Assembly: GCA_017428925.1 (NCBI GenBank)
Contig: JAFRPY010000035.1
Span: 1-64,000, forward strand
DNA from: Prevotella sp.
GTDB lineage: Bacteria > Bacteroidota > Bacteroidia > Bacteroidales > Bacteroidaceae
Reading direction: 5' to 3'
DNA: 64,000 bases
The notes beneath the pieces were generated by a model. That model was given only the letters and a program-made list of their open reading frames with translations, made no database searches and had not been told where the DNA came from. Within the stretch, counting starts at the first letter, position 1, and each line of letters begins with the position of its first letter. Shown here in pieces: positions 1-64,000 of the stretch. The translations under genes were made by a program, and so were the position numbers.

Positions 1-198
1 ATATACCTATATAGTTATATATTTCTTCTTCCACCCCCAAAAGCTAAAAGATAAGAAATTAAGAATATAAGAAACTAAGAAGCTCATCCTATACCCACCT
101 CTGATTGTTAATAAACCATAACAATTCGCGTGTGCTTTTACACTTTATCGGCTTCCGTGCGTCAAAACAGCAAATCGATTTACTATAATTATTACTAA

Positions 199-1443
<1,245 letters not shown>

Positions 1444-1457
1444 AAAGTAGACCACAA

Positions 1458-1508
1458 CCCTACAGACCTTCCAGACCCACCCCCGCCCTCCCTATAGGGA
1501 GGGCGGGG
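1458..1508 (-). repeat. GC-rich hairpin/G-run repeat, copy A
   Basis: Positions 1481-1508 form a perfect 28-bp palindrome (14-bp arms, centre CCCTA/TAGGG). On the minus strand it continues with the G-run tail and GGGTCTG motif of the repeat family also seen at 1599, 23918, 24067, 25485 and 26377. It lies 3' of the esterase gene and 3' of the converging minus-strand gene, so it may also act as a two-way transcription terminator. Confidence 0.8.
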
Positions 1509-1598
1509 ATAGCTTTAAAAACATAGTACTCCCTGCCATTTAGGTGGGGAGTATTATTATGTATTAAAGGATAGGATGTAGAGGCTAGTTAGAATCTA

Positions 1599-1647
1599 CT
1601 CCCCGCCCTATAGGGAGGGGCAGGGGGAGGGTCTGAAGGGTCTGAGG
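1599..1647 (+). repeat. GC-rich hairpin/G-run repeat, copy B
   Basis: A CCCTATAGGG core with flanking C- and G-runs, then four G-runs (1613-1631) with one- or two-base loops, then GGGTCTGAAGGGTCTG. It is the same family as copy A in opposite orientation, so the two form an inverted pair about 190 bp long. Between them (1529-1556) a weaker palindrome, ACTCCC...GGGAGT, is also visible. Confidence 0.8.
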
Positions 1648-1663
1648 TTCTGTTTGGAGATGG

Positions 1664-2896
1664 TTATTTCTCTAAGTTGGCGTAGCCAACAAGTCGATCA
1701 GTACGCTCGCCAATGCCACGATAATAGACAAGGGCCTGATAGGAATTCTGTGTCTGATAGAAATTGCCTTCGGAGGACAGGGGAGTGAGGGCGCCGGCGG
1801 CATCCATCAGCAGGTATTGGTAGTTGTAGTAGCCTTGCTTGAGCGGGACGACGGCCTCGTAGAGCTGTCGCTCGTAGTCGTACTCCATCTTGTAGAGCGG
1901 CAGGAAGCGGTCGCAGGTCCATACGCCGTTCAGGTAGATGTCGCCGGAAGCGGGCTGCGGGCACTTCAGCTGGAAGTGGACGAGGGCGTAGTCGCAGGTG
2001 TTGTCGATTTCGATGTTGTCGCTGTTGCGGATGAGGAAAGCGCCGTCGGCATCTTCGTCGTAGATATAGTTCAGGCGAGGCTCGCTGAGGAAGGGATAGA
2101 CGTGGTAGGAGCTGCCGTCCCATGAGATGTTGTCGATGCCCATTGTGGGGTGGGAGAGGTCGAGCATCTCGAACTTGCGGTACTCGTTGCCGGCGCTGAA
2201 GATGTAGTCGCGGCAATGGTGCCAGCGAAGGCCGTCGCTCATGGTGAACTGCGGGCGGGCATTGATGCGGGCATTGTCCCAACGCTGGTTTTGCATCACG
2301 ACGGTCTTGATTTGTTCGGTGGGATTGGTGACGGTGAGTGAGCCGTAGGACACTTCCATCTGGATTTGCTGATGGCGGCTGTTGATGTCGATGTCAGTAT
2401 TGGTAGTGGAGGTGATGCTGACGCCCATGAGCGGCTCAACGATCATGAAGCAGGCGGTGAGCACGGGCTGCTCGTCGTTGTTCTCGTCGATGACTGTGAG
2501 CCGGTAGTTGCCGCTCATCTTCAGGCTGCAATGCTCGTTGGGTATCTGTAACTGGTAGTGGGTGTATAGCTGTATGGTGTTGATGGACTCGACGTAGTCG
2601 TCGATGGTGTTGCCCTCGGCAAATCCCTGCAGGTACTCGCTGGTGAAGATGTCTTCTGAGGGCGTCCAGTCGGCCTCGCAATGTTCGATGCGGTAGGTGT
2701 AGCGAGTGTATTCGTGGGTGAGGTCGTCGAAGGCAATGGTAATTGTACCGCCGAGGTTGGTGATGGGCATCGACATCCAGCGGTCGTCGGCCGTCACCTG
2801 CAGGGAGGCAATCCTGGGACTCAGGATTTCGTGGCGCTGCGCCTGGCCGTGGGCGATGGCGAAGACGATGGCGAGTAGGGTGAGCAGCCTTTTCAT
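1664..2896 (-). CDS. DUF5103 / type IX secretion system plug-type protein
   Basis: A 410-residue exported protein with a signal peptide (residues 1-19, cut after AQA). It matches the conserved Bacteroidota family DUF5103, renamed 'type IX secretion system plug protein' because a member plugs the SprA translocon. Family features I recognise: an N-terminal beta-rich domain beginning after 'RIASLQV', the YTYRIEHCEADW block near 70-80, and a C-terminal Ig-like half ending in the 'YYRGIGERTDRLVGY' block. There are no catalytic motifs. It starts 10 bases after the stop of the upstream gene and is probably cotranscribed with it. Its presence suggests the organism has a T9SS, supported by the CHU_C and PorT-like genes at 37.6-40.3 kb. 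The family call rests on memory of the family pattern, without an alignment. Confidence 0.8.
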   Translation of the reverse strand: MKRLLTLLAIVFAIAHGQAQRHEILSPRIASLQVTADDRWMSMPITNLGGTITIAFDDLTHEYTRYTYRIEHCEADWTPSEDIFTSEYLQGFAEGNTIDDYVESINTIQLYTHYQLQIPNEHCSLKMSGNYRLTVIDENNDEQPVLTACFMIVEPLMGVSITSTTNTDIDINSRHQQIQMEVSYGSLTVTNPTEQIKTVVMQNQRWDNARINARPQFTMSDGLRWHHCRDYIFSAGNEYRKFEMLDLSHPTMGIDNISWDGSSYHVYPFLSEPRLNYIYDEDADGAFLIRNSDNIEIDNTCDYALVHFQLKCPQPASGDIYLNGVWTCDRFLPLYKMEYDYERQLYEAVVPLKQGYYNYQYLLMDAAGALTPLSSEGNFYQTQNSYQALVYYRGIGERTDRLVGYANLEK

Positions 2897-2906
2897 GGGC
2901 GTGTTG

Positions 2907-3347
2907 TCACTTTTTCATCAACTCGTTGAAAAAGTCGTCGAGTTCCTTGTCGAGGCCTTCCATAAGGTCGCCGCTGACGATGATGGTGTCGTCGTCGGCA
3001 AGGTAGAGTTCGCCCATGTGCTCGCGGTCGTCGTTCTCAAGCACGAGGCTGTAAGGCTTGAGGATGCCGAAATCGTCGATAATCTTGTGGTGGCGCTTGA
3101 ACTGGTTGCGCAGGATAAGCAACACCTGGTCGTAGAAGTCTTCGTCCTTGTTGTCTATCCACTGTTCAACGACACACCGCGTGATTTCGGCCTCGTCGTC
3201 GTCGAATGCCAGCATCTCGCCGCTGTCCTGGAAAACGCGGATGTGAATGTCGGTGAGCATCGACGCTTCGTCGCTCTTGGGGAATTTCTGGGCTATTTTC
3301 TTGACGAAACGCTCAATCTGCTGTTGTGTTTGTTCGGTTGCTTTCAT
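2907..3347 (-). CDS. Conserved hypothetical protein, 146 aa, soluble
   Basis: A small, acidic, probably cytoplasmic protein. There is no signal peptide or membrane segment. Residues 1-20 form an amphipathic helix rich in Gln/Lys, the centre (about 45-100) mixes helix and strand with 'CVVEQWIDNKDEDFYDQ', and the C-terminus ends in a Asp/Glu/Lys helix. I recognise the general look of a Bacteroidales core hypothetical but no named domain. It is the first gene of a two-gene operon with the T9SS-plug gene (10-base gap) and has a textbook promoter at 3365-3396 with a short leader. The function is unknown. Confidence 0.8.
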   Translation of the reverse strand: MKATEQTQQQIERFVKKIAQKFPKSDEASMLTDIHIRVFQDSGEMLAFDDDEAEITRCVVEQWIDNKDEDFYDQVLLILRNQFKRHHKIIDDFGILKPYSLVLENDDREHMGELYLADDDTIIVSGDLMEGLDKELDDFFNELMKK

Positions 3348-3364
3348 GCTTGTAAATTTTTGTG

Positions 3365-3396
3365 CAAATATAGACTAATTCCGCTGAACCTCCAAA
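3365..3396 (-). promoter_or_regulatory. Bacteroidota-type promoter for the 2907-3347 gene
   Basis: Read on the minus strand: TTTG (3396-3393), 20 bases, TATATTTG (3372-3365). This matches the sigma-70 consensus of Bacteroidota (TTTG, about 20, TAnnTTTG) and ends 17 bases before the start codon. Confidence 0.75.
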
Positions 3397-3476
3397 TAAA
3401 TCACAGGTTTTTTGCTTCTTTGCAAACGTTAACGTAAAACAAAAGTTAACAAGAATGGAATTTCTTTGAATTTTTA

Positions 3477-3507
3477 TTTGCAGTTATAAATATTAATTGT
3501 ATCTTTG
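3477..3507 (+). promoter_or_regulatory. Promoter of the rseC-rnf operon
   Basis: TTTG (3477-3480), 19 bases, TATCTTTG (3500-3507), a full match to the Bacteroidota consensus. The leader to the rseC-like start at 3562 is about 45-50 bases and contains the small inverted repeat GCTTT/AAAGC (about 3522-3535). Confidence 0.78.
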
Positions 3508-3561
3508 CAATTGCAAACTCTGCTTTGCAAAAAGCATACGGAGTGAGCGATATACAATCAC

Positions 3562-3975
3562 ATGAGCAACAAGATATCGCATAGCGGCATTGTAGATTCC
3601 ATCGAGGACGACTGCCTGCATGTTCGTATACTACAGGCTTCGGCCTGTGCCAGCTGCAAGGCTGCGGGACATTGTAACGCAGCTGAACAAAAGGAGAAGA
3701 TTGTAGACGTCTATGGCATTGCTGATGCGAAGACCTACAAGGTGGGTCAGCCGGTGAATGTTGTGGCAACGACGGGTACGGGCATGAAGGCCGTGATGCT
3801 GGCTTTCGTCATTCCGTTTGTGATTCTCATAGCGGTGCTCTTTGCCGGAAGCCTGCTGACCGACGACGAGGCGCTGCTGGCGATGGTGAGCATAGTCTGC
3901 CTGGTTCCCTATTACCTTATATTATATTGGTGTCGCGACAAGTTGCAACAGAAGTTTACCTTCTACGTAGAATGA
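3562..3975 (+). CDS. rseC: RseC/MucC-family membrane protein
   Basis: A 137-residue inner-membrane protein of the SoxR-reducing/RseC family. The N-terminal soluble part carries the family cysteine motif (Cys29, Cys32, Cys38 in CASCKAAGHC). Two hydrophobic segments follow at about 76-98 and 103-123, with a short polar tail. In Bacteroidales this gene is the usual first gene of the rnf cluster, and here it precedes rnfB by 35 bases. The family is linked to assembling or feeding electrons to the Rnf/SoxR-reducing complex; the exact role is not settled. It is the first gene after the consensus promoter at 3477-3507. Confidence 0.88.
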   Translation: MSNKISHSGIVDSIEDDCLHVRILQASACASCKAAGHCNAAEQKEKIVDVYGIADAKTYKVGQPVNVVATTGTGMKAVMLAFVIPFVILIAVLFAGSLLTDDEALLAMVSIVCLVPYYLILYWCRDKLQQKFTFYVE

Positions 3976-4010
3976 AATTTTCAAACAACTAAAACAAATA
4001 AAAAAACATT

Positions 4011-4898
4011 ATGAGCTTTATTTTATCAGCAGTGATCGTGCTTGGATGTATCGCGCTCGTGGCAGCGGTGATACTCTACGTATGTAGCAAGAAGTTCGCT
4101 GTAAAGGAAGATCCCCGAATTGCTCAGGTGACGGAGGTACTGCCGGGTGCCAACTGCGGCGGCTGCGGATTCCCGGGCTGTTCTGGTATGGCCGACGCAT
4201 TGGTTAAAGGAGCCGATGCAGGGTCGCTCGAGGGACTCAACTGTCCGGTGGGCGGTGCTGAAGTGATGGGCAAGGTGGCCGATCTTCTGGGTATGGCTAT
4301 CGCGAACAGCGACCCGATGGTGGCCGTGGTTCGCTGTAACGGTACCTGCGAGATGCGTCCGCGCATTGCTTGCTACGACGGACTGAAAAACTGTACGGCG
4401 ATGAATGCCTGCGGTGCCGGGGAGACGGGTTGCGGATTCGGATGCCTGGGGTGTGGCGACTGTGTGGAAGCCTGTCAGTTTGATGCCATCCACATCAACG
4501 ACGAGACGGGGCTGCCCGAGGTTGACGACGAGAAATGTACGGCCTGCGGTGCCTGTACGAAGGCTTGTCCGCGCCACATCATCGAACTGCGGAAGAAAGG
4601 TCCGAAGAATCGCCGCGTCTACGTCAGCTGCGTGAACAAGGACAAGGGTGCCGCCGCCATGAAGGCATGCAAGTCAGCTTGTATCGGATGCGGCAAGTGC
4701 CAGAAGGAGTGCAAGTTTGAAGCCATCACCGTAGAGAACAACCTGTGCTACATTGACTTTACAAAGTGCCGGCTGTGTAAGAAATGTGTGGAAGCGTGCC
4801 CGACGAAGGCCATCCATGCCGTTAACTTCCCGGCCCCGAAACCGAAGCCTGTAGTCGTAGAAGAAACCCTTAAAGAAGGAAAGGAGGCCCAAGCATGA
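4011..4898 (+). CDS. rnfB: Rnf complex subunit B, iron-sulfur protein
   Basis: A 295-residue subunit of the ion-translocating ferredoxin:NAD+ oxidoreductase. Residues 1-25 are a membrane anchor. The RnfB-type four-cysteine [4Fe-4S] domain follows, with Cys49, Cys52 and Cys57 in ANCGGCGFPGC and a further Cys near 78. The C-terminal half has several ferredoxin-type CxxCxxCxxxC motifs (for example CTACGACTKACP and CRLCKKCVEACP). RnfB takes electrons from reduced ferredoxin on the cytoplasmic side and passes them to RnfC. Its last four bases overlap the rnfC start (ATGA), which indicates translational coupling. The length and the Lys/Pro-rich tail fit Bacteroidales RnfB. Confidence 0.96.
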   Translation: MSFILSAVIVLGCIALVAAVILYVCSKKFAVKEDPRIAQVTEVLPGANCGGCGFPGCSGMADALVKGADAGSLEGLNCPVGGAEVMGKVADLLGMAIANSDPMVAVVRCNGTCEMRPRIACYDGLKNCTAMNACGAGETGCGFGCLGCGDCVEACQFDAIHINDETGLPEVDDEKCTACGACTKACPRHIIELRKKGPKNRRVYVSCVNKDKGAAAMKACKSACIGCGKCQKECKFEAITVENNLCYIDFTKCRLCKKCVEACPTKAIHAVNFPAPKPKPVVVEETLKEGKEAQA

Positions 4899-6259
4899 AA
4901 CTGAGAACATTCCGCATTGGTGGCGTTCATCCAGACGAGAACAAGCTCACCAACGATAAAGTGACCGTGGCAGCCGAACTGCCAAAGCAGGCCATCTTCC
5001 CATTGTCGCAGCATATTGGAGCACCCGCAAAGCCCGTTGTGGCCAAGGGTGACAAGGTAAAGGTAGGCACGCTGCTGGCCGAAGCCGGCGGTTTCGTTTC
5101 GGCACCCATCTATTCATCGGTGTCGGGAACTGTGCTGAAAATCGACTCGGCCATCGACGCCACCGGCTATCGCAAGCCCGTCATTATCATCAAGGTGGAG
5201 GGCGACGAGTGGGAGGAAACCATCGACCGCTCGGACAAACTGGAGAAGGTGGAAGACCATCCGGAACTGACGCCCGAGGAAATCGTGGAGCGCGTAAAGC
5301 GTGCCGGCGTGACGGGAATGGGCGGTGCCGGATTCCCGACGTTCATCAAACTCTGCCCGCCGCCAACGGCCAAGGCCGAGTGTGTGATTATCAACGCCGT
5401 GGAGTGTGAGCCTTACATCACGGCCGACTTCCGACTGATGATGGAAAAGAGCGACGAAATTCTCGTAGGGCTGGAGCTGCTGATGATTGCCGCAAAGGTT
5501 ACCACAGGCTACATCGGCATCGAGGACAACAAGCCGGCAGCCATCGAATTGCTGACGAAGAAATGTGCCGAGAAATTCGGCGGCTCGAAGTTCAGCGTGG
5601 AAGTGGTGCCGCTGGCAAAGAAATATCCGCAGGGCGGTGAGAAACAGCTCGTTGATGCCGTCATCAGGCGTCAGGTTCCTGCACCTCCAGCCATCCCCGT
5701 AAACGTTGGAGCGATTGTTCAGAATGTGGGTACTGCCTATGCTGTGTATGAGGCAGTTATGAAGAACAAGCCATTGTTCGAACGCTACACCACCGTGACG
5801 GGCAAGCAACTGAAGAATCCCGGCAACTTCCTCGTCCGCATGGGAACGCCGATGAGTCAGCTGATTAATGCCTGTGGTGGACTTCCCGAGGGCGACAACA
5901 AGATTCTGGCCGGCGGTCCGATGATGGGCAAGGCGCTCACTTCGACGGAAGTTCCCATCTGCAAGGGAACGAACTCGGTAACCGTTCTTACCGACGACGA
6001 TGCCCGCCGAAAGGAACCCGACCCTTGCATCCGCTGCGCCAAGTGCGTAGGTGCCTGTCCGATGGGACTTGAGCCTTATCTGCTGGCCACTTGCTCGGCC
6101 AAGAAGATGTGGGATAAAGTGGAGCAGGAGGACATCACGTCGTGTATTGAGTGTGGTTCGTGCCAGTTCACTTGTCCCGCCCACCGTCCGCTGCTCGACA
6201 ACATCCGTCTGGGCAAGACGACGGTGATGGGTATCATCCGTGCACGCAACGCGAAATAG
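4895..6259 (+). CDS. rnfC: Rnf complex subunit C, NADH/FMN and iron-sulfur subunit
   Basis: A 454-residue peripheral cytoplasmic subunit that carries FMN and two [4Fe-4S] clusters and reduces NAD+. The Gly-rich nucleotide/flavin region 'GMGGAGFPT' is near residues 145-155, followed by 'NAVECEPYITAD'. The cluster ligands are Cys378, 381, 384 and 388 and then Cys417, 420, 423 and 427. The N-terminus contains the barrel-sandwich block seen in the family (about 40-95). It overlaps rnfB by four bases and is followed by rnfD after 42 bases. Confidence 0.96.
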   Translation: MKLRTFRIGGVHPDENKLTNDKVTVAAELPKQAIFPLSQHIGAPAKPVVAKGDKVKVGTLLAEAGGFVSAPIYSSVSGTVLKIDSAIDATGYRKPVIIIKVEGDEWEETIDRSDKLEKVEDHPELTPEEIVERVKRAGVTGMGGAGFPTFIKLCPPPTAKAECVIINAVECEPYITADFRLMMEKSDEILVGLELLMIAAKVTTGYIGIEDNKPAAIELLTKKCAEKFGGSKFSVEVVPLAKKYPQGGEKQLVDAVIRRQVPAPPAIPVNVGAIVQNVGTAYAVYEAVMKNKPLFERYTTVTGKQLKNPGNFLVRMGTPMSQLINACGGLPEGDNKILAGGPMMGKALTSTEVPICKGTNSVTVLTDDDARRKEPDPCIRCAKCVGACPMGLEPYLLATCSAKKMWDKVEQEDITSCIECGSCQFTCPAHRPLLDNIRLGKTTVMGIIRARNAK

Positions 6260-6301
6260 AATTAAGAATCAACAGTAAAGAATAAAGTATCAGATACAAC
6301 A

Positions 6302-7309
6302 ATGGGAAATCTAATTGTTTCATTGTCACCGCATGCACACGGCACCGACAGCGTTGAGAAGAACATGTATGGCGTGATTATCGCCCTGATTCCGGCGCTC
6401 GTGGTCTCGCTCGTATACTTCGGGCTGGGATCAGCCATCGTGCTTGCCACAAGTGTGCTGGCCTGCGTCTTCTTCGAGTGGGTCATCACGAAGTTTATCC
6501 TGAAGCGCGATAAACTGACCATCTGCGACGGCTCGGCCATTCTCACGGGACTGCTGCTGGGATTCAACCTGCCGTCTAACCTCCCCATCTGGATTATCAT
6601 CATCGGTGCGTTGGTGGCCATCGGCATTGGAAAGATGACCTTTGGCGGACTGGGCAACAACCCCTTTAACCCCGCGCTGGTGGGACGCTGCTTCCTGTTG
6701 GTCAGCTTCCCCGCCCAAATGACCACTTGGCCTCTGGCAGGACAGCTGGGACTCAGCGGATATATCGACGCACAGACGGGTGCAACGCCGCTGGCCATCA
6801 TGAAAGAGGCCATCAAGACCGGTAACGCATCGGTTCTCGACCAACTGCCCGACGCTACGCAAATGCTGCTGGGAACCAATCCCACGTTGGGACTGGGCAC
6901 CGTTGGTGAGGTCTGCGCCCTGGCATTGCTCCTGGGACTCGTTTATATGCTCTGGAAGAAAATCATCACATGGCACATTCCCGTGAGCATCATCGCCACG
7001 GTGTTTGTCATCAGCGGACTAATGCATCTGGCCAACAGTGCCTATGCCGACCCCTTTAGCGAGATTTTCTCCGGCGGACTTATGCTGGGAGCCATCTTCA
7101 TGGCCACCGACTACGTGACGTCGCCCATGACAGCCAAGGGACAGCTCATCTATGGTGTAGCCATCGGCGCGCTCACCATCATTATCCGTAACTGGGGCAG
7201 CTATCCCGAGGGTATGTCGTTTGCCATCCTCATCATGAATGGCTTCACACCACTCATCAACAACTACATCAAGCCGACACGATTTGGTGAAGTGCCTGAA
7301 AAGAAATAA
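6302..7309 (+). CDS. rnfD: Rnf complex subunit D, covalent-FMN membrane subunit
   Basis: A 335-residue integral membrane protein of the NqrB/RnfD family with about nine hydrophobic segments. The flavin-attachment motif TGATPL is at residues 159-164, making Thr162 the expected covalent FMN acceptor. The conserved 'MATDYVTSPMTAKGQ' block is present near 265-280. In the complex, RnfD and RnfG pass electrons coupled to Na+ or H+ movement. It ends 12 bases before rnfG. Confidence 0.96.
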   Translation: MGNLIVSLSPHAHGTDSVEKNMYGVIIALIPALVVSLVYFGLGSAIVLATSVLACVFFEWVITKFILKRDKLTICDGSAILTGLLLGFNLPSNLPIWIIIIGALVAIGIGKMTFGGLGNNPFNPALVGRCFLLVSFPAQMTTWPLAGQLGLSGYIDAQTGATPLAIMKEAIKTGNASVLDQLPDATQMLLGTNPTLGLGTVGEVCALALLLGLVYMLWKKIITWHIPVSIIATVFVISGLMHLANSAYADPFSEIFSGGLMLGAIFMATDYVTSPMTAKGQLIYGVAIGALTIIIRNWGSYPEGMSFAILIMNGFTPLINNYIKPTRFGEVPEKK

Positions 7310-7321
7310 GGAGGACAGAAT

Positions 7322-7942
7322 ATGGAAAAACTGAAATCATCAATTACAAATATGGCGCTCGTGCTCACGGGGGTTGCCGTCATTACCGGCGGAATACTCG
7401 CTTACGTGAACGATGTGACGAGCGGTCCCATCGCCCAGCAGAAAGAGAAGGCGCTTGCCGACGGCATCAAGGCCGTGATGGGTGGTGGCGATTTAAATGT
7501 GTCGAAGACGGATACTGTGAGGCAGAACGATGCCAGCGGCAAGGAAATCACCTTCATCATCTATCAGACGCAAGACAAGCAGAAGAAAGACCTTGGGGCT
7601 GCCGTGGAGAGCACCACGCAGGGATTCGGCGGCAACCTGAAGATTCTCGTTGGCTTCGACCCTGAGGGCAACGTCCTCGGCTACACGCTGCTTGAACATG
7701 CTGAGACTCCGGGACTTGGTGCCAAGGCCGACAAGTGGTTCCAGAAAGGTGCCAAGGGCGACATCATCGGAAAGAACCCGAAAGAGGAATTCGTCGTGAC
7801 AAAAGACGGAGGGCAGGTGGATGCCATTACGGCCTCGACCATCACGAGCCGCGCCTTTCTGCTGGCTGTCAACAACGCTTACAAGGCCTATAAGGCAACG
7901 CCCGTAGACGGACTTTCGGGGGCCACGCAGCAGAACAAATAG
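7322..7942 (+). CDS. rnfG: Rnf complex subunit G, periplasmic covalent-FMN subunit
   Basis: A 206-residue protein with one N-terminal membrane helix (about 9-29) and a periplasmic FMN-binding domain. 'GYTLLEHAETPGLG' is the family block near 120-133. The flavin-attachment region reads DAITASTIT (Asp167-Thr175), where many homologues have a Gly-Ala-Thr core, so Thr173 is the likely acceptor. It sits between rnfD (12-base gap) and rnfE (53-base gap). The departure from the usual GAT motif may be ordinary for Bacteroidales. Confidence 0.94.
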   Translation: MEKLKSSITNMALVLTGVAVITGGILAYVNDVTSGPIAQQKEKALADGIKAVMGGGDLNVSKTDTVRQNDASGKEITFIIYQTQDKQKKDLGAAVESTTQGFGGNLKILVGFDPEGNVLGYTLLEHAETPGLGAKADKWFQKGAKGDIIGKNPKEEFVVTKDGGQVDAITASTITSRAFLLAVNNAYKAYKATPVDGLSGATQQNK

Positions 7943-7995
7943 TTCCTGGGAGAGTTTTCAATCATCAAACAATCGTCAAAGATTAAAAACAGAAT

Positions 7996-8577
7996 ATGAG
8001 TTACATTCAGATTATAAAAAACGGCATCATCAAGGAGAACCCCACCTTCGTGCTGATGCTCGGCATGTGTCCCACGCTGGCCACCACTACAAGTGCCATC
8101 AACGGCCTCTCGATGGGACTCGCCACCATGTTCGTGCTCATCTGCGCCAATGTGGTTATCTCGCTCATCAAGAACCTTACCCCCGATATGGTGCGCATTC
8201 CCGTTTTCATCGTGGTCATCGCATCATTCGTAACACTACTGCAGATGATGATGCAGGCCTATTTGCCCGACATTTATGCATCGCTGGGACTCTTCATTCC
8301 GCTCATTGTGGTCAACTGTGTGATTCTCGGACGTGCTGAGGGATTCGCCTCGAAGAACGGTCCCGTGGCCTCGCTCATGGACGGCATAGGTATCGGTCTT
8401 GGTTTCACGCTCGGCCTGACGCTGCTCGGCATCTGCCGCGAATTTCTTGGTAACGGCAGCATCTTCGGCGTCACCCTGCTGCCCGAGACCTACAATATGC
8501 TGATGTTCGTACTGCCTCCGGGCGCATTCATCACCCTCGGATTCCTCGTGGCCATCATCAACAAAATCAGAGGATAA
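7996..8577 (+). CDS. rnfE: Rnf complex subunit E, integral membrane
   Basis: A 193-residue, almost wholly hydrophobic protein of the NqrD/RnfE family with about six membrane helices. The start 'KNGIIKENPTFVLMLGMCPTLA' region and the 'LGRAEGFASKNG' loop near 113-125 are characteristic. The paired Cys near residues 25 and 106 match the membrane [2Fe-2S] cluster shared with RnfA. It has the same inverted fold as its neighbour RnfA. Confidence 0.95.
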   Translation: MSYIQIIKNGIIKENPTFVLMLGMCPTLATTTSAINGLSMGLATMFVLICANVVISLIKNLTPDMVRIPVFIVVIASFVTLLQMMMQAYLPDIYASLGLFIPLIVVNCVILGRAEGFASKNGPVASLMDGIGIGLGFTLGLTLLGICREFLGNGSIFGVTLLPETYNMLMFVLPPGAFITLGFLVAIINKIRG

Positions 8578-8609
8578 GTTTTATTGCGTAACCATTTAAC
8601 AGAAATTAT

Positions 8610-9212
8610 ATGGAATACATATTGATATTTATATCGGCGATATTCGTCAACAACATCATCCTCTCGCAGTTCCTTGGAATATGCCCGTTCCTCGGCGTTT
8701 CGCAGAAGATTGACACGTCGCTGGGCATGTCGGCTGCTGTGGCTTTTGTGATGACTTTGGCCACCATCGTTACCTGGCTCATACAGAAGTTTGTGCTCGA
8801 TGCCTTCGGGCTTCAGTACTTGCAGACCATCGTGTTCATTCTCGTCATTGCCGCCCTGGTACAGATGGTCGAGATTGTGCTGAAAAAGGTGTCGCCGGCG
8901 CTCTATCAGGCCCTGGGAATCTTCCTGCCGCTGATTACCACCAACTGTGCCGTACTTGGCGTAGCCATTCTTGTCATTCAGAAGGACTTCTCGCTCTTGC
9001 AGAGTGTCGTCTATGCCTTTTCAACGGCCATTGGTTTCGGCATCGCACTCGTCGTCTTTGCCGGAATCCGCGAACAGCTTCAACTGGTGAACATCCCCAA
9101 GGGGATGCAGGGCGTTGCCATCGTGCTCGTTACGGCTGGACTGCTCTCGCTTGCCTTCATGGGCTTCTCGGGAGTCGACGGCGGTCTGAAGGTGCTTTTT
9201 GGCTTAGGATAA
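8610..9212 (+). CDS. rnfA: Rnf complex subunit A, integral membrane
   Basis: A 200-residue, six-helix membrane protein of the NqrE/RnfA family, last in the rnf operon. Family blocks seen: 'NNIILSQFLGICPFLG' near 13-28 and 'LPLITTNCAVLGVA' near 105-118, which carry the Cys residues for the intramembrane cluster. It follows rnfE after 32 bases. The 182 bases after it hold no clear strong terminator, only a T-run near 9285. Confidence 0.95.
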   Translation: MEYILIFISAIFVNNIILSQFLGICPFLGVSQKIDTSLGMSAAVAFVMTLATIVTWLIQKFVLDAFGLQYLQTIVFILVIAALVQMVEIVLKKVSPALYQALGIFLPLITTNCAVLGVAILVIQKDFSLLQSVVYAFSTAIGFGIALVVFAGIREQLQLVNIPKGMQGVAIVLVTAGLLSLAFMGFSGVDGGLKVLFGLG

Positions 9213-9341
9213 GTTTCCTTTTACAGCCACCATACTACGCAGGTTGTGCTGGGCGTATCATCGTCTGCACAATCTGTGTTCATTTTTTTTGAATCGTTAT
9301 CGCGAATCAAACGGTCACAAAGCAATTAATTCACGATTTAT

Positions 9342-9372
9342 TTTGCTGTTTCGGCAATTTATAGTACCTTTG
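9342..9372 (+). promoter_or_regulatory. Promoter of the nucleoside transporter gene
   Basis: TTTG (9342-9345), 19 bases, TACCTTTG (9365-9372), 22 bases before the start at 9395. A full consensus match. Confidence 0.75.
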
Positions 9373-9394
9373 TCCCAAATAAAACTTTGTCGTT

Positions 9395-10720
9395 ATGAAT
9401 ATGAAATTTAGACTATCGTTGATGAACTTCCTCGAATTTGCCGTTTGGGGAGCTTATCTTACATGTATGGGTAACTATCTGGGTGTGGCTGGCCTTGGTG
9501 CTCAGATATCCTGGTTCTATGCCATTCAGGGCATCGTCTCAATCTTCATGCCCACGCTCATGGGTATCGTAGCTGACAGGTACATGCAGCCGCAGCGCGT
9601 GCTCGGTCTCTGCCATCTGCTTGCAGGAGCCTTTATGCTGGGTTGCTGGTGGATGGGTTGTTCAGCAGGTTTCGGCAACCCGCTGCCCAACAAGGCTGCC
9701 TTTATCGCGATGTACACGCTGAGCGTCGCCTTCTATATGCCTACAATCGCATTGGCCAACACCACGGCCTTCTCAATTCTTAAAGAAAACGGGATGGACA
9801 CGGTCAAGGATTTCCCACCCATCCGTGTGCTGGGTACCATAGGCTTCATCGCAACAATGTGGTTCGTCAACTGCGCCGTGTGGGACGGTGGTTCATTCAC
9901 TTTCACCCTGGCCGAAAATTCGCATAAGTTCCAGTATACCTACATGCAGTTCTTCGTTTCGGGTTTGCTGAGCCTTGTGCTGTTTGCCTATTGCTTCACG
10001 CTTCCAGAGTGTAAGATAGGAAAGAAGGAGAGCGGGAGCAAGGCATCGCTTGTGGAGATGTTCGGACTGAACGCCTTCAAGCTGTTCAAGACCAAGAAAA
10101 TGGCCCTGTTCTTCATCTTCTCAGCCCTTCTGGGCATGTGCCTCCAGGTGACCAACGGCTATGCCGGACCATTCATCACCAGTTTCAAGGGCAGTCCTGA
10201 ATATGCGCAGACGTTTGCGGCTAACAATGCCACGTTGCTCACCTCGATTTCTCAGATTAGCGAGGCGCTTTGCATTCTGATGATTCCGTTCTTCCTGAAG
10301 CGATTTGGCATCAAGGTTGTTATGCTGATGTCTATGTTCGCATGGGTGTTCCGCTTTGGTTTCTTCGGCGTAGGTAATCCCGCCATGCCCGGCGTATTGC
10401 TGTTCATTCTTTCGTGCATTGTCTATGGTGTGGCCTTCGACTTCTTCAACGTTTCGGGTGGTATATTCGTCGACCAGGAGTGCGAGCCCAGCATCAAGGC
10501 TTCAGCTCAAGGCCTGTTCATGATGATGACCAATGGTATTGGCGCCACCTTCGGAACGCTGGTTGCGGGTGAGATAGTGAACCATTATTGCAACTGGCAG
10601 GGCGACTATTTGCTTGGCGACTGGCAGACGTGCTGGTTCATTTTCGCCGCCTTTGCCTTGGTGGTAGGCGTATCGTTTGCCCTCGTATTCAAACCTGGAG
10701 ACACCAAGGCCAAAGCCTGA
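9395..10720 (+). CDS. Nucleoside:H+ symporter, NupG-type MFS
   Basis: A 441-residue major-facilitator protein with about 12 hydrophobic helices. The opening 'LSLMNFLEFAVWGAYL' and the 'MGIVADRYMQPQRVLG' loop near 55-70 match the nucleoside/H+ symporter family (PF03825), whose members import ribo- and deoxyribonucleosides. An alternative start is the in-frame ATG two codons later. It has its own promoter at 9342-9372 and is followed after 18 bases by the DUF151 gene, so the next two genes may be read through from it. The substrate is inferred from the family. Confidence 0.85.
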   Translation: MNMKFRLSLMNFLEFAVWGAYLTCMGNYLGVAGLGAQISWFYAIQGIVSIFMPTLMGIVADRYMQPQRVLGLCHLLAGAFMLGCWWMGCSAGFGNPLPNKAAFIAMYTLSVAFYMPTIALANTTAFSILKENGMDTVKDFPPIRVLGTIGFIATMWFVNCAVWDGGSFTFTLAENSHKFQYTYMQFFVSGLLSLVLFAYCFTLPECKIGKKESGSKASLVEMFGLNAFKLFKTKKMALFFIFSALLGMCLQVTNGYAGPFITSFKGSPEYAQTFAANNATLLTSISQISEALCILMIPFFLKRFGIKVVMLMSMFAWVFRFGFFGVGNPAMPGVLLFILSCIVYGVAFDFFNVSGGIFVDQECEPSIKASAQGLFMMMTNGIGATFGTLVAGEIVNHYCNWQGDYLLGDWQTCWFIFAAFALVVGVSFALVFKPGDTKAKA

Positions 10721-10738
10721 TTCATATTTGAAACCGAT

Positions 10739-11299
10739 ATGTATAGGGTACGCTTAAAATTCCATTCCATCGGTGAAATCGTGGGCAGCGAGGAGCTCGG
10801 CATTATCACGCTTGTCGACGAACCCAGGGAGCGCATGATAACCATCGTCTGCGACAAGGCGATGGCTATCCAGTTGGAATTGCGTGCCAAGCATATACCC
10901 ATCACGAAAATCCTTCTTCCCGAAGTCTTGGCATCTGTACTGAAGAATCAGGCCGATGTTGAGATGGAAATCATCATCAGCGACATCATAGAAGGGCAGT
11001 ACCGGGCATTCCTCCACACCAGTGGAACGCTCGATTCGTTGCCTATCCGAGCCTCCGATGCCGTCTTACTCTCGCTGGCTGCCGACGTTCCCATCTATAT
11101 TGAGTCGCGACTGATGCAACGCCAGAGTGTGAGATTCAGCGAAAACAGCCACGGCATAGCCATTCCCGTGAACACACTTTCCATCGAGATGCTCGACGAA
11201 GCACTCCGGAAAGCCGTCGAACAGGAGAACTACGAGCTGGCCTCGCAGTTGAGGGACGAGAAGAAGAAGCGAGGAAACATTAACCCCGACGTCAGCTGA
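10739..11299 (+). CDS. DUF151 (bifunctional nuclease-type) protein with C-terminal UVR motif
   Basis: A 186-residue soluble protein. Residues about 1-130 form the DUF151/BFN domain; the 'LPIRASDAVLLSLAADVPIY' stretch around 101-120 is its typical block. Residues about 148-180 form a UVR (UvrB/UvrC) helical motif with 'YELASQLRDEKKKR'. Plant and Thermotoga relatives have been described as nucleases or structurally studied, but the role of this bacterial family is uncertain. It overlaps rsmE by one base (TGATG), so translation is coupled. Confidence 0.86.
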   Translation: MYRVRLKFHSIGEIVGSEELGIITLVDEPRERMITIVCDKAMAIQLELRAKHIPITKILLPEVLASVLKNQADVEMEIIISDIIEGQYRAFLHTSGTLDSLPIRASDAVLLSLAADVPIYIESRLMQRQSVRFSENSHGIAIPVNTLSIEMLDEALRKAVEQENYELASQLRDEKKKRGNINPDVS

Positions 11300-12048
11300 T
11301 GAAGGAAGCCCACTATTTCTATGTACCCGATGCCGAACAACTCAGCGAGCTGCCCGCCGACGAAGCAGCCCATGCCGTAAGGGTGTTGCGGTTGCAGTTC
11401 GGCGACGAGTTGTTTCTCATGGACGGTAAGGGAACGTTCTTCAGGGCCGAAGTAACGCTCGCCTCGGGCAAACATTGCACCTACAACATCGTTGAGCGAA
11501 TGGAGCAGCAGCCAACGTGGCAAGGGCATCTGCATCTGGCTATGGCACCCACAAAAATGATGGACCGCGTGGAATGGATGGCGGAGAAAGCTACCGAGAT
11601 AGGCTTCGACGAGCTCTCGTTCCTGAATTGCCAGTTTTCCGAGCGCCGCCAGCTGCGTGTCGACAGGGTAGAGAAGATTGTCGTTTCGGCCATGAAGCAG
11701 AGCCGCAAGGCTTGGAAGCCCGTGGTAAACGATATGGTGGCCTTCAAGGACTTCGTGACAACGCCTCGCCAAGGCCGTAAGTTCATCGCCCATTGCTACG
11801 AAGAAATAGTGAAAAAAGACCTGTTCGACGAATTGCAGGCTTGCGTTAAGAATAACAATGACGTTAACGATAAATACCAGCCGCTGACCGTACTGATAGG
11901 CCCCGAGGGCGATTTCTCCATCGACGAGGTTCGCTTGGCTATGGAAAATGGCTACGAGAGCATAACGCTCGGGCAATCCCGACTGCGCACCGAAACGGCA
12001 GCCCTCGCCGCGGTAATGATGATGCAGCTCAGCATGAGGAAAGAATGA
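11299..12048 (+). CDS. rsmE: 16S rRNA (uracil-1498-N3)-methyltransferase
   Basis: A 249-residue SPOUT-class methyltransferase that makes m3U1498 in 16S rRNA. It has an N-terminal PUA-like part (about 1-70) and a C-terminal trefoil-knot domain. The knot signature is clear: 'LIGPEGDFSIDE' near 200 and 'TLGQSRLRTETAALA' near 222-236. 'MDRVEWMAEKATEIGFD' near 85-100 is a further family block. It is coupled to the DUF151 gene by a one-base overlap. Confidence 0.93.
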   Translation: MKEAHYFYVPDAEQLSELPADEAAHAVRVLRLQFGDELFLMDGKGTFFRAEVTLASGKHCTYNIVERMEQQPTWQGHLHLAMAPTKMMDRVEWMAEKATEIGFDELSFLNCQFSERRQLRVDRVEKIVVSAMKQSRKAWKPVVNDMVAFKDFVTTPRQGRKFIAHCYEEIVKKDLFDELQACVKNNNDVNDKYQPLTVLIGPEGDFSIDEVRLAMENGYESITLGQSRLRTETAALAAVMMMQLSMRKE

Positions 12049-12094
12049 AGCGAGAAATAAACAAAAACAAGTAAACGATAAATAAGCAACAGAA

Positions 12095-13231
12095 GTGAAA
12101 AAGATTGTTTTAGCATTCCTTACATTTTCGGCCATCCTGCTCAGTTCCTGCTCGAAAGGCAGCTACATGAACGTCATTCCCGACAACGCCACGGCCATCA
12201 TCGCCGTAGACGCACCAAACTCGGGACTGAAAATAGATGCCGAGGGAATCGATACCAGCGAGAAAATCTATCTGTTTGAGACTTCCGACGGAGCCCTCTG
12301 CCTGGCTGCCAAGTGCACGCTCAGCGGCAACGGCTTCAACATTCTGCAGGATAAATGGGTGTGCGGCTACGACGATGGTAAGATGCTCATCATGGGTCCC
12401 GTCCTCCCCGCCCAGCAAGACGAGACGAAGAAGCGTATCCAGCGAATGCTCAGCCAGGAGGAAGAAGAGAGCATCGTGGGCACACCCATGCTCCAGCGAC
12501 TCGACTCCATCACGTCGCCCATAGCCCTTGTGGCGCAGTCGTCGGCCCTCCCCGAGCAGTTTGCTACCTATTTCACGCTTGGCGCTCCGCGTGGAGCCAA
12601 CCCTTCGCAAGTATGCATCGCGGCTAAGATAGCCCTGGCCGATGGCGTCATGCAAATCCTGGGCACCAACTTCTCTATCAACAAATCCGTTGCCAAGGCA
12701 CTCGACGACACCAACCGTAACTTCCGCCCCCTGAAGGGTACATTCTCAGCCGAGACCGCCCGTCAGTTCTTCTCGCTGATGATGAACGTCGAGGGCGAAA
12801 AACTGCTCCAGATGCTCCAGCAGAACGCGGGCCTTCAGGCGCTGCTTGCGGGTATCAACACCGCCGTTGATATGGACAACATTTTGCGTAGCGTAGACGG
12901 CGACCTGGCATTCATGGTCGACAGCACGCTCACCAACATGCAGATAAAAGCCCAGTTGAAAAACCGCGAATTCCTGAAAGACATCGCCTACTGGAAGTCG
13001 TCGTGTCCCGCCGGCACAAGCATCAGCGACCGCGGCAAAGACACTTGGCTGTTTCAAGGCGACGACCTGAGTTTCCTCTTCGGCGTAACGTCCGACAATC
13101 AGTTCTTCGGAAAGCTCACCCGCCGTCAGAATGCCGACAGCAGCCAGATGATATCCGCCGCGCTCGAAATGCTGACGCCCTTCGTCGGAGAGCTAAAGAG
13201 CATAGTCTATTTAATAGAAAGTGAAGAATGA
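12095..13231 (+). CDS. DUF4836-family lipoprotein
   Basis: A 378-residue predicted lipoprotein with a GTG start (no ATG fits). The signal peptide has the lipobox LLSSC, so Cys19 would be lipidated. The opening after the lipobox ('YMNVIPDNATAIIAVD') is the hallmark of DUF4836, a Bacteroidales family of unknown function. The C-terminal half repeats the theme of the N-terminal half, as in other members. The stop codon lies within a period-7 repeat tract (13221-13255). It is followed by an ABC transporter pair, whose job may be related. Confidence 0.82.
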   Translation: MKKIVLAFLTFSAILLSSCSKGSYMNVIPDNATAIIAVDAPNSGLKIDAEGIDTSEKIYLFETSDGALCLAAKCTLSGNGFNILQDKWVCGYDDGKMLIMGPVLPAQQDETKKRIQRMLSQEEEESIVGTPMLQRLDSITSPIALVAQSSALPEQFATYFTLGAPRGANPSQVCIAAKIALADGVMQILGTNFSINKSVAKALDDTNRNFRPLKGTFSAETARQFFSLMMNVEGEKLLQMLQQNAGLQALLAGINTAVDMDNILRSVDGDLAFMVDSTLTNMQIKAQLKNREFLKDIAYWKSSCPAGTSISDRGKDTWLFQGDDLSFLFGVTSDNQFFGKLTRRQNADSSQMISAALEMLTPFVGELKSIVYLIESEE

Positions 13232-13255
13232 AGAGTGAAGAATGAAGAGTGAAGA
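13221..13255 (+). repeat. Period-7 tandem repeat (RTGAAGA x5)
   Basis: Five 7-base units alternating GTGAAGA and ATGAAGA. The second unit provides the stop codon of the DUF4836 gene (13229-13231). It belongs to a wider set of heptad repeats in this window (13972, 19552, 20551, 21998). Confidence 0.85.
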
Positions 13256-13284
13256 ATTTTGGGGTCTTAACTCCAAGAAAAAAA

Positions 13285-13307
13285 CTCTGTATCTCTGTAA
13301 CTCTGTG
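13285..13307 (-). repeat. Period-8 repeat (CAGAGATA/CAGAGTTA type)
   Basis: CTCTGTAT, CTCTGTAA, CTCTGTG in tandem. The same unit appears on the plus strand at 25422-25445 and 26032-26054, and partly at 26441-26460 on the minus strand. It is an intergenic repeat of unknown role. Confidence 0.7.
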
Positions 13308-13327
13308 TTTCAAAAAATAAACATCAA

Positions 13328-13972
13328 GTGAAGACAATAAGATTCGATAAAGTGGTGCCGCAGGTGTTTTCGTCGCGCGAAGAACTTGATTCCGACATCT
13401 GGATGCACGACGTGACCTTCGAGAAAGGTAAGCTCTACCTCGTAGAAGCTGACAGCGGCAAGGGCAAGAGCACCTTCTGCAGCTATATCCAGGGCTATCG
13501 CCACGACTACAGCGGACAACTGCTGTTCGACGACATCGACACCCGAAAGCTGAAGACGAGCGACTGGGTGCGCATTCGCCAGAACAACATCTCGCTGCTC
13601 TTTCAGGAACTACGCCTGTTCCCCGAACTTACCGCGATGGAAAACGTGGAAATCAAGAACCGGCTGACGGGATTCAAGACCAGGTCACAGATTGAACAAT
13701 GGTTCCAGATGCTCGGCATCGCCGACAAGCAGGACGCCAAGGTAGGCCTGATGTCGTTCGGCCAGCAGCAGCGTGTGGCCATGATGCGCGCCCTGGTGCA
13801 GCCCTTCGACTTCATCCTTACCGACGAGCCCATTTCCCACCTCGACGATGCCAACGCCGCCGTCATGTCAGAGATCCTGATGGACGAAGCCCGTTCTCAG
13901 GGAGCCGCCGTCATCATCACCAGCATTGGCAAGCACATGGACCTCGGCTACGACCAAGTCATAAAACTCTAA
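13328..13972 (+). CDS. ABC transporter ATP-binding protein with altered motifs
   Basis: A 214-residue ATPase with a GTG start. Walker A reads ADSGKGKST (residues 41-49), with Ala41 where the P-loop normally begins with Gly. The signature is MSFGQQQR (142-149) and Walker B with the catalytic Glu is FILTDEP (162-168, Glu167). Where most ABC ATPases have the switch histidine, this protein has Ser199 (IITSIGKH), though His203 is nearby. It precedes the FtsX-like permease at 14060 and probably powers it. Family context points to lipoprotein or mechanical-signalling transport (LolD/MacB/FtsE group); the exact cargo is unknown. Confidence 0.82.
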   Translation: MKTIRFDKVVPQVFSSREELDSDIWMHDVTFEKGKLYLVEADSGKGKSTFCSYIQGYRHDYSGQLLFDDIDTRKLKTSDWVRIRQNNISLLFQELRLFPELTAMENVEIKNRLTGFKTRSQIEQWFQMLGIADKQDAKVGLMSFGQQQRVAMMRALVQPFDFILTDEPISHLDDANAAVMSEILMDEARSQGAAVIITSIGKHMDLGYDQVIKL

Positions 13973-14056
13973 ATTCAAAATTCCAAACTCTAAATTCAAA
14001 ATTCTTAATCGCCCAAGCGACAACTCTAAATTCTAAATTCTAAACTCTAAATTCTA
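13972..14056 (+). repeat. Period-7 tandem repeats (ATTCAAA / ACTCTAA / ATTCTAA)
   Basis: Two clusters of 7-base units (13972-14003 and 14021-14055) separated by about 17 bases. They fill almost the whole gap between the ABC ATPase and permease genes and end four bases before the permease start codon. The consensus A[CT]TC[AT]AA is shared with tracts at 19552 (reverse) and 21998. Confidence 0.8.
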
Positions 14057-14059
14057 CAC

Positions 14060-15244
14060 ATGAACCTCGTTTGGAAACTACTTCGCAAGCATATCAGCAT
14101 ACCGCAGTTCGCCGGCTTCATCCTTGCCAACCTATTCGGCATGCTCACCGTCCTGCTCGGCATACAGTTCTATAATGACATCAAGCCCGTCTTCACGGCC
14201 AAGGATTCGTTCATGAAGAGCGACTATGTCATCGTCAGCAAGAAAATCGGAATGGGAACCACCATCAGCTCGCGCTCCCACAACTTCAGCGACGATGAGA
14301 TTCAGAAACTCAGTTCACAACAGTTCGTCGACACCCTCGGCTCGTTCATCTCAGCCGAATACAAAGTCGAGGCCAGCATGGGCATCAACGGCCAGACCAT
14401 CCTCAACACCGAACTTCCCATCGAGAGCGTCCCCGACGATTTCATCGACGTCCCCGGCAAAGACTGGAACTACAAGGAAGGCAGCCGCGAGATGCCCATC
14501 ATTCTGCCGCGCTCCTACATCAACATGTATAACTTCGGCTTTGCCCAGTCGCGCAAACTGCCGCAAATCAGCGACGGACTGATGGGACTCATCGACCTGC
14601 GCCTCTTCATCAAGGGCAGCGAGTACAAGGGTAGGGTGGTGGCCTTCTCGTCGCGCCTGAGCAGCATTCTCGTCCCCGAGGACTTCATGCTGTGGAGCAA
14701 CAAGACATTTGCACCCGGCGTCGAGACGAAGCCCACCCGGCTGCTTGCACGCCTCACCAATCCCGCCGACGAGCGCGTGACCCAATACATGGAAAAGAAC
14801 GGCTACGAGATGGAAGACGACCGTCTGCAGGCCGAGAAGGCAACCCATCTGCTCCGCATCCTGCTGACCATGGTGCTGGCCGTCGGACTCATCATCAGTG
14901 CCCTCAGTTTCTACATCCTCATGCTCAGCATCTACCTGCTCGTCCAGAAGAACTCCGAGAAACTCGAGAACCTGCTGCTCATCGGCTACTCGCCGTCGCG
15001 CGTGGCCCGTCCCTACCAGTTGCTCACCATCGGCCTGAATGCCCTTGTGGTCGTCATCGCCCTCATCATCCTTGTGGCCGTCAGGAACTACTACATGAGC
15101 ATTCTCCAGTCGCTCTTCCCCGATGTTTCGCGCCACGGCATCATGCCCGCCATCATTGCCGGCCTCACGCTGTTCCTCATCGTCTCCGTCCTCAACATCC
15201 TTGCCATCCGCCGCAAAGTAATGAGCATTTGGAAAAGGAAATAG
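14060..15244 (+). CDS. ABC transporter permease, FtsX-like
   Basis: A 394-residue inner-membrane protein. A hydrophobic segment at about 18-38 is followed by a large periplasmic domain (about 40-270) and three closely packed helices at about 270-300, 325-345 and 365-385, the MacB/FtsX arrangement. 'LENLLLIGYSPSRVARPYQLL' near 303-322 is the usual coupling loop between helices. It pairs with the ATPase at 13328; the spacing is filled by heptad repeats, which makes the normal leader and ribosome loading unusual. The substrate is unknown. Confidence 0.82.
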   Translation: MNLVWKLLRKHISIPQFAGFILANLFGMLTVLLGIQFYNDIKPVFTAKDSFMKSDYVIVSKKIGMGTTISSRSHNFSDDEIQKLSSQQFVDTLGSFISAEYKVEASMGINGQTILNTELPIESVPDDFIDVPGKDWNYKEGSREMPIILPRSYINMYNFGFAQSRKLPQISDGLMGLIDLRLFIKGSEYKGRVVAFSSRLSSILVPEDFMLWSNKTFAPGVETKPTRLLARLTNPADERVTQYMEKNGYEMEDDRLQAEKATHLLRILLTMVLAVGLIISALSFYILMLSIYLLVQKNSEKLENLLLIGYSPSRVARPYQLLTIGLNALVVVIALIILVAVRNYYMSILQSLFPDVSRHGIMPAIIAGLTLFLIVSVLNILAIRRKVMSIWKRK

Positions 15245-15386
15245 GCCCTTCCAAGCCCCCTATGGAGGCTTTCAACAAGGTCGATCATTGTTATTCTGTG
15301 ATGTGTACCAGTTATTCTCGTTTTTCGGTACGTCATAAGACAATGTTTTAATTATCATATTTTAACTGGGGGGATTTCCAACATGT

Positions 15387-15420
15387 CCGTATTATAAAAT
15401 GAATATAATAAGCAATACGG
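15387..15420. promoter_or_regulatory. Inverted repeat upstream of xylB, possible operator
   Basis: CCGTATT (15387-15393) and AATACGG (15414-15420) form perfect 7-bp arms with a 20-base AT-rich spacer, 34 bases before the xylB start. It may be a regulator-binding site for the xylose genes or chance; no promoter of the usual type is clear here. Confidence 0.35.
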
Positions 15421-15453
15421 TTTGTATATCAATAAACTTTTAAACATTTTAAA

Positions 15454-16950
15454 ATGGCAAACAGATATTTATTAGGCTTTGACGTGGGTAGTTCGTCGGT
15501 CAAGGCATCACTCGTTGATGCTGATACCGGTGTTTGTGCTGCAACAGCATTTTTTCCTGAAAAAGAGGCTCCCATCATGGCCGTGAAAGCTGGTTGGGCT
15601 GAGCAAGATCCCCAGATGTGGTGGGACAATGCCAAACTATCGCTTAAGAAAATCATGAATGAGGCTGGTGCTCAGGCTGATGACATCAAGGCTATCGGTA
15701 TTTCTTACCAGATGCATGGATTGGTGTGTGTGGACAAAGACCAGAAAGTTCTGCGTCCCAGTATTATATGGTGTGACTCGCGAGCCGTGCCTTATGGCGA
15801 GAAGGCTTTCCGCGAACTAGGTGCAGACCAGTGCTTAGGTCATTTGCTGAATTCTCCCGGCAACTTTACGGCAGCCAAGTTGGCTTGGGTGAAAGAGAAC
15901 GAGCCCGAGTTGTTTGACAAAATCGACAAGATTCTGCTTCCCGGCGACTATATCGCTATGCGACTGAGCGGAGTGGCCAATACCACCATCAGCGGTCTTT
16001 CCGAGGGTATGATGTGGGACTTCAAGGATAAGAAACCTGCCAAGTTCCTGTTTGATTACTTTGGATTCCCCGAAAACGTGGTGGCCGACATTGTGCCCAC
16101 CTTCTCTATTCAGAGCACCGTTTGCAAGGCTGCAGCCGAAGAACTCGGCCTGAAGGAGGGTACACCTATTTCTTATAGAGGTGGTGACCAGCCCAACAAT
16201 GCCCTTTCACTCAATGTGTTCAATCCTGGAGAAATCGCCTCTACGGCCGGCACCAGCGGAGTGGTATATGGCGTGCTCGGCGAGGCTAACTACGATCCGA
16301 AGAGCCGCGTGAACACCTTCGCTCATGTGAACTATACCAAGGATTTGGATCGTCTGGGTGTGCTTCTTTGCATCAATGGAACAGGTATCCTGAATGCTTG
16401 GATTCGCCGTAATGTTGCTCCCGAGGGCATCTCTTATAGCGAGATGAACGATATGATGGCAAACATTCCTATCGGTTCCGAGGGCGTCAGCATCATTCCG
16501 TTTGGCAATGGAGCCGAGCGTGTGCTTGAGAATCGTGAGATTGGCTGTAGTATCAATGGCATCAACTTCAACAAGCACTCTAAGGCTCACATCATGCGCG
16601 CTGCCCAGGAGGGAATCGTGTTCTCGTTCTGCTATGGCATGGAAGTGATGCAGCAGATGGGTATGGATATCAAGAAGATACACGCAGGAAAGGCCAACAT
16701 GTTCCTTTCAGATATCTTCCGCAATACGCTTGCAAGCGTTTCAGGAGCAACAATCGAACTCTACGAGACAGACGGAAGCGTAGGTGCTGCCAAGGGTGCC
16801 GGAATGGGTTGTGGCATCTACAAAGACAATAATGAGGCATTTTCTACGTTAATGAAATTAGCAGTAATAGAACCCGATGAAAAGAATGTGGCCGCTTACC
16901 TGAATGCTTATGCTGAATGGAAGGCCAACTTGGAGAAAATCATTGGTTAA
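15454..16950 (+). CDS. xylB: Xylulokinase
   Basis: A 498-residue FGGY-family sugar kinase that phosphorylates D-xylulose to xylulose 5-phosphate. The N-terminal phosphate-binding loop 'LLGFDVGSSSVKASLVD' (about 5-21), the substrate block 'GISYQMHGLV' near 82-91 and the ATP-domain block 'TAGTSGVVYGV' near 266-276 are all present. 'GAAKGAGMG' near 445-453 is the C-terminal FGGY signature region. It is followed by xylA after 55 bases, the standard pair for xylose use. No xylose transporter is adjacent. Confidence 0.95.
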   Translation: MANRYLLGFDVGSSSVKASLVDADTGVCAATAFFPEKEAPIMAVKAGWAEQDPQMWWDNAKLSLKKIMNEAGAQADDIKAIGISYQMHGLVCVDKDQKVLRPSIIWCDSRAVPYGEKAFRELGADQCLGHLLNSPGNFTAAKLAWVKENEPELFDKIDKILLPGDYIAMRLSGVANTTISGLSEGMMWDFKDKKPAKFLFDYFGFPENVVADIVPTFSIQSTVCKAAAEELGLKEGTPISYRGGDQPNNALSLNVFNPGEIASTAGTSGVVYGVLGEANYDPKSRVNTFAHVNYTKDLDRLGVLLCINGTGILNAWIRRNVAPEGISYSEMNDMMANIPIGSEGVSIIPFGNGAERVLENREIGCSINGINFNKHSKAHIMRAAQEGIVFSFCYGMEVMQQMGMDIKKIHAGKANMFLSDIFRNTLASVSGATIELYETDGSVGAAKGAGMGCGIYKDNNEAFSTLMKLAVIEPDEKNVAAYLNAYAEWKANLEKIIG

Positions 16951-17005
16951 TAAGAAAGCAATAATTTAAAGAATTTATTTATATCTAATTTTAAAATCAA
17001 CTATT

Positions 17006-18325
17006 ATGGCAAAAGAGTATTTTCCACAAATTGGAAAGATTCCTTTCGAGGGAAAGGACAGTAAGAACCCATTAGCATTCCACTACTATGACGCTGACAA
17101 GGTGGTGATGGGCAAGACCATGAAAGAGTGGCTCCGCTTCGCTATGGCATGGTGGCACACACTCGGACAGGCATCTGCAGACCCGTTCGGAGGCCAGACC
17201 CGTTCATACGAGTGGGACAAGGCTGACAACGCCGTTCAGCGCGCTAAGGACAAGATGGACGCTGGTTTCGAAATCATGGACAAACTCGGCATCGAGTTGT
17301 TCTGCTTCCACGATGTTGACCTCGTTGAAGAGGGTGCAAACGTTGAGGAATATGAGGCTAACATCAAGGCTATCACCGACTATGCACTCGAGAAGATGGC
17401 TGCATACCCAAAGATCAAGTTGCTCTGGGGTACCGCTAACGTATTCGGCAACAAGCGCTACATGAACGGTGCTTCCACCAATCCTGATTTCGACGTTGTG
17501 GCCCGCGCTATCGTTCAGATCAAGAACGCTATCGACGCTACCATCAAACTCGGCGGTCAGAACTATGTGTTCTGGGGTGGACGTGAAGGTTACATGAGCC
17601 TGCTCAACACCGACCAGAAGCGCGAGAAGGAGCACATGGCCCGCATGCTGACCATGGCTCGCGACTATGCACGCGCAAAGGGATTCAAGGGCACGTTCCT
17701 CATCGAGCCGAAGCCTATGGAGCCCACCAAGCACCAGTATGATGTTGACACCGAGACCGTTATCGGCTTCCTGAAAGCTCACGGCCTGGAGAAGGACTTC
17801 AAGGTGAACATCGAGGTGAATCACGCTACTTTGGCTGGCCACACCTTCGAGCACGAACTTGCATGTGCCGTTGACAACGGTATGCTCGGTTCCATCGATG
17901 CTAACCGCGGTGATGCCCAGAACGGTTGGGATACCGACCAGTTCCCCATCGACAACTACGAACTGACCCAGGCTATGCTCCAGATCATCCGCAATGGTGG
18001 TCTTGGCAATGGCGGTACCAACTTCGATGCTAAGATGCGCCGTAACTCAACTGATCCTGAGGATGTATTCATCGCTCACATCAGCGGTATGGACGCTATG
18101 GCACGCGCTCTCGAGAACGCTGCTGCCATCATCGAGGACGGCACCCTCTGCAACATGGTGAAGGAGCGCTATGCTTCGTTCGACAGCGGTAAGGGTAAGG
18201 AGTTCGAAGAGGGCAAGATGACGCTCGAGGATGCTTACGAGTATGGCAAGAAGGTGAACGAGCCTAAGTTGACCTCCGGTAAGCAGGAACTCTACGAGAC
18301 GATCGTGGCATGGTTTGCTAAGTAA
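17006..18325 (+). CDS. xylA: Xylose isomerase
   Basis: A 439-residue TIM-barrel enzyme that converts D-xylose to D-xylulose and needs two metal ions. The catalytic His block 'FCFHDVDLV' is near 98-106, '[14 protein letters not shown]' (metal and base residues) near 233-246, and '[16 protein letters not shown]' with metal-binding Asp near 294-309. It belongs to the longer class II type found in Bacteroidota and Firmicutes. It is second in the xylBA operon, and a strong hairpin terminator follows at 18344-18388. Codon choice is very regular, as expected for a highly expressed gene. Confidence 0.97.
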
Positions 18326-18343
18326 ATCTCGCTGAAATCGCTC

Positions 18344-18388
18344 AAGCGCGAAAACGTGAAGTTCATTCTTTGCGTTTTTGCGCTTTTT
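18344..18388 (+). terminator. Terminator after xylA
   Basis: Left arm 18344-18356 and right arm 18373-18385 pair over 13 positions with one G-U, with a 16-base loop, and run into a T-run (to 18388). It closes the xylBA operon. Confidence 0.75.
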
Positions 18389-18410
18389 CATTTTATTTTT
18401 TTGCGTATTC

Positions 18411-18442
18411 TTTGCGAAAGTCGGAAATAATGAGTATTTTTG
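18411..18442 (+). promoter_or_regulatory. Promoter of the GDP-mannose pyrophosphorylase gene
   Basis: TTTG (18411-18414), 20 bases, TATTTTTG (18435-18442). It rules out a start codon at 18440, which falls inside the -7 element, and leaves the ATG at 18476. Confidence 0.75.
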
Positions 18443-18475
18443 CAAATTATAATTATTGAGTATTCATTATACTTT

Positions 18476-19543
18476 ATGGCTTACAACAATAATCACCTCG
18501 TTATCATGGCCGGTGGGGTAGGGAGCCGCTTCTGGCCGATGAGCACCGCCGAGAAACCCAAGCAGTTTATTGACGTGCTGGGTGTGGGGCGCACGCTCCT
18601 TCAGTTGACTTTAGACCGTTTCGAAGGTGTCTGCGACCCGAAGAATGTTTGGGTGGTGACCAACAAGAAGTATGTTGATATCGTGCGCGAACAACTGCCT
18701 GAGGTTCCCGCCGGGAATGTGCTTTGTGAGCCCTGCCGCCGCAATACGGCTCCCTGTATCGCCTACGTCAGTTGGCGCATCAAGAAGAAGGACCCGAAGG
18801 CCAATGTCGTGGTGACGCCCAGCGATCATGTCGTGGTGAACGGTGAGGAGTTTCGCCGTGTAGTGCGCCAATGCATGAAGTTCACGGGCGAGACCGATGC
18901 CATCGTGACACTGGGCATGAAGCCTACCCGTCCCGAGACCGGCTACGGCTACATCCAGGCCGACCTTTCCACGAGTAGCCCTCGCAACAAGGAGATTTTC
19001 CGCGTGTATTCCTTCAAGGAAAAACCCAGTCAGGAAAAAGCCATTGAATACATCCGTGACAGGAGTTACTTCTGGAATGCAGGCATCTTCATCTGGAGCG
19101 TCAGCACCATCGTGAATGCCTTCCGTGTGTATCAGCCCGCCATCAACCGCGTGTTCGAAAGCCTGCTGCCTATCTATGGCACGGAGAAAGAGCAGGAAGA
19201 AATCGACAAGCGTTTTCCCGAGTGTGAGAGCATTTCGGTTGACTATGCCATCATGGAGAAGGCCGAGGAGATTTTCGTCTGCCCCGCCGATTTCGGCTGG
19301 AGCGACTTGGGTACCTGGGGTTCTCTGATGATGCAGACCAAGAAAGACCTTTACGGCAACAGCATTATCGGCGAGAACGTGAATATCTATGACACCCACA
19401 ACAGCATCATCCATACACTCGGCCACAAGAAAGTGGTGGTGCAGGGCCTTGACGGCTATATCGTTGCAGAGGAAGACGGGCGTCTGCTCGTTTGCAAACT
19501 CAGTGAAGAACAACGCATCCGTCAGTTTTCAGGAGAAGATTAG
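18476..19543 (+). CDS. manC: Mannose-1-phosphate guanylyltransferase
   Basis: A 355-residue nucleotidyltransferase that makes GDP-mannose from mannose 1-phosphate and GTP. The N-terminal signature is 'MAGGVGSRFWPMS' followed by 'EKPKQF' (about 10-30). 'VVTPSDHVV' near 106-114 holds the metal-binding Asp and 'FSFKEKP'-type and 'WNAGIFIW' blocks are near 180-200. The C-terminal isomerase domain of bifunctional enzymes is absent. The start was chosen at 18476 because of the promoter at 18411-18442. It supplies GDP-mannose to the next two genes. Confidence 0.92.
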   Translation: MAYNNNHLVIMAGGVGSRFWPMSTAEKPKQFIDVLGVGRTLLQLTLDRFEGVCDPKNVWVVTNKKYVDIVREQLPEVPAGNVLCEPCRRNTAPCIAYVSWRIKKKDPKANVVVTPSDHVVVNGEEFRRVVRQCMKFTGETDAIVTLGMKPTRPETGYGYIQADLSTSSPRNKEIFRVYSFKEKPSQEKAIEYIRDRSYFWNAGIFIWSVSTIVNAFRVYQPAINRVFESLLPIYGTEKEQEEIDKRFPECESISVDYAIMEKAEEIFVCPADFGWSDLGTWGSLMMQTKKDLYGNSIIGENVNIYDTHNSIIHTLGHKKVVVQGLDGYIVAEEDGRLLVCKLSEEQRIRQFSGED

Positions 19544-19548
19544 TTGAG

Positions 19549-19581
19549 TTTAGACTTTAGACTTTAGAATTTAGAATTATT
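19549..19581 (-). repeat. Period-7 tandem repeat (TAGACTT/TAGAATT)
   Basis: Units TAGACTT, TAGACTT, TAGAATT, TAGAATT just after the manC-like stop. On the opposite strand they read AAGTCTA/AATTCTA, the same family as 13972-14056. Confidence 0.8.
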
Positions 19582-19640
19582 GCGCTTTGCGCAAGTATCA
19601 ATTATAAATTAAGAATTAAAATTAATCCCCGAACAGATTT

Positions 19641-19662
19641 CCCCCTCTGGGGATAAAGGGGG
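19641..19662 (+). other. Leader hairpin before gmd
   Basis: CCCCCT (19641-19646) and AGGGGG (19657-19662) flank a 10-base loop and end six bases before the gmd start codon. It resembles the GC-rich repeat family but lacks its tail. If it forms in the mRNA it would lie at the ribosome-binding region. Confidence 0.45.
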
Positions 19663-19668
19663 AGCGTT

Positions 19669-20786
<1,118 letters not shown>

Positions 20787-20790
<4 letters not shown>

Positions 20791-21923
20791 TGGCGCTCGA
20801 CAAGAATAGTTTGATTTATGTAGCGGGACACCACGGGCTTGTGGGTTCCGCTATTTGGAATAATTTGAAGGGTAGGGGATACACCAACCTCGTGGGGCGC
20901 TCCCATAAGGAACTCGATTTGCTCGACCCCGTGGCCGTCAGGCGTTTTTTCGATGAGGAACAGCCCGATGCCGTCGTTTTGGCGGCTGCCCATGTGGGCG
21001 GTATCATGGCCAACCTGCAATACCGCGCCGACTTCATCTACCAGAACCTTCAGATTCAGCAGAACGTGATTGGCGAGAGTTGGCGACACGGCGTGAAGAA
21101 ACTCCTTTTCCTGGGTTCCACGTGCATCTATCCGCGTGAGGCTCCCCAGCCCATGCCCGAGGACTGCCTGCTCACGTCACCCCTGGAATACACCAACGAG
21201 CCGTATGCCATCGCCAAGATTGCGGGACTGAAAATGTGTGAAAGTTTCAACATACAATACGGCACCAACTACATCGCCGTGATGCCCACCAATCTCTATG
21301 GTCCCAACGACAATTTCCACTTGGAGAATTCCCATGTGCTGCCCGCCATGATCCGCAAGATTCACCTGGCAAAATGCTTGAACGAAGGCGATTGGGAGGC
21401 CGTCAGGAAGGACATCTCGTTGCGCCCTGTTACGCTCCGTGAAGGAGACACTTTGGTGCGTATCGACGGGCAGAGCGACGAGCCGGACATCCTCCGTATG
21501 CTCCTTCATTATGGAATTGAACCAAATGCCGTAACACTCTGGGGCACAGGTCGTCCGATGCGCGAGTTTTTGTGGAGCGAAGAGATGGCCGATGCTTCCG
21601 TTCATGTACTGCTGAATGTGGATTTCAAAGACACCTACGACACGAGTGTGAAGAATGCCGACGGCATCACGGAGATTCGCAATTGCCACATCAACGTAGG
21701 CACGGGCAAGGAAATCAGCATCCGCGAAGTGGCCGAACTGATTGTGAAGGAAATCGGTTTCCAGGGCGAATTGCGATGGGATGCCACGAAGCCCGACGGT
21801 ACGTTGAAGAAACTCACGGATGTAAAAAAACTTCATAGTCTTGGCTGGCACCATAAGATAGAAATCGATGAAGGTGTCCACCGTCTCTACGAGTGGTATA
21901 GAAGCACGAAGGAGGAGTTTTGA
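20787..21923 (+). CDS. fcl: GDP-L-fucose synthase
   Basis: A 378-residue epimerase/reductase that completes GDP-L-fucose from the Gmd product. The Rossmann motif [10 protein letters not shown] is near 14-23, 'LAAAHVGGI' near 66-74, 'FLGSSC'-type block (FLGSTCIYP) near 109-117 and the catalytic YAIAK at about 139-143. It is longer than the E. coli enzyme because of an insert at about 200-245, which I recall as usual in Bacteroidales. ATG at 20787 or 20790 are both possible; the first overlaps gmd by four bases. GDP-fucose is used for surface glycans and protein O-glycans in this phylum. Confidence 0.93.
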
Positions 21924-21968
21924 AGTACGATGTGTCGCTTTGGCGAGGTTGAAGTACGAAGGTGGAAT

Positions 21969-22016
21969 TTTGAAGTGCTATGCTCCACCACTTCGTAATT
22001 CAAAATTCAAAATTCC
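21969..22016 (+). repeat. Imperfect hairpin with heptad tail after fcl
   Basis: TTTTGAAGT units near 21919, 21948 and 21973 and the inverse ACTTCGTAATTCAAAA form an imperfect hairpin. It ends in two ATTCAAA heptads (about 22000-22014). It may act as the end of the gmd-fcl transcript. Confidence 0.5.
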
Positions 22017-22095
22017 AACGTCGTTTCATAGTTACATTTTGCGTTTTCCGCGTTTTTATCTTTAGATAAACAATCATTAACGACAAAAACAGATT

Positions 22096-23916
22096 ATGAA
22101 GAACTATCCGAAAATTGGCATCCGGCCGACCATAGACGGTCGCCAGGGTGGTATCCGCGAGAGCCTTGAAGAGAAGACCATGAGTCTGGCCAAGGCCGTG
22201 AAGGAACTTATTGAATCAAACCTGCGTAACGGCGATGGCTCGCCCGTAGAGTGTGTCATTGCCGACACCACGATAGGCCGCGTGGCCGAGAGTGCCGCCT
22301 GCGCCGAGAAATTCGAGCGCGAGGGCGTGGGGTCAACCATCACCGTCACCTCTTGCTGGTGCTATGGTTCCGAGACGATGGACATGAATCCGTACTATCC
22401 CAAGGCCGTATGGGGCTTCAACGGAACGGAGCGCCCCGGAGCCGTCTATCTGGCTGCCGTGTTGGCCGCCCATGCCCAGAAGGGCCTGCCCGCATTTGGT
22501 ATCTATGGCCATGATGTGCAAGACCTTTCCGACAATACTATTCCCGCCGATGCCGCCGAGAAGATTCTCCGCTGGGCCCGTGCCGCCCAGGCCGTAGCCA
22601 CCATGCGCGGACAGTCGTATCTCTCGATGGGTAACACCTGCATGGGTATTGCCGGAAGTATTGTCGATGCCGATTTCTTCCAGGACTATTTCGGCATGCG
22701 TACCGAATATGTTGACCTCGTGGAGATTCTCCGCCGCGTGGATTTCGGCATCTACGACCAGGATGAGTTCAAGAAGGCCATGAAGTGGGTGGACAAGTAT
22801 TGCAAGCCCCAGGAAGGCCACGACTATAACGAAGACCGCCCGCTATTCCCCGGCACGCCCATGACCACCTACAACGGAAAGGGCAAGGGCAAGAACCGCC
22901 AGGAGAAGGACGCCGACTGGGAGTTCACCGTGAAGTGCATGATGATTATCCGCGACCTGATGCACGGCAATCCGCGACTGGCCGAGATGGGTTATTTCGA
23001 AGAGGCCAAGGGCCACAATGCCATCCTCGGCGGCGTGCAGGGACAACGCCAGTGGACTGACTACAAGCCCAACTTCGACTTCCCCGAGTCGATGATGTGC
23101 ACTTCGTTCGACTGGAACGGCATCCGCGAGGCCGATGTGCTGGCCACCGAGAACGACTCCCTGAACGGCATCTCGATGCTCTTCGGCCACCTGCTCACCA
23201 ACCGCGGCGTGATGTTCTCCGACATCCGTACCTACTGGAGTCCTGAAGCCGTGGAGCGTGTCACGGGCAAGAAGCCCGAAGGTGCTGCCGCCGGCGGATT
23301 CATCCACCTCATCAACTCAGGAGCCACCACACTCGATGCCACCGGAGCCATGTCCGACAAGGAGGGCAACCCCGTGATGAAACCCCATTGGGAGATGACC
23401 GAAGAGGATGCCGAAGCCTGTCTGAAGGCCACCTCATGGATGCCTGCCGACCGCGACTACTTCCGTGGAGGCGGCTATTCCAGCCATTTCCTCACCCGCG
23501 GCGGAATGCCGATGACCATGATGCGCGTCAACATCGTGAAGGGCCTCGGCCCTGTGCTTCAGTTGGCCGAAGGATGGACCGTGAGCCTCGATCCCGAGGT
23601 GAACGACATCCTCGACAAGCGCACAGACCCCACATGGCCCACCACCTGGTTTGCCCCGCGCCTTGACCCGTCGAAGGATGCCTTCAAGGACGTCTATTCC
23701 GTGATGAACAACTGGGGAGCCAACCACGGTGCCATCGCCTACGGCCACATCGGAGCCGACGTCATCACGCTCTGCTCCATGCTCCGCATTCCCGTCTGCA
23801 TGCACAACATCAAGGACGAAGACATCTTCCGTCCCGCCTGCTGGAATGCCTTCGGTATGGACAAGGAAGGCGCCGACTATAGGGCATGTAAGAATTTCGG
23901 GCCGGTGTATAAATAA
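22096..23916 (+). CDS. fucI: L-fucose isomerase
   Basis: A 606-residue enzyme that interconverts L-fucose and L-fuculose (and D-arabinose and D-ribulose), Mn2+-dependent. '[20 protein letters not shown]' near 6-25 is the N-terminal family block, '[17 protein letters not shown]' near 56-72 and '[20 protein letters not shown]' near 110-130. Catalytic Glu/Asp residues of the family lie in 'CTSFDWNG'- and 'ATENDSLNG'-type blocks (about 335-360). It is followed by fucP. No fuculokinase or fuculose-phosphate aldolase gene is nearby, so catabolism must be finished by genes elsewhere. A weak promoter-like TATCTTTA is at 22057-22064. Confidence 0.95.
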
Positions 23917-23917
23917 G

Positions 23918-23951
23918 AAGACCCTCCCCCGCCCTCCCTATAGGGAGGGAG
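23918..23951 (-). repeat. GC-rich hairpin/G-run repeat, copy D
   Basis: Palindrome CCCTCCCTA/TAGGGAGGG at 23932-23949, with the G-run tail and GGGTCTT reading out on the minus strand. It starts two bases after the fucI stop and may serve as its terminator. Confidence 0.8.
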
Positions 23952-24033
23952 CAAATACTCTTTTTGCGGAGTGGAATGTGGTGAGAATTTTAGTGATAAG
24001 AAATAAAAATAACAATCAAATAACAATAAAACC

Positions 24034-25407
24034 ATGAATAGCAATCAAAGTACAAAAGATACTTCCCCCCTCCCTTCGGGAGGGGCTGGGGGTGGGTTTG
24101 AGGGTTCCGGTTCTGGTTCCTCTGTCGTCCCCTCTCACTTTCTCATCCCCTTCATCCTCGTCACCCTCTGCTTCGCCCTCTGGGGCTTTGCCAACGACAT
24201 CACCAACCCGATGGTGAAGGCCTTCTCGAAGATTTTCCGCATGAGCGTCACCGAGGGCGCTTTGGTTCAGGTGGCCTTCTACGGCGGCTATTTCTGCATG
24301 GCCTTCCCCGCCGCCATGTTCATCCGCAAGTTCTCCTACAAGTCGGGCGTGCTGATGGGCCTCGGGCTTTATGCCACGGGCGCGCTGCTCTTCTTCCCGG
24401 CGAAGATGGTGGGCGTGTATGGCTGTTTCCTCATCGCCTATTTCATCATGACCTGCGGACTCTCGTTCCTTGAGACCTCCTGCAACCCCTACATCCTCAC
24501 GATGGGCTCCGAAGAGACCTCCACGCGCCGACTGAACATGGCCCAGTGCTTCAACCCCTGCGGCTCCATCATCGGCATGTATGTGGCCATGAACTTCATC
24601 CAGGCGCGGCTCAACCCGATGTCGTCGGCCGAGCGTGCCAACCTCTCTGAAGCACAGTTCGACGCGATGAAGGAATCCGACCTCTCGGTGCTCATCTCGC
24701 CCTATCTGGCCATCGGACTGGTCATCGTGGCCATGTTCCTCGTCATCCTGCTCGTGAAGATGCCTAAGAACGGCGACCAGAACAAGGAAATCCATTTCAT
24801 GTCCACGCTCCGCCGCATCTTCTCGCTGAAATACTACCGCGAGGGCGTCATTGCCCAGTTCTTCTACGTCGGTGCACAAATCATGTGCTGGACTTTCATC
24901 ATCCAGTACGGCACCCGCGTGTTCATGGCCGAGGGCATGGGCGAGCAGGCCGCCGAAGTGCTCTCCCAGCGCTTCAACATTGCCGCCATGCTGCTGTTCA
25001 TCTGCTCGCGTTTCGTGGCCACCTACCTGATGAAATACGTCAATCCCGCCCGTCTTTTGGCAGCCTTTGCCATCGGCGGCATGATCTGCACGCTGGGCGT
25101 CATCCTCTTCCAGAACCGCCTCGGCATGTACTGCCTGGTGGCCGTCAGCGGCTGCATGTCGCTCATGTTCCCCACCATCTACGGCATTGCCTTGAAGGGC
25201 CTCGGCGACGATGCCAAGTTCGGTGCCGCCGGACTCATCATGGCCATCCTCGGCGGAAGCGTGCTGCCCCCGTTCCAGGCCGCCATCATCGACCAGGGCA
25301 CCCTCTTCGGTTCCTTCCCCGCCACCAACGCCTCGTTCATCCTGCCCTTCATCTGCTTCGTCGTGGTCTGTGCGTATGGCATGCGGATGAATAAGGCGCG
25401 GCAATGA
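24034..25407 (+). CDS. fucP: L-fucose:H+ symporter
   Basis: A 457-residue major-facilitator sugar transporter with about 12 hydrophobic helices. The first helix, 'ILVTLCFALWGFANDITNPMV' region (about 42-62), carries the Asn-Asp motif of FucP, in which the Asp takes part in proton coupling. 'LETSCNPYI' near 149-157 is a further family block. The cytoplasmic N-terminal tail (residues 11-30) is Gly/Ser/Pro-rich and is encoded by an in-frame copy of the hairpin/G-run repeat (24067-24122). No later in-frame ATG would keep the first helix. It follows fucI after about 115 bases. Confidence 0.93.
   Translation: MNSNQSTKDTSPLPSGGAGGGFEGSGSGSSVVPSHFLIPFILVTLCFALWGFANDITNPMVKAFSKIFRMSVTEGALVQVAFYGGYFCMAFPAAMFIRKFSYKSGVLMGLGLYATGALLFFPAKMVGVYGCFLIAYFIMTCGLSFLETSCNPYILTMGSEETSTRRLNMAQCFNPCGSIIGMYVAMNFIQARLNPMSSAERANLSEAQFDAMKESDLSVLISPYLAIGLVIVAMFLVILLVKMPKNGDQNKEIHFMSTLRRIFSLKYYREGVIAQFFYVGAQIMCWTFIIQYGTRVFMAEGMGEQAAEVLSQRFNIAAMLLFICSRFVATYLMKYVNPARLLAAFAIGGMICTLGVILFQNRLGMYCLVAVSGCMSLMFPTIYGIALKGLGDDAKFGAAGLIMAILGGSVLPPFQAAIIDQGTLFGSFPATNASFILPFICFVVVCAYGMRMNKARQ
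24067..24122 (+). repeat. GC-rich hairpin/G-run repeat, copy E, inside fucP
   Basis: CCCCTCCC (24067-24074) pairs with GGGAGGGG (24078-24085), followed by G-runs to 24096 and a tail with TCCGGTTCT. The copy is in frame and encodes residues about 12-30 of FucP. The tail is shared with copy F at 25485. Confidence 0.85.
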
Positions 25408-25421
25408 GAAACATTTAAACC

Positions 25422-25445
25422 CAGAGATACAGAGGTACAGAGAAA
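25422..25445 (+). repeat. Period-8 repeat (CAGAGATA type)
   Basis: CAGAGATA, CAGAGGTA, CAGAGAAA in tandem after the fucP stop. It is related to 13285-13307 and 26032-26054. Confidence 0.65.
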
Positions 25446-25484
25446 TATAAGACGAAAATCCTCAAAATCTAACAGATAGAAAAA

Positions 25485-25538
25485 CCCCTCCCTTCGGGAG
25501 GGGCGGGGGTGGGTGTTAAGGCTCCGGTTCTTCCTCTT
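25485..25538 (+). repeat. GC-rich hairpin/G-run repeat, copy F, overlapping the HU-like gene end
   Basis: CCCCTCCC (25485-25492) and GGGAGGGG (25496-25503) form a hairpin, then G-runs to 25513 and a tail with CTCCGGTTCTTCCTC. The tail contains the stop codon (25516-25518) and last codons of the minus-strand HU-like gene. The hairpin lies between converging fucP and HU-like genes. Confidence 0.85.
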
Positions 25539-25983
25539 TCCCGCGTTCCTCAATCTCCTTCGCGCTCACCAGGCTGGCTGCACTCTGGTAGGTCATGCCC
25601 TGGATCATCTTCTTGATGCGCTTGTGGGTAGAGGGGTCGGTGGTCACCTCGGGCTGGAACAGCACGCGGCAGCTGCGTATGTTCTCGTTGGCGTTGAAGT
25701 CGGCCGGAGTTTCGGCTCCCTTCGAGCTGATGCCGATTTTGAAGGTGCCGAAGCCGTCGATGTGGACGCGCTTGGAGGCCTTGAGGGCGTCGCTGACCAC
25801 TTCCACCATTTCAACGAGCACGGCGTAGGCGTCGGACTTCTTTGCGGTGGAGTTGCGCTGAATCAGCTCGGCAATGTCCATCAGGTTGATGGTCTCGGTG
25901 TAGACTGGGCGAGCGAACCATTTCTGGTAGCACTTCACCATGTTTTCGTTCATGTTCTGAACAAGTTTGTACAAATGTGCCAT
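25516..25983 (-). CDS. HU-related DNA-binding protein (HU-HIG type)
   Basis: A 155-residue nucleoid-type protein. The N-terminal part (about 1-45) is the extra segment found in Bacteroidales HU-related proteins (TIGR01201-like). The HU/IHF fold follows, with 'VVSDALKASKRVHIDGFGTFKIGISSKG' split over about 62-90 as the dimer and strand region. The C-terminal tail is acidic (EEEPEP), and its last codons and stop are supplied by repeat copy F. In Bacteroides, genes of this kind commonly neighbour VirE_N/DUF3987 genes; such genes lie 6 kb away here at 31.8-34.6 kb. It has its own promoter at 26192-26223 and a leader of about 200 bases. Confidence 0.87.
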   Translation of the reverse strand: MAHLYKLVQNMNENMVKCYQKWFARPVYTETINLMDIAELIQRNSTAKKSDAYAVLVEMVEVVSDALKASKRVHIDGFGTFKIGISSKGAETPADFNANENIRSCRVLFQPEVTTDPSTHKRIKKMIQGMTYQSAASLVSAKEIEERGKEEEPEP

Positions 25984-26031
25984 TTTTTTAGTTGTTTAGT
26001 TGTTTTGTTGTTTTGTTTTTGTTATTCAACA

Positions 26032-26054
26032 CAGAGATACAGAGTTACAGAGTT
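26032..26054 (+). repeat. Period-8 repeat (CAGAGATA type)
   Basis: CAGAGATA, CAGAGTTA, CAGAGTT in tandem inside the HU-like gene leader. It is the same family as 13285-13307 (opposite strand) and 25422-25445. Confidence 0.7.
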
Positions 26055-26191
26055 TTTTATTCTCTTTTTTCCATAGTTTTTGTGTTGGTTGAGAGGGTAA
26101 GACCGACGAAAGACTTTGCGTCTTCGTGTCTCTGCGTTCCGTTCAATCAAAGATCTCTGAATACATTCGCGATGCATCTCTAAATGCACTA

Positions 26192-26223
26192 CAAAGATAC
26201 AAAATATTTCCGAAACCACCAAA
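26192..26223 (-). promoter_or_regulatory. Promoter of the HU-like gene
   Basis: On the minus strand: TTTG (26223-26220), 20 bases, TATCTTTG (26199-26192). It would give a leader of about 200 bases, long for this phylum, to the start at 25983. Confidence 0.7.
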
Positions 26224-26295
26224 TATTTTCGAAGAATAATTCAAAGAAAATCAAAAAAATATGCCATTTTATTCATGTAATTATTTAAGACTATC

Positions 26296-26361
26296 TTTCC
26301 GCTGTTTGGAAGCCCTGTTTCCACCCATTGGAAGCCTCGTTTCCGCTCAATGGAAGCCGGC
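26296..26361 (+). repeat. Three tandem 22-bp repeats
   Basis: Units begin with TTTCC at 26296, 26318 and 26340. Each contains TTTCC, seven variable bases and GGAAGCC, so each unit is a small inverted repeat (TTCC/GGAA). There are no spacers. Confidence 0.85.
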
Positions 26362-26376
26362 TATAAAGATATTACT

Positions 26377-26424
26377 CCCCTCCATTTAGGGAGGGGCAGG
26401 GGGTGGGTCTGTAGGGTCTGGAGG
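26377..26424 (+). repeat. GC-rich hairpin/G-run repeat, copy G
   Basis: CCCCTCC (26377-26383) pairs with GGAGGGG (26390-26396). Four G-runs at 26389-26407 have loops of 1, 2 and 1 bases. Then GGGTCTGTAGGGTCTG follows, as in copy B. Confidence 0.85.
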
Positions 26425-26460
26425 CCTCGGGGTGGTGTGTCTCTGAGGTATCTCTGTAGT

Positions 26461-26485
26461 TATATTGCATATTGCATATTGCATA
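26461..26485 (+). repeat. ATTGCAT heptad repeat, left outer copy
   Basis: TAT followed by three ATTGCAT units (26464-26484). The same orientation occurs at 34621-34651, and the opposite orientation at 26621-26645. Confidence 0.85.
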
Positions 26486-26609
26486 CAAAAATTTTTGTAA
26501 GTGCTGGAAAAAGTGTTAATATATGTATATAATATTATATATATTATTAATAATCAATTACTTATATAATTCTATTATCATTTTTTAACTCATTTTCTTC
26601 CTCTTAGTG

Positions 26610-26655
26610 AAAAAAACGAACGCAATATGCAATATGCAATATAGCGTAGTCAGCG
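26610..26655 (-). repeat. ATTGCAT heptad element, left inverted copy
   Basis: Read on the minus strand: CTGAC, three bases, GCTAT, ATTGCAT x2, ATTGCG, TTCG and seven T. The element at 34612-34662 reads the same on the plus strand with one extra heptad. The two copies face each other across 8 kb. Confidence 0.85.
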
Positions 26656-26714
26656 GGCAAAAATTTAATGTGTAAATTTCCGCTCGTATTCTTTTTATTA
26701 TCGAAAAGAAATTG

Positions 26715-26722
26715 TATCTTTG
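26715..26722 (+). promoter_or_regulatory. -7 element of the restriction-modification gene
   Basis: TATCTTTG, 21 bases before the ATG at 26744; a clear TTTG at -33 is missing. The element covers the upstream in-frame TTG at 26720, which argues against that start. Confidence 0.65.
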
Positions 26723-26743
26723 TCGCTAAAAATAGCATATTCT

Positions 26744-29659
26744 ATGAAAACTGAAAAGCAGATGGCTGCCGCCGCCGCTGAGTTCGCGGAGCGATGGAAA
26801 GACAGAGGTTATGAGAGAGGGGAGTCGCAACCCTTCTGGATTGACCTGCTGAGCAATGTCTTTGGCATTGAAACGCCGTCGGACGGCTTCATCACCTTTG
26901 AAGACCATCGCATGGTTGACGCTTCCAACTTCATCGACGGGCGCATCCGTTCCACCCGTGTACTGATAGAGCAGAAGTCGCTGGGCAAGGACTTGCGGGC
27001 AGGCATACGCCAGAGCGACGGCTCACTGTTGAATCCCTTCCAGCAGGCGCGCCGCTATGTGGTCAGCCTTCCTGTCTCCGAGCATCCGCGCTGGATTGTG
27101 ACGTGCAACTTCTCCGAGTTCCTGGTCTACGACATGGAGCAGCCCAACGGCGAGCCAGAACAGATACTTTTAGAGAACCTGGGCAAGGAATACTACCGCC
27201 TGCTGTTCCTTGTCGACGAGAAGAGCGAGCATCTTTCCAAGGAGATGGAAGTCTCGATGCAGGCCGGCGAGATTGTGGGAAAGATTTACGATGCTTTGCT
27301 GAAGCAGTACGACGACAACTCCGCCGAAGCCCTGCGGTGGCTGAATATCCTTTGCGTGCGCATCGTGTTCTGCCTGTATGCCGAGGATGCAGGGGTGTTC
27401 ACTCACGACCAGTTCCACGACTACCTTGTCACCTACGAGGCCAAGGATCTGCGCCGTGCATTGCGCGACCTTTTCGAAGTATTGAACACGCCCTTAGAGA
27501 AGCGCAGCAAGTATCTGCAGGACGACCTGAAAGCCTTCCCCTATACCAACGGCGGACTGTTTGAAGAGGAAATCGAGATACCGCAGTTCACTGAGCAACT
27601 GAAGCAGACGCTACTGCAGAATGCCTCTTTGGATTTCGATTGGAGCGAGATATCGCCCACCATCTTCGGAGCCGTCTTCGAGAGCACGCTGAATCCCGAG
27701 ACCCGCCGTTCCGGTGGCATGCACTACACATCGATAGAGAATATCCACAAGGTGATAGACCCGCTGTTCTTGAACGACCTGCGCTGCGAACTCGACGAGA
27801 TTCTGGAGGAAAAGGTAGAGCGCCAGCGCCAGAAGAAACTCGATGCCTACCAGGACCGTCTGGCCTCGCTCACATTCTTAGACCCTGCCTGCGGTTCAGG
27901 TAATTTCCTCACCGAGACCTATCTTTCACTCCGCCGTCTAGAGAACGAGGTTATCCGTGAGCGCCACCACGGCCAGTCGTTCCTTGGTTTCGAGGAGGTG
28001 AATCCCATCAAGGTCAGCATCCAGCAGTTCTACGGCATCGAAATCAACGACTTTGCCGTTACCGTTGCCACCACTGCCCTATGGATCAGCGAGGCCCAGA
28101 TGCTTGCCGAGACCGAGAAAATCATCCGCCGCGACATCGACTTCCTGCCGCTGAAATCATACACCAACATCCGCGAGGGCAATGCCCTTAGGATGGATTG
28201 GGACGTGATAGAACTACCTTCTGACATTCCTACGATACATGCCAAGAATGTTCACTTGATTATTGAGCCTGAGCCCATGAAGGCAAGCGAGCCTATTGTT
28301 GAATACGATGAAGTCAATGTAGTAACCCGTCGTTTCGATGGCGAGGTGACGCCCAGCAAGAAACGCTATCAAGTCAAATTTGACTATATCATGGGTAATC
28401 CTCCGTTTGTAGGTGCAAATATAATGAACGACGAACAGCGTGCTGACCTTAGACATATTTTGGGGACAAAATGGAAGAATATTGGAGAAATGGACTATGT
28501 GACTGGCTGGTACAAAAAAGCATCACAATTATTGACAGGCACAAAGATTCGAGCGGCCCTTGTGTCCACCAACAGCATCTGCCAAGGTGAGCAAGTGGCT
28601 AATCTTTGGAAACCACTCTTTGAGCAGGAAGGTATCCATATAGATTTTGCATATCGTACATTTCGTTGGGATAGCGAAGCTTCGCTCAAAGCTCACGTAC
28701 ATTGCGTAATTGTTGGTTTTAGCTATACAAATGAGAAAACCTCGAAGAGAATCTATGATAACAATGTAGAACGAGAAGCCAAGAACATCAATGCTTATCT
28801 CATGGATGCTCCTGATGTCTTCATAGAAAGTCGTAATAAACCTTTGTTCGACGTTCCTGTAATTCGTAAGGGTAATCAGCCAACGGACGGGGGAAACCTA
28901 ATTATCGAAGAATCAGAACTAAATGCTTTTCTTGCCCGAGAACCAAAGGCTGAGAAGTTCATTAAGCGATTAATCGGCTCCAAAGAATATATTAACAATA
29001 AGCCTCGTTATTGCTTATGGTTGAAAGATGCTTCACCTGCAGAACTTAGGCAAATGCCTGCTGTTATAGAGCGCATGGAGGGTGTACGCAAAATGCGTGA
29101 GTCAAGTAGTGATGCCGCAACAAGAAGGTTGGCTGATACTCCACATTTATTCAGAGAAACGAATAATCCTGAAACCTACATTATTGTTCCTTCTGTTTCC
29201 TCAGAACGAAGGCGTTATGTTCCAATGGGTTTCCTAACAGCGGATACTATCCCCACAAATCTTGTTCTTATTATTCCAGATGCAAGTCTTTATCATTTTG
29301 GTGTTCTTACATCAAATGTACACATGGCATGGATGAGAGCAGTGTGCGGAAGATTGAAGAGCGATTATCGCTATAGCAAGGATATCGTCTATAACAATTT
29401 CCCCTGGCCTAATCCTACGGACGAGCAGAAGGCAAAGATTGAGCAGACGGCACAAGCGATTCTCGATGCCCGAGCCCTTTATCCCGACTCCTCGCTGGCA
29501 GACCTCTATGATGAACTGACCATGCCCGTAGAACTGCGCCGTGCCCATCAGGACAACGACCGCGCCGTGATGCAGGCCTATGGCTTCCCCGTCAAGTCCA
29601 TGACCGAAAGCCAGTGCGTAGCCGAATTATTCAAACTATACCAAGAATTAACGAAATAA
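26744..29659 (+). CDS. Type IIL (MmeI-like) restriction-modification enzyme
   Basis: A 971-residue single-chain enzyme that would both methylate adenine on one strand and cut DNA at a distance. The N-terminal nuclease motif is Asp65, ten residues, Glu76-Gln-Lys78 (D..EXK, as in MmeI). A helical linker runs to about 330. The methyltransferase has motif I DPACGSGNF at 380-388 and motif IV NPPF at 552-555. The target-recognition domain should lie about 600-850, with a C-terminal helical part. Base composition changes within the gene: 27781-27840 is 34/60 G+C, 28681-28740 only 22/60, and 29521-29580 is 39/60. This suggests the recognition part was exchanged by recombination. Two unknown genes follow, the first after four bases. 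All key motifs are intact. Confidence 0.88.
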   Translation: MKTEKQMAAAAAEFAERWKDRGYERGESQPFWIDLLSNVFGIETPSDGFITFEDHRMVDASNFIDGRIRSTRVLIEQKSLGKDLRAGIRQSDGSLLNPFQQARRYVVSLPVSEHPRWIVTCNFSEFLVYDMEQPNGEPEQILLENLGKEYYRLLFLVDEKSEHLSKEMEVSMQAGEIVGKIYDALLKQYDDNSAEALRWLNILCVRIVFCLYAEDAGVFTHDQFHDYLVTYEAKDLRRALRDLFEVLNTPLEKRSKYLQDDLKAFPYTNGGLFEEEIEIPQFTEQLKQTLLQNASLDFDWSEISPTIFGAVFESTLNPETRRSGGMHYTSIENIHKVIDPLFLNDLRCELDEILEEKVERQRQKKLDAYQDRLASLTFLDPACGSGNFLTETYLSLRRLENEVIRERHHGQSFLGFEEVNPIKVSIQQFYGIEINDFAVTVATTALWISEAQMLAETEKIIRRDIDFLPLKSYTNIREGNALRMDWDVIELPSDIPTIHAKNVHLIIEPEPMKASEPIVEYDEVNVVTRRFDGEVTPSKKRYQVKFDYIMGNPPFVGANIMNDEQRADLRHILGTKWKNIGEMDYVTGWYKKASQLLTGTKIRAALVSTNSICQGEQVANLWKPLFEQEGIHIDFAYRTFRWDSEASLKAHVHCVIVGFSYTNEKTSKRIYDNNVEREAKNINAYLMDAPDVFIESRNKPLFDVPVIRKGNQPTDGGNLIIEESELNAFLAREPKAEKFIKRLIGSKEYINNKPRYCLWLKDASPAELRQMPAVIERMEGVRKMRESSSDAATRRLADTPHLFRETNNPETYIIVPSVSSERRRYVPMGFLTADTIPTNLVLIIPDASLYHFGVLTSNVHMAWMRAVCGRLKSDYRYSKDIVYNNFPWPNPTDEQKAKIEQTAQAILDARALYPDSSLADLYDELTMPVELRRAHQDNDRAVMQAYGFPVKSMTESQCVAELFKLYQELTK

Positions 29660-29663
29660 AAAT

Positions 29664-30515
29664 ATGATACAGACACAGTTATTGAGACTCGACCCGCCCT
29701 ACCAGATAATATCTGCCGGTGGGCGCGTGGGAATACAGGTTGCAACCCTGATAGTTGTTGAAGAACCATCCCCTGTAGCTATCGAAAGAAGAACAGGCCG
29801 TGCATTGGGCTATGGGCCCATGAAATGCCGTAGTTATCCCGTGGTTAACTATGGGCTGAAACAAGGACTTGAGGAGCAGATGAAATATCAGAACAACTCA
29901 TTGGACTATGAAGCAGATTGGGCTATCCAAAGGCGTATGCAGCCCGAAGGAGCCGTGTGGTCTGGGGTTGATGTAAAGGACGTGAAGGTGCTGGGATTAG
30001 CAGGAGCGAATAATGACCCCGTGGGACTTGAACAATTTATATATCTGATTCCAACCGTCTGGAGAACAGACCCAAGCCTTCGTTTATGGGACAAGAACTC
30101 CACATCGCGCTTATACGATCTATATGCAGGACTTGGTAATGTTGGATTGAAGACCCAAAAACTAATTGCAGATCATCTTAATGACAAAAATGTCTTCCCC
30201 ATCAGACTTGATCTGGAACAGAAACCCTCGTCAGACGGATTCTATATAAAGGTAGTAATAAGAGAGGATATTAATGCTCAGCCGTGGGAAATGGACAGGA
30301 ATGTTTTCTTCAGATGTGTAATCGAACTCTCTAAGCCTGACAGCATAAGTGAATGTGCGACTACTATCCTCGAAGGTGTTCAAGGCATTAGGGATTTTCT
30401 GCCCACATGGAATGTTGATTTCATTGGGAGGCAATCAGTGAAGCAAGGAGATAAGATTTGGGCTGATGCCATGAAACAATTGCTTTCACTCGTAAAAGTC
30501 AACTACAAGGGATAA
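29664..30515 (+). CDS. Unknown protein cotranscribed with the restriction enzyme
   Basis: A 283-residue soluble protein that I do not recognise. It starts four bases after the restriction-modification stop, so it is almost certainly in the same transcript. There is no signal peptide, membrane segment or known catalytic motif. The sequence looks alpha/beta, with a Gly-rich 'ISAGGRVGIQVATLIVVEE' region near 15-33, 'GLAGANNDPVGLEQFIY' near 110-126 and a more hydrophilic C-terminal half (about 165-260). It could be an accessory to the defence enzyme (specificity, control or anti-toxin role) or cargo. No function is claimed. Confidence 0.75.
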   Translation: MIQTQLLRLDPPYQIISAGGRVGIQVATLIVVEEPSPVAIERRTGRALGYGPMKCRSYPVVNYGLKQGLEEQMKYQNNSLDYEADWAIQRRMQPEGAVWSGVDVKDVKVLGLAGANNDPVGLEQFIYLIPTVWRTDPSLRLWDKNSTSRLYDLYAGLGNVGLKTQKLIADHLNDKNVFPIRLDLEQKPSSDGFYIKVVIREDINAQPWEMDRNVFFRCVIELSKPDSISECATTILEGVQGIRDFLPTWNVDFIGRQSVKQGDKIWADAMKQLLSLVKVNYKG

Positions 30516-30530
30516 TCTCTTTTGGCAAAG

Positions 30531-31187
30531 ATGACTGATTTTATTGTCAAAGCAGTAAAAATAGACGGCTTGAACTGGCCTCTGCGTGCTCTGCTACAAA
30601 GTCTCGACAGCCCTGAGCTGGGCGAGACGGAGTGGTGGCGTCGTATGGCGGTTATGCAGAATGCGGCAGCCCGTGCAGGTGACCAGAAGTTGCTTGGCGC
30701 TCTTGACAATAAGAAGGAAGAACGATATGGTAGCCGTTTCGAGGCTCCGGAGGTTGTAACCCTAAACAATCTGCCTGCGCTTTCGGTTGAAGAGAGTGTT
30801 AAGCGATGGTTCCAAGACCTAAACCAAGAGAAACGGCAGGAAGTATTAAAGCATGCTATGGGCACTCTGCTTGAAACTCCGGATAATGATAGCGGAAAGA
30901 AATTGTTCTCAAAGAAGCAGCATTGGATGGCGGTCTATATGGTGTTGCGCGACCGATTGGGGTTGCTCACCAAGCACAATGAATTTCATACCTATGCTGC
31001 CAAGATTACTCCCGACACTTGTCCTGCTAAACTCAGGATATCTTCTTCGACGATGACTAACTTCTCGAAGACTGTGCCTGAGGGGCAATATTTTAAGATA
31101 AAGAACAACCCGTTCCATGAGCATTGTTCCGTTTTGTGGACAATCATTAAGGACATCTATTATTCTAAGGTTTTTACTAACGAATAG
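30531..31187 (+). CDS. Unknown protein, third gene of the restriction operon
   Basis: A 218-residue basic, soluble protein with no family I can name. ATG at 30531 was preferred over TTG at 30522; the gap to the previous gene is 15 bases. The N-terminal half is helical ('DGLNWPLRALLQSLDSP' near 10-26, then a Trp-Trp-Arg-Arg cluster). The C-terminal third has Lys, His and aromatic residues ('FKIKNNPFHEHCSVLW', about 190-205). Its stop codon lies inside a perfect 9-bp inverted repeat (31170-31194). It may act with the previous gene or belong to the replication-like genes downstream. Confidence 0.72.
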   Translation: MTDFIVKAVKIDGLNWPLRALLQSLDSPELGETEWWRRMAVMQNAAARAGDQKLLGALDNKKEERYGSRFEAPEVVTLNNLPALSVEESVKRWFQDLNQEKRQEVLKHAMGTLLETPDNDSGKKLFSKKQHWMAVYMVLRDRLGLLTKHNEFHTYAAKITPDTCPAKLRISSSTMTNFSKTVPEGQYFKIKNNPFHEHCSVLWTIIKDIYYSKVFTNE

Positions 31188-31243
31188 TAAAAACTAGCAA
31201 TAATTTTACTAATACTTTTGCTTTCTTTACTACGGCTTACTAA
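31170..31243 (+). repeat. Phased TTACTA iteron-like repeats with an inverted repeat
   Basis: TTACTA[AC] occurs at 31174, 31206, 31227 and 31237; the steps of 32, 21 and 10 bases are close to 3, 2 and 1 DNA turns. A reversed copy (TAGTAA) is at 31185-31190, part of a perfect 9-bp inverted repeat (31170-31178 and 31186-31194). This could be an origin-type iteron set or a regulator-binding array just upstream of the next promoter. Confidence 0.6.
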
Positions 31244-31246
31244 TAA

Positions 31247-31278
31247 GTTGTAGGGCTGTTTTTTTTTATTTTCCTTTG
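31247..31278 (+). promoter_or_regulatory. Probable promoter of the primase-helicase operon
   Basis: GTTG (31247-31250), 20 bases, TTCCTTTG (31271-31278), one base short of the consensus at each element. It lies directly after the phased repeats and 30 bases before the start at 31308. Confidence 0.5.
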
Positions 31279-31307
31279 CATCAACAAAACTTTTAATAGA
31301 TTAGAAT

Positions 31308-31820
31308 ATGAATACAGACAACGTCACTTACGTCACTCGGCCTAGGACAAAGCCAGAGTCGACAACGCGAGGAAAATTGAACGAATGGGCAAATGGCTAC
31401 AAGGAATTTGTTCCACAAGGCCAGAAACCGAGTAACAGAACCATGCTGAAGCAAGTGGGCGGCAGCAGCTTCTACAAGAGCGAGGGCGCGAAGGAATCTT
31501 CCTATTCGTTGCATCTGAACGTGGATGCAAAGGACTGCGAGGACCCCGTGGCTGCATTGCACGAGCAGTTCCTCTTTTTAACGAAGGGAGAACAAAAGCA
31601 ACTGCCGCTGATGCCTGAGGGCAGTCGTGGTCAGATGCTGATGGACGATGGAATCGTGAAGATCTGGATGGACAACGAGAACGGGAAACTGACGATTATG
31701 GCCGAACTGGAGTGTTCGCCACAAATTGAGCGGCAACTGCTGCAGGCTCAGTCCAGGATGAACGTCTGCATCGGTCGCCATCGCACGGAGATACTGAACA
31801 ATAAGAAGGACAATAAATAA
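31308..31820 (+). CDS. Unknown protein, first gene of the primase-helicase operon
   Basis: A 170-residue soluble protein. Residues 1-55 are basic and polar (likely flexible, possibly nucleic-acid binding); about 60-150 look like an alpha/beta domain with 'KIWMDNENGKLTIMAELE' strands. The C-terminus is Lys/Asn/Asp-rich. I recognise no domain. It is followed after 12 bases by the primase-like gene, so it probably works in the same replication or maintenance process. A small accessory or single-strand-binding role is only a guess. Confidence 0.72.
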   Translation: MNTDNVTYVTRPRTKPESTTRGKLNEWANGYKEFVPQGQKPSNRTMLKQVGGSSFYKSEGAKESSYSLHLNVDAKDCEDPVAALHEQFLFLTKGEQKQLPLMPEGSRGQMLMDDGIVKIWMDNENGKLTIMAELECSPQIERQLLQAQSRMNVCIGRHRTEILNNKKDNK

Positions 31821-31832
31821 TGGTAGACGCGT

Positions 31833-32603
31833 ATGAATAAGAATTGGCGATTCGTTTGGCAAGAAAACATGTACTGGGCTTCGTGCGAACCCTGTACGCT
31901 CGCGGTGTTCAACACGCTGGTGAGCGCCGCCGTTGTGAACTGGAAAATCAATATGCGGCGGGCTGTGAGAAAGGCCATCATGGAGGGAAAACCACTGGAT
32001 GAGTTTACGCGACTGAGCGAATTCCAGCAATGGTGCTACAAGATGCAAAGCCGACCACGGGCAGGCGAGAAGTTCGGTATGCTTACCACGGCGGCCAAAT
32101 TGTTGCAATGGGTTGATGCGCTGAAGAGCAGCCTGCCGTGTTTTGTATTTGCGGTCAGGGAGTTCGGGCTGGTACCAAGAACCGACAAGAACGGACAACC
32201 GAAACTTGACCCTCAGGGCGCTCCCTTCCTCTACCGCCGACGCAAGCAGTCGAACATCAAGCACCTTTCAGGATTGTTCATGAGCGACTTCGACCACTTG
32301 CCTTTCCCACCACAGGAACTCTACGAACTGACCCGCCGCCCAGGCTATCCGTGGAAGACGCGGCTGGCACACCTGACATCGTCGGGCGAAGGGCTGCGGC
32401 TGGTGAGTGAGTGCATCCCCGGGGCAGGCAACATAGCCGACCAGCAGTACCTGCAGGCCAAGGAACTGGGAATGCTGGAGGTAAAGGGAACGACGGGTAA
32501 ATTCGTAACGGACAACTCGTGCATCAACGCCGATAAGCTGTCGTTCTGCCCACGCTTGGATGATATTCTATATGCTGATGAAGATAAACTTTTTAATTAT
32601 TAA
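31833..32603 (+). CDS. BT4734/VirE_N-type primase-polymerase-like protein
   Basis: A 256-residue protein resembling the VirE N-terminal/BT4734-like family, which has a primase-polymerase (archaeo-eukaryotic primase) fold. The acidic metal-binding motif is Asp152-Phe-Asp154-His (SDFDHL). A Ser-Ser-Gly-Glu-Gly block ('TSSGEGLRLV', near 188-197) and the C-terminal 'SCINADKLSFCPR' block (near 229-241) match the usual order of this family. In many Bacteroidota proteins this domain is joined to a helicase-like domain; here the helicase is a separate gene starting three bases later. DNA synthesis activity is inferred, not shown. Confidence 0.72.
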   Translation: MNKNWRFVWQENMYWASCEPCTLAVFNTLVSAAVVNWKINMRRAVRKAIMEGKPLDEFTRLSEFQQWCYKMQSRPRAGEKFGMLTTAAKLLQWVDALKSSLPCFVFAVREFGLVPRTDKNGQPKLDPQGAPFLYRRRKQSNIKHLSGLFMSDFDHLPFPPQELYELTRRPGYPWKTRLAHLTSSGEGLRLVSECIPGAGNIADQQYLQAKELGMLEVKGTTGKFVTDNSCINADKLSFCPRLDDILYADEDKLFNY

Positions 32604-32606
32604 AAT

Positions 32607-34616
32607 ATGGAAGAACAAAAACTTTTTGACAATGAGTTCGACCGTCAGTATGGCGACTCATACCGCAACGAGTGTAGTAACGCCACAAGTCCCGACCATG
32701 TGTTGCCAGGCAATACGGAGGCCGAGACCAGCGGCAAGTCATTACCCCCAAATCCATCGCAGGCTGACGACCAGGAAACGGCCAAGGAACTGGCAGCGCA
32801 GTTGAAGCCTAAGGAGCAGCAACAAGATCTGAATGTGTTCGGCAACTCTGTGATTGACTACGTCAATGCGATGTTGCCCAATGGTGCTCCCGAAGGCTCA
32901 CGACACAAGTTTGCGCTGAAGGTGGCCACCGATGCCATCATCCTCTACGACGGCGATATGGAGCGCGTCAGGAGCCTGCTGCTGGCTTTGCCGTGGGTAC
33001 AGGAGATTATCTCGGAACGTGGACTCTCAGAGATAGACAGCCCCAGCGGCATCATTGCCACCGCCAAGAAACGCATGGAGAAACGAGAGGCCGAGAACCT
33101 GAACGACCCTCAGCCCTCGAAGGAGATGCGCCGTGCCATCGAGCAGGTGACGGGCAGTAAATACAGCGTGCTGCTTCGTGAAGAACACGGCAGGGTGATG
33201 GGTAAGGTGACTGCTGCTCAGGGTGACATCCTGCAGGTGCTGGGGCGCGTGGGCAGCGAACTGAAAAAGTTCAGTGCGAAATACCCGCTGCTGGAACTGC
33301 TCTGCTTCCGCCTGAAAGAGAAGTTTTATCCAGCGGTGTTCTTCGTGGGCGGCTCTTTCGCTATGACCTTGATGACGCGCTGCTGGTACTATTTCTGGCC
33401 GAAGCCGGGCAAGCGGAACCGACTGAACAGTCTGGTGCTGCTGATTGGAAGGATGGGCGGCATGAAATCGGTGGCCGTTGACCTCTACGACATTCTGATG
33501 GAACCTGTCAGAAGAGCAGATGCCGCCCAGATTGAAGCCTTGAACCGCTACAATGCCGAGCGCGAGCAGAACAACGGCGGTGCCAAAAACAAGACTCCAC
33601 GGCCACAGGGCATCTACCGGGCACTGCCGCCTGAAACCTCAACGGCAGCCCTGCGTGAGGCCGAGGCCAATGCCCACGAGACAATTGACGGTGAGGAGGT
33701 TTACCTGCACGTCAGCGTTTTCGACTCAGAACTCCAGAACACGCTCTCGCAGATGAAGAAGGGCTACATGGACGCGCTGCAGACCTATTGGCTGAAGTCG
33801 TTCCATGCCGAGAAACACGGGGCCTACCTGAAAACCAGCAATGCCCCCATCGGTGAAAGCCCGGTGCATTTTTCGGCGGTTTACACCGGAACAGACGTTG
33901 CAATGAGAGCCCTCAACACGGAGAAGACTTGTGTGAACGGATTAATGTCGCGCTTTACGGCTGTGCCCAATGCCGACTCAAACTTTGAGATGCTTGAGGT
34001 TCACGACTACGACGAGGCGGCAGGGAAAAGGGATGCCGAACTGAAGGAGTGGGCCTACCGATTGGACGGCTGCAAGGGCGAGATTCCGTGCAAACTTATC
34101 AGCGATGCCCTGAAGGCCTGGACAGCCCGACGCATGGCCGATGCAGGGGAGGATAGGGATTATGCCGAGGAAGACTTGGTGAAGCGTCCCTGCTGGCATG
34201 CCATCAACTTCGTGCTGCCATTCGTGGTGAGCCGCCATTGGGACAAGATGATTCAGGACGAGGACGGGCGATGGAAATGCGGTCCCGGCTTCAAGGTTGA
34301 CCAGACCGATGTGAGGCTTGCACAGCTTATCGCCAACACCCAACTGGCTTTCCAGGAATACTACTGTAAGGGCATTCTGGAGAAGCATTACGACGACATG
34401 GCAGCCGAGCGCGCCTCGAACGTGCGTCATCAGCAGAAGACATTGCTGGCCTATCGCCGTCTACCTGAAATCTTCACCAGCGACGACGTGAAGCGTGAGT
34501 ATGGCTACAACAGTATTGGCAGCGTGTGCAGTCGTCTGAAGCATCTACAAGACGATGGTTTGGTCAAGAAAATCCGAACAGGACAGGAAAAAGGAAAATA
34601 CCGCAAGTTGACCTGA
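32607..34616 (+). CDS. DUF3987-like (VirE/SF3-type) helicase-like protein
   Basis: A 669-residue protein with an acidic, Gln-rich N-terminus (about 1-90), an alpha-helical middle and an ATPase-like core. The P-loop position reads GRMGGMKS (281-288), in which Met286 replaces the last Gly of the Walker A consensus. 'YLHVSVFDSELQNTL' (near 370-385) could be the Walker B strand. The C-terminal 80 residues look like a winged helix ('FTSDDVKREYGYNSIGSVCSRL'-type region, about 627-650). It fits DUF3987 proteins, often paired with VirE_N primases in Bacteroides mobile and capsule-associated loci. The altered P-loop may mean weak or no ATP binding. Confidence 0.7.
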   Translation: MEEQKLFDNEFDRQYGDSYRNECSNATSPDHVLPGNTEAETSGKSLPPNPSQADDQETAKELAAQLKPKEQQQDLNVFGNSVIDYVNAMLPNGAPEGSRHKFALKVATDAIILYDGDMERVRSLLLALPWVQEIISERGLSEIDSPSGIIATAKKRMEKREAENLNDPQPSKEMRRAIEQVTGSKYSVLLREEHGRVMGKVTAAQGDILQVLGRVGSELKKFSAKYPLLELLCFRLKEKFYPAVFFVGGSFAMTLMTRCWYYFWPKPGKRNRLNSLVLLIGRMGGMKSVAVDLYDILMEPVRRADAAQIEALNRYNAEREQNNGGAKNKTPRPQGIYRALPPETSTAALREAEANAHETIDGEEVYLHVSVFDSELQNTLSQMKKGYMDALQTYWLKSFHAEKHGAYLKTSNAPIGESPVHFSAVYTGTDVAMRALNTEKTCVNGLMSRFTAVPNADSNFEMLEVHDYDEAAGKRDAELKEWAYRLDGCKGEIPCKLISDALKAWTARRMADAGEDRDYAEEDLVKRPCWHAINFVLPFVVSRHWDKMIQDEDGRWKCGPGFKVDQTDVRLAQLIANTQLAFQEYYCKGILEKHYDDMAAERASNVRHQQKTLLAYRRLPEIFTSDDVKREYGYNSIGSVCSRLKHLQDDGLVKKIRTGQEKGKYRKLT

Positions 34617-34662
34617 CGTGCTATATTGCATATTGCATATTGCATATTGCATTCGTTTTTTT
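34612..34662 (+). repeat. ATTGCAT heptad element, right copy
   Basis: CTGAC, two bases, GCTAT, four ATTGCAT units (34624-34651), TCG and seven T. The element overlaps the helicase-like stop codon (34614-34616). It is the inverted counterpart of 26610-26655. Confidence 0.85.
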
Positions 34663-34667
34663 ACAAT

Positions 34668-34700
34668 AAAGGGCAGGCAGCATAACGCCACTTGCCCTTT
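34668..34700. terminator. Hairpin between helicase-like gene and uvrA
   Basis: AAAGGGCA (34668-34675) pairs with TGCCCTTT (34693-34700) across a 17-base loop. It lies between converging genes and could end both transcripts. Confidence 0.6.
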
Positions 34701-34719
34701 TGGTGATTTCCCCCTCGTT

Positions 34720-37551
34720 CTATTCCTTCCTCAACTTCTGTTTCAAGAATTTCGGGGTGTAGCCCAGGGGGCTTTCGGCAACTTGTTCGGGAGTGCCTAC
34801 GGAAAGGATTTCGCCGCCCTTACGGCCGCCCTCGGGTCCCATGTCGATAATCCAGTCGGCCAACTTGATGACGTCGAGATTATGTTCGATGATGATAACG
34901 GTGTTGCCGCGGTCTACCAGTTTTTGAAGGACACTTATCAGAATACGGATGTCCTCGAAATGCAAGCCCGTTGTGGGTTCGTCAAGTATATAGAGCGTTT
35001 TGCCGGTATCGCGCTTCGAAAGTTCTGTGGATAGTTTTACACGCTGGCTTTCGCCTCCTGATAGGGTAGTGGAAGGCTGGCCCAGCTTGATATAGCCGAG
35101 GCCGACGTCCTGTATGGTCTTTATCTTGCGCAAGATGTCGGGAACGTTCTCGAAGAAATCCACGGCCTGGTTGATGGTCATGTCGAGCACGTCGGCAATC
35201 GACTTTCCCTTGTATCGCACCTCAAGCGTCTCACGGTTGTAACGCTTTCCGTGGCACACCTCGCATGGCACCATCACATCGGGCAGGAAATTCATCTCGA
35301 TGCTCTTGTAGCCGTTGCCTCCACAGGTTTCGCATCGGCCGCCTTTCACATTGAACGAGAAACGCCCTGGTTTATAGCCTCGGATTTTGGCTTCGGGAAG
35401 ATTGACGAAAAGCGATCGGATGTCGGAAAAGACTCCTGTATAGGTTGACGGATTGGAACGCGGCGTACGACCAATAGGACTCTGGTCGACGTTCACCACC
35501 TTATCTATATATTCCAGTCCCTCGACCGATTCGTAGGGCATCGGCTTTTTCAATGAGCGATAGAAATGCTGGGAAAGAATGGGCTGCAAGGTCTCGTTCA
35601 CAAGTGTAGACTTTCCGCTACCGCTGACTCCGGTCACCACAATCAGCTTGCCTAACGGGAATTTCACATCAATATTCTTCAGGTTGTTGCCATGAGCCCC
35701 TCGGATAATGATTGACTTCCCGTTACCCTTACGACGCTCGGCGGGCAAGTCGATATTCTGTTCTCCGTTCAGATACTGAGCCGTCAAGGTATGCTGCTTG
35801 AGCATATCGGAAGGAGTTCCCTGGAAAACCACCTGCCCGCCCTTGCGACCAGCCTTAGGGCCAATATCTACGACATAGTCGGCATTGCGCATCATGTCTT
35901 CGTCGTGTTCAACCACAATGACCGTATTGCCAATATCGCGCAATTCTTTTAATGAGGATATCAACCGCTCGTTATCGCGCTGGTGAAGACCTATGCTCGG
36001 CTCGTCGAGGATGTAAAGGACGTTGACCAACTGAGAGCCAATCTGAGTGGCCAAGCGTATGCGCTGGCTTTCACCACCCGAAAGGGTGGCACTCTGCCGG
36101 TCTAATGCCAGATAGTCGAGCCCAACCTCAAGCATAAAGTCGATGCGGGTGCGTATCTCTTTCAGGATTTCGGAAGCTATCTTCTGCTGGTTGGCGTCCA
36201 TGTGGTTTTCCACTTCCGTGCACCAGTCCTTCAGTTCCGTAAGGTCCATCTGCGTCAAGTCGCTGATATTCTTATCCCAAATTTTATAGGACAGCGACTC
36301 GCGATTCAGCCGCTGGCCCTTACAGTCGGGACAGGTACACTCGGCCAGGAACTGGTCGGCCCATTTCTGTCCGCTGACCGAATCGTTGTTGTCCATCACG
36401 GACTGAAGGTATTTTACCACACCGTCGAAACTGACGAAATAATCGCTTGTGGTGTGAATAACCTCTTTGGGAATCTTGACATTCTCCAGCGTTCCGTAGA
36501 GTATCTCGTAAAGGGCTTCGTCGGGAATGTCCTTTATGGGAGTCTTTATGTTGAGGTCGTGCTTTTTCAGTATGGCATCTATCTGCCAGAAGACCATCTG
36601 GTTCTTATAGTTTCCCAAAGGAGTGATGCCCCCTTCGTGGATAGACAATGAACGGTCGGGAATCACCTTGTCGATATCTATCTGATTGATATAGCCCAAA
36701 CCCTTGCATGTGGGACATGCTCCCTCGGGAGAATTGAACGAGAACTTATTGGGAGCTGATTCTCCGTATGAGATTCCCGTCGTGGGACACATCAACCGCT
36801 TGGAGTAGTATTTTGCCAGATTGGTGTCTTTGTCGAGAATCATCAGTAGTCCGTCGCCCTGTTTCATGGCCGTACTGATGCTCTTGCGTAATCGTTCGCC
36901 GTCGTTATCGTTTACCGCCATCTTGTCGATCACCACCTCAATGTTGTGGTTCTTATAGCGGTCTACTTTCATGCCGCGCTGTATTTCGGTCACTTCTCCG
37001 TCTATGCGGATATACAGATAACCTTTGCGGCGCATGCTTTCGAACAGTTCCCGATAATGACCCTTGCGATTTCGCACCAATGGAGCCAGGATGAAAATGC
37101 GCTTCCCCTGATAGTCGTGGTTGATCATTTCTATCACTTTCTCCTCGGTGTACTTAATCATCGGTTCGCCGGTCATGTAGCTATAGGCTTTTCCGGCACG
37201 GGCGAAGAGCAGTCGGAGGTAGTCGTAGACCTCGGTAGTAGTTCCAACAGTTGAACGTGGATTCTTGTTCGTGGTTTTCTGCTCGATACTGATAACGGGG
37301 GAAAGCCCGGTAATCTTGTCGACGTCGGGGCGCTCCATGTTCCCGAGGAAATTGCGGGCGTATGCCGAGAAGGTTTCAATATAGCGACGCTGGCCCTCGG
37401 CAAAGATGGTGTCGAAAGCCAACGATGATTTTCCCGAGCCGCTTAGTCCGGTGATGACCGTTATCGAGTTACGGGGAATCTCCACATCAACATTCTTCAG
37501 ATTGTGGACGCGGGCTCCCCATACATTTATCTTTTCTGTTTCTTTTTGCAT
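34720..37551 (-). CDS. uvrA: Excinuclease ABC subunit A
   Basis: A 943-residue nucleotide-excision-repair protein that scans DNA for damage with UvrB. It has two ABC ATPase modules. The first P-loop is GLSGSGKSS (near 32-40) and the second GVSGSGKST (near 640), each with an LSGGESQR signature. Zinc-finger motifs are seen (CPTC..., CPDCKGQR and CETCGGNGY...CEVCHG). The length is standard. It lies 44 bases after the CHU_C-domain gene on the same strand, so it is probably cotranscribed with it. Confidence 0.97.
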
Positions 37552-37595
37552 AATTGTTCACTGGCCCTACGTATGGCCTGTGGCGGTTGTTTTCT

Positions 37596-38306
37596 TTATT
37601 GTGTCGATGAAGAACTGCTTTCGGTAAATCCACGCAACAGATTCACATCGCGGCGGATATGGTATTCATGGCCGTCGGCTCCCTTGGCTTTCACATAAAC
37701 GAAATAAGTTCCCTCCTTAACAGGTTTTCCGTTGAACGTTCCATCCCATTCCCCTGAAGGATCATCCCATGAATATATCTTCTGCCCCCATCGATTGAAG
37801 ATGGTTGCCTTGAATTCCACAATGCTCTGGTAGCCTTCCTTAGCCTTGTAGGTATCGTTGATACCATCACCATTGGGTGAGAAAGCATTGGGAAACTCCA
37901 GTTTACTCTCGCTGATGGTAATGCGGAAATTCTCACTCGTAATCATTGTCTGCTTACCATTAGTGTCGGTAAAAGTGGCCGTCACTCTGACGGTTTTGGT
38001 TCCCGCTGTGGTGAAAGTCAGCTCCATCCATTCGTCATATCGAACAATGTCGGGAACGGTATCTGTTTCCAGGAACACCTCCCATTGGTAATTTACGATA
38101 TAGCCGGCAGTATTCTCGGGATTGGCTTCGAATCTGACAGTGAGCGGAGCTTGTTCGGATATACTTGCCCCTGTCTGTTCAACATGTTCATTCTGCGACG
38201 AATCGATATAAGTAGCCGTTGGAGATATCGTCGGATATTCATCAGAAAAAGCTGGAATGACTGCAAAAAGAGCCACCCAAAGTGCAAATATTTGTTTTAT
38301 TTTCAT
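37596..38306 (-). CDS. CHU_C/gliding-motility C-terminal domain protein (T9SS substrate-like)
   Basis: A 236-residue exported protein. A signal peptide covers about residues 1-21. A beta-sandwich, PKD-like part (about 50-130) precedes the gliding-motility-associated C-terminal domain PF13585: '[16 protein letters not shown]' (near 138-153), '[10 protein letters not shown]' and '[19 protein letters not shown]' (near 189-207). This domain is the type B sorting signal for the type IX system, so the protein is probably secreted or fixed at the surface. It ends in a Ser-rich tail. A minus-strand TATCTTTG at 38327-38334 is the likely promoter. Confidence 0.88.
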
Positions 38307-38326
38307 TTTAGTTCGGTTTTAATGCG

Positions 38327-38354
38327 CAAAGATACGCATTTTTTTGTATTTTTG
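38327..38354. promoter_or_regulatory. Divergent promoter region
   Basis: Minus-strand TATCTTTG (38334-38327) faces the CHU_C gene and plus-strand TATTTTTG (38347-38354) faces the gene at 38383. The two -7 elements are 12 bases apart; clear TTTG -33 boxes are missing. Confidence 0.55.
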
Positions 38355-38382
38355 CATTCGAAAACTATAAATAAACGAAAAA

Positions 38383-39528
38383 ATGAGAAATTATTATAGA
38401 TATTTCGCCGTTTTGGTTGTTATCTTATTTGGCTTCTATGCCAATCTGTATTCACAAAAAAAGACGGATGTCCGGAAACGGGCCATCCAAGTGGGAGTGA
38501 TGCTTCCCCTGCATGATGTCGATGGTGACGGCAGGCGAATGGTGGAGTATTACCGTGGTTTGCTGATGGCAGCCGACGACCTGAAGAACGAGAACATTTC
38601 GGTTGACTTCCACGCCTGGAACGTGAACATTGATGCTGATATCCACCAGACTTTGCTCAAAGAAGGTGCCAACCAGTGCGACATCATCTTTGGCCCGCTT
38701 TACAGCAAGCAGGTGGCAGCCCTCGGCGAATTTGCCAAGGCCTATAATATTAAGGTGGTGATACCTTTCTCTATCAATAGCGATGAAGTGCAGCGCAACC
38801 AGTATATCTATCAGGTTTACCAATCGCCGGAAGAACTCAACACGAAAGCCGTCAACAGTTTCATGGAACGCTTTAGCGAGTTTCACCCCGTCTTTATCGA
38901 CTGCAACGACAAGGACAGTAAGAAGGGACTGTTCACCTCGGCTTTACGTCAGCAACTTGAGAAAAAAAGCATCACATACAATATCACGAACCTGAATTCG
39001 CCTTACGAAAGTTTTGTCAAGGCTTTCTCAGTTCAACAGCCTAATATCGTTATTCTGAATACAGGACGCTCACCAGAACTGACGGAAGTATACCGCAAAC
39101 TCGACCAGTTGAAGTTGAATAATGCTTCGCTGAAGATTTCGATGTTCGGCTACACCGAATGGCTGATGTATGAGCGCAACAACCTGAACAAGTTCTGCCA
39201 ATACGACACCTATATTCCAGCTTATTATTATTTCAATGTCTCCGCACCGAAGACTCAGACGCTTTTGCAGGACTATAATCGCTGGTTCAAAGCTCCCATG
39301 CAGGAGTATATTCCCCGGCTTGCCATTACCGGCTACGATCAAGGATGCTTCTTCCTGCGAGGTCTTCACGAGAAAGGAGAGAAATTCGACGGAAGTTCAA
39401 TGCCCCGGCCATCGGTACAGACACCATTCCGCTTCGAACGTGTTGGCAAGAAAGCCGGTTACAAGAATCAGGCTTTCCAACTGATTCACTATAACACCAA
39501 CGGTGCTATCTCTATTGTCAATTACTAA
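38383..39528 (+). CDS. Periplasmic-binding-protein-like (PBP1 fold) protein
   Basis: A 381-residue exported protein with an N-terminal signal or anchor (about 7-24). The rest resembles type 1 periplasmic ligand-binding folds (PF13458 group): 'VGVMLPLHDVDGDG' near 37-50, 'CDIIFGPLYSKQVAALGEFAKAYNI' region near 99-124 and 'PNIVILNTG' near 220-229. In Bacteroidota this fold is often joined to LysM domains; none is present here. It is followed after six bases by the PorT-like barrel gene. A role in sensing or envelope assembly is possible, but no ligand can be named. Confidence 0.78.
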   Translation: MRNYYRYFAVLVVILFGFYANLYSQKKTDVRKRAIQVGVMLPLHDVDGDGRRMVEYYRGLLMAADDLKNENISVDFHAWNVNIDADIHQTLLKEGANQCDIIFGPLYSKQVAALGEFAKAYNIKVVIPFSINSDEVQRNQYIYQVYQSPEELNTKAVNSFMERFSEFHPVFIDCNDKDSKKGLFTSALRQQLEKKSITYNITNLNSPYESFVKAFSVQQPNIVILNTGRSPELTEVYRKLDQLKLNNASLKISMFGYTEWLMYERNNLNKFCQYDTYIPAYYYFNVSAPKTQTLLQDYNRWFKAPMQEYIPRLAITGYDQGCFFLRGLHEKGEKFDGSSMPRPSVQTPFRFERVGKKAGYKNQAFQLIHYNTNGAISIVNY

Positions 39529-39534
39529 ATCGGC

Positions 39535-40284
39535 ATGAAGAAACATCTTTTGTTCCTCTTCCTATTAATACCTGCTTTGGCTAACGCCCAAGTGGGTGAG
39601 CACCGTAACGATTTTGCTGTAGGTGGCAATGCCGGCTATGTCCTGAGCAACGTGTCGTTTGTACCTTCTGTTCCTCAAGGGTTTCATGGCGGCATCACGG
39701 GCGGTCTCTCGTTCCGTTATACTTGTGAGAAGTACTTCAAGTCAATTTGTGCATTATATGCCGAGATAAACTATTCACAAATTGGATGGAAAGAAGAAAT
39801 CCTCGACATAGAGGACAATCCCGTCATCAACCCCCAGACCGAGCAGGAAGAACAGTTCCAAAAAACCATCAACTACATTCAGATTCCGGTCATGGCTCGT
39901 CTGGGATGGGGTAGGGAACGCTCCGGATTCCAGTTCTTCGTCAATGTTGGTCCGCAATTTGGCGTTTATCTGAGTGAAAGCATCAAGGCCAACTATGATG
40001 TTATGCAACCTTACTTGGTGAAACGAGTTAGTCCTGTGATTGCTCAAGACACGATGACGGTGGAAAACAAGTTTGACTATGGTATTGCCGGTGGTATCGG
40101 ACTGGAGTACTCCCACCGCAAGCTCGGTCATTTCATTATCGAAGGCCGCTACTATTTCGGATTAGGTAACATCTATGGAGATTCGAAGCGCGACTATTTT
40201 GCCCGTTCCAATTACGGCAACATTGTCATAAAACTGACCTACCTCTTCGACTTAATCAGAACCAAAAATGATAAAATAAAATAA
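39535..40284 (+). CDS. PorT-like outer-membrane beta-barrel protein
   Basis: A 249-residue outer-membrane protein. The signal peptide is at 1-19 (cut after ANA). The remainder has alternating strands with aromatic girdle residues typical of the OMP_b-brl_2 (PF13568) family, ending in 'NIVIKLTYLFDL' near the C-terminus. Members include PorT, a component linked to type IX secretion; length and neighbours suit that, but other porin-family proteins look alike. It is coupled closely to the gene before (six-base gap) and followed by a peptide transporter two bases later. Confidence 0.8.
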   Translation: MKKHLLFLFLLIPALANAQVGEHRNDFAVGGNAGYVLSNVSFVPSVPQGFHGGITGGLSFRYTCEKYFKSICALYAEINYSQIGWKEEILDIEDNPVINPQTEQEEQFQKTINYIQIPVMARLGWGRERSGFQFFVNVGPQFGVYLSESIKANYDVMQPYLVKRVSPVIAQDTMTVENKFDYGIAGGIGLEYSHRKLGHFIIEGRYYFGLGNIYGDSKRDYFARSNYGNIVIKLTYLFDLIRTKNDKIK

Positions 40285-40286
40285 CT

Positions 40287-41795
40287 ATGTTCGAAAATCA
40301 ACCTAAAGGACTTTATGCGTTGGCACTGGCCAACACGGGAGAACGATTCGGCTACTACACAATGCTGGCCGTTTTCGCTTTGTTTTTGAGAGCTAACTTT
40401 GGTCTCGACCCAGGAACGGCCGGTCTTATCTATAGTAGTTTCCTGGGACTCGTATATTTCCTTCCTCTCGTTGGCGGTATTCTGGCCGACAAGTTTGGAT
40501 ACGGAAAGATGGTTACCATTGGCATTATCATTATGTTCATCGGCTATCTTTTCCTCTCCATTCCTTTAGGAGGAGAAAGTGTAGGCTTTGCTGCCATGTT
40601 GGCCGCCCTGTTGCTTATTTCATTAGGAACTGGTCTTTTCAAAGGTAACCTCCAGGTGATGGTGGGTAATCTCTATGACGATCCTAAACTTTCTGGCAAG
40701 CGCGATGCCGCATTCTCCATTTTCTACATGGCCATCAACATCGGTGCCCTCTTTGCTCCGACGGCTGCCGTGAAGATTAAGGAATGGGCTGAAAGCATTG
40801 GCTATTCAAGTAATGATGCCTATCATTTCTCATTTGCCATTGCCTGTGCTTCGCTTATCGTCTCGATGGCCATCTACTATGCCTTCCGCAGCACCTTCAA
40901 ACACACTGAGGGCGGACAAAAGAAAGACGCTGCCGTTGACCAGGTGGAAGAGATTTCACCATCAGAGACTAAAGACCGCATCATTGCTCTTTGTCTTGTG
41001 TTTGCCGTTGTCATTTTCTTCTGGATGGCATTCCATCAGAATGGTCTTACGCTGACCTATTTTGCTAATGAGTTCACTCAGAAAACGTCTACAGGTGTTC
41101 AGAGTATGGCGTTCGACGTAACCAACCTTGTGGCCATCATCTTCATTGTCTATGCCTTATTCTCTTTCTTCGACAGTAAGACGCAGAAGGGCAAGACCAT
41201 CTCGGTTATCGTCATTCTGATTGCCCTCGGATGGTTAGGCTATCAGTATGCCAATCTTTCGGGTGAGGTGGCTGTTTCTGCTCCCATCTTCCAGCAATTC
41301 AACCCCTTCTATGTTGTGGCATTGACTCCGGTATCTATGGCCATCTTCAGTTCACTCGCAGCAAAAGACAAAGAACCTTCTGCACCTCGTAAGATTGCAT
41401 ACGGTATGCTGGTTGCTGGCGTGGCCTACTTTGTAATGATGTTTGCTTCTACTGGTCTGAACACTCCCGATGCCCAGGCTTTAGCAGGCGACGGAGGAAC
41501 CTTCGTTTCTGCCAATTGGCTCATCGTCACCTACCTCATCCTCACTTTTGGCGAGCTGTTGCTTTCTCCAATGGGAATCTCGTTTGTAAGTAAAGTGGCT
41601 CCACCGAAATACAAGGGTATGATGATGGGCGGATGGTTTGTTGCCACAGCCATCGGCAACCTGCTTGTAAGCGTTGGCGGATACCTTTGGGGAGGCTTAC
41701 CCCTGTGGGTTGTATGGAGCGTGTTTATTGCTCTCTGCATTCTCTCTGCCGTCTTCATGTTCTCTATTATGAAACGCCTTGAGAAAGTATGCTGA
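40287..41795 (+). CDS. POT-family peptide:H+ symporter
   Basis: A 502-residue membrane transporter of the proton-dependent oligopeptide family with about 14 hydrophobic helices. The family signature 'NTGERFGYYTMLAVFALFL' region is near 12-30 (the ExxERFxYY motif is present as GERFGYY). The 'GGILADKFGYGKMVTIG' loop is near 59-75 and 'GTGLFKGNLQVMVGNLY' near 112-128. It imports di- and tripeptides. Its last seven bases overlap the nth start. Confidence 0.93.
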   Translation: MFENQPKGLYALALANTGERFGYYTMLAVFALFLRANFGLDPGTAGLIYSSFLGLVYFLPLVGGILADKFGYGKMVTIGIIIMFIGYLFLSIPLGGESVGFAAMLAALLLISLGTGLFKGNLQVMVGNLYDDPKLSGKRDAAFSIFYMAINIGALFAPTAAVKIKEWAESIGYSSNDAYHFSFAIACASLIVSMAIYYAFRSTFKHTEGGQKKDAAVDQVEEISPSETKDRIIALCLVFAVVIFFWMAFHQNGLTLTYFANEFTQKTSTGVQSMAFDVTNLVAIIFIVYALFSFFDSKTQKGKTISVIVILIALGWLGYQYANLSGEVAVSAPIFQQFNPFYVVALTPVSMAIFSSLAAKDKEPSAPRKIAYGMLVAGVAYFVMMFASTGLNTPDAQALAGDGGTFVSANWLIVTYLILTFGELLLSPMGISFVSKVAPPKYKGMMMGGWFVATAIGNLLVSVGGYLWGGLPLWVVWSVFIALCILSAVFMFSIMKRLEKVC

Positions 41796-42436
41796 AGAAG
41801 CAGCGCTACGAAACCATACTCGCTTATTTCAGCGAGAAGACACCGAAAGTCACTACCGAACTCCAATTCGGTAGTGTCTTTCAGCTTTTAGTGGCAACGC
41901 TTCTGAGCGCCCAGTGTACGGACAAGCGCATTAATCAGGTAACGCCTGAACTCTTCCGCCATTATCCCGACGCCCAATCTATGTCGAAGGCTGAAGTAGA
42001 GGACATTCTCGAGCTGATCCGCTCGGTGAGTTATCCCAACTCCAAGGCCAAGCATTTATCCGAAATGTCGAAGATGCTGGTGAGCGATTTCGGCGGAGAA
42101 GTGCCCGACTCGATGGACGACTTGCAGAAACTTCCCGGAGTGGGGCGGAAGACGGCAAACGTAATCCAGGCCGTGGCTTACGGGCGGAGTGCCATTGCCG
42201 TCGACACCCATGTGTTTCGCGTCAGCCGCCGGTTAGGTCTGGTTTCGTCCAAGGCTAACACACCCGCGAAAGTGGAGGAGGAACTGAAGCAGAACATTCC
42301 CGAAGAAAAACGTGCCGATGCGCACCACTGGCTGCTGCTCCACGGCCGTTACATCTGTCAGAGCCGGCAGCCGAAATGTGGGGAATGTCCTTTTGAGGAC
42401 TTCTGTCCTAAACGTCTTGACAACAGTAAAATATAA
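41789..42436 (+). CDS. nth: Endonuclease III
   Basis: A 215-residue base-excision-repair DNA glycosylase/AP lyase for oxidised pyrimidines. The helix-hairpin-helix LPGVGRKTAN carries catalytic Lys121, and Asp139 in AVDTHVFR is the second catalytic residue. The [4Fe-4S] cysteines follow the CX6CX2CX5C pattern near 191-207. The gene overlaps the peptide transporter by seven bases and is followed closely by the DUF2461 gene. Confidence 0.96.
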   Translation: MLKKQRYETILAYFSEKTPKVTTELQFGSVFQLLVATLLSAQCTDKRINQVTPELFRHYPDAQSMSKAEVEDILELIRSVSYPNSKAKHLSEMSKMLVSDFGGEVPDSMDDLQKLPGVGRKTANVIQAVAYGRSAIAVDTHVFRVSRRLGLVSSKANTPAKVEEELKQNIPEEKRADAHHWLLLHGRYICQSRQPKCGECPFEDFCPKRLDNSKI

Positions 42437-42443
42437 TAATAAG

Positions 42444-43163
42444 GTGGAAACAAAGAGAATCCTGCAATACCTGAAGGATATTGCCGCTAACAACAACCGC
42501 GAGTGGTTTCATGCCAACAAGGCTGAATACGATGCCGTGCGCAAAAGTTTCAATGACGGTATAGCCCAGGCCATCGGGCGTATCTCCGAATTCGACGAGA
42601 GTATAGCCCACTTGTCTGTGAAGGACTGTGTCTATCGTTTTAATCGTGACACGCGCTTCTCGCCCGACAAGTCACCCTATAAGCGACATCTCGGAGCCTA
42701 TATTTCCGCGCACGGCAAGAAGTCGCTTCATGGCGGATACTATATTCATCTGGAGCCGGGTAACTGTATGCTGGCCGTAGGCAGTTATTGGTTGCCTACG
42801 AATATCCTCACCTCTTGCCGGAATGAGATTATGGCCAATATTGATACATGGCGGGAAATTGTGGAGAGCCGCAAATTCATCGATTTCTTTGGCCGTCCCG
42901 AGGATGTCCGTCAGGGTGCCAGTGAGATGTGGCCAGTCGATAAGAAAGGGTTTGGAATCAGTCATCTGAAGTCGGCTCCTTCAGGTTTTCCGCGCGACTA
43001 TGAATTCATCCAATACTTGCGCATGAAGGATTATTGCTGTTGGAAGATGGTTCCTGATACATTCTTCGAAAGTAATCAATGGCTTGACAAAGCCATGAAG
43101 GTTTTCAGGGTTGCCAAGCCAATGATGGATTTCGTGAACAGCGTGATTGATGATTACGAATAG
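42444..43163 (+). CDS. DUF2461-family protein
   Basis: A 239-residue protein with a GTG start chosen because the family begins just there ('ILQYLKDIAANNNREWFHANKAEYD' region, residues about 5-30); upstream in-frame codons lie inside nth in another frame. Characteristic blocks: 'RFNRDTRFSPDKSPYKRHLGAYIS' region near 55-78 and 'HGGYYIHLEPGNCMLAVGSYWLP' region near 85-107. The function of the family is unknown. It lies seven bases after nth. Confidence 0.9.
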   Translation: METKRILQYLKDIAANNNREWFHANKAEYDAVRKSFNDGIAQAIGRISEFDESIAHLSVKDCVYRFNRDTRFSPDKSPYKRHLGAYISAHGKKSLHGGYYIHLEPGNCMLAVGSYWLPTNILTSCRNEIMANIDTWREIVESRKFIDFFGRPEDVRQGASEMWPVDKKGFGISHLKSAPSGFPRDYEFIQYLRMKDYCCWKMVPDTFFESNQWLDKAMKVFRVAKPMMDFVNSVIDDYE

Positions 43164-43239
43164 CTAAGCTTTCCAACATTACGTTCTAATGCATGAATGC
43201 TTGCTTTCCGCTGATTAAACGGCAGCCTTCTAATAGTGG

Positions 43240-44505
43240 TTAATGAGTAGCTTTCCACCACGATGTTTTTTCCCTCCCATCAAGAGCCACAGAATTAATG
43301 CTTGGATCTGAGATGGTGATACCCGAAAAAGTGTTCACTGTGACATATTTGGGTGTTCCATAGAGGTAAGAATAAATCTGCTCCGTGTTGCACTTGCTCC
43401 TTATCGCACTTGCTAAAACCGAAGACACTTGCGAGTAGGCCCTGCTGTCGGTGCAGAGTTTCTCCAGATAGTCACCCATGTCGTAGAAGATGGGCTCGTC
43501 GAAACCATCGAGTACCTGAATGCTGCTCCGGTCTTCATCCTTCAAGGTATAGTGGGCATTGATGTCGCGCATGGCTACTGCCAACTCGTCCATCTTTCGG
43601 CAATCGATGGCAGAATATGTACCATAAGGCATAAAATAGTTACTGTAGAACGTGTTGAAAGCCGAAATTGCTTTGTCATAGGAAGGAGTTGCCGATGACA
43701 AAGATGACCACATCGTCCTATAAGGAACACCAATTGCCATTACCTCCGAGGTGGAGGCCAGCAAGAAATTTGTCACGTTTCTCAATTCGTAGGCTACTTC
43801 AACATTTGCCATGTAACAGTCGTCGAACATGATGAACTGCATCTTCATGCCGGCAGCGGCAATTGCCTGGGCTATGGTCGGAATGTCGATGCTGTAGGTA
43901 TTGATGTCGCTCACGCTGCCGAAGAAACGTGTGTGCATGTCGGTTAATTCTCCATGATAGTCAGCGTAGGGGATGCGTTCTTCAACAGTTTCAGTCTTTA
44001 CTCCCGGCCATCCCGATTGCTTGGCATAATTGGGATAGTTGTGCCATGATTCCTTGAAGGTCCATCCAGTTCCATGACAGCCCACCATGAGCGCATAGTT
44101 CAGAGAAGGTGCATGGTTTTTCACTTCATTCAGAATCCCCGTCAGTCCTTGCTCTGTCGTGTAGTCTTGTCCGGTATATTCCCTGATAAGCTTCGTCTCG
44201 CACGCTGATGTCGACGAGTTATAGATGACCTCACTAAGTGTTGATTTGCTTGAAGACTCGCTCAAGAACAGTATGAGCCTGCTTTCCTTCAACCCCTCTC
44301 TACTCTTAATAGCACTGTAAATGCTATCTATATTCGCTTTCATGTAAGGTAAGAGCCCCTGAGAGCTCGATGATCCCGACCAAGGCATGAACAGCAGGAT
44401 GGTCTGCTTTTTGTCTTCTTCGGTAGTGTCTTCGTCATCACTGGAACAACTGGACAAGCCCAGAAAAAGCATCGAAATACAGAGAATTCCCAACAGTTTC
44501 TTCAT
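43240..44505 (-). CDS. Clostripain-family (C11) cysteine peptidase lipoprotein
   Basis: A 421-residue predicted lipoprotein: signal peptide with the lipobox ending at Cys20, followed by an acidic SSDDED linker. The peptidase C11 pattern is clear, with the catalytic His144 in GCHGTGW and catalytic Cys230 in FDDCYMANVE. The preceding 'TEQGLTGILNEVK' and the later 'YDMGDYLEKLC' blocks fit the family. C11 enzymes cut after Arg or Lys, in Bacteroidales often at the surface; the target is unknown. It is the last gene after valS (three-base gap). Confidence 0.9.
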   Translation of the reverse strand: MKKLLGILCISMLFLGLSSCSSDDEDTTEEDKKQTILLFMPWSGSSSSQGLLPYMKANIDSIYSAIKSREGLKESRLILFLSESSSKSTLSEVIYNSSTSACETKLIREYTGQDYTTEQGLTGILNEVKNHAPSLNYALMVGCHGTGWTFKESWHNYPNYAKQSGWPGVKTETVEERIPYADYHGELTDMHTRFFGSVSDINTYSIDIPTIAQAIAAAGMKMQFIMFDDCYMANVEVAYELRNVTNFLLASTSEVMAIGVPYRTMWSSLSSATPSYDKAISAFNTFYSNYFMPYGTYSAIDCRKMDELAVAMRDINAHYTLKDEDRSSIQVLDGFDEPIFYDMGDYLEKLCTDSRAYSQVSSVLASAIRSKCNTEQIYSYLYGTPKYVTVNTFSGITISDPSINSVALDGREKTSWWKATH

Positions 44506-44508
44506 TTG

Positions 44509-47235
44509 TCAGCCAATTTTCTTTAGTTCGCTGATGGATTCTTTCAACGCAGCAATCTTCTCCTCGGCGTCACTACGCTTTTTCCGCTCCAGTGCGACCA
44601 CGGCCTCAGGAGCATTCTGCACGAAGCGTTCGTTGGAGAGTTTCTTCAGGACACCAGCCAGGAAGCCTTCGAGGTGTTTCAGCATGGCCTCCTGCTTCTC
44701 TATTTCGGCTGTCACGTCAATCAGGTTTCCAAGGGGCACGGCAAATTCGTCGGTTCCTACCATAAAGGAAGAGGCATCGGCCGATTTTTCCGCCACCACC
44801 TCGATGGCCGACACGTTGGCCATCTTCTTTATCACCTCGTTATATTCTTCAAAATGATTGGCCTCAACCATCTGCAAGTTCAGCTGGTCTTTCTGGGCAA
44901 TGTTCTTTGAATTGCGAACGGCTCGTACACCCGAAATAATCTGTTTCAGCAACTCAATGTCGGCAATCAGTTTTCTGTCGTCATCGGTGGCATCGGCAAT
45001 GTCGGTCACAGCAACCATTATGCTCTCGCCAGCCTTGCGCTCATAGATATGCTGCCAGAGTTCTTCCGTAATGAACGGCATGAAGGGATGGAGCATTTCA
45101 AGAAGTTGCTCAAAGAAACGTAGGGTTGCATCATAGGTTAACTGGTCGATGGGCTGCTGGTAGGCAGGCTTCACCATCTCCAGATACCAACTCGAGAACT
45201 CGTCCCAGAAAAGGCGGTAGACCACCATCAGAGCCTCCGAGATGCGGTATTTCGAGAACAGGTCTTTCAGTTCGGCATTTACCGTGCGCAGTTTGGCTTC
45301 GAACCATCCCACAGCAGTCTTTGCAGCTTCGGGTTGTGGGATATCAGCCGTCTGCCACTGTTTCACCAGACGGAAGGCATTCCATATCTTGTTGTTGAAG
45401 TTTCTTCCCTGTTCACACAAGGCCTCGTCGAATAGAATGTCGTTGCCCGCAGGGGCGGAAAGCATCATGCCCATACGCACACCGTCGGCTCCGAACTTCT
45501 CTATCAGTTCGATGGGATCGGGTGAGTTACCCAGCGACTTCGACATCTTGCGGCCCAGTTTGTCGCGGACGATGCCTGTGAAATAAACATTCTTGAAGGG
45601 ATACTTGCCCATATATTCCTCGCCAGCCATAATCATTCGGGCCACCCAGAAGAAGATGATATCGGGAGCCGTAACAAGGTCGGAGGTGGGGTAGTAGTAG
45701 TTTATTTCCTCGTTTCCAGGATTATTGATGCCGTCGAAGAGCGACACAGGCCAAAGCCACGACGAGAACCAAGTGTCGAGAGCATCCTCGTCTTGGCGCA
45801 GGTCGGAATCCTTTACAGCCGGATTCTTCTGCCGTGCAAGTTCCAGGGCCTCTTCCCTTGTGGCGGCCACAACGTAGTCGTCCTGCTCGTTGTAGTAATA
45901 GGCAGGGATGCGATGGCCCCACCAGAGTTGTCTTGAAATACACCAGTCCTGAATGTTCTCAAGCCAGTTCTTGTAGGTGTTTACGTATTTCTGTGGGTAG
46001 AAGTGCATTTCACCCTCCACGACAGGTTTCAATGCAATCTCGGCAAAGTGTTCCATCTTAAGGAACCATTGCAGCGAAAGCCTCGGTTCAATGGCCGTGT
46101 CTGGGTTGCGCTCCGAATAGCCCACTTTGTTCACATAGTCTTCCACCTTCTCCATCAGTCCTGCTTCCTGCAAGTCCTTGGCAATCTGCTTGCGGCAATC
46201 CATGCGGTCCATACCCACATAAATGGGCGACTGCTCCGAGATTGTACCGTCGGCATTGAAAATATCGATAGTTTCCAGATTGTGCGTCTTGCCCAGCATG
46301 TAGTCGTTGGTGTCGTGGGCAGGCGTCACCTTCAGGCAACCCGTACCAAATTCTATGTCAACATATCGGTCTTCGATGACAGGTATGACACGATTCACCA
46401 ACGGAACAATCACCTTACGGCCCTTAAGCCACTGGTTTTTCGGGTCCTTGGGGTTGATACACATGGCGGTATCGCCCATGATGGTCTCAGGACGGGTGGT
46501 GGCAACCACAGCGTAATAGCCCTTCTCGTCCTTGTGGATGATGTTGCCTTGGGCTTCTAAATTTTCTAGATTATCTAGATTTTCTAGGCCATCTACGTAG
46601 TACTTCAGGTGGAACAGGTGGCTCTGCTCTTCCTTGTAGACAACCTCTTCGGTAGAAAGGGCGGTAAGCGCCTTCGGGTCCCAGTTCACCATGCGAAGGC
46701 CGCGATAGATGTAGCCTTTGTTATAGAGGTCTACGAAAACCTTGATGACGCTCTCCGAACGCTTTTCGTCCATCGTGAAAGCCGTGCGGTCCCAGTCGCA
46801 TGATGCTCCCAAGCGGCGCAACTGCTTCAGGATGATACCGCCGTGCTCGTGGGTCCAGTCCCAGGCATGCTCTAAAAACTGTTTGCGCGTCAGGTCGTGC
46901 TTTTTGATGCCTTCGGCAGCAAGTTTCTTCACTACCTTGGCCTCGGTGGCTATCGATGCGTGGTCGGTTCCAGGCACCCAGCAGGCATTCTTGCCTTCCA
47001 TCCTTGCACGACGTACAAGAATGTCCTGGATAGTATTGTTCAGCATGTGCCCCATGTGAAGCACACCCGTCACGTTGGGCGGTGGAATCACGATGGTGTA
47101 GGGTTCTCTTCCATCGGGCTTTGAACTAAAAAGATTGTTGTCAATCCAGTATTGGTACCATTTCGACTCCACTTCCTTCGGGTCGTACTTCGACGCTAAT
47201 TCTTCGCCCTTTGCGGCGATGTTTTCGGTTGCCAT
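44509..47235 (-). CDS. valS: Valyl-tRNA synthetase
   Basis: A 908-residue class I aminoacyl-tRNA synthetase that charges tRNA-Val. The HIGH-type motif reads HMGH (near 60-63) and the KMSKS motif KMSKS is near 546-550, both intact. The editing domain (about 200-350) contains '[13 protein letters not shown]'. Just before that block the gene carries three 9-base units (about 46564-46590) that encode a repeated Leu-Glu/Asp-Asn peptide (near 216-225). A coiled-coil C-terminal arm (about 845-908) is present as usual. A minus-strand TACCTTTG at 47275-47282 is the probable promoter element. Confidence 0.96.
46564..46590 (-). repeat. 9-bp in-frame repeat inside valS
   Basis: Three units of TTTTCTAGA-type sequence on the plus strand (TTTTCTAGA, TTATCTAGA, TTTTCTAGG). 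They encode Leu-Glu-Asn/Leu-Asp-Asn in tandem in the valyl-tRNA synthetase editing region. Confidence 0.8.
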
Positions 47236-47274
47236 TTATTGATGTGATTTATATTAATGTTTAAATAATGTGTG

Positions 47275-47282
47275 CAAAGGTA
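47275..47282 (-). promoter_or_regulatory. -7 element of valS
   Basis: TACCTTTG on the minus strand, 39 bases before the valS start; no clear TTTG at -33. Confidence 0.55.
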
Positions 47283-47496
47283 TAAAATAAAAACGGAAAG
47301 TGAACCATTCCGGCCCACTCTTTTTGTCTTTTTGCGTAAAAATAGCTTGTTGGAAAGGAGAAAATGGAGAAAAATTGTACTCTACGGGCTTCGCATCGGG
47401 CATATCTTTCTGCCTTTTCTACTATGTGGAACGTTTGCCGTCAACAGGCATTTTGACTGTAATCAATAAGCGGAGAAATTGCCAATAGACATCAAC

Positions 47497-47593
47497 CGAG
47501 TTGTAATTTCAATTAAATTGCTGACCAATTTCAATTAAATTACCGAGCAATTTCATTGATTTTACTTTGCAATTTAATTGAAATTACAACTCG
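47497..47593. repeat. 97-bp element with perfect 25-bp inverted ends
   Basis: The left arm 47497-47521 and right arm 47569-47593 are perfect complements over 25 bases, beginning with CGAGTTGTAATTTC. The 47-base centre repeats part of the arm sequence (ATTTCAATTAAATT). It may be a small non-autonomous mobile element or a strong RNA hairpin. Confidence 0.8.
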
Positions 47594-47709
47594 AATGATT
47601 ATTGTTGGCAACTCGGACAATTGATAATGGCAGGCCGAAAGCCAAGTGCGGGCACGAAGAATACCAAATGAAGGGAGGATGGTTGAAGTCTGATGAAGCT
47701 GGAAAAAGC

Positions 47710-47743
47710 AAGCGCCTCTCTCCCTGATGGGAAAGAGACGCTT
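47710..47743 (-). terminator. Terminator of htpG
   Basis: Arms 47710-47724 and 47729-47743 pair with few mismatches around TGAT; on the minus strand the hairpin is followed by a T-run (about 47707-47703). Confidence 0.75.
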
Positions 47744-47766
47744 TAAATATCACCTGTAGCGTATTG

Positions 47767-49821
47767 TTATCCAATGAGTTCTACGCTTCGGCGGAGGAAC
47801 TTGTCGAGAGCTGCCCCGCGAAGCATTCCGTTCTGAAGAAGGGCAAGGTCGATGAGTTGATGAACCACGGGATTGTCCTTGGCGGCATCGGCAATCACCT
47901 GTTGCTTTTTCTGCTGTTGTTCGCTGATGGTCTTTTGCGTGTTCGACAGGTCGTCTTTTTCTTCCTGAGTAACCTCTTCAGGCTTCTTTTTGTCCTGCTC
48001 CTGGCGGAGGATTGTCAGGCGGGCTTCCTGTCCCTTTATCTCAGCAAGAATGGGTTTCAGGGTCTCGGCTGTCTTCTCCGTCTGCTGGTCGAGCACTTTC
48101 CTAACAAGGGGATGGTCGCTGTTGAGCACAAGATTGTAAGCATCTGGCATCTGGGCATAGAATCCCATACCCTGCTGGTAGCGGCTCATGTCCTTCATTC
48201 GGCGCATGTACTCGCTCTGGGTGATGACAACGGGCTGGGCCTCAGCACCAAGACTCTGCACTTCAACGTAGAATTCGGCTTTCTCAACCTTTGGCATCTG
48301 CGACTTGAACGTCTCTGCCAAATTGTCACTCTCGTCTTTGCCGAGCGTGTTCTTCGGGGCATCTTCCTTGACGATAAGTCGGTCGATGATGTCGGCGTCA
48401 ACACGAGTGAAACGGCTTTTCTCGAACTTCTGCTCAAGCATTCCTACCAATGGCGTGTCAAGTTGTCCGTCCATCATCATTACCGAATAGCCTTTTTTCT
48501 TGGCTTCCTCGATAAAACTATACTCTGCCTCACGGTCGTTTGCATAGAGATATATGAGGTTGCCGTCCTTGTCGGTCTGCTGGCTGCTGATGAGCGTGCG
48601 GTATTCGTCATAGGTGAAGTATTTGCCCTCGGTATCCTTGACAAGCGCAAAATCCTTGGCGCGGTCGTAGAAGTCTTCCTGCGAAAGCATGCCGTAATGG
48701 ATGAAAAGTTTCAGGTCGTCCCATTTCTCCTCGTAATCTTTCCGGTTTTCCTTGAAAAGAGAACTGAGGCGGTCGGCTACCTTCTTGGTGATGTAAGTGG
48801 AGATTTTCTTTACATCGCGGTCACTCTGCAAATAACTGCGGCTGACGTTCAAGGGAATGTCAGGCGAGTCGATGACTCCATGAAGGAGAGTGAGGAATTC
48901 GGGCACGATGCCTTCCACCTGGTCTGTAACAAAAACCTGATTGCAATAGAGCTGGATTTTGTTGCGCTGGATGTCAATGTTTTGCTTGATGCGCGGGAAA
49001 TACAATATACCAGTGAGGTTGAAAGGATAGTCAACATTAAGGTGAATCCAGAAGAGGGGTTCATCCTGCATGGGATATAGGGTGCGGTAGAAACTTTGAT
49101 AGTCTTCGTCTTTGAGTGTTGAAGGCGTCTTGGTCCACAATGGTTCCACATTATTTATGATATTATCCTCGTCAGTATCGACTTGTTTTCCATCCTTCCA
49201 TTCAGTTTTCTTGCCGAAAGCTACAGGAACGGGGAGGAATTTGCAATATTTCTGGAGCAACGACTCAATGGTTGCTTTTTGTAGAAATTCTTTGCAGTCG
49301 TCATCAATGTAGAGGATGATGTCGGAACCGCGGCCTTCCTTTTCTGTTTCTTCGATGGTAAACTCGGGGCTTCCATCGCAGCTCCATTTCACGGCCTGTG
49401 CATCTAGTTTGTAGCTTCGTGTGATGATTTCCACCTTCTTCGACACCATAAATGCGGAATAGAAACCAAGTCCGAAGTGACCGATGATGGCGTTGGCCGT
49501 GTCCTTATATTTGTCGAGAAAATCGGTTACACCCGAGAAGGCTATCTGGTTGATGTATTTGTCGATTTCGCTTTCCGTCATTCCGATGCCTCTGTCGCTG
49601 ATGGTGAGCGTTCCCTTGTCGGTATCAAGACTGACGTGTACGGTGAGATCGCCCAGTTCGTCGGTGAAATCGCCTTTTTCTTTAAGTGTCTTCAACTTCT
49701 GTGTAGCATCGATAGCGTTGCTGACCATCTCGCGGAGGAAAATCTCATGGTCGGAATAGAGAAACTTTTTAATGACGGGGAAGATATTCTCTGTAGTAAC
49801 CCCAATGTTACCTTTCTGCAT
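47767..49821 (-). CDS. htpG: Hsp90-type chaperone HtpG
   Basis: A 684-residue ATP-dependent molecular chaperone. The start at 49821 gives 'MQKGNIGVTTENIFP', close to the family start; an earlier in-frame ATG at 49896 would add 25 unlikely residues. GHKL ATP-site motifs: 'EMVSNAIDAT' (near 31-40), 'ISDRGIGMTESEI' (near 80-92) and 'IGHFGLGFYSAFMV' (near 120-133). The middle and C-terminal dimer domains are of normal length. The gene is closed by a hairpin terminator at 47710-47743. Confidence 0.95.
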   Translation of the reverse strand: MQKGNIGVTTENIFPVIKKFLYSDHEIFLREMVSNAIDATQKLKTLKEKGDFTDELGDLTVHVSLDTDKGTLTISDRGIGMTESEIDKYINQIAFSGVTDFLDKYKDTANAIIGHFGLGFYSAFMVSKKVEIITRSYKLDAQAVKWSCDGSPEFTIEETEKEGRGSDIILYIDDDCKEFLQKATIESLLQKYCKFLPVPVAFGKKTEWKDGKQVDTDEDNIINNVEPLWTKTPSTLKDEDYQSFYRTLYPMQDEPLFWIHLNVDYPFNLTGILYFPRIKQNIDIQRNKIQLYCNQVFVTDQVEGIVPEFLTLLHGVIDSPDIPLNVSRSYLQSDRDVKKISTYITKKVADRLSSLFKENRKDYEEKWDDLKLFIHYGMLSQEDFYDRAKDFALVKDTEGKYFTYDEYRTLISSQQTDKDGNLIYLYANDREAEYSFIEEAKKKGYSVMMMDGQLDTPLVGMLEQKFEKSRFTRVDADIIDRLIVKEDAPKNTLGKDESDNLAETFKSQMPKVEKAEFYVEVQSLGAEAQPVVITQSEYMRRMKDMSRYQQGMGFYAQMPDAYNLVLNSDHPLVRKVLDQQTEKTAETLKPILAEIKGQEARLTILRQEQDKKKPEEVTQEEKDDLSNTQKTISEQQQKKQQVIADAAKDNPVVHQLIDLALLQNGMLRGAALDKFLRRSVELIG

Positions 49822-49975
49822 AATGAAATAATTTAAGTTGTTTGCTACTACATTTAGCAAAATCCGTGCCATGAAATATATTTGGGTAAAAGCCACGTTT
49901 TATGTAGGCAAATGTATTAATTAATATCAAAAAGGTATTAAATTGTTACAACGAGAAATAATTCTTCCTTAAAAA

Positions 49976-50007
49976 TTTGACACGAAAAGAAATTTTCATT
50001 ATCTTTG
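49976..50007 (+). promoter_or_regulatory. Promoter of the ECF sigma gene
   Basis: TTTG (49976-49979), 20 bases, TATCTTTG (50000-50007), a full consensus match, 34 bases before the start at 50042. Confidence 0.78.
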
Positions 50008-50041
50008 CGTTTGAATTCTGTATGGACACATTTTATACGTC

Positions 50042-50557
50042 ATGGAAACACCTGAGACAAAAATCAGAATCATTGAAGATTACTATACAAGCCATCGAGA
50101 TGAGCTAAAAGGTTTCGTCGGTAAGCAGCTCCAATGGGCTGCTGATACCGAGGATATCGTGCAGAATGTGTTCGTCAGACTGATGCGCACAGACAAGATG
50201 ATAACCCCGGTGACGCTTCCCAGCCTGGTCTATACCATAGCCAGGAATCTGATTTATGACTACTGGAGACATCATGGTTCGGTCGAAGAATACGAGCATT
50301 ACTTACGCGGCTACGACCTGAACGAGAACACCGATGCGGCATCCATATACAGTGCTGTTGAGATTACGGAAATCCTTGAACGAGGCATAGCACGGCTGAG
50401 CGACCGCCAGCGCACTATCTATCGCATGAATATACTCGAAGGGAAAAAGGTGGCTGAGATTTCAGCTACACTTCGTATCAATTACAAGAGCGTCGAAAAC
50501 AGATTGGGCAGTGCCCGCAAGGAAATACGCCAGTATATGAGAAGAATGCTGGCTTGA
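50042..50557 (+). CDS. ECF-type RNA polymerase sigma factor
   Basis: A 171-residue sigma-70-family regulator with regions 2 and 4 only. Region 2 has 'DTEDIVQNVFVRLMR' (near 36-50) and 'YTIARNLIYDYWR' (near 64-76); region 4 has 'LSDRQRTIYRMNILEGKKVAEISATL' region (near 119-145) and 'SVENRLGSARKEIR' (near 150-163). No anti-sigma or TonB-receptor gene follows, so its control and targets are not evident from the neighbours. The gene is closed by a hairpin at 50596-50628. Confidence 0.88.
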   Translation: METPETKIRIIEDYYTSHRDELKGFVGKQLQWAADTEDIVQNVFVRLMRTDKMITPVTLPSLVYTIARNLIYDYWRHHGSVEEYEHYLRGYDLNENTDAASIYSAVEITEILERGIARLSDRQRTIYRMNILEGKKVAEISATLRINYKSVENRLGSARKEIRQYMRRMLA

Positions 50558-50595
50558 AGACTCACATTCGATAGGTAGGTTTTTTTAGGTTAACA

Positions 50596-50628
50596 GTCCC
50601 CGCAAACGTAGTGATACGAAGCGGGGAC
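50596..50628. terminator. Terminator between the sigma gene and the lipoprotein gene
   Basis: GTCCCCGC (50596-50603) pairs with GCGGGGAC (50621-50628) across a 17-base loop, with T-rich sequence on the plus side. The flanking genes converge, so it may serve both. Confidence 0.7.
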
Positions 50629-50653
50629 ATTTCATTTTAAAAGTGTGGTGGAG

Positions 50654-51007
50654 TCAGTTCATTTTGAATGCGACGACGGACTTCTTATCTGGGTCAAGAT
50701 AGAACGTGCGTACCAGCGTGTCATTCAGTTGGAGTATCCTCACACGAGCATAGACAAGTTTTCCGCCCTTATGTTGACCCCATTGGATATTCTTCTTAAA
50801 ATATTTGTCGGAAGCAGCTTCGTTGCGCATCATCATAATTATGCTATCGGCAAGTGCCTTTGTGCTGTCCATAGCCAGCAGTTCCGTGCTATACTCGGTA
50901 GTAGCAAGGTTAGCCTTTAGGAAATCGCCAACAACTGATGTAGCCTTGCCACCCTCACCACAAGCAACGAGCACAAGGCTACACATTATTATTATAACTT
51001 TTCTCAT
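50654..51007 (-). CDS. Small lipoprotein of unknown function
   Basis: A 117-residue predicted lipoprotein: hydrophobic start and lipobox LVAC, so Cys16 would be lipidated. The rest is a short alpha/beta domain with 'RNEAASDKYFKKNIQWG' near 60-78 and a strand-rich end, resembling small NTF2/DUF4878-like lipoproteins, though I cannot assign it firmly. It overlaps the pepD stop by four bases and is therefore cotranscribed with it. Confidence 0.75.
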   Translation of the reverse strand: MRKVIIIMCSLVLVACGEGGKATSVVGDFLKANLATTEYSTELLAMDSTKALADSIIMMMRNEAASDKYFKKNIQWGQHKGGKLVYARVRILQLNDTLVRTFYLDPDKKSVVAFKMN

Positions 51008-52464
51008 TTCTTTTCGGGAATGTTCTTGAGGATTTCAAGCAAGTGATCCCATACCATCTGAACTGTAGGAATAAGCAGACGCTCGTCGGGGGAATGAACA
51101 CCACGAAGAGTAGGACCAAAGCTTACCATGTCCATCTGGGGATATTTCTCGGAAAAGAGTCCACACTCCAATCCTGCATGAATGCCTAATACAAGCGGAT
51201 TCTTGCCGAAGAGTTTATTATAGGTCTCAACGGTGATACGTGTCAGCTCGCTATTTGCGTTCATCTTCCATGCCGGATAACCATCACCCTGAACCACATC
51301 GGCACCAGCAAGCTCGAACAGGGCCTTTATGGTGGCAGCCATGTTGCGAAGATTGCTCATCACGTTGCTGCGATGAGAGGCCACAACAACAATCTCATTA
51401 TCATGAGTGGCCACGCTGGCTACGTTACTCGACGTCTCAACAAGCCATGCTATCTCCTCATCCTGGCACATCGACAGTACGCCATTGTGAATGGCCTGAA
51501 GGGCACGGATTAAGTTCTTCGCTGTCTTGTCGGAAATAACCTTTTGTGACTCTGCGCTTTCCATAAGAAATTCCATAGCTGTATCGGTGACATGAAACTC
51601 GTCGGCGGCTTCAGTAGCAAACACGTTCCAGTCGGCGCGCAGCATCTCCTTGTCAGCATTGGGCACAGCTATAACAACCTGTCCGTCACGAGGAATGGCA
51701 TTGTGCATCCTGCCCGAGTTGAAACTTACCAGACGCAAATCGGTCTTCTGCATTTCGGCATAGAGGAAACGGGCCAGCAATTTGATGGCATTGGCACGCT
51801 TCTTGTTGATGTCATCGCCAGAGTGACCTCCGACAAGACCTTTCAGCTGGATATTCAAAAAGAAATAACCGGCAGGAGCTTCTTCAAGTGAAATGGGGAA
51901 ATGAGCCTCGGTGGTGATGCCGCCAGCGCATGAAACAAATATCTGCCCTTCATCTTCGGAGTCAAGGTTGATGAGATAACGGCCGCTCATGAAATCGTTC
52001 TTCATTCCAAAGGCTCCCGTCAACCCTGTCTCCTCATCAACAGTGAATACGCACTCTATTGGCCCGTGGGCAATATCGTCGGAGTCAAGGATGGCCAGTT
52101 CGATAGCAACTCCAATGCCATCGTCAGCGCCAAGTGTTGTTCCCTTAGCCTTCATCCACTCGCCGTCGATGAATGTCTCTATTGGATCGTTGAGGAAATC
52201 TATCTCATGGTCGACCAGTTTGTCGCACACCATGTCCATGTGGCTCTGAAGCACTGTTGTCTCGCAGTTCTCATAACCCTTGGTCGCGGGCTTTTTGATG
52301 ATGACATTACCCGTCTCGTCGACCACTGTATCCAATCCATGACTCTGTCCGAAGTCCTTGAGATACTGAATCATCTTCTCTTCGTGCTTGGAAGGACGAG
52401 GAATCTGGTTGATTTTAGCAAATTGCTCGAATACACGAGCTGGTTTTAAGTTTCTTTTATTCAT
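51004..52464 (-). CDS. pepD: Aminoacyl-histidine dipeptidase (M20C)
   Basis: A 486-residue zinc dipeptidase that splits Xaa-His dipeptides and related substrates. The metal-site motifs are 'LQSHMDMVC' (near 72-80), 'GTTLGADDGIG' with metal-bridging Asp (near 108-118) and 'FTVDEETGLTGA' with catalytic Glu (near 140-151). 'LKGLVGGHSGDDI' near 207-219 holds the lid-domain His. It is probably cytoplasmic. A minus-strand TATCTTTG at 52529-52536 is a likely promoter element. Confidence 0.95.
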   Translation of the reverse strand: MNKRNLKPARVFEQFAKINQIPRPSKHEEKMIQYLKDFGQSHGLDTVVDETGNVIIKKPATKGYENCETTVLQSHMDMVCDKLVDHEIDFLNDPIETFIDGEWMKAKGTTLGADDGIGVAIELAILDSDDIAHGPIECVFTVDEETGLTGAFGMKNDFMSGRYLINLDSEDEGQIFVSCAGGITTEAHFPISLEEAPAGYFFLNIQLKGLVGGHSGDDINKKRANAIKLLARFLYAEMQKTDLRLVSFNSGRMHNAIPRDGQVVIAVPNADKEMLRADWNVFATEAADEFHVTDTAMEFLMESAESQKVISDKTAKNLIRALQAIHNGVLSMCQDEEIAWLVETSSNVASVATHDNEIVVVASHRSNVMSNLRNMAATIKALFELAGADVVQGDGYPAWKMNANSELTRITVETYNKLFGKNPLVLGIHAGLECGLFSEKYPQMDMVSFGPTLRGVHSPDERLLIPTVQMVWDHLLEILKNIPEKK

Positions 52465-52480
52465 TATTAATGTAATTTAT

Positions 52481-52511
52481 TTTGGAATTCGGTTGATAAT
52501 AACTATCTTTG
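52481..52511 (+). promoter_or_regulatory. Promoter of the small membrane protein-ompH operon
   Basis: TTTG (52481-52484), 19 bases, TATCTTTG (52504-52511), 31 bases before the start at 52543. Confidence 0.75.
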
Positions 52512-52528
52512 CACACGATTTTGGATTG

Positions 52529-52536
52529 CAAAGATA
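52529..52536 (-). promoter_or_regulatory. -7 element of pepD
   Basis: TATCTTTG on the minus strand, 65 bases before the pepD start; no good -33 box is seen. It overlaps the leader of the divergent gene. Confidence 0.5.
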
Positions 52537-52542
52537 ATAAAA

Positions 52543-52737
52543 ATGATAAAAATTATCATCATTACCATGTTAATAATTGCTATTTGCGTAGCATTATTAT
52601 CTGTAAAAGTCATTTTTAAGAAGAACGGGAGGTTCTCCTCACAGCATATCCATGACAACGAGGCCTTGCGACAACAAGGCATCCATTGTGTGCTTGACCA
52701 AGACCGCGAGGCTCGAGAGGCCGACAAAGCATATTGA
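52543..52737 (+). CDS. Small single-helix membrane protein
   Basis: A 64-residue protein. Residues about 3-23 are one hydrophobic helix. A conserved-looking cytoplasmic tail follows, with 'KNGRFSSQHIHDNEALRQQG' near 27-46 and Cys49. I recall similar short proteins in many Bacteroidales genomes, which supports it being real, as does the full promoter at 52481-52511. The function is unknown; it lies 44 bases before the OmpH-like gene and is probably cotranscribed. Confidence 0.75.
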   Translation: MIKIIIITMLIIAICVALLSVKVIFKKNGRFSSQHIHDNEALRQQGIHCVLDQDREAREADKAY

Positions 52738-52781
52738 TTGGATACAGTTTAGAAAATAACGTAAAATTATAACAAACAACA

Positions 52782-53411
52782 ATGAAAAAAACATTCATCA
52801 TGGCCTTGGCTGCTTTAGCCTTGGCATCGTGCAACAATCAAGCTCCTAAAGTTGATGAGAAGCCTGCCAGCCAGAACGCTCCTGCAGAGCTGAAAATCGC
52901 CTTTGTGGAAGTAGATTCCATCATGACTCAGTACACTTTCTGCAAGGAAAAGAGTGCTGAACTCGAAAAGAAAGGAAACAACATCCAGAAGACACTTGCC
53001 CAGAAACAGCAGGCACTGCAGAACGCAGCCGTAAAGTTCCAGCAGGACATACAGGCAAACAAATATACCCAGCAGCAGGCAGAGGCTGTACAGGCAGGAC
53101 TACAGAAGCAGAACAACGACCTTCAGGTACTCAACCAACGCCTCAGTTCGGAGTTCCAGCAGGAAACCGAGAAGTTCAACCAGGAACTTCGCAAGAACAT
53201 CCAGCAGTATCTGGCCGAATACAACAAGGACAAGAAGTATTCAGTTATCTTCAGCAAGCAGGGAGACAACATCCTTTTTGCTGATAAGGCATACGACATT
53301 ACAAATGAAGTAGTGGCTGGACTGAACAAGGCATACAAAGCTCCGAAAAAAGCTGAAAAGGAAGTGAAGGACGAAAAGGCTGACAAGAACGAGAAAGCCA
53401 AGAAAAAGTAA
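52782..53411 (+). CDS. OmpH/Skp-family periplasmic chaperone-like lipoprotein
   Basis: A 209-residue protein with a lipoprotein signal (LASC; lipidated Cys17). After 'LKIAFVEVDSIMTQY' (the family's first strand, near 37-51) there is a long Gln/Lys-rich coiled coil (about 58-150), then the C-terminal strand region 'YSVIFSKQGDNILFAD'. The last 25 residues are almost only Lys, Glu, Asp and Ala. Skp-type proteins hold unfolded outer-membrane proteins in the periplasm; here lipidation would tether it to a membrane. A hairpin terminator follows. Confidence 0.88.
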   Translation: MKKTFIMALAALALASCNNQAPKVDEKPASQNAPAELKIAFVEVDSIMTQYTFCKEKSAELEKKGNNIQKTLAQKQQALQNAAVKFQQDIQANKYTQQQAEAVQAGLQKQNNDLQVLNQRLSSEFQQETEKFNQELRKNIQQYLAEYNKDKKYSVIFSKQGDNILFADKAYDITNEVVAGLNKAYKAPKKAEKEVKDEKADKNEKAKKK

Positions 53412-53438
53412 GAATAAATATAGTTGAACATAAAGAAG

Positions 53439-53463
53439 AGAGGCTGCCCAATGGGTAGCCTCT
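53439..53463. terminator. Terminator between ompH-like and dedA-like genes
   Basis: Arms 53439-53449 and 53453-53463 pair over 11 positions with one G-U and a three-base loop, followed by a short T-run on the plus strand. The flanking genes converge. Confidence 0.75.
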
Positions 53464-53492
53464 TTATCATTACTATAAATACAATCAGTAGA

Positions 53493-54137
53493 TTAATCGT
53501 CTGTTTTCGGGGTGGTTTTCTTTTTCCTTATATAATTCCTGACAACAAACCAGACAACAGCCAGCATGACGATGGCTATGATGGTGTACTTGATGTAGTC
53601 ACCATATTCGAGAATCTTGTCTTGCAATTGGTCTTCGGGTACAATGGTGTAAAGATACCATCCCAGTGCTGCAAGAATAATATTCCAACAGCCGGCACCA
53701 ACCGTTGTGTAGAGCAAGAAATAACCGAAGTGCATCTTAGCCAACCCTGCGGGAATACTGATGAGATGACGAATGCCAGGAATGAGTCGTCCGGTGATAG
53801 TTGCCAGTTTGCCATGAGCATCGAAATAACGCTCACTTTTCTCTACTTTTTCCTGATTGAGCAAACACAAATGACCAAGACGACTGTTGGCAAACCTATA
53901 AACAACGGGGCGTCCTACATAATAAGCTACCACATAGTTAATGGTAGCACCGACATCAGCTCCGAGGGTCGCAAAAAGAATGACAAGCCAGATGTTGAGG
54001 TTTCCTCCGGCAGCATGATAGGCGGCAGGGGAAACAACCAGTTCGGAAGGAACGGGTATAACAGTTGACTCAAGCATCATCAGGAAGAAGATGGCTGGAT
54101 AATTGAGGTTATTGAGCAGAGATGATATGAAATTCAT
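53493..54137 (-). CDS. DedA-family membrane protein
   Basis: A 214-residue inner-membrane protein of the DedA/VTT family (PF09335). Conserved features: 'MLESTVIPVPSELVV' (near 21-35), 'GADVGATINYVVAYYVGR' region (near 59-76) and 'GRLIPGIRHLISIPAG' (near 115-130), with the Glu, Asp and Arg residues the family needs. DedA proteins act in membrane homeostasis, and some recycle lipid carriers such as undecaprenyl phosphate. The gene overlaps the TPR gene by one base and is last in a glnS-TPR-dedA operon. Confidence 0.92.
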   Translation of the reverse strand: MNFISSLLNNLNYPAIFFLMMLESTVIPVPSELVVSPAAYHAAGGNLNIWLVILFATLGADVGATINYVVAYYVGRPVVYRFANSRLGHLCLLNQEKVEKSERYFDAHGKLATITGRLIPGIRHLISIPAGLAKMHFGYFLLYTTVGAGCWNIILAALGWYLYTIVPEDQLQDKILEYGDYIKYTIIAIVMLAVVWFVVRNYIRKKKTTPKTDD

Positions 54138-54991
54138 TAGCTATTCTTTTTGATGTATTCGCTGATGTCGAAATCGTCGGGAATCTCTTGACCACACGAT
54201 TTCATGTATTTGATGTAACTATCGGCAGCTCCCTCATAGTTGTTCAACATGTAGAGGCCATTAGCCTTGGTTAGCAGAGCATCAGAATCATTGGGATTGA
54301 TGGCCAACGCAAAATCACAGCTGTGAAGGCTCTCAGAGATTTTTCCGCTATAGAGTTGTGCAAGGGCAAGCTGGTTCCAATAAACGGTGGAGAAGGAGTT
54401 CTTGTCGAGCAATGAATTAAAGATTTTTTCGGCTTCAGCATAATTACCGCGGGCTGTGCTTAGGCGTCCCTGTAGTTCTTGATAGTCAGGAGTGTCGGGA
54501 TAATCGTAGTTTCTTGCCCATGAATCTGCCAGGTCCCAGTATTCGTAGTCTGCAAATAAGGTGGCCACATCGAGAACAAAATCCTGCTGTTCGTCTTCGT
54601 CAACAAGGTCGTATTTCTCCAACAGATACTCATTGGCCTCAGATACCTGAAATTGCGCAATCATGATTTCAGCACGAATGTAGAAGTAGTCGAGGTCATC
54701 TTTGTCGTCAATCTGTTCTGCATAATAGAGTGCTTTACGGGCATCCTCATCTTTCAACAATGCAGCCCTGGCGCGGAACACCAGTGGTCCCAATGCTCCA
54801 GGATAGAGTTCGATGGCACGATCAACAACTTCAACGGCCTTGTCAAAATTGCCCTTGTAGTGATAATATTCAGCAATGTCGGTCAAATCGTCAGAACTAA
54901 ATAGTGACAAACAATCACTACTCTCTGCTTCTTCATATTGACGAAGCAGAGAGCGGAATTCCTCTGTGCTGAAAAAGTCTCTGTATTCCAA
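54137..54991 (-). CDS. Tetratricopeptide-repeat protein
   Basis: A 284-residue acidic protein of TPR-like helical pairs, with recognisable repeats at about 35-68 ('YYHYKGNFDKAVEVVDRAIELYPG' region), 175-205, 212-240 and 245-275. There is no signal peptide, so it is probably cytoplasmic and binds a partner protein. It is placed between glnS (three-base gap) and dedA (one-base overlap). No specific partner can be named. Confidence 0.88.
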   Translation of the reverse strand: MEYRDFFSTEEFRSLLRQYEEAESSDCLSLFSSDDLTDIAEYYHYKGNFDKAVEVVDRAIELYPGALGPLVFRARAALLKDEDARKALYYAEQIDDKDDLDYFYIRAEIMIAQFQVSEANEYLLEKYDLVDEDEQQDFVLDVATLFADYEYWDLADSWARNYDYPDTPDYQELQGRLSTARGNYAEAEKIFNSLLDKNSFSTVYWNQLALAQLYSGKISESLHSCDFALAINPNDSDALLTKANGLYMLNNYEGAADSYIKYMKSCGQEIPDDFDISEYIKKNS

Positions 54992-54994
54992 TGA

Positions 54995-56764
54995 CTATGC
55001 TTTCACTTGTTGTTTGGCCCAAGTATCCTTCAGACCTACCGTCTTATTAAATACGGGAAGCTCGGGAGTGGAATCAGGATCGGCCATAAAGTATCCGATA
55101 CGCTGGAACTGAAGGTACTGACCGGGCTTCATTGCTGCAGCAAACGGCTCAATAAAACAATTCTTGTTTACTGAAAGAGAATCAGGATTAATAATCTGTT
55201 TCATGGCCGTAACAGCATCACACTGCTGAGCCTGGCGAATGGCAGCCATTTCGTCGCGAGGGTTTTCCACCTTCCACAGACGATCGTAGAGTCTGACTTC
55301 AGCTTTCACAGCATGCTGACAGCTCACCCAATGGAGTGTCTTGCCCTTTATCTTGCGATTTGATCCCGGCATTCCGCTACGCGACTCGGGATCGTAAGTG
55401 CAATAGATAGTTGTAACATTTCCGTTCTCATCTTCATCGCAGGAATGGTCTTCGCAGCACTTGATGATATAAGCGTTTTTCAGCCTGACTTCCTTGCCGG
55501 GTGCAAGACGCATGAACTTCTTCTCAGCAACCTTCATAAAGTCGTCGCGCTCAATCCACAGTTCGCGGCCAAATTCCACGGTGTGGGTGCCATCGGTCTC
55601 ATTTTCTGGATTGTTTACGGCTATCAGTTGCTCAATCTGATTTTCAGGGTAGTTCGTGATGACAACTTTCACGGGGTCGAGAACAGCACTGACGCGAATG
55701 GACCGGCTATTAAGGTCGTTTCGAACAGCGCTTTCGAGAAGGGCAATTTCATTGAGGGCATCATAGGTGGTATAGCCAATCTTGTCTATGAAATTCACAA
55801 TGCTTTCAGGACTATATCCACGTCGACGGAATCCACAGATTGTGGGCATTCGTGGATCGTCCCATCCGCTGACAAGACCTTCCTGCACCAATGCCAATAG
55901 GTTTCTCTTCGACATGAGTGTGTATGAAAGGTTCAACTTGTTGAATTCTGTCTGCCGGGGGCGATTATCTTCAATGTTCTCTGTCTCACCCTTGTATTCT
56001 TTCATCCAAGTGACAAACAAGTCATATAAAGGCCGATGCTCGACAAACTCAAGAGTACACAACGAGTGGGTGACCCCTTCAAGATAGTCACTCTGTCCAT
56101 GAGTAAAGTCATACATGGGATAAGCATTCCATTTGTCGCCAGTCTTCACATGTGGGATGTTCAGCACACGATAGAGTAGGGGGTCGCGGAAGAGCATGTT
56201 CGGATGAGCCATGTCTATCTTGGCCCTGAGGACCAGTGTTCCGGGCGTTGCCTTGCCACTGTTCATGAACTCAAAGAGACGCAGACTTTCCTCGACAGGA
56301 CGATTGCGGAAAGGGCTGTCGGTGCCGGGACTTGTGGTCGTTCCTTTCTGCTGTGCGATAACCTCTGCACTCTGCTCGTCGACGTATGCACGTCCCTGAC
56401 GGATGAGCCATACGGCAAAATCCCATAGTTCCTGGAAATAATCGCTTGCATAATAGACATTGGCCCACTTAAAGCCAAGCCACTTTATGTCGTACTCGAT
56501 GCTTTCGATGTATTCCGTATCTTCTTTCTGGGGATTTGTATCGTCGAAGCGAAGATTGCAAATGCCGTTGTAACGTTCAGCAACACCAAAATCCATGCGG
56601 ATGGCCTTGGCATGTCCAATGTGGAGATAACCATTTGGTTCAGGAGGGAAACGCGTCTGAATGCGTCCTCCATTCTTTCCTTCTGCAAGGTCTTTCTCCA
56701 CGATTTGTTCAACGAAACTGAGACTCTTTCTCTCTTCGCCTATGGTTTCTTTAACTTCAGTCAT
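54995..56764 (-). CDS. glnS: Glutaminyl-tRNA synthetase
   Basis: A 589-residue class I aminoacyl-tRNA synthetase that charges tRNA-Gln. The HIGH motif appears as HIGH in 'GYLHIGHAKAIRMDF' (near 45-59) and the KMSKS motif as MSKR (in 'LSYTLMSKRNL', near 277-287). 'RFDDTNPQKED' near 72-82 and 'RFPPEPNG' near 38-45 are also typical. The C-terminal anticodon-binding barrels are complete. A minus-strand TACCTTTG at 56789-56796 is the probable promoter element. Confidence 0.96.
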   Translation of the reverse strand: MTEVKETIGEERKSLSFVEQIVEKDLAEGKNGGRIQTRFPPEPNGYLHIGHAKAIRMDFGVAERYNGICNLRFDDTNPQKEDTEYIESIEYDIKWLGFKWANVYYASDYFQELWDFAVWLIRQGRAYVDEQSAEVIAQQKGTTTSPGTDSPFRNRPVEESLRLFEFMNSGKATPGTLVLRAKIDMAHPNMLFRDPLLYRVLNIPHVKTGDKWNAYPMYDFTHGQSDYLEGVTHSLCTLEFVEHRPLYDLFVTWMKEYKGETENIEDNRPRQTEFNKLNLSYTLMSKRNLLALVQEGLVSGWDDPRMPTICGFRRRGYSPESIVNFIDKIGYTTYDALNEIALLESAVRNDLNSRSIRVSAVLDPVKVVITNYPENQIEQLIAVNNPENETDGTHTVEFGRELWIERDDFMKVAEKKFMRLAPGKEVRLKNAYIIKCCEDHSCDEDENGNVTTIYCTYDPESRSGMPGSNRKIKGKTLHWVSCQHAVKAEVRLYDRLWKVENPRDEMAAIRQAQQCDAVTAMKQIINPDSLSVNKNCFIEPFAAAMKPGQYLQFQRIGYFMADPDSTPELPVFNKTVGLKDTWAKQQVKA

Positions 56765-56788
56765 AATGATTATTGTTTAATTTGGGCA

Positions 56789-56796
56789 CAAAGGTA
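56789..56796 (-). promoter_or_regulatory. -7 element of glnS
   Basis: TACCTTTG on the minus strand, 24 bases before the glnS start; no clear -33 box. Confidence 0.55.
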
Positions 56797-56842
56797 CAAA
56801 TAAAAATCGAGAGACGGTGATAATTAGGTGAAAAATAAGCGT

Positions 56843-58831
56843 TCAGCGTTTCTCTTTGATGAAACCGTGACGATAGGCATAAAGTAACTCCTTAAGGTCG
56901 GCCACCTGACGTTTCAGTTCTTCGCCCTTGTCGGTATCAGCCACACGCATGCGCTGGGCACTCATCTCAACAATCTGCGTAGTCGACTTGATGTCAGTAC
57001 CCCGCTTGATAGCATCTTCTTCACTGGTGAACGGCTCGTGTTGTACAAGCTGAAAACCACGGCTGTGATAGACAAGCGTATAGCCGGCGATTCCCGTCTC
57101 AGCATGATATGCTTGCGAGAAACCTCCGTCGATAACCATCAGTTTACCATTTGCCTTTACCGGTTTTTCACCACTTGAGGCATGGACGGGAACATGGCCG
57201 TTGATGATATGGCGGTCGTTTCCTTCCACCTCAAAGGCGTCGAGAATACCATCAACGATACGCTCCGAGTCGCGCAACTTAAAGTAATTGCCTTTCTCTT
57301 CTCGATGAGTCTCTTTGTCGGTTAGGAAATAACGCTCGAAAGTGGCCATTCTGGATTTATCAAAAAGGATACTGTCAGGTCCACACCAAAGATAAAGGAA
57401 ATAATCCTTGGCATACTGGCGTTCCTCGGGATCACTATCGTTCTGGAAGGCAGTACGAATCATCATCCCCGTCTGGTGCATGAGCTCACGACCCTTATAA
57501 TAACGATCCTTATAGAGATTAACCTCACGAAGCGAACCATCGTCATTTAATGGAACCGAAGCATGGAAAAGGAGATTGTGGTTCACGATGGAGTACATGC
57601 AGCCATGTGACAGCAGCATTCGTATATGCTTATGTAACTTCTCGCTCATCTGGAACGAATGGTGCAATTTTACCATCAGTGCCTTCTCGTCGTCGGTGAG
57701 CTGTTCTGGGTGCTCGGGATCGATGGTAGGGAAGCAGCAAGTCTTCATCTCGTATTCCTTTCCTCCGACGACATAGACTTTACGCTCGTAGTCGATATTC
57801 TCGAGAACACAACGGTCTAACATATTCCATTCAGGATGAGCACGGAAAATCTGTGACTCCACCTTAAACTGCAGCACGGCGATGGCCTTGTGCATCTGAG
57901 CCGTTAGTCGTGCGCTCTTGGCATCCATTTCCTCAGAACCGCCGCTAGTCTTAGGAACGAATACAGTACAAGGATCGTCCTTGTAGGTTTCCATGGCAAA
58001 TGTGGCAAGTGGAATGAGATTGATACCATATCCCTCTTCGAGGGTGGCGAGATTTGCGTAGCGCAACGATAGACGTATCACGTTGCAGATGCAAGCATTG
58101 TTTCCAGCGGCAGCACCCATCCACAGTATATCGTGGTTACCCCACTGGATGTCCCAGTCTTTGTATGTCTTAAGCATATCAAGGATGAGATGAGCACCCG
58201 GACCGCGGTCAAAGATGTCGCCAAGAATATGCAGTTTGTCAATGGCGAGCCTCTGAATGACATTACAGATGGCGATAATAAAATCGTCGGCTCTTCCTGT
58301 ATCGATAATCGTATCAATGATACCTTCCACATAAGCAGCCTTGTCGCTGTCTTCTGTGCGTTCGTGAAGCAGTTCCTGAATGATGTATGAGAAATCTGGC
58401 GGCAGCGACTTGCGCACCTTTGAATGAGTATATTTGCTTGAAACATCCCTGCAAACGCGCACCAGACGGTATATCATAATATTATACCATTCTTCAAGAT
58501 TACTCTCCTGCATTTTGATGAGCTCGAGCTTTTGCTCAGGATAATAAATCAGCGTGCAAATTTCCCTCTTCACGGCATCTCGTATCTCATTGCCGAAGAT
58601 TTCGTTAACCTTGCGCTTGATATTACCCGAGGCATTCTTCAATACATGCTGGAATGCCGTGAACTCCCCATGCAAGTCAGCAAGGAAATGCTCGGTTCCC
58701 TTGGGAAGGTTTAGTATAGCCTGAAGGTTAATAATCTCGGTACTTGCCTCCGCCACGTTGGGGAAAGAGCGGGAGAGGAGAGTGAGGTATCTCAGGTCTT
58801 TTTCGATGTCATAATGGTGAATGTTGCTCAT
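56843..58831 (-). CDS. fbp: Fructose-1,6-bisphosphatase, class III
   Basis: A 662-residue calcineurin-type phosphatase used for gluconeogenesis in Bacteroidota and Firmicutes. The metallo-phosphatase motifs are visible: 'FLADLHGEF' (near 49-57), 'LGDIFDRGPGAH' (near 204-215) and 'WGNHDILWMGA' (near 232-242), with 'NGHVPVHA' near 551-558. The start 'HHYDIEKDLRYLTLLSRSFP' region is typical. It lies 21 bases after the glycosyltransferase-like gene on the same strand, suggesting readthrough from the lysC-lysA operon. Confidence 0.95.
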   Translation of the reverse strand: MSNIHHYDIEKDLRYLTLLSRSFPNVAEASTEIINLQAILNLPKGTEHFLADLHGEFTAFQHVLKNASGNIKRKVNEIFGNEIRDAVKREICTLIYYPEQKLELIKMQESNLEEWYNIMIYRLVRVCRDVSSKYTHSKVRKSLPPDFSYIIQELLHERTEDSDKAAYVEGIIDTIIDTGRADDFIIAICNVIQRLAIDKLHILGDIFDRGPGAHLILDMLKTYKDWDIQWGNHDILWMGAAAGNNACICNVIRLSLRYANLATLEEGYGINLIPLATFAMETYKDDPCTVFVPKTSGGSEEMDAKSARLTAQMHKAIAVLQFKVESQIFRAHPEWNMLDRCVLENIDYERKVYVVGGKEYEMKTCCFPTIDPEHPEQLTDDEKALMVKLHHSFQMSEKLHKHIRMLLSHGCMYSIVNHNLLFHASVPLNDDGSLREVNLYKDRYYKGRELMHQTGMMIRTAFQNDSDPEERQYAKDYFLYLWCGPDSILFDKSRMATFERYFLTDKETHREEKGNYFKLRDSERIVDGILDAFEVEGNDRHIINGHVPVHASSGEKPVKANGKLMVIDGGFSQAYHAETGIAGYTLVYHSRGFQLVQHEPFTSEEDAIKRGTDIKSTTQIVEMSAQRMRVADTDKGEELKRQVADLKELLYAYRHGFIKEKR

Positions 58832-58852
58832 AGTTAGTAATCTGTTTCTAAG

Positions 58853-59953
58853 TTATTGTATGTTTGCTCTGTAAAGTAGTTTTCTGATTTTCTTCGTGCC
58901 CCAGTCGTTGCACATTTCCATAGGCATGAAACCTTCTTCGAGCCCCAATGACTCATGCAAAATGCAGAGCAGCCGCTGAGTAGTTTCCTTTTCCTTCAGT
59001 ATTTGAAGTATCTGGGTAATCTTGGTTTCATTGAAATCGTTGAAGCGAAAGGCATTGTAGAGATCAGCAACATGGCGACGCGACAAGGTGCCATCGTCCA
59101 TTTCGTGAATGAAGTTGAGTATCACGCAACAGAGCTGGACGTCAGCCGGCGAGGCATTTTTCTCTTGGGAATATTCTTTCAGCCCATGCGGTTTCATCAG
59201 TGCCTTTTCCGTGCTCAGCGGTTTTGTGTTTTTCTTACATCTCATGGGAAAGCGCGCGATTCCAATAATAGATTGAGGCGCAATCTTCAGTAAAGAGGCT
59301 CCTTTACGGATTTCCTGAAGAATGCCTTCCTCGTCGGCATGGAGAAGAATCTTCCTCCATGAGTCAGCAGACAGTTTCTGCACTCTCTGGTCGTCTTCCT
59401 GAGTGATGCACTGACTTTCGGCATCCTGCGACAATCCTAATTTCAGAAGTGTGCTCTCTGCCTTTCTGTCTTCTGGAGTCATCACCATGAAAGAATGACT
59501 GTCGATGACTTTCTGATAAAGTGTCAGATACATGTCGTTCATGTCATCTTCAGTAAATTCATTGGTGAAGCGGAAATCGGGAATAAGCACAACGCGGTCA
59601 TTCCATGCCACATTGTTTTTAGAATGGGGGAACAAACCCATGAAAAGCAGGTGTTCCTGTTCCTGAGGAGTGACAGCAACGACGGCATGGGCATCCTTTA
59701 CCATCTGCTTTTGGTATAGCAGGAGTTTGAGAAACTTGCAAATCCAATAGTTGCGACGGACATGCCAGGGCATAAATTTTTTACAAGGAGAAAGCACGAC
59801 GGGCTTCATATGCCTCTTACACCATAGCATCACTCGCCAGGCCGTAAGACTCCAACAGACGTGGATATGCACCAAGTCGGGGTCTTCTGCGAGAGCCTTA
59901 CGCTTGAAATCCTTGAAAGATTTCTTCGTGTCGCTATAGTGAATGACTTTCAT
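58853..59953 (-). CDS. Glycosyltransferase-4-like N-terminal protein with unknown C-terminal part
   Basis: A 366-residue protein. Residues about 1-120 resemble the N-terminal half of GT-B glycosyltransferases ('DPDLVHIHVCWSLTAWRVM' region near 24-42 and 'AHAVVAVTPQEQEHLL' near 89-104). The usual C-terminal nucleotide-sugar domain is not recognised. Residues about 150-366 are helical and charged, with no domain I can name. It may have lost catalytic function or serve as a partner of the family 2 glycosyltransferase that overlaps it by four bases. The role is unknown. Confidence 0.65.
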   Translation of the reverse strand: MKVIHYSDTKKSFKDFKRKALAEDPDLVHIHVCWSLTAWRVMLWCKRHMKPVVLSPCKKFMPWHVRRNYWICKFLKLLLYQKQMVKDAHAVVAVTPQEQEHLLFMGLFPHSKNNVAWNDRVVLIPDFRFTNEFTEDDMNDMYLTLYQKVIDSHSFMVMTPEDRKAESTLLKLGLSQDAESQCITQEDDQRVQKLSADSWRKILLHADEEGILQEIRKGASLLKIAPQSIIGIARFPMRCKKNTKPLSTEKALMKPHGLKEYSQEKNASPADVQLCCVILNFIHEMDDGTLSRRHVADLYNAFRFNDFNETKITQILQILKEKETTQRLLCILHESLGLEEGFMPMEMCNDWGTKKIRKLLYRANIQ

Positions 59954-60999
59954 AGTTTATGACTCGTAAAGTCGTATTTATCTGCTTTCAAGTATTTGAT
60001 TTTGTAGTAGAGTGCCCGCCAGATATAGCTCAAGTCCATTCCGATGGCTTTCACCGGCGAAATGTCGAGGCTATAGGAATCGGTCAGTTTCTTACAGATG
60101 ATGCCATGGACAACCAGCGTAATCATAAGCGCTAGGGCAGCAACGCCAAAGAAAATCCATTGTTGCATGACTCCTGTCACCACCAGTGCTGCAAGAAGTA
60201 CCACATACCAAGCGTGTTTCAACGTCTGAATGATATTGAAGGGCAGACGATGAAAAAGCGACCGCTTCAAACTCTTTCGAGTGCACATATAATAAAGGTG
60301 GCGATTTACCCATTTCTTCTTAGTAGGAGCATCTTCTATGAGCCATGCGTCGGGCGATTGTTCCGTAGAAGTGTTGCCACGAATGGCATATTTGTTCACG
60401 AGGAAATCGTATTCACCGCGCACGTACTGGGCATTGCCGTCGTATCCACGGCCGTCAAGGAACATCTTCTTGCGGAAAAGCAGATTCTGTCCTTCCGTGC
60501 GATAGGCCGTCTTTTCAGCCTCCTTCAGCAACCTTCTTTGCATCATGGCACGCTCATAGCGCTTATAGTCGGAAGCCTCATCGGAATAGTTGCTGTAGCC
60601 AATGACCATGTCGACTAGATCGTCACAATGGCTTACCATGAGTTTCAACCAATCGGAAGACGCAGGCACACATTCAGGCTCAGTGAGCAGAATCCATTCG
60701 TTCTTGGCTGCCTTTACTCCGAGTGTGACGGCCAGTTTCTTGCGACTCATGTAACGTGAGGAACTTGGCACGAAGGTAGTGTAGAGATTCGGGTACTTGC
60801 GCATCATGCCTTCAAGGAGGTCGTCGGTACCGTCGTCGCCCTTGCTGACCACCACGATGACTTCAAAGCCGGCTGGATAATCCTGTTCCATAATAACAGG
60901 CAAGTGTTGCTCAAGCTCAAGCGCATTGTCTTGGGCAGCCATCACGATGGATACGGCAGGCAGTCTCGTGGATACTGCTTCTATGGTCTGTGACGTCAT
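59950..60999 (-). CDS. Family 2 glycosyltransferase, membrane-bound
   Basis: A 349-residue enzyme with a GT2 catalytic domain (about 12-220): 'AVSIVMAAQDNALELEQHLPVI' region at the start and 'VSKGDDGTDDLLEG' near 51-64. 'RGEYDFLVNKYAIRG' (near 195-208) is the acceptor-site region. Two hydrophobic helices follow at about 263-305, then a basic tail. The standard DxD is not clear ('LTEPECVP' is in its place, near 106). The start abuts the lysA stop directly. It probably adds sugars to an envelope glycan; the donor is unknown. Confidence 0.82.
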   Translation of the reverse strand: MTSQTIEAVSTRLPAVSIVMAAQDNALELEQHLPVIMEQDYPAGFEVIVVVSKGDDGTDDLLEGMMRKYPNLYTTFVPSSSRYMSRKKLAVTLGVKAAKNEWILLTEPECVPASSDWLKLMVSHCDDLVDMVIGYSNYSDEASDYKRYERAMMQRRLLKEAEKTAYRTEGQNLLFRKKMFLDGRGYDGNAQYVRGEYDFLVNKYAIRGNTSTEQSPDAWLIEDAPTKKKWVNRHLYYMCTRKSLKRSLFHRLPFNIIQTLKHAWYVVLLAALVVTGVMQQWIFFGVAALALMITLVVHGIICKKLTDSYSLDISPVKAIGMDLSYIWRALYYKIKYLKADKYDFTSHKL

Positions 61000-62157
61000 T
61001 TATAATTCTTCTGTAATAAAACCTTTCGGCAGGGGCCTGCAATTGTATTGTGAGGCCATAATCTCACCATAGGCACCAGCAGAGCGGATGGCAATCAAGT
61101 CGCCACGATGAACCTTATTAAGGTCGATAGCCTTGGCAAAGACATCGCTCGACTCACAAATGGGACCTACGACATCGTATGTCTCCAAGGGTTCTTCCGA
61201 CGAGATGTTTTCTATCTTGTGGTAAGCCTGATAAAGAGCGGGACGGATAAGGTCGGGAAAACCTGCGTCGACGATGGCGAACTGTTTGAAGTCGCCTTGC
61301 TTGACATAAAGCGTACGTGTTATCAGACTTCCCATCTGTCCGACCACAGCTCGTCCAAGCTCAAAGTGAAGCGTCTGCCACGAACGAAGTTTCAGGAACT
61401 TGGCATAGGTGTCAAAATAAGCCTTGAAATCGGGCATTGAGACACGATTCGGATGCTGATAGTCAATGCCGAGACCGCCACCCACGTTAATGGTCTCTAC
61501 GTGAATGCGGTGTCTCTCCAACTGATCCTGAAGCTCGTTCACGCGGTTGCAGAGTGCCTGGAAATCGCCCATCTCAAGAATCTGGGAACCGATATGGAAA
61601 TGAAGTCCCACGAATTTCACGTTCTTCAGTTCAGCCGCACGTTCGATGACCGTCTCCATGTCGCGCATGGAAATGCCGAATTTGTTCTCGGCCAGTCCTG
61701 TGGTGATATGGGCATGGGTATGCGCTCCCACATTGGGGTTGATGCGGAAAGCCACACGTGCCACGGTGTTGCTCTTCTCTGCCAGTTCGTTGATGACTTC
61801 CAGCTCGGGAATGCTTTCCACGTTGAAAGCCAAAATACCGAGGTCAAGACCTAACTGTATTTCCCAGTCACTCTTGCCCACACCAGCATAGACAATCTTA
61901 TCGGCAGGGAAGCCGGCAGCCACCGCAGCCTTAATCTCACCGCCACTCACACAGTCGGCACCAAGTCCGCTATGTGCTATTATACCAAGAATCTTGGCAT
62001 TGGCATTGGCCTTTACGGCATAATGCACACAAAATCCCTCATGCTTGCCAGCCTCCTCGTTAATGGCGCGGAGCGTCTGGCGCAACAGTTGCGTGTCATA
62101 GTAGTAGAAGGGTGTGGCCTTCTGCTTGAATTTCTCTATGGGATAGATACCTTTCAT
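61000..62157 (-). CDS. lysA: Diaminopimelate decarboxylase
   Basis: A 385-residue PLP enzyme that makes L-lysine from meso-diaminopimelate. The PLP lysine is Lys49 in 'HYAVKANAN'. 'HFHIGSQI' (near 186-193), the Gly-rich phosphate loop 'NVGGGLGID' (near 223-231) and 'CESSD' (near 332-336, with the second-subunit Cys) are all present. It is 37 bases downstream of lysC and both act in the lysine branch. Confidence 0.96.
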   Translation of the reverse strand: MKGIYPIEKFKQKATPFYYYDTQLLRQTLRAINEEAGKHEGFCVHYAVKANANAKILGIIAHSGLGADCVSGGEIKAAVAAGFPADKIVYAGVGKSDWEIQLGLDLGILAFNVESIPELEVINELAEKSNTVARVAFRINPNVGAHTHAHITTGLAENKFGISMRDMETVIERAAELKNVKFVGLHFHIGSQILEMGDFQALCNRVNELQDQLERHRIHVETINVGGGLGIDYQHPNRVSMPDFKAYFDTYAKFLKLRSWQTLHFELGRAVVGQMGSLITRTLYVKQGDFKQFAIVDAGFPDLIRPALYQAYHKIENISSEEPLETYDVVGPICESSDVFAKAIDLNKVHRGDLIAIRSAGAYGEIMASQYNCRPLPKGFITEEL

Positions 62158-62194
62158 GTGTTTGATGTTGATATGTTTGCGCCTGCAACTGTTT

Positions 62195-63514
62195 CTATTT
62201 ATAAAATAATGTGGCGCTCAGGCTCTGCAGCGCACGCTGCTTGTCGGCTTCGCGGATGAGGAAGGAAATGTTGTAGTTGCTTCCACCATAACTGATCATG
62301 CGCACGGGAATATTCTTCATGGCATCGGTAGCCAAAGTCTCAAAGCCCACATTGCTCCAGTCGAGGTCGCCCACGACACAGATGATGCACATGTCGGTAT
62401 CTACGGTGACGGTTCCATATTTCTTCAGCTCGTCCACGATGTCGTTCAGATGGGCATCATTGTCGATACTCATCGAAACACCCACTTCCGACGTAGCCAC
62501 CATGTCGATGGCCGTCTGATAGCTCTCGAAAATTTCGAACACCTTGCGCAAGAAGCCTGTTGCCAGAAGCATTCGCGACGACTTAATCTTAATGGCCGTA
62601 ATGTTATCCTTGGCGGCAACGGCCTTAATCTTACCCTTCACGGTGACATTGTCGATGATGGTGCCTGGGGCATCGGGAGCCATGGTGTTCTTCAGGCGTA
62701 CGGGAATGCCGGCAAACTTGGCGGGCTGTACGCAAGTGGGGTGGAGGATTTTCGCACCGAAATAGGCCAGCTCGGCAGCTTCCTCGAAATGCAGCTGTCT
62801 GACGGCCTCGGTATTGTCAACCACACGCGGGTCATTATTGTGCATACCATCTATGTCTGTCCAAATCTGTATTTCGTCGGCATTCATAGCTGCTCCGATA
62901 AGCGAAGCCGTATAGTCGCTACCGCCACGCTGCAGGTTGTCGATTTCTCCGTATGCGTTACGGCAGATGAATCCCTGGGTGATGTAAATCTGATAGCCCT
63001 CGTTCTCTTCCATCAGTTTGGTCAGCTTTTCCTTGATGTAGGCGGAGTCGGGTTCTGCATTCTTGTCGGTGCGCATGAAGTCGAGTGCCGAGAGCAGAAT
63101 GGTCTTCATGCCACATTCCTGAAGATAGCTCGTCACCATGTTGGTAGAGATGATTTCACCCTGGGCGACGATGCTCTTTTCCTCAAACGATGTGAAGAGT
63201 TCCTTCGTGAACGAACGCAGATAGTTGAACTCATCCTTTATGAACTCATGCATTTTCTGCTTGTACTCGTCGGTGGAGTACAGCTCTTCCACATGCCCCA
63301 TGTATTTTTCCTCCAGTCTGTTGATCACCTCGTTGGCTCCCTCGGGATTCTTCTTGTAGAGGTAGTTGGAGATTTCAACAAGGCTGTTTGTCGTTCCACT
63401 CATGGCTGAGAGCACGATGAAGGTGGGCTCCCCGCTCTTGGTAATCAGATAGCACACGCTCTTCATCCTTTCGGGAGAGCCTACGCTGGTGCCGCCAAAT
63501 TTCATTACTTTCAT
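62195..63514 (-). CDS. lysC: Aspartate kinase, monofunctional
   Basis: A 439-residue enzyme that phosphorylates aspartate, the first step to lysine, threonine and methionine. The N-terminal 'MKVMKFGGTSVGSPERM' is the ATP-site signature, with 'GGSDYTASLIGAAMNADEIQIWTDIDG' region near 196-222 for aspartate. C-terminal ACT domains (about 300-439) allow feedback control by amino acids. No homoserine dehydrogenase domain is attached. It follows ftsE after 39 bases. Confidence 0.96.
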   Translation of the reverse strand: MKVMKFGGTSVGSPERMKSVCYLITKSGEPTFIVLSAMSGTTNSLVEISNYLYKKNPEGANEVINRLEEKYMGHVEELYSTDEYKQKMHEFIKDEFNYLRSFTKELFTSFEEKSIVAQGEIISTNMVTSYLQECGMKTILLSALDFMRTDKNAEPDSAYIKEKLTKLMEENEGYQIYITQGFICRNAYGEIDNLQRGGSDYTASLIGAAMNADEIQIWTDIDGMHNNDPRVVDNTEAVRQLHFEEAAELAYFGAKILHPTCVQPAKFAGIPVRLKNTMAPDAPGTIIDNVTVKGKIKAVAAKDNITAIKIKSSRMLLATGFLRKVFEIFESYQTAIDMVATSEVGVSMSIDNDAHLNDIVDELKKYGTVTVDTDMCIICVVGDLDWSNVGFETLATDAMKNIPVRMISYGGSNYNISFLIREADKQRALQSLSATLFYK

Positions 63515-63553
63515 AGTCGTATGTTTTTTATTGTTTTGATTTCTGTATATATA

Positions 63554-64000
63554 TTAGATGTTCTCTTCCTCGGCGTCTTCCGTCAGGTCGAGTTTATTGT
63601 AGTCTTTGGTGACGTCGTAGAGATGACCGTCCTTGCAGCGGTAGACAATACCGGGGAACTTGTCGAGCATGGGCATGTTGTGGGTAGTCATCACGATGGC
63701 CGTTCCCGTCTGAGAGATGTTCTTCAGCAGCGTGACGATGTTGCTTGCCGTCTCAGGGTCAAGGTTGCCGGTGGGCTCATCGGCGATGATGATTTTCGGC
63801 TTGTTAAGCAACGAACGTGCTATGGCCACGCGCTGCTGCTCGCCGCCTGAGAGCTCATGGGGCATCTTGTCTTTCTTTTCAATCATGCCCACGGAATCAA
63901 GTACGTCGTCGATGCGCTCGTCGATCTCCTTCTTCTTTTTCCAACCGGTAGCCCTCAAAACGAACTCCATGTTCTTCTTCACCGAGCGGTCGTGGAGCAG
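63554..64000 (-). CDS. ftsE: Cell-division ATP-binding protein FtsE, 5'-truncated by window end
   Basis: The C-terminal 148 codons of an ABC ATPase; the reading frame runs on past the window end, with the start and Walker A outside. The signature is [16 protein letters not shown], Walker [14 protein letters not shown] and the switch MTTHN, all intact. The Q-loop-side segment '[19 protein letters not shown]' is the FtsE pattern. The Met or GTG codons near 63970-63982 are not the true start. FtsE pairs with FtsX in the membrane to control peptidoglycan hydrolases at division. The C-terminal tail is acidic. Confidence 0.9.

Follow-up and report, generated by a model that had tools for sequence, protein, structure and literature searches.

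What are the repeats that stand on either side of a restriction and primase-helicase gene cluster in a Prevotella genome? A first-pass annotation of the window (the whole 64,000-nucleotide stretch of DNA analysed here) took them for the inverted ends of an inserted unit. The sequence does contain ATTGCAT heptads, a TTCGTTTTTTT tail and copies in opposite orientation, and the gene positions confirm that six genes lie between the repeat copies (Table 1).

Repeats and genes in the window

The annotation listed a third copy at 26461 and a left end at 26610–26655 as separate elements, but they are inverted arms belonging to one and the same element. Together they form a quasi-palindrome of approximately 190 bp that is 70% identical to its reverse complement over 183 bp and encloses a 111 bp core with an A+T content of 0.829. 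The supposed right end does carry the repeat but is not a counterpart of the left element, since it is a lone arm, a single array after the helicase stop. The T-runs of the two-armed element point inward and the heptads of the single array face the genes, and on this orientation of arms and array we rejected terminal inverted repeats of a transposon. When up to two mismatches were allowed, ATTGCATATTGCAT had seven matches in the window (0.68 expected), a number reached in none of 100 shuffles. Hairpins comparable to the one between the array and uvrA were seen 3′ of the array at several other loci.

Table 1. Features of the unit and its surroundings, in window coordinates
Feature	Position	Strand	Remarks
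HU-family DNA-binding protein gene	25516..25983	-	points outward; TIGR01201 HU_rel, E 3.3e-17, below cut-off
Two-armed element	26458..26648	.	two inverted ATATTGC iteron sets around AT-rich core; proposed origin
Left iteron set	26461..26485	+	three ATATTGC heptads
AT-rich core	26498..26608	.	contains TTATTAATAATCAATTACTTATATAA; proposed melting region
Right iteron set	26620..26646	-	TTCGTTTTTTT next to set on inner side
TATCTTTG promoter-like box	26715..26722	+	read from sequence; resembles Bacteroidales -7 box
Type IIL restriction-modification enzyme (MmeI family), cargo	26744..29659	+	five MmeI Pfam domains; PADLOC REase_MTase_IIG
P0002, no assigned family	29664..30515	+	homologues in other units
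P0003, no assigned family	30531..31187	+	homologues in two other loci
P0004, small conserved protein	31308..31820	+	encoded ahead of primase
P0005, primase-like, BT4734-like AEP N-terminal domain	31833..32603	+	PF08800, E 5.4e-7
P0006, helicase-like ATPase	32607..34616	+	from sequence; relatives aligned
P0006 C-terminal putative winged helix-turn-helix	34440..34613	+	proposed iteron reader; fold read from sequence
Solo iteron array	34622..34662	+	four ATATTGC heptads, TTCGTTTTTTT; directly after helicase stop
Terminator-like hairpin	34669..34702	-	between array and uvrA; read from sequence

The type IIL enzyme has the N, helicase-spacer, methyltransferase, TRD and C domains of MmeI, with PF20464, PF20465, PF20473, PF20466 and PF20467 each above cut-off. 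No family was found for P0002 in Pfam, PADLOC, PHROGs or NCBIfam, and family profile searches returned nothing above the curated cut-off for P0003. P0005 is predicted to be a BT4734-like AEP primase from its PF08800 domain (30.2 bits; cut-off 22.4). P0006 had no Pfam match, one fused relative had a weak DUF3987 match below the cut-off, and a PDB sequence search gave a single match at E 0.8. Lysine 287 is invariant in the 43 aligned rows. In place of the GK expected in a Walker A motif, P0006 has the sequence GRMGGMKS, which is also found in 6 of the 43 rows; 13 have GRSGSGKH.

Recurrence of the unit and covariation of repeats and helicase

In a scan for relatives, in which the best 80 of 423 were examined, two clades (i and ii) were split by identity; the fused relative with the DUF3987 match belongs to clade ii. 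The order two-armed element, cargo (often restriction genes), P0004, primase, helicase and array is recurrent, with neighbouring genes that differ across species and with differing cargo. The idea of a unit therefore stood, while that of transposon-like inverted ends did not, given the orientation described above. Every one of the 21 clade-i scan loci for which 9 kb or more lay upstream of the helicase stop had a two-armed element, and both sites were present in 33 units. The 33 two-armed elements measure 176–226 bp, have a core A+T content of 0.73–0.85 and lie 4.1–8.9 kb upstream of the helicase stop. The array starts a median of 4 nt past the stop. Among 39 clade-ii loci, further matches to the array occurred within the available flanks on both strands in only three (L130, L131 and L134) and on one strand in two (L139 and L156); in one genome the element was 12 kb upstream of the helicase. 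A crude tandem score of at least 12 after the helicase stop was obtained at 30 of 80 loci compared with 60 of 591 other ORF ends, a weak measure because the spacing is mixed and the control includes spurious antisense ORFs. An HU-like gene lies within 1.5 kb of clade-i units on 12 of 37 right sides and 8 of 24 left sides, pointing outward in 20 of 20 cases. The helicase of L217 (G032:C70) is not a broken copy, as its frame is open over 670 codons and identical to that of L105, and the apparent stops are natural ends.

The annotation itself cautioned that a common intergenic repeat might flank the genes by accident, and copies outside the block do exist. However, the exact 14-mer was found at only four places in the genome of the window (3.56 Mb, 85% complete), too few for a high-copy intergenic repeat. 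Two are the window element and the window lone arm, the third is a two-armed copy (G000:C28:19529-19720) 90% identical to the window element, and the fourth, on C49 within an open coding frame, is probably a chance occurrence. Accidental flanking is contradicted by the constant location in all 21 testable loci, by the matching sequences and by the covariation with the helicase, and we consider it extremely improbable.

Repeat sequences differ between units, and the three sets inside one unit match (33 loci, 0/10000 permutations). The array scored a mean of 23.2 against its own right arm and 13.7 against those of other loci (0/10000 permutations), and own-unit matching was likewise found for array and left arm and for left and right arm. 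In all 33 loci the own match scored higher than the reverse orientation and than every one of 200 shuffles. The array had its single best match in its own arm at no more than 16 of 33 loci, because several units have a common repeat type.

Repeat sequence follows the C-terminal end of the helicase much more closely than the remainder of the protein, and does so in each clade taken separately. Given the core, iteron distance correlated with helicase residues 628–649 (partial r 0.33, 0/5000, n=32), and the top five of 59 sliding helicase windows all begin at residue 595 or beyond (n=32). In clade ii the partial r was 0.47 (0/3000), with the top five of 79 windows again C-terminal (n=34). The helicase core correlated weakly with the iterons (17/5000; 59/5000 given the C-terminus; r 0.247 in clade ii). 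The arms, located 4–9 kb away, covaried equally with the C-terminus (partial r 0.37 and 0.32, 0/3000 each), and linkage between the array and the adjacent domain is therefore not the cause. Between-clade pairs gave an r of 0.284 (15/5000) with the peak at the putative recognition helix, and NSxNSKIRRL was paired with TGTGCAAATGTGCAAA in both L103 and L134. The repeats of the cassette are thus probably read by the tail of the helicase.

A proposed origin and second initiator site

An origin with a second initiator site accounts for the anatomy and for the covariation of repeat and helicase better than transposon ends do. The best reading, which we regard as reasonably probable, is an integrated island resembling a PICI- or SCC-like replicon, whose self-loading initiator helicase reads matched iterons at its origin and at a second site. 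It is directly supported by the recurring architecture, the matching of the three iteron sets within units and the covariation of iterons with the helicase C-terminus. From these we infer binding, melting and replication, and a use in spread or copy-number bursts. P0006 would be the initiator, with a C-terminal winged helix that reads iterons varying between islands. The two-armed element upstream of the operon would be the origin, melting once helicase binds both sides, and probably bent by HU. The array 3′ of the helicase gene may be another site for helicase loading or for copy control. Priming of the opened origin would fall to the BT4734-like primase, and exchangeable cargo, often restriction-modification and here the type IIL enzyme, would sit between the origin and the replication genes. 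The GRMGGMKS sequence of P0006 in place of a GK-type Walker A counts against this reading, as do the weak correlation of iterons with the helicase core, the loci in which the own arm is not the top match, and, as described below, the two-armed elements that have no module, the negative searches for mobility genes and for an empty site, and the searches of plasmids, phages and viral contigs.

The same arrangement could instead be regulatory, with the winged-helix helicase an autoregulator and the two-armed element and array operators of a restriction operon, and no replication involved. Restriction genes require tight control upon entry into a new host, and in 26 of the 33 units a gap of 16–116 bp separates the two-armed element from the start of the first rightward ORF of at least 70 aa. 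In the window, TATCTTTG lies between the element and the operon and resembles the Bacteroidales -7 box, TAnnTTTG. This alternative appears unlikely to us, as it leaves unexplained the AT-rich core of about 110 bp, the inverted iteron sets of the PICI-origin kind, the presence of primase and helicase in one operon, and the two-armed elements far from any such operon.

An origin with a second initiator site has parallels in known satellites. The PICI origins compared in one account consist of two iteron sets around an AT-rich region, with the ori 3′ of rep (PMC6092414), and the unit shares with them a primase, an initiator helicase and this configuration. SaPI Rep recognizes its origin C-terminally (PMC7581432), and C-terminal reading is proposed for the unit. 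The unit differs from a PICI in that no integrase or excisionase was found, the two-armed element is 4–9 kb upstream of the helicase stop rather than immediately 3′ of the gene, an additional single array follows the helicase, the cargo is often restriction-modification and the primase is of the BT4734 kind. In SCCmec, the C-terminal domain of Cch2 binds iterons downstream of its gene, and the pattern-2 order of a helicase followed by a short array (three iterons for Cch2), with a small protein and primase in the operon, is like that of the unit (PMC7581432). The arrangement of helicase and array in the unit, covarying with the C-terminus, parallels SCC and makes the array a candidate binding site. 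In contrast to SCCmec, no Ccr large serine recombinase was found among the scanned unit, cargo and neighbouring proteins, the primase type differs and there is a second, two-armed site.

The alpha protein of satellite P4, which carries an integrase, is a primase-helicase-initiator that acts on two separate iteron sites, ori and crr, and by this description is like the proposed unit in having two such sites. DUF3987 and VirE domains are predicted mobile-element helicases with a winged helix suggested for origin recognition, and matched iterons are not part of the AEP-DUF3987/VirE description in the available section of that paper (PMC5862659). We found no earlier description of this system in the openly available literature, which is not to claim its absence from print.

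If the reading is correct, the BT4734/DUF3987-like primase-helicase genes recurrent in these gut bacteria would be initiators with mapped binding sites, and the PICI-type origin would extend to units with no known integrase. The spread of restriction systems would be tied to a replicon, dozens of natural helicase-iteron pairs would be available for reading a recognition code, and dispersed two-armed repeats would be explained as origins or origin-derived elements.

Lone copies, empty sites and mobility

Among 12 complete two-armed elements in regions selected by BLAST hits, nine were without a module although the gene side extended for approximately 8 kb or more; another was at a contig end, where module presence is not readable. 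An unbiased detector gave two inverted hits and no direct hits in 246 kb, and its poor recall (6/35) led us to drop the density estimate. For the third helicase of the window's genome, which is on contig C53, the matching two-armed element is located on contig C28. This separation counts against the proposed replicon, as an origin in cis does not predict it.

Such copies could indicate a MITE that the helicase protein mobilises by recognising its arms, with the island as the autonomous copy. The inverted iteron arms are terminal inverted repeats, as in a MITE, the C28 lone copy is absent from the corresponding intergenic region of the close relative G347, and G044 has two 93%-identical copies at different sites. 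On the other hand, the arrangement of arms and array is wrong for terminal repeats of a gene block, and a Pfam scan of the six genes in the window unit found no transposase. The G347 site differs by presence and absence, and no target duplication is readable because the site has diverged. One lone copy is at the same site in G334 and G357, within an 8.4 kb stretch 96% identical, and at least that copy is therefore stable. We consider mobilisation as a MITE decidedly improbable.

The two-armed element is, like PINSR of Prevotella intermedia (188 bp) and the BrickBuilt MITE of P. gingivalis, short and dispersed. PINSR differs in being without terminal inverted repeats (PMC4755523), and BrickBuilt in its internal 23-nt repeats and IS-like ends (PMC4596501).

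No empty site of the whole unit was found among the close relatives G347, G334 and G357. The search is confounded by genome rearrangement and MAG fragmentation: fucP and uvrA, which flank the unit, are on different contigs in all three, as are the flanks of the G357 unit in G334 and G347. The genes do not occupy the same place in all relatives, nor does the repeat occur at hundreds of intergenic sites, the two outcomes that the first-pass annotation had said would speak against an insertion boundary. Genes for an integrase, a recombinase or excision were found neither among the six genes of the unit, nor among ten neighbouring genes, nor among 25 listed of the 27 Pfam families of 61 cargo proteins; one cargo protein had a weak match to a phage scaffold family (E 9e-5). 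The primase, the helicase and the matching repeats suggest a cassette able to start its own DNA copying, though no mobility gene was found.

A broader picture is possible, and we offer it only tentatively: recombinase-free chromosomal replicons of Prevotella-like bacteria, in which the helicase winged helix and octamer iterons co-diverge under a readable protein-DNA code, convergent between the two clades. In this picture the initiator would serve both sites of the unit that encodes it and would also activate orphan origins in trans, and it would disperse restriction systems and give rise to origin-only parasites. P0006 had no match in plasmids or among viral contigs, and a clade-ii protein had none in phages; alignment A2, compared with viral contigs, identified one clade-ii-like locus.

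Repeats of the window and their copies in the genome

The left-hand repeats, taken as two separate elements in the first-pass annotation, were wrongly divided and form one self-complementary element with arms on both strands. Aligned with its reverse complement it was 70% identical across 183 bp, its 111-bp core was 83% A+T, and the inner side of its leftward heptads carried TTCGTTTTTTT. The inserted unit with inverted ends proposed previously was not borne out as a transposon, the left repeats being a single two-armed element and the right repeat a single array. The reported absence of an integrase or transposase held: no recombinase was found in the block or in the ten neighbouring genes, approximately five per side, which were ordinary metabolic, membrane, repair and tRNA-synthetase genes.

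Coordinates of the repeats and genes described
Feature	Location	Description
Two-armed element	window 26458–26648	three ATATTGC heptads rightward, AT-rich stretch, three heptads leftward
P0006 gene	window 32607–34616 (+)	helicase-like ATPase
Right-hand array	window 34622–34662	single array beginning a few bases past the P0006 stop codon
GC-rich dispersed repeat	window 1597–1644, 23915–23960, 24055–24105, 26371–26411	approximately 40–50 bp, around CTCCCTCCATTTAGGGAGGGGC
Array after the C53 helicase	G000:C53:59911–59933	own genome
Apparent two-armed element (read by eye)	G000:C28:78687 region (L295)	own genome
TnpB-like (IS605 OrfB) gene	L079:2828–4231	first cargo slot, immediately behind the two-armed element
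Two-armed element in G347	L283:1700–1930	GTGACTTT / inverted AATGTCAC; adjoins uvrA
Second array and second two-armed element in Prevotella sp. ne3005	G216:C8:206777–207177 (L209, L211)	same repeat unit, 385 bp apart

Genome-wide, the exact 14-mer pair was found at four places, namely the window element, the window array, a two-armed copy on contig C28 (90% identity over 192 bp to the window element) and an open coding frame on contig C49. The repeat of another unit in this genome, on C41, was found at only two places, the C41 element and the C41 array. The repeat following a third, distant helicase (C53) also had two places, its array and one arm of the by-eye element on another contig, and a reversed-pattern control likewise gave two matches. 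The GC-rich dispersed repeat was also present in many copies in the close relatives G334, G347 and G357.

Recurrence of the unit and covariation with the helicase

Within the genus, 11 of the 24 genomes (own genome counted) contained relatives of P0006; among 16 genomes belonging to other families of this order, 0 did. When named genomes were scanned, 423 relatives were obtained, and the analysis used the best 80. These were divided by identity to P0006, not by tree, into clade i (L079–L119, 41 loci, split primase and helicase, at least 47% identity) and clade ii (L120–L158, 39 loci, at most 39% identity), the 12 proteins with listed lengths in clade ii being fused (818–914 aa). Searching with a profile of ten two-armed elements revealed a full element in 33 loci: 31 of the 41 in clade i, the window and a second unit in the own genome (L064), with detection favoured in the four that had supplied seeds (the window, L064, L079 and, via L021, L088). 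The remaining ten clade i loci start no more than 7.3 kb upstream of the helicase stop codon, and one of these retains half an element where its contig ends; an element was present in all 21 loci that had 9 kb or more of upstream sequence. The 33 elements were 176–226 bp long, with core A+T of 0.73–0.85, and lay 4.1–8.9 kb upstream of the helicase stop.

Repeat sequence varied among many units (ATATTGG in L113, TGTGCAAA in L103, ATATTCAA in L099), some types being common to several, and within one unit the array and both arms agreed. Across the 33 units, the mean local score of the array was 23.2 against its own right arm and 13.7 against other units (0 of 10000 permutations), with the same pattern in the array–left and left–right comparisons. 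Ranked among all 33, the own arm took first place outright in 16 (array–right), 13 (array–left) and 8 (left–right) units, with median ranks of 1, 1 and 2 (0 being best); it is often not the single best match because several units share repeat types. The expected orientation gave the better match in 33 of 33 units and also beat 200 of 200 shuffles.

In permutation tests that account for descent only in part, iteron distance in clade i (n=32 loci) correlated with helicase residues 628–649 (r 0.338, 0/5000; partial r 0.33 given the core, 0/5000) and more weakly with the helicase core (r 0.141, 17/5000; 0.118 given the C-terminus, 59/5000). Among 59 sliding windows, the best five all begin within residues 595–639. 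As the array adjoins the codons of the C-terminal domain, linkage could mimic covariation, and the test was therefore rerun with the arms, 4–9 kb distant. The partial r was 0.374 for the right and 0.324 for the left arm (0/3000 each), and the five leading windows were unchanged; leaving the array untrimmed gave 0.351, its three best windows being C-terminal. In clade ii, used as a separate repeat of the test (array from 37 of 39 loci, n=34 after near-duplicates were dropped), the partial r for the C-terminus was 0.47 (0/3000), the best five of 79 windows were C-terminal, and the core correlated with the iterons at 0.247. Between-clade pairs alone, near-duplicates kept, gave r 0.284 (15/5000) and a peak over the putative recognition helix; L103 (clade i) and L134 (clade ii) have NSxNSKIRRL plus TGTGCAAATGTGCAAA in common.

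The architecture, the repeat matching and the C-terminal covariation fit a helicase that acts as a self-loading initiator and has iteron sites. The unit is a cassette for whose own replication helicase the repeats most likely serve as initiator sites, and we infer binding, melting and replication by the unit.

Genes of the unit and comparison with known systems

In family profile searches the primase-like P0005 matched a BT4734-like primase domain, P0006 had no family match, and the cargo proteins P0002 and P0003 had none above the cut-off. Relatives of P0006 include fused primase–ATPase proteins, and one of these has a weak DUF3987 match that falls below the cut-off. In the alignment the conserved final segment of P0006 reads like a winged helix. 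Its residues 281–288 are GRMGGMKS, a form found in 6 of 43 aligned relatives, with GRSGSGKH in 13 of 43, so some family members may have an altered ATPase. PMC5862659 predicts that DUF3987 and VirE ATPases act as helicases of mobile elements and suggests that winged helices recognise the origin. For the PICIs compared, PMC6092414 places the origin 3′ of rep, as an AT-rich region between two iteron sets. For SCCmec pattern 2, PMC7581432 describes binding of the Cch2 C-terminal domain to a three-iteron region directly 3′ of cch2. Judged by sequence, the PICI-type two-set site and the SCCmec-type array 3′ of the helicase would both lie within one unit here, which is not filed as PICI or SCC because no recombinase was found.

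The genes between the two-armed element and the small-protein gene P0004 differ from unit to unit. The first gene of the window block encodes a complete MmeI-family type IIL enzyme, and an MmeI homologue was present in 9 of 33 units. The cargo scan covered 61 of 92 ORFs; set aside were seven homologues of MmeI, two ORFs of the window itself and an assortment of short or reverse ORFs. Among the 25 Pfam families listed, of 27 matched by these 61 proteins, were NgoMIV, MvaI/BcnI, DpnI, Eco57I-type and C5 and N4/N6 methyltransferases, and no integrase; one protein was TnpB-type and one had a weak phage-scaffold match. In the closest related unit (G357), a gene read as TnpB stands where the window has MmeI. 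The G357 MmeI gene (74% identity to the window enzyme) is alone on a separate 3.2-kb contig (L266, G357:C154), and the 400 bp preceding it yielded no two-armed element.

For clade i units, an outward-pointing HU-like gene lay within 1.5 kb on the right in 12 of 37 cases and on the left in 8 of 24. Control sequence totalling 203 kb had 2 HU-like places, and in clade ii the right side had the gene in 0 of 31 cases. In many clade ii loci, among them L120, L124, L128 and L136, a gene start just after the array reads like a phage-type endolysin or peptidase.

Lone elements and insertion sites

Twelve of 20 regions picked from BLAST matches hold a complete two-armed element. The P0004–primase–helicase module accompanies two of these; nine lack it, with approximately 8 kb or more seen on the expected gene side. 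An element in G032 (C54, L193) stands 1.3 kb short of a contig end, with an HU-like gene on the opposite flank and a repeat matching that of the complete unit on G032:C70; it is therefore probably the C70 unit cut by assembly.

Lone copies leave room for a MITE-like transposable element or an origin-derived one. In G347 the equivalent intergenic region lacks the lone C28 copy (256 bp correspond to 111 bp), which favours the MITE-like view; the site is too diverged for a target duplication to be read. One lone copy is common to G334 and G357, within an 8.4-kb stretch that is 96% identical. G044 has two copies 93% identical to each other and only distant helicases, with no array at the one helicase end seen, and more distant helicases in other genomes are also often without an array. 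Together with the lone copies, these leave room for the repeats being operators, beside the initiator sites that we favour from repeat matching and covariation. The flanking genes of the window and G357 units were unlinked in the relatives searched for an empty site, so simple insertion is not demonstrable.

The G347 element with a different repeat lies on the same side of uvrA as the unit in the window. The ne3005 pair is on a different contig from the helicase carrying the matching array.
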